A DNA stretch of 11,621 nucleotides from a bacterium (GTDB lineage Bacteria > CAIJMQ01 > JAADFP01). Below the pieces are notes generated by a model. It worked only from the letters and a program-made list of their open reading frames with translations. It did no database searches and was not told where the DNA came from. The position numbers and the translations under genes were made by a program. Position 1 is the stretch's first letter; each line of letters starts with the position of its first letter. The stretch covers positions 1 to 11,621 of the forward strand of contig JALUVB010000101.1 in NCBI GenBank assembly GCA_027021085.1. Direction: 5' to 3'. Of the stretch, positions 1 to 11,621 are shown in pieces.

Positions 1-3000
1 CTGGCATTATATTCATCTATCCATACCATACAGTATTCTCCTTTATCTATTTTTTCTAAGGCTTCTTTGATTCCACCTGGAGAGAAAATCAACTGGGGAA
101 ATCCCCAGGGAGAATATTCGTTCACCCGAAATATCTTCAGTATATCTCCAGGATAAACCCGGAAGGGCGCAGGGAACAATCTTAAAGGGACATTGGCGGT
201 TCCTTTTCTATTAGAAGATCTCCAGGAAACCTTTAGGTAAACATCTCGAAAACCCCATAGGTTTATATCGGATATTTCAGGTTTCACTCTCACCTCCACC
301 ACGGAACTCTGCCGAGGGGGTAATTCCACTTTTTCATTAATTCCTTCTTCCAGAATACCTTGGCAGGGTTTAATTTCTAACTCGGTTTTTATCCTTTTAT
401 CCGTATTATTCGATACTCTTAATTTTATTAGTTGTTCTTTTCTGGAAGGAGAGGAAATGTAGGGAGGATCCCATACAAAACTCAGAGGCGGGACTATCCT
501 TACCTGCGTGGGCAAGGTAGAAATTCTGTTTCCAAATTCATCCTCAAGAACGGGGGTTATAGCATATAGACCTTCAGGGTATCCCTCGGGAATGGCTACT
601 TTTATCTGAACCGATTGAGACTCCTCCGTAAGATTCATCTTAGCCGGATAAATCTTCCATCTCTCGGGAACAAGAAAGGAGAGGAGATACTTTCTTCCGG
701 AAAAATTCTTTACCTGGAGAGAGAATGTAAAAGAAGAGGTAGTTTCTATAAATCTACTTTCTATGGAAGGGAAAACAGGTGCTCCTACAACCAGCACCCC
801 CCAAGTCTTAAGATAAGGGAGAGTAAACCTTAACCCCCGGAGATTTTTCTTATATTTTAACTCTATTGGTTCATTACCAGGGGTGAGATAGGTTATTTTA
901 AGAGGAGTGGGAAGAAGAATACCTTCTGTATCCATGGATATTTCAACATTTTTTCGCTCCGAAGATGAAAGATTGAATAAATGGGCAACCAGCTGGGTTT
1001 TGCCAGATAACAGCTTTCGGGATAATAAGACATATTTTAAATCAGAAGAAAATACCTCTAATCTCTCTTGAGACACAAAAAGTTCATTTGCAGGATTAAG
1101 GATATAAAGAGAAAACTCTCTGGCAAATATTTGAAATTCAGGGTCAGGATTTATTCCACTGGAGACCAGATTTATTTTATGTGCCAGTAAAACTCCATAA
1201 ACTAAATTTGTGTATTTACGCAAGGAAGACCTCAGAGATAACCAGCACCAGAGAGGAGCATTAAAATTCTCCCGGGCAAATCGTCTTATCTCTTCATAAA
1301 ATTCGGAAGATAAGGGTCTCCCTTTAAGTTCATACATGGCGGGCATATTGTATTTTAATACCGGGTCATCAATAAAAGAATTCCCGAAGTTGTTCAACCC
1401 CACCACCAGATGGGGATACTTCTTAATTACTCTCTCTATCCCTATCCATCCTCCCCTTCGGAGGGCTTGTGTATTTTTTACCACATTCTGCTCATAAGCA
1501 TTATTTTTTGATGAAAGAGCACTATCTATATACCCTCCATCAAACCCCATACGGGCAAGAAGTTCAATTTGCTTGGCTATCCATTCCTGATGTTCTAAAA
1601 AAGTCCCTGAGAATCCCCACCATTCTTTACCATCTCGCCAGTAAGCATTTGCATATTGATTACTAAAAGGGGTTCTCCACTTAACCCTTCCTGGCAAAAG
1701 AATCATGGTGGTAGGGCTAAGGGCACCTTCTATATAGAAAGCTACCTTCCTACCTCTCCGGTGATAGTTCTCAATCTCGGATAGAGATACTGAAGGTCTG
1801 GCTACACTCCAGGGGATTCCCCATCTCCGGGAAAGAAAAACAACATCGCGTAGAGAAAGATTTCTCTCCAGATAGGGTTGGGAAGTTATTCTCTTCCTCT
1901 CCTTCTTTTCCAGTTCTTTCCCATATAACTCGAATTCCCTCATCACCACACGGTTTTGTCCTGCAAACCTGAACATGGTAAATCTTATCCGGGAAGTAGA
2001 AACAGGGGGAAAACTATATTCCGCTACCTTCTTCTGGTTGTTTTCCTCCTCATATATTAATTCCCACTTTTTCTTCCTGTCATCCCAGTATTCTAATTTA
2101 TAAGCCACACCTCTTATATTCAGGGAATACCAGTAAATTACATTTCGGTATATAGAGACTTTCCGGTTAAAATCCAGTTCCAGAGTCTGAGGAGCTCCAC
2201 TTCCAAACTCTCCAGCCCAGTAACTCTCGGGATTAATTTTATCCCCATCCAGTGCTGCCCAACCGTCATTTATTCCATTCCCGATTTCTGTAGAGACTCT
2301 ATAAGTAGTCCCTTTCGTAAGCAGAGCCACATTATCCTTGGGAGGAATCACCTTTTTCTTGGGTGGTTCTAAACGAATATCATAAGACCACGTGGGCATC
2401 CTTAGACTTATCAGCATCCCCTTTGCCCGTCTTATATACTCCAGCTTCCTCTGAACCGGCACTCTCTCACCTTCTTTCTCAACTGACGAAAGGGAAAGCA
2501 GTCTTTCTACAGGAGTGATATCGTATCCTTCTTTTCTCGCTTTCCTTAGTTCGCCTCTGAGTATCTTCATCTGATCCTGCAAGAATGAATCATTCACATA
2601 GGAAGGCAAAGAGGTGTCAATATAAGATGGCGTATTTTTATACTCGCTCAGCAGTTCTATATCATCTATCCATACAGAATATTCCTTTCTCTGGGGTGTA
2701 GTAGGAGTGTAAAATACCAGACGGGTAACTTTCTTCCTGGGAAGAGAAGAAATATCCATCACATATTCTCTCCATTCGGTATCCTTAGGCGTAACTGACA
2801 GCCATTTTACCCATCCAGCTTCCCTGTCATACCATCGGAAACCCACTTTGGCTCCTATCCCCTTATCATCGGTTTTCATTTTAAATCTTAGCCACTTATA
2901 CCTGCTCCAATCCTGGGGTATCCCTTCTTTGAGAGGAAGCCAGTCAAACACAAAAAACTTGTCTATAGTGCTGGGATGGAACCGGATACAGTACTTCCCA

Positions 3001-3623
3001 CTGGGAGTATCTGTGGATATTCCTACATCTTCTTCCCTTTTACTTGAGGAAGGGTACCAGCGAATGATACCATCCTCAAAATCGTCTACGGTTAATTGGT
3101 TGGGGCTATATCTCACAGTGGAAAGTGCAGCAACTCCTTTTTCCCCGAAAGGAACAGACTTCTCGTCCTGAGCAAAAAGTATAGCATCTATATGAAAAGT
3201 CCCACCTCCTTCAACTTTTTCAATAGCTAATTTATTTTCCTTCTCTAGAGGATATCGCCCCACTTTTACCCATTTGAACCCCTTTTTAGATTCTCTCTTT
3301 CCCACAAGAGAATGATAGATATTATTCAAGGTTATAGATGCTTTTCTCAATTTTGAATCCTGAAAGATACGTATCCATACCGTGTATTCTCCCTTTTCAG
3401 GTAAAAGAACAGTATATCTCATAGGGATTTTATCTCTGCCTGTATAAATAGTATAGCCTGCACTTGCCTGGGGCCCCCATTTATAAACTATCCAGGGACC
3501 TTTAGAACCGACATTCTGAGAAACTATATTAGATAGATTCTCTGCTTCTAAAAAAAGCATATTATCCTGCCCTTTTAAGGGGGACCACAGAAGAGATACT
3601 ATTATAAGTGATACTAATAACAT
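1..3623 (-). CDS. Large secreted multidomain carbohydrate-binding / glycoside-hydrolase-like protein (C-terminus beyond window)
   Basis: The minus frame is open from ATG at 3623 to the window edge, 1207 visible codons, with no stop. Residues 1-18 look like a signal peptide (MLLVSLIIVSLLWSPLKG, then QDN). Domains I infer: a CBM-like beta-sandwich at about 22-155 (LFLEAENL, GEYTVWIRIF, FHIDAILFA); a second CBM11/CIA30-like module at about 172-328 (VDDFEDG, WIDDIELL); a charged helical linker to 430; an F5/8 (discoidin)-like domain at about 431-570; a TIM-barrel-like region at about 588-850 (VAFYIEG, GFDGGYIDSA with Asp700, VVGLNNFG); a beta domain to 948; a NEW3/Ig-like domain at about 970-1043; a further Ig-like domain to 1140; and the start of another module. 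The order resembles extracellular polysaccharide-active proteins of PVC-type bacteria. I cannot assign a GH family or a second catalytic acid, so hydrolase activity is a guess; secretion and glycan binding are better supported. The start lies 17 nt after the prepilin stop with only a weak GAAG ribosome site, so it is probably the last visible cistron of the gntR operon. Confidence 0.85.
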   Translation of the reverse strand, partial: MLLVSLIIVSLLWSPLKGQDNMLFLEAENLSNIVSQNVGSKGPWIVYKWGPQASAGYTIYTGRDKIPMRYTVLLPEKGEYTVWIRIFQDSKLRKASITLNNIYHSLVGKRESKKGFKWVKVGRYPLEKENKLAIEKVEGGGTFHIDAILFAQDEKSVPFGEKGVAALSTVRYSPNQLTVDDFEDGIIRWYPSSSKREEDVGISTDTPSGKYCIRFHPSTIDKFFVFDWLPLKEGIPQDWSRYKWLRFKMKTDDKGIGAKVGFRWYDREAGWVKWLSVTPKDTEWREYVMDISSLPRKKVTRLVFYTPTTPQRKEYSVWIDDIELLSEYKNTPSYIDTSLPSYVNDSFLQDQMKILRGELRKARKEGYDITPVERLLSLSSVEKEGERVPVQRKLEYIRRAKGMLISLRMPTWSYDIRLEPPKKKVIPPKDNVALLTKGTTYRVSTEIGNGINDGWAALDGDKINPESYWAGEFGSGAPQTLELDFNRKVSIYRNVIYWYSLNIRGVAYKLEYWDDRKKKWELIYEEENNQKKVAEYSFPPVSTSRIRFTMFRFAGQNRVVMREFELYGKELEKKERKRITSQPYLERNLSLRDVVFLSRRWGIPWSVARPSVSLSEIENYHRRGRKVAFYIEGALSPTTMILLPGRVKWRTPFSNQYANAYWRDGKEWWGFSGTFLEHQEWIAKQIELLARMGFDGGYIDSALSSKNNAYEQNVVKNTQALRRGGWIGIERVIKKYPHLVVGLNNFGNSFIDDPVLKYNMPAMYELKGRPLSSEFYEEIRRFARENFNAPLWCWLSLRSSLRKYTNLVYGVLLAHKINLVSSGINPDPEFQIFAREFSLYILNPANELFVSQERLEVFSSDLKYVLLSRKLLSGKTQLVAHLFNLSSSERKNVEISMDTEGILLPTPLKITYLTPGNEPIELKYKKNLRGLRFTLPYLKTWGVLVVGAPVFPSIESRFIETTSSFTFSLQVKNFSGRKYLLSFLVPERWKIYPAKMNLTEESQSVQIKVAIPEGYPEGLYAITPVLEDEFGNRISTLPTQVRIVPPLSFVWDPPYISSPSRKEQLIKLRVSNNTDKRIKTELEIKPCQGILEEGINEKVELPPRQSSVVEVRVKPEISDINLWGFRDVYLKVSWRSSNRKGTANVPLRLFPAPFRVYPGDILKIFRVNEYSPWGFPQLIFSPGGIKEALEKIDKGEYCMVWIDEYNA

Positions 3624-3640
3624 CTTAACTTCAAAATTAT

Positions 3641-4351
3641 CTAATCCGCAATCGGAGTGAACATGTGATTAATCTTAGAGTCATAACCAGGCCATCCACT
3701 GCTCGTTCCATAGTGAGTAGCATTACGGACAAAAACTTCGTTTCTGCTTAACCATTCTACATGTGTATCCAGAAAAAGATAGTTCCCTCCTTGGCTATGT
3801 CTGGCAGCTACGAGATCCCTATTCAGTGATGCAGGATAAATGTACAATGCCTGGCCAGGAGATACATCACGATTATCTCCAATGATAATAGTCTGAATAT
3901 CTTTCACCTGAGGCAAGCGGGTTCCCCATCCTACGCCTTTATTATTATAGGCATATCCAAAGTAATCGAAGTTCCATCCATATCCGAACCTGTTCCAGGT
4001 GGTATTAAGAGGCTGGCGGGATGGACACTGGAAAATCCCCTGGGTGCGTAATCTTGCCCAATCAGGCTGCCCCACGTAAGTATCCAGAAGATAGAACCAG
4101 TATACACTCCCTGATCTTACCAGTCCTCCAGGAATAAGATGCTCATCGTAATCCTGGGTATACATCATAAGAGCCAACCCTATCTGTTTCAAATTGTTCT
4201 GGCAGACTGCTGTCCTTGCCTTCTCTCTTGCTTTCTGTAATGCAGGGAGTAATATAGCTGCCAGTATCGTGATTATGGCGATAACTACCAGGAGTTCTAT
4301 CAAAGTGAAGGCTCTACTAAGACCCCATATTTTCCGAATTTTACCTAACAT
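3641..4351 (-). CDS. Prepilin-type N-terminal methylation protein, H-X9-DG family (type II pseudopilin-like)
   Basis: The 236-residue protein begins with a short basic leader ([14 protein letters not shown]) followed by [19 protein letters not shown], the class III signal and hydrophobic N-helix of pseudopilins. Cleavage would fall between Ala14 and Phe15; Ala replaces the usual Gly at -1. [13 protein letters not shown] follows, as in DUF1559-type pseudopilins. Near the C-terminus [18 protein letters not shown] matches the prepilin-processing-associated H-X9-DG motif, with DT in place of DG. The same frame extends to a GTG at 4363, but that GTG lies inside the AAAGGAGGT ribosome site; the ATG at 4351 sits about 10 nt after the site and is preferred. 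The start overlaps the end of the small membrane ORF by 11 nt. The product is probably processed by PilD, anchored in the inner membrane and assembled or displayed outward beside the large secreted protein encoded next. Confidence 0.93.
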
Positions 4352-4463
4352 AGTTAAAACCACCTCCTTTTCTTATCTTCTGTGCCCTGAGACCCGAAAT
4401 GATGGCGAGGGGCACAATACCCGCTATCATCAACCAGCTCAAAATTAACCATTTATAACTCAT
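4341..4463 (-). CDS. Small single-pass membrane protein (40 aa), unannotated
   Basis: A short ATG-to-TAA frame lies between gntR and the prepilin gene. It encodes [15 protein letters not shown], then [20 protein letters not shown] and FNYVR. Residues about 5-23 form one hydrophobic helix with a basic tail (RAQKIRK), as expected of a tiny inner-membrane protein with a cytoplasmic C-terminus. Its upstream GGGGGTGAG stretch overlaps the TGA of gntR, and its last 11 nt overlap the prepilin start, so the prepilin ribosome site (AAAGGAGGT) is inside its codons. This arrangement suggests translational coupling along gntR - small ORF - prepilin. I do not recognise a family. It could instead be only a leader whose translation opens the prepilin ribosome site; the hydrophobic segment argues for a real protein, but at 40 codons chance cannot be excluded. 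Confidence 0.55.
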
Positions 4464-4472
4464 TCCTATCTC

Positions 4473-5564
4473 TCACCCCCTTTCCGAAACCGAAGATCCA
4501 CGAACCACCAACCTTCCCTTAACAAGACTTCTCAACTCTACTTCTTCTCCCTTTATCAGTCTTATTAGTTTCTCTCCTGCTCTTTTTCCCAGTTCGTAGG
4601 GAAATATATCCAGGCTGGTAAGAGAAGGATGGGTATGCTGGGTGAAAGGAGAGTTGTTACAGCCTGCTAAGGCAATATCTTCCGGTATCTTCAACCCTTC
4701 CTCTTTTATGGCTTTAAGAGCTCCCAGGGCAATGAAATCATCCGCACATACTATCCCACTTATCTCTTTATTTATAAGTTCTTTTGCATGCCGGTATCCA
4801 TTCTCCTCTGAAAAAGCTCCATACCTTATAAGATTTTCTTCTACCGGAATTCCGTAGTCTTTCAATGCTTTCTCATACCCTCTACGTCTATCTTCACTAA
4901 CCGTGAAATGTGCCGGGCCATTTATAAATCCTATCTTTCTATGCCCAATTTTTAAAAAATGGAAGGTTAAGGTATATCCGATCCAGATATTATCACTATC
5001 CACGGTATAAACATCTTCCTCATAAGTTTTCCCGATTACCACAAAGGGAACTTTTTCTCCCTTAAGCATGGAAATCCGGGTATCCTTAATCTGAGGATCT
5101 GTTAGAATAAGACCCTTTAACCTATTCCGGGCAGCATCAGTGATATACTCGGATTCATTTTCCGTATAGAGAAGAAGGGGAAAATCGTACTGGATGGTAA
5201 GGGATTTAATACCGAGAAGAAGATTGGAGACAAATGGTGAGGAGAGATTTCCCTCTTTCTCCGGAATAACCACTCCCAGAGGTATCTCTCCCGTCTTCCG
5301 AGAACTTTCCTCACCTCTTACAAAAGTTCCTCTTCCCGGAACCCGGAAGAGTAACCCTTCTCGTGTAAGGTCCACCAAGGCCTGCCTTACCGTGATATGG
5401 CTAATTTCATAAATCTTGCATAATGCCCTCTCCGAGGGAAGGGGTGCACCTGGCCTTAACAACCCTTCAGCTATATCTTCCTTTATGATTTCTTTGAGCT
5501 GGATGTATAGAGGCACTGGATTTTCCCGGAGAATCTTCTTCTTACTTAATCTATAACTGTTCAT
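4473..5564 (-). CDS. GntR-family transcriptional regulator with LacI-type sugar-binding domain (AraR-like)
   Basis: The 363-residue protein has an N-terminal GntR winged helix (about residues 16-84: PLYIQLKEIIKEDIAEGL, PLPSERALCK, ISHITVRQALVDL, GRGTFV) followed by a periplasmic-binding-protein-like effector domain of LacI type (about 95-355: GVVIPEKEG, VDSDN, GHRKIGFINGP, RRRGYEKAL, GIVCADDFIALGALKA, PLTSLDIFPYELGKRAGEKLI-like end). AraR of Bacillus has the same two-part design and binds a sugar. The start is fixed by an in-frame TAA at 5573-5571, 9 nt upstream; no Shine-Dalgarno precedes the ATG, and the promoter lies so close that the mRNA is probably almost leaderless. A perfect inverted repeat covers the -10 and the ATG, implying negative autoregulation that would also control the downstream small ORF, prepilin and secreted protein. 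The inducer is unknown; a mono- or oligosaccharide is likely. Confidence 0.94.
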   Translation of the reverse strand: MNSYRLSKKKILRENPVPLYIQLKEIIKEDIAEGLLRPGAPLPSERALCKIYEISHITVRQALVDLTREGLLFRVPGRGTFVRGEESSRKTGEIPLGVVIPEKEGNLSSPFVSNLLLGIKSLTIQYDFPLLLYTENESEYITDAARNRLKGLILTDPQIKDTRISMLKGEKVPFVVIGKTYEEDVYTVDSDNIWIGYTLTFHFLKIGHRKIGFINGPAHFTVSEDRRRGYEKALKDYGIPVEENLIRYGAFSEENGYRHAKELINKEISGIVCADDFIALGALKAIKEEGLKIPEDIALAGCNNSPFTQHTHPSLTSLDIFPYELGKRAGEKLIRLIKGEEVELRSLVKGRLVVRGSSVSERG

Positions 5565-5575
5565 ATACAGTTATA
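5552..5575. promoter_or_regulatory. Putative autoregulatory operator (9-6-9 perfect inverted repeat)
   Basis: TATAACTGT (5552-5560) and ACAGTTATA (5567-5575) are exact reverse complements separated by TCATAT. The palindrome overlaps the last base of the gntR -10 hexamer, the expected transcription start and the ATG (5564-5562). A dimeric GntR/LacI-type repressor bound here would block its own promoter. The symmetry is seen directly; the regulator identity is inferred from position. Confidence 0.7.
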
Positions 5576-5602
5576 TTATATAAAAGAAAAAGAATTTGTC
5601 AA
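5575..5602 (-). promoter_or_regulatory. Sigma-70-type promoter of the gntR operon
   Basis: On the minus strand TTGACA (5602-5597) and TATAAT (5580-5575) are both perfect consensus hexamers with a 16-bp spacer. Transcription should start about 5569-5567, only a few nt before the ATG at 5564, leaving no room for a Shine-Dalgarno. The -35 box lies about 10 bp from the direct repeats of the neighbouring insertion sequence. Confidence 0.75.
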
Positions 5603-5612
5603 GAGGCGAATT

Positions 5613-5677
5613 GCATCACTAAAAATCTTCTCGAAAAGGGAATCGATGCATCATGTAAAAATCTTCTCGAAATGGGG
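5613..5677. repeat. Two direct repeats at the left end of the insertion sequence
   Basis: Two units with a 36-bp period share an identical 17-mer, TAAAAATCTTCTCGAAA, at 5620-5636 and 5656-5672. Each is preceded by GCATCA and followed by GGG after one variable base. Subterminal direct repeats next to a transposase gene are commonly transposase-binding sites. The exact IS tip cannot be fixed because no right end is preserved. Confidence 0.6.
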
Positions 5678-5693
5678 AGAAAAAAATAAAATA

Positions 5694-5727
5694 GGGCAAC
5701 CTCCGGAAAAGAGAAAGGAGGAAGCCC
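5694..5727 (+). promoter_or_regulatory. Hairpin that can hide the transposase ribosome-binding site
   Basis: GGGCAACCTCC (5694-5704) can pair with GGAGGAAGCCC (5717-5727) at 9 of 11 positions, with an AA/AA internal mismatch and a 12-nt loop. The right arm contains the transposase Shine-Dalgarno (AAGGAGG) and ends immediately before the ATG at 5728. IS10 and IS50 are known to hide the transposase start in this way when transcription enters from outside. The pairing is visible; the role is inferred. Confidence 0.5.
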
Positions 5728-6020
5728 ATGAAAAAGATAGTAAATCTTACCACGAGGAAAGAGATGAGTAAAGCTTTAGCCAGAAGATATCAGAAAGTAA
5801 GGAAGAAGGAGAAGACAGAGATTCTGGATGTTTTTGTAGAGATGACTGGATACCACCGGGTATATGCGAGATGGCTTCTAAGGAACTGGGGAAGGAAGAT
5901 AGAAATAAGAGGGAAGGAGGGAAAAAGGATAATCCTGGTGGGAGAGGCAGGGAGAAAGATAAAACGCAACAAGTGCAGGGAATACGGAGAAGAAGTGGCA
6001 AAAGTTATAGTAAAGGTGTG

Positions 6021-6057
6021 CCTGCCCGCCCCGACGTAACGTCGGGAAGCAGGCGGG
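6021..6057. repeat. GC-rich palindromic micro-element, copy A (37 bp), inside transposase
   Basis: Begins CCTGCCCGCC and ends GCAGGCGGG. The outer arms CCCGCC/GGCGGG enclose an inner stem CCCGACG-TAA-CGTCGGG. It splits the transposase Trp codon TG|G, adds 37 bp, and brings an in-frame TAA at 6039-6041. Deletion restores KVWKIL. No target-site duplication is visible. Confidence 0.8.
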
Positions 6058-6639
6058 GAAGATATTAAATTTCCCCTGTGGTAAAAGGCTGAAGGCTATC
6101 CTACCGGAAATAATAAGGGTACTGGAGAGAGAAAGAGAAATAAGAATAAGTCCGGAGGTCAAAGAGAAGTTAGAGAGAATCTCCTCTGCTACCCTTGACC
6201 GGATACTTAAAGAAGAGAAGAAGAAGTGGGACATAAAGAAATTAAAGAAAGGATCTACAAAACCAGGAAGTCTCCTAAAGTCTCAGATTCCGATAAGGAC
6301 ATTTATGGAGTGGGATGATAAAAGACCAGGATTTGTAGAGATAGACCTGGTAAGTCACGATGGAGGAAATCCCCGGGGAGATTATCTTCATACCCTGGAT
6401 GTAACAGATGTATCAACGGGCTGGACTGAGACCCAGGCAGTAAAAAATAAAGCCCAGGTTTGGGTGTTTGAAGCCTTAAAGGATATCATCAAAAGAGTGC
6501 CTTTCCCTATTCTGGGTATAGATTCGGACAACGGAAGTGAGTTTATAAATAATCACCTTTTGAGATTCTGCGAAGAAAAGAAAATTACCTTTACCCGTAC
6601 AAGACCTTATAGGAAGAATGATAACTGTTATGTAGAGCA

Positions 6640-6672
6640 CCTGCCCGCCCTCCTTCGTCGGGAGCAGGCGGG
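6640..6672. repeat. GC-rich palindromic micro-element, copy B (33 bp), in-frame inside transposase
   Basis: Same ends (CCTGCCCGCC, GCAGGCGGG) and outer stem, with inner arms CTCC/GGAG. The 33-bp insert keeps the frame, splitting CA|A and adding 11 residues including LPALLRREQAG between the catalytic VE and KNYSVV. Deletion gives VEQKNYSVV, the usual family string. Confidence 0.8.
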
Positions 6673-6844
6673 AAAGAATTACTCAGTAGTAAGGAAGACA
6701 GTAGGATATTATCGCTACGATACTGAGGTGGAATTAAATCTCATAAATAAGCTCTACCTTATCTTGAGACTTTATACCAATTTCTTCCAGCCTTCCATGA
6801 AGTTAATAGAGAAAGTAAGAATAGGCAGTAAGGTAAAGAAGAAA

Positions 6845-6870
6845 CCTGCCCGCTCCGCAAGGCAGGCGGG
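6845..6870. repeat. GC-rich palindromic micro-element, copy C (26 bp), inside transposase
   Basis: Starts CCTGCCCGCT and ends GGCAGGCGGG, with inner CC-GCAA-GG forming a GNRA-type loop. It lies exactly between the AAA and TAC codons and shifts the frame; deletion joins KKK to YDTPKTPY. Confidence 0.8.
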
Positions 6871-6931
6871 TACGACACACCTAAGACTCCTTACCGGAGA
6901 GTACTTGAATCTCCCTCTGTTTCTCAGGAAG

Positions 6932-7424
6932 CTGAATAATGTCTCCTAGTCTCTGAGGCCTGTATCCTTTTCTCCTTAATTTCTTCTTCCTCCTGATCTT
7001 TTTTATCTTACCAAATTGGCTTATTTTCCTGGGTCAGAAGAAAAGATTACATCGCTTTATTATCCTGGCTATGCTGGAGGCAGACACACTCTTTACCCTT
7101 TTCTCCTTACAATATTCATCCAGCAGAACTTTTATCTTTTCCTTCCCTAAATACGGTCTCTCCTTCCTTAACCTTCTTTATGAATTCTATTATCAGAGGC
7201 TCTATCTTCGGCTCCCTTCTATTCTTCGGTGCCTTAGATTTACCATTGAGCTCCTCTAATCTCCCTCTACACTATTTAAGCTTTTTCCTCCACAAATATA
7301 TGGATGACTTACTCACCCCGAATGCCTCCATCGTGAGTTTCACCCCGTATTTCTCTAAGAAATCCACTGCCTTTGCCTTCCTTTTCGCCTTTTCCGTTAC
7401 CATCTCTACTGCCTTCCAAGGCAT
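6932..7424 (-). pseudogene. Decayed IS481-like / integrase-core transposase fragment (N-terminal half)
   Basis: Reading the minus strand from ATG at 7424 gives MPWKAVEMVTEKAKRKA, then a helix-turn-helix (TMEAFGVSKSSIYLWRKKLK). An in-frame TAG (7274-7272) follows, after which the same frame continues RLEELNGKSKAPKNRREPK. A one-base frameshift near 7160 moves the sense frame, which goes on with YLGKEKIKVLLDEY, SASSIARIIKRCNLFF, a TGA at 7036-7034, then KISQFGKIKKIRRKKKLRRK and GYRPQRLGDIIQ. This order matches IS481-type transposases just before the catalytic LDT motif, which is absent: homology stops at about 6932, where the plus-strand transposase begins to match. At least three lesions plus truncation make it non-functional. 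The true 5' limit could reach 7484, since the frame is open to there; 7425-7556 holds no other gene that I can see. Confidence 0.7.
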
Positions 7425-7556
7425 TGAGTATACCTTACGACACCCTCTCAGGCAAAACCCCGGGAAAGGCACATATATTCCCATACTCTTTGCTTTCTCC
7501 TATTCACCCACTTCTCCATATCTACCCACATGCTCTCCTCCCTTCCCGCAAGCTTA

Positions 7557-8162
7557 TCATCTATGTTTCCATCCCCTATCTGCCTGCTTATCCGGCTGCA
7601 ATTTCTCCCGGCAACTGAAAACACACCCACAATACCTCTGGCGATAGAGACCCCACTCCTTTGCCATCGTTATGCTTCTTTTAAACCCTTCTTGCTTCTT
7701 AAAATCACGGCTGAGAAAATAGAGGGGGGAGAGATTTTCACCTATCCGATTTATGAGTTCTGCGTTTTTATGTGGGCTTACCGTGAGCGTGCTGGTAAAA
7801 TAGGCAAATCTTCCTTTTTGAAAAATCTCCCGGGTTTCCTCAAGCCTCATCCTGAAACAAATTTCGCATCTTTTCCCTCCCTCCTTTTCTTTCTCCCAGC
7901 CTTTTACTCTCTTCTGCCATTTTTCTGCCTCGTAATCCCCTACTATATACTCCAATTTCATCCTCCGGGTAACTTCCAGGAAGCTTTCCAGTCTTTTCTC
8001 GTATTCCTGGCGAGGATGAATGTTCGGATTGTAGAAAAAGCAGGTGACTTCCCACCCTTCCTCCCTCAATCTTTCCACCACAGAAGCAGCACATACACTG
8101 CAACAGACATGCAGTAATATTTTCCTTGCTTCAGGTTTGCTTATCTTATAATTGCTGTGCAT
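7557..8162 (-). CDS. queH: Epoxyqueuosine reductase QueH
   Basis: The 201-residue protein carries the QueH (former DUF208) signature: LLHVCCSVC with Cys20, Cys21 and Cys24; FFYNPNIHPRQEYEKR at about 42-57; KRCEICFRMRLE with Cys99 and Cys102; FTSTLTVSPHKN at 122-133; and QRYCGCVFSCRE with Cys178 and Cys180. These cysteines hold an iron-sulfur cluster and a nearby metal in the family, which reduces epoxyqueuosine to queuosine in tRNA (GUN anticodons) and replaces QueG. The frame is open upstream to an ATG at 8267, but that extension runs into repeat DNA. The ATG at 8162 has a GGAGAAGG ribosome site 6 nt away and fits the family N-terminus, so I use it. A TATAAT-like box (8181-8176) lies just upstream, with no clear -35. 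No other queuosine gene is in the window. Confidence 0.93.
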   Translation of the reverse strand: MHSNYKISKPEARKILLHVCCSVCAASVVERLREEGWEVTCFFYNPNIHPRQEYEKRLESFLEVTRRMKLEYIVGDYEAEKWQKRVKGWEKEKEGGKRCEICFRMRLEETREIFQKGRFAYFTSTLTVSPHKNAELINRIGENLSPLYFLSRDFKKQEGFKRSITMAKEWGLYRQRYCGCVFSCREKLQPDKQADRGWKHR

Positions 8163-8224
8163 TTCCTTCTCCGGCATTATAAAATCGGCCTTAAGTTTTA
8201 CCTTCTGTGCCTTTACCCCTAACC

Positions 8225-8414
8225 GTTCACTGCTTACTATCTTCTGCTCGCTACCTGCTATTCTCACTCTCCGTCATTCCTGCGCAAGCAGGAATCCATT
8301 CCCGCGCTACTATCTATTCACTACTCGCTACTCCCTACCATTCACTGTTTACTGTTCACTATTTACTGTTTACTATAACCCAGTCTACAGTCTAAAGTCT
8401 ATAGTCTAAAGTCT
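8225..8414. repeat. Heptad-rich tandem repeat array, copy 1
   Basis: On the minus strand this is a run of 7-mers such as TTTAGAC, TATAGAC, TGTAGAC, a TGGGTTATAG joint, then TAAACAG, TAAATAG, TGAACAG, TAAACAG, TGAATGG, TAGGGAG and TAGCGAG. The whole array recurs at 8567-8704 with few differences. This copy is interrupted near 8245-8305 by a hairpin repeat. It lies between queH and the AMMECR1 gene and has no coding signature. Confidence 0.8.
8273..8298 (+). repeat. Dispersed hairpin repeat with GCAA loop, copy 1
   Basis: ATTCCTGC (8276-8283) and GCAGGAAT (8288-8295) are exact 8-bp arms around GCAA, within GTCATTCCTGC...ATCCATTC. This matches a very common bacterial intergenic palindrome family (read as VIPAQAGIH when conceptually translated). 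It interrupts the first heptad array. Confidence 0.75.
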
Positions 8415-8470
8415 TGCGTGGATGCCTGCTTTCGCAGGCCTGCCCGCCCTTCGGGAGCAGGCGGGCATGA
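8415..8470 (-). repeat. Dispersed hairpin repeat with GAAA loop, copy 2, split by a micro-element
   Basis: On the minus strand, after removing 8439-8465, this reads GTCATGCCTGC-GAAA-GCAGGCATCC, the same family as 8273-8298 in the opposite orientation. Stem pair T-A of copy 1 is G-C here, and the loop GCAA becomes GAAA: both changes keep a GNRA hairpin. Confidence 0.7.
8439..8465. repeat. GC-rich palindromic micro-element, copy D (27 bp), nested in a hairpin repeat
   Basis: Ends CCTGCCCGCC and GCAGGCGGG are the same as copies A and B, with a CC-TTCG-GG centre (UUCG-type loop). It sits in one stem arm of the hairpin repeat, between GCAGG and CATGAC, so this element arrived after that repeat. 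Confidence 0.8.
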
Positions 8471-8566
8471 CATGCAGGCTGGTTGCTTGTCATTCTTGCG
8501 AAATCTATCCCCTTTACCAAGAAACCAGGATTACCAGGGAACCAGGATACCGAGTTACTATTCACT
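8471..8566. repeat. Spacer between heptad arrays with degenerate repeat pieces
   Basis: Contains GTCATTCTTGCGAAATC (about 8490-8506), which looks like a decayed third copy of the hairpin repeat, and three close ACCAGG units between 8524 and 8546. I see no gene here. Confidence 0.4.
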
Positions 8567-8704
8567 GTTCACTGCTTACTATCTTCCCCCGCTACTATCT
8601 ACTCACTACTCGCTACTTTCTCACCATTCACTGTTTACTGTTCACTATTAACTGCTTACTATAACCCAGTCTACAGTCCAAAGTCTACGGTCTAAGGTCT
8701 AAAA
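8567..8704. repeat. Heptad-rich tandem repeat array, copy 2
   Basis: Begins GTTCACTGCTTACTATCTTC exactly like 8225-8244 and continues through the same order of 7-mers and the same ATAACCCAGTCTACAGTC joint, without the hairpin insert. It ends about 24 bp beyond the AMMECR1 stop codon. Confidence 0.8.
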
Positions 8705-8728
8705 TCCCCCCTCCCCACTATTCCCTGC

Positions 8729-9268
8729 TTATTCCTCAAAAACTTCCGCCGTGAAGACGGAAAGCTGGGCATCCTTCCACCCATGCGGGGGTAAACCCGC
8801 CTTCAAAGAAAGATACTCAAGAGTTGTTTCCCTGTCCCATCCCTGCTCCGGGGCTACCTGGGGCAGAAAAACAGCGGAGTAAGCCCCTTTTTCCAGGTAA
8901 ATACCATGCACCCCCACCTTAAATTCCTGGCTGCTTTTTATCCTTCTCAAAGGAGACAGGACAGAAATTTCTATAGTAATTTGAGGAAACTCTTCCCGGC
9001 TGAGAGGAGGGAAACGCGGGTCTTCAAAAGCGCTGGCCAGAGCCATCCTTTGTACCGCATCCTTCAGGGGAGCAAGGGGAAATATGTAACCTATACATCC
9101 CCTAAGTTCGCCCTCCTTCTTCAAGGTAACAAATACCCCCCTTTTTTCTTTTAGCACGGGCGAGTGGAGTTCTGGCAGCCTGGGTTCCCTGTTTTCCAAT
9201 TTAGCCTGAATGCTCTCCCTGGCTATCTTCAGCAAAAACTGTTTATCTTCCTGGGTTAATTCGCTCAT
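8729..9268 (-). CDS. AMMECR1-domain protein (AmmeMemoRadiSam system protein A)
   Basis: The 179-residue protein is a full AMMECR1 domain. It has the hallmark LRGCIG at residues 55-60, preceded by RGVFVTLKKEGE and followed by PLAPLKDAVQRMALASAFEDPRF, ITIEISVLSPLRRI, GVHGIYLEKG, FLPQVAPEQGW and a LKAGLP tail. AMMECR1 proteins are small soluble proteins of unproven biochemistry that often occur with Memo and a radical SAM enzyme; a role in modifying a protein or RNA has been proposed for the set. The ATG follows the Memo stop by 3 nt, with AAAGGT 7 nt upstream, so it is co-transcribed and probably coupled. No radical SAM partner is visible downstream: after the stop come only repeats and queH. 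Confidence 0.93.
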   Translation of the reverse strand: MSELTQEDKQFLLKIARESIQAKLENREPRLPELHSPVLKEKRGVFVTLKKEGELRGCIGYIFPLAPLKDAVQRMALASAFEDPRFPPLSREEFPQITIEISVLSPLRRIKSSQEFKVGVHGIYLEKGAYSAVFLPQVAPEQGWDRETTLEYLSLKAGLPPHGWKDAQLSVFTAEVFEE

Positions 9269-9271
9269 TTC

Positions 9272-10123
9272 TTAACCTTTGAGAAAAATTATCCCCGAGT
9301 AACCGACCACCTCTCTCTGCATTCCCTCCATCACATCACCCGAGTTGTAATAAACCAGAAGCTGTGCTCTGTTTCCCCCTATCAAGGGCAAAAGGTAAAG
9401 CAGGGTCAAGACTGCTCCCTCACCGCAAATCGCCGTGGAAACCCCGGGGTAACGACGTGGTGCATAAACAGCAAATTCATGCAAGCCGGAAGGGTCCAGC
9501 GAGAGAATGCGGTTTATAGTCTCCCTATCCACTTTCCCGGCAATATGGTAGGGAGGATAATGGCTCAAATCAGAAGAAGCAATAAAGATAACATTTTTTT
9601 TCCTGGTAGCCCGGTAAATACTCTCTGCCATCTCTTTTGCCATTTCCTCGGTAAATTCAGAGATGACAATGGGCAGGAAAGAAAAGTTCTCCTTTATTAC
9701 CTGGAGAAAGGGAAGCTGGACTTCCACGGAATGCTCGCGCAGATGCGCCTGGGGCATAAACTGGAAATGCGGGGAGGAGAGAAGCTCTTCGGCCAATTCA
9801 CTATCGATTTTAACCTCACCCAGGGGAGTTTGATAACAGCCCTCCGGATATATTGAAGCTCCCGCATAGTAAGCAGAATGAGAGGAGGCAATAATCACTG
9901 CAGTAGTAAAATCCCTATCCTGGAGAGCCCGGTAGACATAGGCCTGTGCCTGGCCAGAGTAAACGTAGCCTGCATGGGGACATACTCCCCCCACTATTTC
10001 TCCTTGCAACGAGGGAAGCTCCACCCGGGCAAGAAAACCTTCTATGCTTTCTCTTAGCATTTCTGGATGTGCAGGGTAAAAAGTACCCGCTACACAGGGC
10101 TTTCTAACCTTATCCTCTCTCAT
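9272..10123 (-). CDS. Memo-family protein (AmmeMemoRadiSam system protein B)
   Basis: The 283-residue protein matches Memo throughout: VRKPCVAGTFYPAHPEML at the N-terminus, CPHAGYVYSG (His50), IIASSHSAYYAG (His82), REHSVEVQLPFLQ, FIASSDLSHYPPYH, and AICGEGAVLTLL. The three histidines (His50, His82 and the SSDLSH histidine) and the Cys of CGEGA correspond to the metal and pocket residues of human MEMO1 (H49, H81, H192, C244), so the active-site set is intact. The fold resembles class III extradiol dioxygenases, but the bacterial substrate is unknown. The ATG has AAGGAG 7 nt upstream, overlapping the panC stop. It is the second gene of panC - memo - AMMECR1. Confidence 0.94.
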   Translation of the reverse strand: MREDKVRKPCVAGTFYPAHPEMLRESIEGFLARVELPSLQGEIVGGVCPHAGYVYSGQAQAYVYRALQDRDFTTAVIIASSHSAYYAGASIYPEGCYQTPLGEVKIDSELAEELLSSPHFQFMPQAHLREHSVEVQLPFLQVIKENFSFLPIVISEFTEEMAKEMAESIYRATRKKNVIFIASSDLSHYPPYHIAGKVDRETINRILSLDPSGLHEFAVYAPRRYPGVSTAICGEGAVLTLLYLLPLIGGNRAQLLVYYNSGDVMEGMQREVVGYSGIIFLKG

Positions 10124-10134
10124 CTTCTTACTCC

Positions 10135-10986
10135 TTAAGAAGAGATTTTCACCAGTAGGTTGTCAATTAGACGGGTATTCTCTATCCAGCAGGCAATAAT
10201 AAAAAGGTTGTCTTCCTGGAGCCTGTTTAGTGGCTGCAACGTTTCCGGGTCAACCAGGGCCAGATAATCCAGCTTTGCCTTCGGCTCTTTCCGAATCAGG
10301 GACAATAATTCCCGGACAATCTCCTCTGCCTCTTTTTTGCCTTCCTTTACCAGTTTCTCTCCCTCTTTTAGTGCACGGTAAAGAATCGTAGCAGCTTTTC
10401 TCCCCTCCGGGGAAAGATAGGTATTACGGGAAGACATGGCCAGCCCATCACTCTCTCTTACCGTGGGACAGGTGATTATCTGCAGAGGGAAATTCATATC
10501 CCGCACCAGTCTTTTTATTACCAGTGCCTGCTGCCAGTCTTTTTCTCCGAAGTACGCCCTGTGAGGCAAAACAATATTGAAAAGTTTCGCCACCACAGTG
10601 GTAACCCCGCGAAAATGCCCCGGCCTCTTTTCTCCCTCCCATCTGCGGGAAAGCAAAGTTTCTTCCACATAGGTGCTGAAATGTTCCGGGTACATTTCTT
10701 CTGCCTGCGGGTTGAATAAAATATCTGCAGACTCTTTTTCCAGAAGATTACTATCTCTTTCCATGTCCCGGGGATATCTCTGGAAATCTTCTCCCGGGCC
10801 AAACTGGGTAGGATTGACAAATATGCTTACTACCAGGACATCGTTTTCTCTTCTCGCTTTCCTGACCAGGGAAAGGTGCCCCTCATGCAGGTAACCCATG
10901 GTGGGCACAAAACCTATAGTTTTTCCCTCTTCCCGCAGTTTACCGGCTGTTTCCTGCATCCTGGAACACTGCTTAATTAAAAGCAT
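10135..10986 (-). CDS. panC: Pantothenate synthetase (pantoate-beta-alanine ligase)
   Basis: PanC joins pantoate and beta-alanine with ATP to form pantothenate in the cytoplasm, feeding coenzyme A synthesis. The 283-residue length is normal. Motifs: VPTMGYLHEGHLSLV with the nucleotidyl-transferase His34-x-Gly-His37, VNPTQF (57-62), EDFQRYPRD, RPGHFRGV (121-128), YFGEKDWQQ (145-153), and VRESDGLAMSSRN (176-188). Two in-frame TAA codons just upstream fix the start at 10986. There is no Shine-Dalgarno, and an extended -10 box ends 5 nt before the ATG, so the message should be leaderless. It leads an operon with Memo and AMMECR1; panB and panD are not in the window. Confidence 0.97.
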   Translation of the reverse strand: MLLIKQCSRMQETAGKLREEGKTIGFVPTMGYLHEGHLSLVRKARRENDVLVVSIFVNPTQFGPGEDFQRYPRDMERDSNLLEKESADILFNPQAEEMYPEHFSTYVEETLLSRRWEGEKRPGHFRGVTTVVAKLFNIVLPHRAYFGEKDWQQALVIKRLVRDMNFPLQIITCPTVRESDGLAMSSRNTYLSPEGRKAATILYRALKEGEKLVKEGKKEAEEIVRELLSLIRKEPKAKLDYLALVDPETLQPLNRLQEDNLFIIACWIENTRLIDNLLVKISS

Positions 10987-10991
10987 AATTT

Positions 10992-11000
10992 ATTATAACA
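10992..11000 (-). promoter_or_regulatory. Extended -10 promoter for panC, leaderless geometry
   Basis: TGTTATAAT on the minus strand contains the TGn extension plus a perfect TATAAT (10997-10992). No good -35 lies 16-18 bp further up (GAATCT-like), as is usual for extended -10 promoters. Counting 6-7 nt from the box puts the start at or next to the A of the panC ATG (10986). Confidence 0.6.
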
Positions 11001-11044
11001 TGTATATATTCAATAGATTCTGGGTAATGTAATAAAATTCCTGT

Positions 11045-11064
11045 AAAAAAGAGGAGAGCCTCCT
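11045..11064 (-). terminator. Possible rho-independent terminator for the right-edge gene
   Basis: On the minus strand AGGAG-GCT-CTCCT forms a short 5-bp hairpin followed by C and six T residues. It lies about 205 bp beyond the stop of the upstream minus-strand gene and before the panC promoter. The stem is short, and its bases overlap the inverted repeat at 11054-11111, so the call is tentative. Confidence 0.35.
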
Positions 11065-11111
11065 GATAAAATGAGGCAAAATTATTAACTACCTAAAAGA
11101 ATGAGGCTCTC
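11054..11111 (+). repeat. 9-bp inverted repeat ending at an ATG (possible IS leader hairpin)
   Basis: GAGAGCCTC (11054-11062) and GAGGCTCTC (11103-11111) are exact reverse complements 40 nt apart. The right arm contains a GAGG ribosome-site-like string and directly precedes the ATG at 11112. The arrangement is like the leader of the transposase at 5694-5727. Confidence 0.45.
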
Positions 11112-11210
11112 ATGAAGAAGATGCTACCTTCGGAAGGGATACGTAAGATGATGTCAAGCCGTCAAGCCAGAAGTCATAGGAACCGGGGAGGGAGATGTAT
11201 CGGGCTTTAA
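11112..11210 (+). pseudogene. Short ORF, possible N-terminal remnant of a transposase
   Basis: A 32-codon frame encodes MKKMLPSEGIRKMMSSRQAR followed by SHRNRGGRCIGL and a TAA. With a one-residue shift it keeps the pattern of the transposase start at 5728: MKK, then RK-x-M-S, then A-R. It also has an inverted repeat ending at its ATG, as that gene does. It stops abruptly, and nothing similar follows to 11268, so I read it as a leftover of an IS 5' end. The match is weak, and a chance ORF is possible. The rest of 10987-11268 shows no gene. Confidence 0.35.
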
Positions 11211-11268
11211 GGGGGTTGTTTTCGTCAAGTTCGTGAAAAGAGCAAGTTTTTTCCTCTACTCTTCTATA

Positions 11269-11621
11269 TTATTTCTTATCTAAAATTTCCTCAAACATTT
11301 CTTCCTTAGGAAATTCAAGCTCTTTTCCCTCTTTTCTTTCGATAATTATGCCTTGAGAAAATGAAGAGGGAAGAGAAAAACGAGGGATTCCAAAGGCTTT
11401 ATACCCTTCTTTTTCCTTTGAACCTTGAGAGGGTTTCCAGAGAGTGATTAAAGTATTTCCCACTACTAATGGGGGTATCGTGAGCGTATTATCTGTCTCT
11501 TCACAAAATAGCACTTGCTTTTTCCTTATATCTATTCCACAAAGATAACTCTTGTCTTTCTCTCTATTATAAACCCAGAAGAATACTTTCTCTCCTTTAA
11601 TGCTTAAAGCAGGTTTTTTCA
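11269..11621 (-). CDS. C-terminal part of an unrecognised protein, possibly beta-propeller-like (N-terminus beyond window)
   Basis: The minus frame is open from the window edge (first full codon at 11619) to a TAA at 11271-11269, giving 116 visible residues. It begins KKPALSIKGEKVFFWVYNRE, then has YLCGIDIRKKQVLFCEET and PPLVVGNTLITLWKP. The alternating short strands and the 'G..V.....L..IDI..' rhythm suggest repeats of a PQQ/WD-like beta-propeller, but this is only a resemblance. The end is charged (KEEMFEEILDKK). A start at GTG 11514 is possible, but the open frame upstream reads like protein and argues that the gene continues to the right. I do not assign a function. Confidence 0.65.
   Translation of the reverse strand, partial: KKPALSIKGEKVFFWVYNREKDKSYLCGIDIRKKQVLFCEETDNTLTIPPLVVGNTLITLWKPSQGSKEKEGYKAFGIPRFSLPSSFSQGIIIERKEGKELEFPKEEMFEEILDKK

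Follow-up and report, generated by a model that had tools for sequence, protein, structure and literature searches.

The stretch of DNA analysed here (the window; 11,621 nt) carries a transposase gene interrupted at three points by short palindromes with like ends, which raises the question of whether these inserts are mobile elements in their own right and, if so, of what kind. Using an exact pattern scan, a common start CCTGCCCGC and a common end GCAGGCGGG were found in four copies in the window (A to D, Table 1), and the placement of A, B and C in the first-pass annotation was thereby borne out. Markov-1 simulations of the window (n=2000) yielded zero matches to the end pattern. The arms of the element pair as a hairpin in which a T.G wobble and a C.A mismatch each occur once, and an Rfam search of the window gave no family match.

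Table 1. Element copies and associated features in the window. Slashes mark insertion points.
Feature	Position	Strand	Length	Sequence or frame	Context
Dead DDE transposase gene (rve domain, ISNCY family, ISLbi1-like)	5728..6942	+			Carries copies A, B and C
Copy A	6021..6057	+	37 bp	CCTGCCCGC-CCCGACGTAACGTCGGGAA-GCAGGCGGG	TGG codon split; transposase frame shifted, stop at 6037-6039
Copy B	6640..6672	+	33 bp	In frame	CAA (Gln) codon split, VEQKN motif region
Copy C	6845..6870	+	26 bp	Frame-shifting	Between codons AAA and TAC (KKK/YDTP)
CGTC-type REP, intact	8273..8297	+		GTCATTCCTGCGCAAGCAGGAATCC	Palindrome class differing from the element; REP class from PMC3733652
Copy D	8439..8465	+	27 bp	Intergenic	Within a TGTC/CGTC-type REP palindrome

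The transposase gene is present as a single copy in the host genome (G000), and a protein search identified plasmid ISNCY-type transposases as its nearest relatives (55.7% identity to Mycobacterium riyadhense, 49.5% to Leptospira ISLbi1). When the flanks of A, B and C were joined, the sequences KVIVKV-W-KILNFPCGKRL, NCYVE-Q-KNYSVVRKT and KVKKK-YDTPKTPYRRVL were obtained, with zero residues lost or doubled, and the four gene pieces summed to 371 codons plus a stop, matching the continuous 372-codon frame expected on removal of the inserts. Six homologous transposases aligned with the four pieces were all ungapped at all three joints and lacked the inserts; because the homologs are continuous there, A, B and C are each an exact insertion. 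The frame is shifted by copies A (+1) and C (+2), which have thus left the gene dead; B is in frame. The C-terminus of the transposase looks shorter than that of its homologs.

Further copies beyond the four in the window are present. Neither of the two outcomes named at first reading as refuting was thus observed, namely inserts at the same places in homologous transposases or a genome lacking additional copies. Scanning the host genome (1.93 Mb, 307 contigs) gave 12 exact copies versus 0 for a reversed end pattern used as control, and at two mismatches 61 matches, some of them overlapping, versus 0 for the control. Across 98 genomes, 106 exact matches were found versus 1 for the reversed control, including 8 copies in a genome of the same genus as the host (G001) and 47, 18 and 3 copies in G004, G003 and G006, from another family of the host's class; only copies with exact ends enter these counts, and scans with relaxed arms also catch shifted registers. 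Near-relatives of the window cores occur in G003 and G004, namely CCCCGATGTTACATCGGGACAA for A, TCTCCTTTGTCGAGA for B and TTCCGCAAG for C. In G004 (37% GC), CCTGCCCGC and GCAGGCGGG had the top over-representation ratio among the ranked 9-mers, with 61 observed versus 2.2 expected; the G004 sample comprised about 1.19 Mb of sequence with 41 copies. Chance or composition as the origin of the copies was rejected by the reversed-pattern controls and the 9-mer enrichment. Single chance matches do occur, as indicated by matches of 21 bp in a fumarase-like gene (L155) and of 48 bp in a DAHP-synthase-like gene (L127), both of which we take to be native enzyme sequence. Orphan ends in G004 were also considered as IS ends; this was rejected, as they are degenerate copies or single ends, and no larger autonomous element sharing the ends was found among them.

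The element is widespread beyond the host's class. At least 119 stretches with the pattern were found in a scan of named genomes, and the 9-bp ends, with different cores, occur in Bacteroidota, Verrucomicrobiota, Lentisphaerae, Desulfobacterota, Patescibacteria, Omnitrophota and others. The counts cover 38 genomes behind selected loci, each chosen for having at least one match, and were highest in Bacteroidetes OSL_B.mb.4 (211 copies), with copies also in Verrucomicrobia KR13_N2.mb.73 (87), Lentisphaerae GWF2_57_35 (77), Saprospiraceae (33), Verrucomicrobia KR13_Ju (28), Desulfobacteraceae Eth-SRB2 (26), Ignavibacteriae (21), Actinomycetota (17), Nomurabacteria (17) and Omnitrophota (7). Matches to the reversed pattern numbered 0 across the 38 genomes except for 1 in a high-GC actinomycete, Nocardiopsis, with 1 match and 1 control; high-GC genomes yield such chance matches and were left out as carriers. 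With many copies and lengths of 21-51 bp, the elements resemble tagged REPs, which are dispersed palindromes of 20-40 bp. Counting against recent movement, the ends may be shared in part through old vertical descent; some sites common to G003 and G004 differ only in their cores.

Empty and filled sites in sibling genomes were then compared. A 33-bp insert in the phosphofructokinase (PFK) gene of G004 is absent from G003, G005, G006 and G000, where the sequence is continuous across the point, the empty-site placement being base-exact only in the closer relatives. At locus L181, G003 has a 33-bp copy and G004 is empty (GATAA/TGTAATC), and at L190, G003 has a 54-bp insert consisting of one element nested in another and G004 is again empty. 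On the minus strand, the empty site of copy D reads TGTCATG/CCTGCGAAAGCAGGCATCCA, and several further G000 copies lie, like D, within one composite of this TGTC/CGTC-type REP and an inserted element; the elements nest, accordingly, in each other (L190) and in REPs (D). No duplication was found at the empty and filled sites, and in the window any direct repeat next to copies A to D is at most 1 bp long. The absence of target duplication remarked on at first reading thus held in both comparisons, and the elements depart from MITEs, which are defined by terminal inverted repeats with duplication and a parent IS. Three sites are common to G003 (L180, L197 and L187) and G004 (C11:524848, C6:78235 and C11:194813) with different cores, and two of the three differ in element length (24 vs 33 bp). 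Such orthologous sites (L180, L197) show that cores change or get replaced and ends stay. Collectively, comparison of the sequences shows the insertions to be exact, and mobility of the element is well supported by the same alignments.

Copies also occur in live genes. The proposal that the element accumulates in a dead IS accounts for the three copies in the dead transposase gene, but not for those that lie elsewhere in frame within intact housekeeping genes. The genes with an insert in G004, identified from translations, encode PheT, LigA, a DEAD-box helicase, PFK and CoaBC, and searches of solved structures placed the inserted peptide at an alignment gap in the DEAD-box helicase and LigA and at a match break in PFK. 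In-frame copies add 8-13 amino acids, yielding peptides such as PARxxAGG, LPASxxQAG and PACxxAGR, and copies within protein domains occur in both orientations. Lengths were divisible by 3 in 24 of 25 G004 copies within ORFs of at least 200 aa versus 5 of 14 outside (ORF <120 aa; Fisher p = 8e-5), the ORF criterion by itself favouring frame-keeping lengths. That most G004 copies lie in long ORFs, and the 25-bp type almost solely outside them, points to selection.

Ends and cores were compared in a 167-kb sample of OSL_B.mb.4. Among 36-bp copies, 28 had perfect arm pairs and a handful had 1-3 changes, in a scan that is arm-seeded; a relaxed scan finds few imperfect arms, and its peak at 4 mismatches consists mostly of the reverse complement. 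The 31 distinct 18-base cores had a mean identity of 48% versus 26% for shuffled cores, and the ends were ~98% conserved. Near-constant arms beside cores only 48% alike exclude the decay of single copies, since the arms would decay too. In every genome set, folding was more favourable for whole elements than for versions with unchanged arms and shuffled cores (mean z -0.7 to -1.3). Compensatory arm changes in a shifted register (left 5-8 / right 6-9) were suggestive once, found no support in an unbiased scan and were rejected. In the same genome, tandem 36-bp element pairs with different cores are arranged head to tail at L309 (1943-2014 and 3521-3592).

We consider the inserts to be, with a probability of about 0.82, a family of non-autonomous palindromic mobile elements of 21-51 bp, in which fixed 9-bp ends, CCTGCCCGC and GCAGGCGGG, flank a core that varies, and the element in its entirety folds onto itself. 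The comparisons above show that the ends are sharply bounded and that insertion is exact, without target duplication and almost without target preference. The elements would move in a folded form, either single-stranded or as a hairpin, with an end-recognising factor presumably supplied in trans. Insertion would be near-random, so that any copy may survive in dead genes such as the ISNCY-type transposase, and in live genes selection would retain only in-frame, tolerated copies, leaving short added peptides. The weak flank preference, with T at -1 in 9 of 129 copies, counts against fully random insertion. A further idea, of a class of ultra-small mobile elements spanning phyla in which the ends are constant, the core is rewritten at each move and 12-codon inserts in frame would spray short diversified peptides into the proteome, seems to us rather doubtful.

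The enzyme that might move such elements was sought among Y1 transposase (PF01797) genes. These were found in G000, G003, G006, G007 and 14 of 15 named carriers, and also in 5 of 14 control genomes; they were absent from G004 (47 copies), G125 (87) and G001 (8), genomes that are possibly incomplete. At the 31 Y1 loci inspected in carriers, no element lay within 300 bp of the gene, the nearest being 460 bp away. The link to a RAYT/TnpA_REP-type transposase suggested by the first-pass annotation is therefore not supported. Many of the Y1 genes in carriers are flanked by their own repeats, other than the present elements: at L337-L355, from several phyla, genes of ~220-350 aa are framed by GGGTCAGGTCTTG/CAAGACCTGACCC or by GGGACGT types. 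Such Y1 genes (L337-L355) are a separate small-IS class. Transposition of the IS200/IS605 type by Y1 (HUH) enzymes, with hairpin recognition and insertion without target duplication, is a working-alike candidate, from which the present elements differ in having no fixed target tetranucleotide and in occurring in G001, G004 and G125, which have no Y1 gene. An HUH/Y1-type single-strand transposase may be the enzyme, a candidate that we put at about one in three.

The comparison with REP sequences and Rickettsia palindromic elements (RPEs) drawn at first reading proved apt as a description of behaviour. RPEs are palindromic and dispersed, lie in frame in unrelated housekeeping genes to which they add peptides, and have no known enzyme (PMC10969869; PMC3733652). 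Like RPEs, the present elements are palindromic, dispersed and peptide-adding in frame, in otherwise intact genes. They are set apart by the RPE descriptions, in which the elements are ~150 bp long and come from Rickettsia (PMC10969869); RPE-4 and RPE-6 are CGTC-tagged. The present ones are 21-51 bp and untagged, combine fixed ends with a variable core, and are found in many phyla. GTAG- and CGTC-tagged REPs are 20-40 bp palindromes of many phyla, some of them in UvrABC, LigA, RNA helicases and tRNA synthetases, and the CGTC class is without a dedicated transposase (Di Nocera 2013, PMC3733652).

It was accordingly considered whether the inserts belong to an already catalogued CGTC- or GTAG-tagged REP, or RPE-4/RPE-6, family, a reading that has a small chance of being right. 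The two share the size class, the imperfect palindrome, in-frame genic copies and the lack of a tie to a transposase (CGTC REPs, PMC3733652), as well as a CCYGC/GCRGG vocabulary like that of CGTC-1, and copy D lies within a CGTC-type REP. This REP is seen at about 8420-8472, interrupted by D; CGTC REPs are described in PMC3733652. However, neither a GTAG nor a CGTC/TGTC tag was found at the element ends in the flank composition of 146 copies, and a CCA tail and a repeat-flanked RAYT are likewise lacking. Outside the 9-bp ends these flanks are near-uninformative, with no conserved motif and 0.24-0.27 bits at the strongest position; T is avoided at -1, and a weak pattern spans +2 to +5. Core lengths range over 3-33, much wider than loops of 4-5, the constant T.G/C.A arm asymmetry is unmentioned for CGTC stems in PMC3733652, and the head-to-head dimer organisation of tagged REPs was not seen among the present elements.

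A second alternative is that the inserts are repair patches, that is, hairpin oligonucleotides or short RNA/cDNA pieces end-joined into double-strand breaks with no dedicated transposase. The absence of target duplication, the near-random targets, the variable cores and the failure to find a linked enzyme at the 31 Y1 loci in carriers would all be expected of such patches, but ends that are base-exact across phyla and the loss of no target bases are unusual for end joining, and the cores form genome-specific subfamilies; we regard this origin as improbable. Two further origins are scarcely tenable: selection could have spread a functional motif of DNA or RNA, such as a terminator or protein-binding site, or the pattern could be an artefact of composition or assembly. 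A terminator role is possible for GC-rich hairpins and high-GC genomes do yield chance matches (Nocardiopsis, 1 match and 1 control), yet protein domains hold copies in either orientation, copies are present at 37% GC and in several independent assemblies, relatives have clean empty sites and the window had no Rfam match.

Small elements of related habit are also known elsewhere: cyanobacterial SDRs and mitochondrial GC clusters or double-hairpin elements are tens of bases long, insert without target duplication, nest in repeats and move by an unknown mechanism. To our knowledge, the sequences of SDRs and mitochondrial GC clusters differ from those of the present elements and have not been reported across many phyla. 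No earlier description of the element family was found in the literature searched by sequence and by description. We read the mobile palindromes described here as a new, untagged family of hairpin micro-elements, REP/RPE-like in behaviour, and infer that they are mobilised in trans. The movement of REP- and RPE-like palindromes has been a puzzle for decades, given the age of most sites and the lack of a known enzyme; the present family, with exact ends, empty and filled sites in siblings, nesting and carriers in many phyla, makes mobility, target choice and enzyme association comparatively testable. In addition, uncultivated bacteria can hold many inserts of 8-13 residues in core enzymes, which bears on annotation and on the tolerance of proteins to insertion.

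The surroundings of the interrupted transposase gene were also surveyed. No relatives of the transposase were found in viral contigs (search of viral_contigs), and a DNA search of plasmids found no match for the IS. A second, heavily decayed transposase remnant with an HTH-like KAKAVDFLEKYGVKLTMEAFGVSKSSIYLWRKK lies on the minus strand at 6946-7560, convergent with and abutting the ISNCY-type gene. Closely 5' of the transposase start, at 5618-5690, AAAATCTTCTCGAAA is present as two direct repeats, which may represent the left IS end. Further downstream, at 11026-11220, an ATG ORF (MKKMLPSEGIRKMMSSRQARSHRNRGGRCIGL) that ends at a stop is possibly the beginning of another IS fragment.
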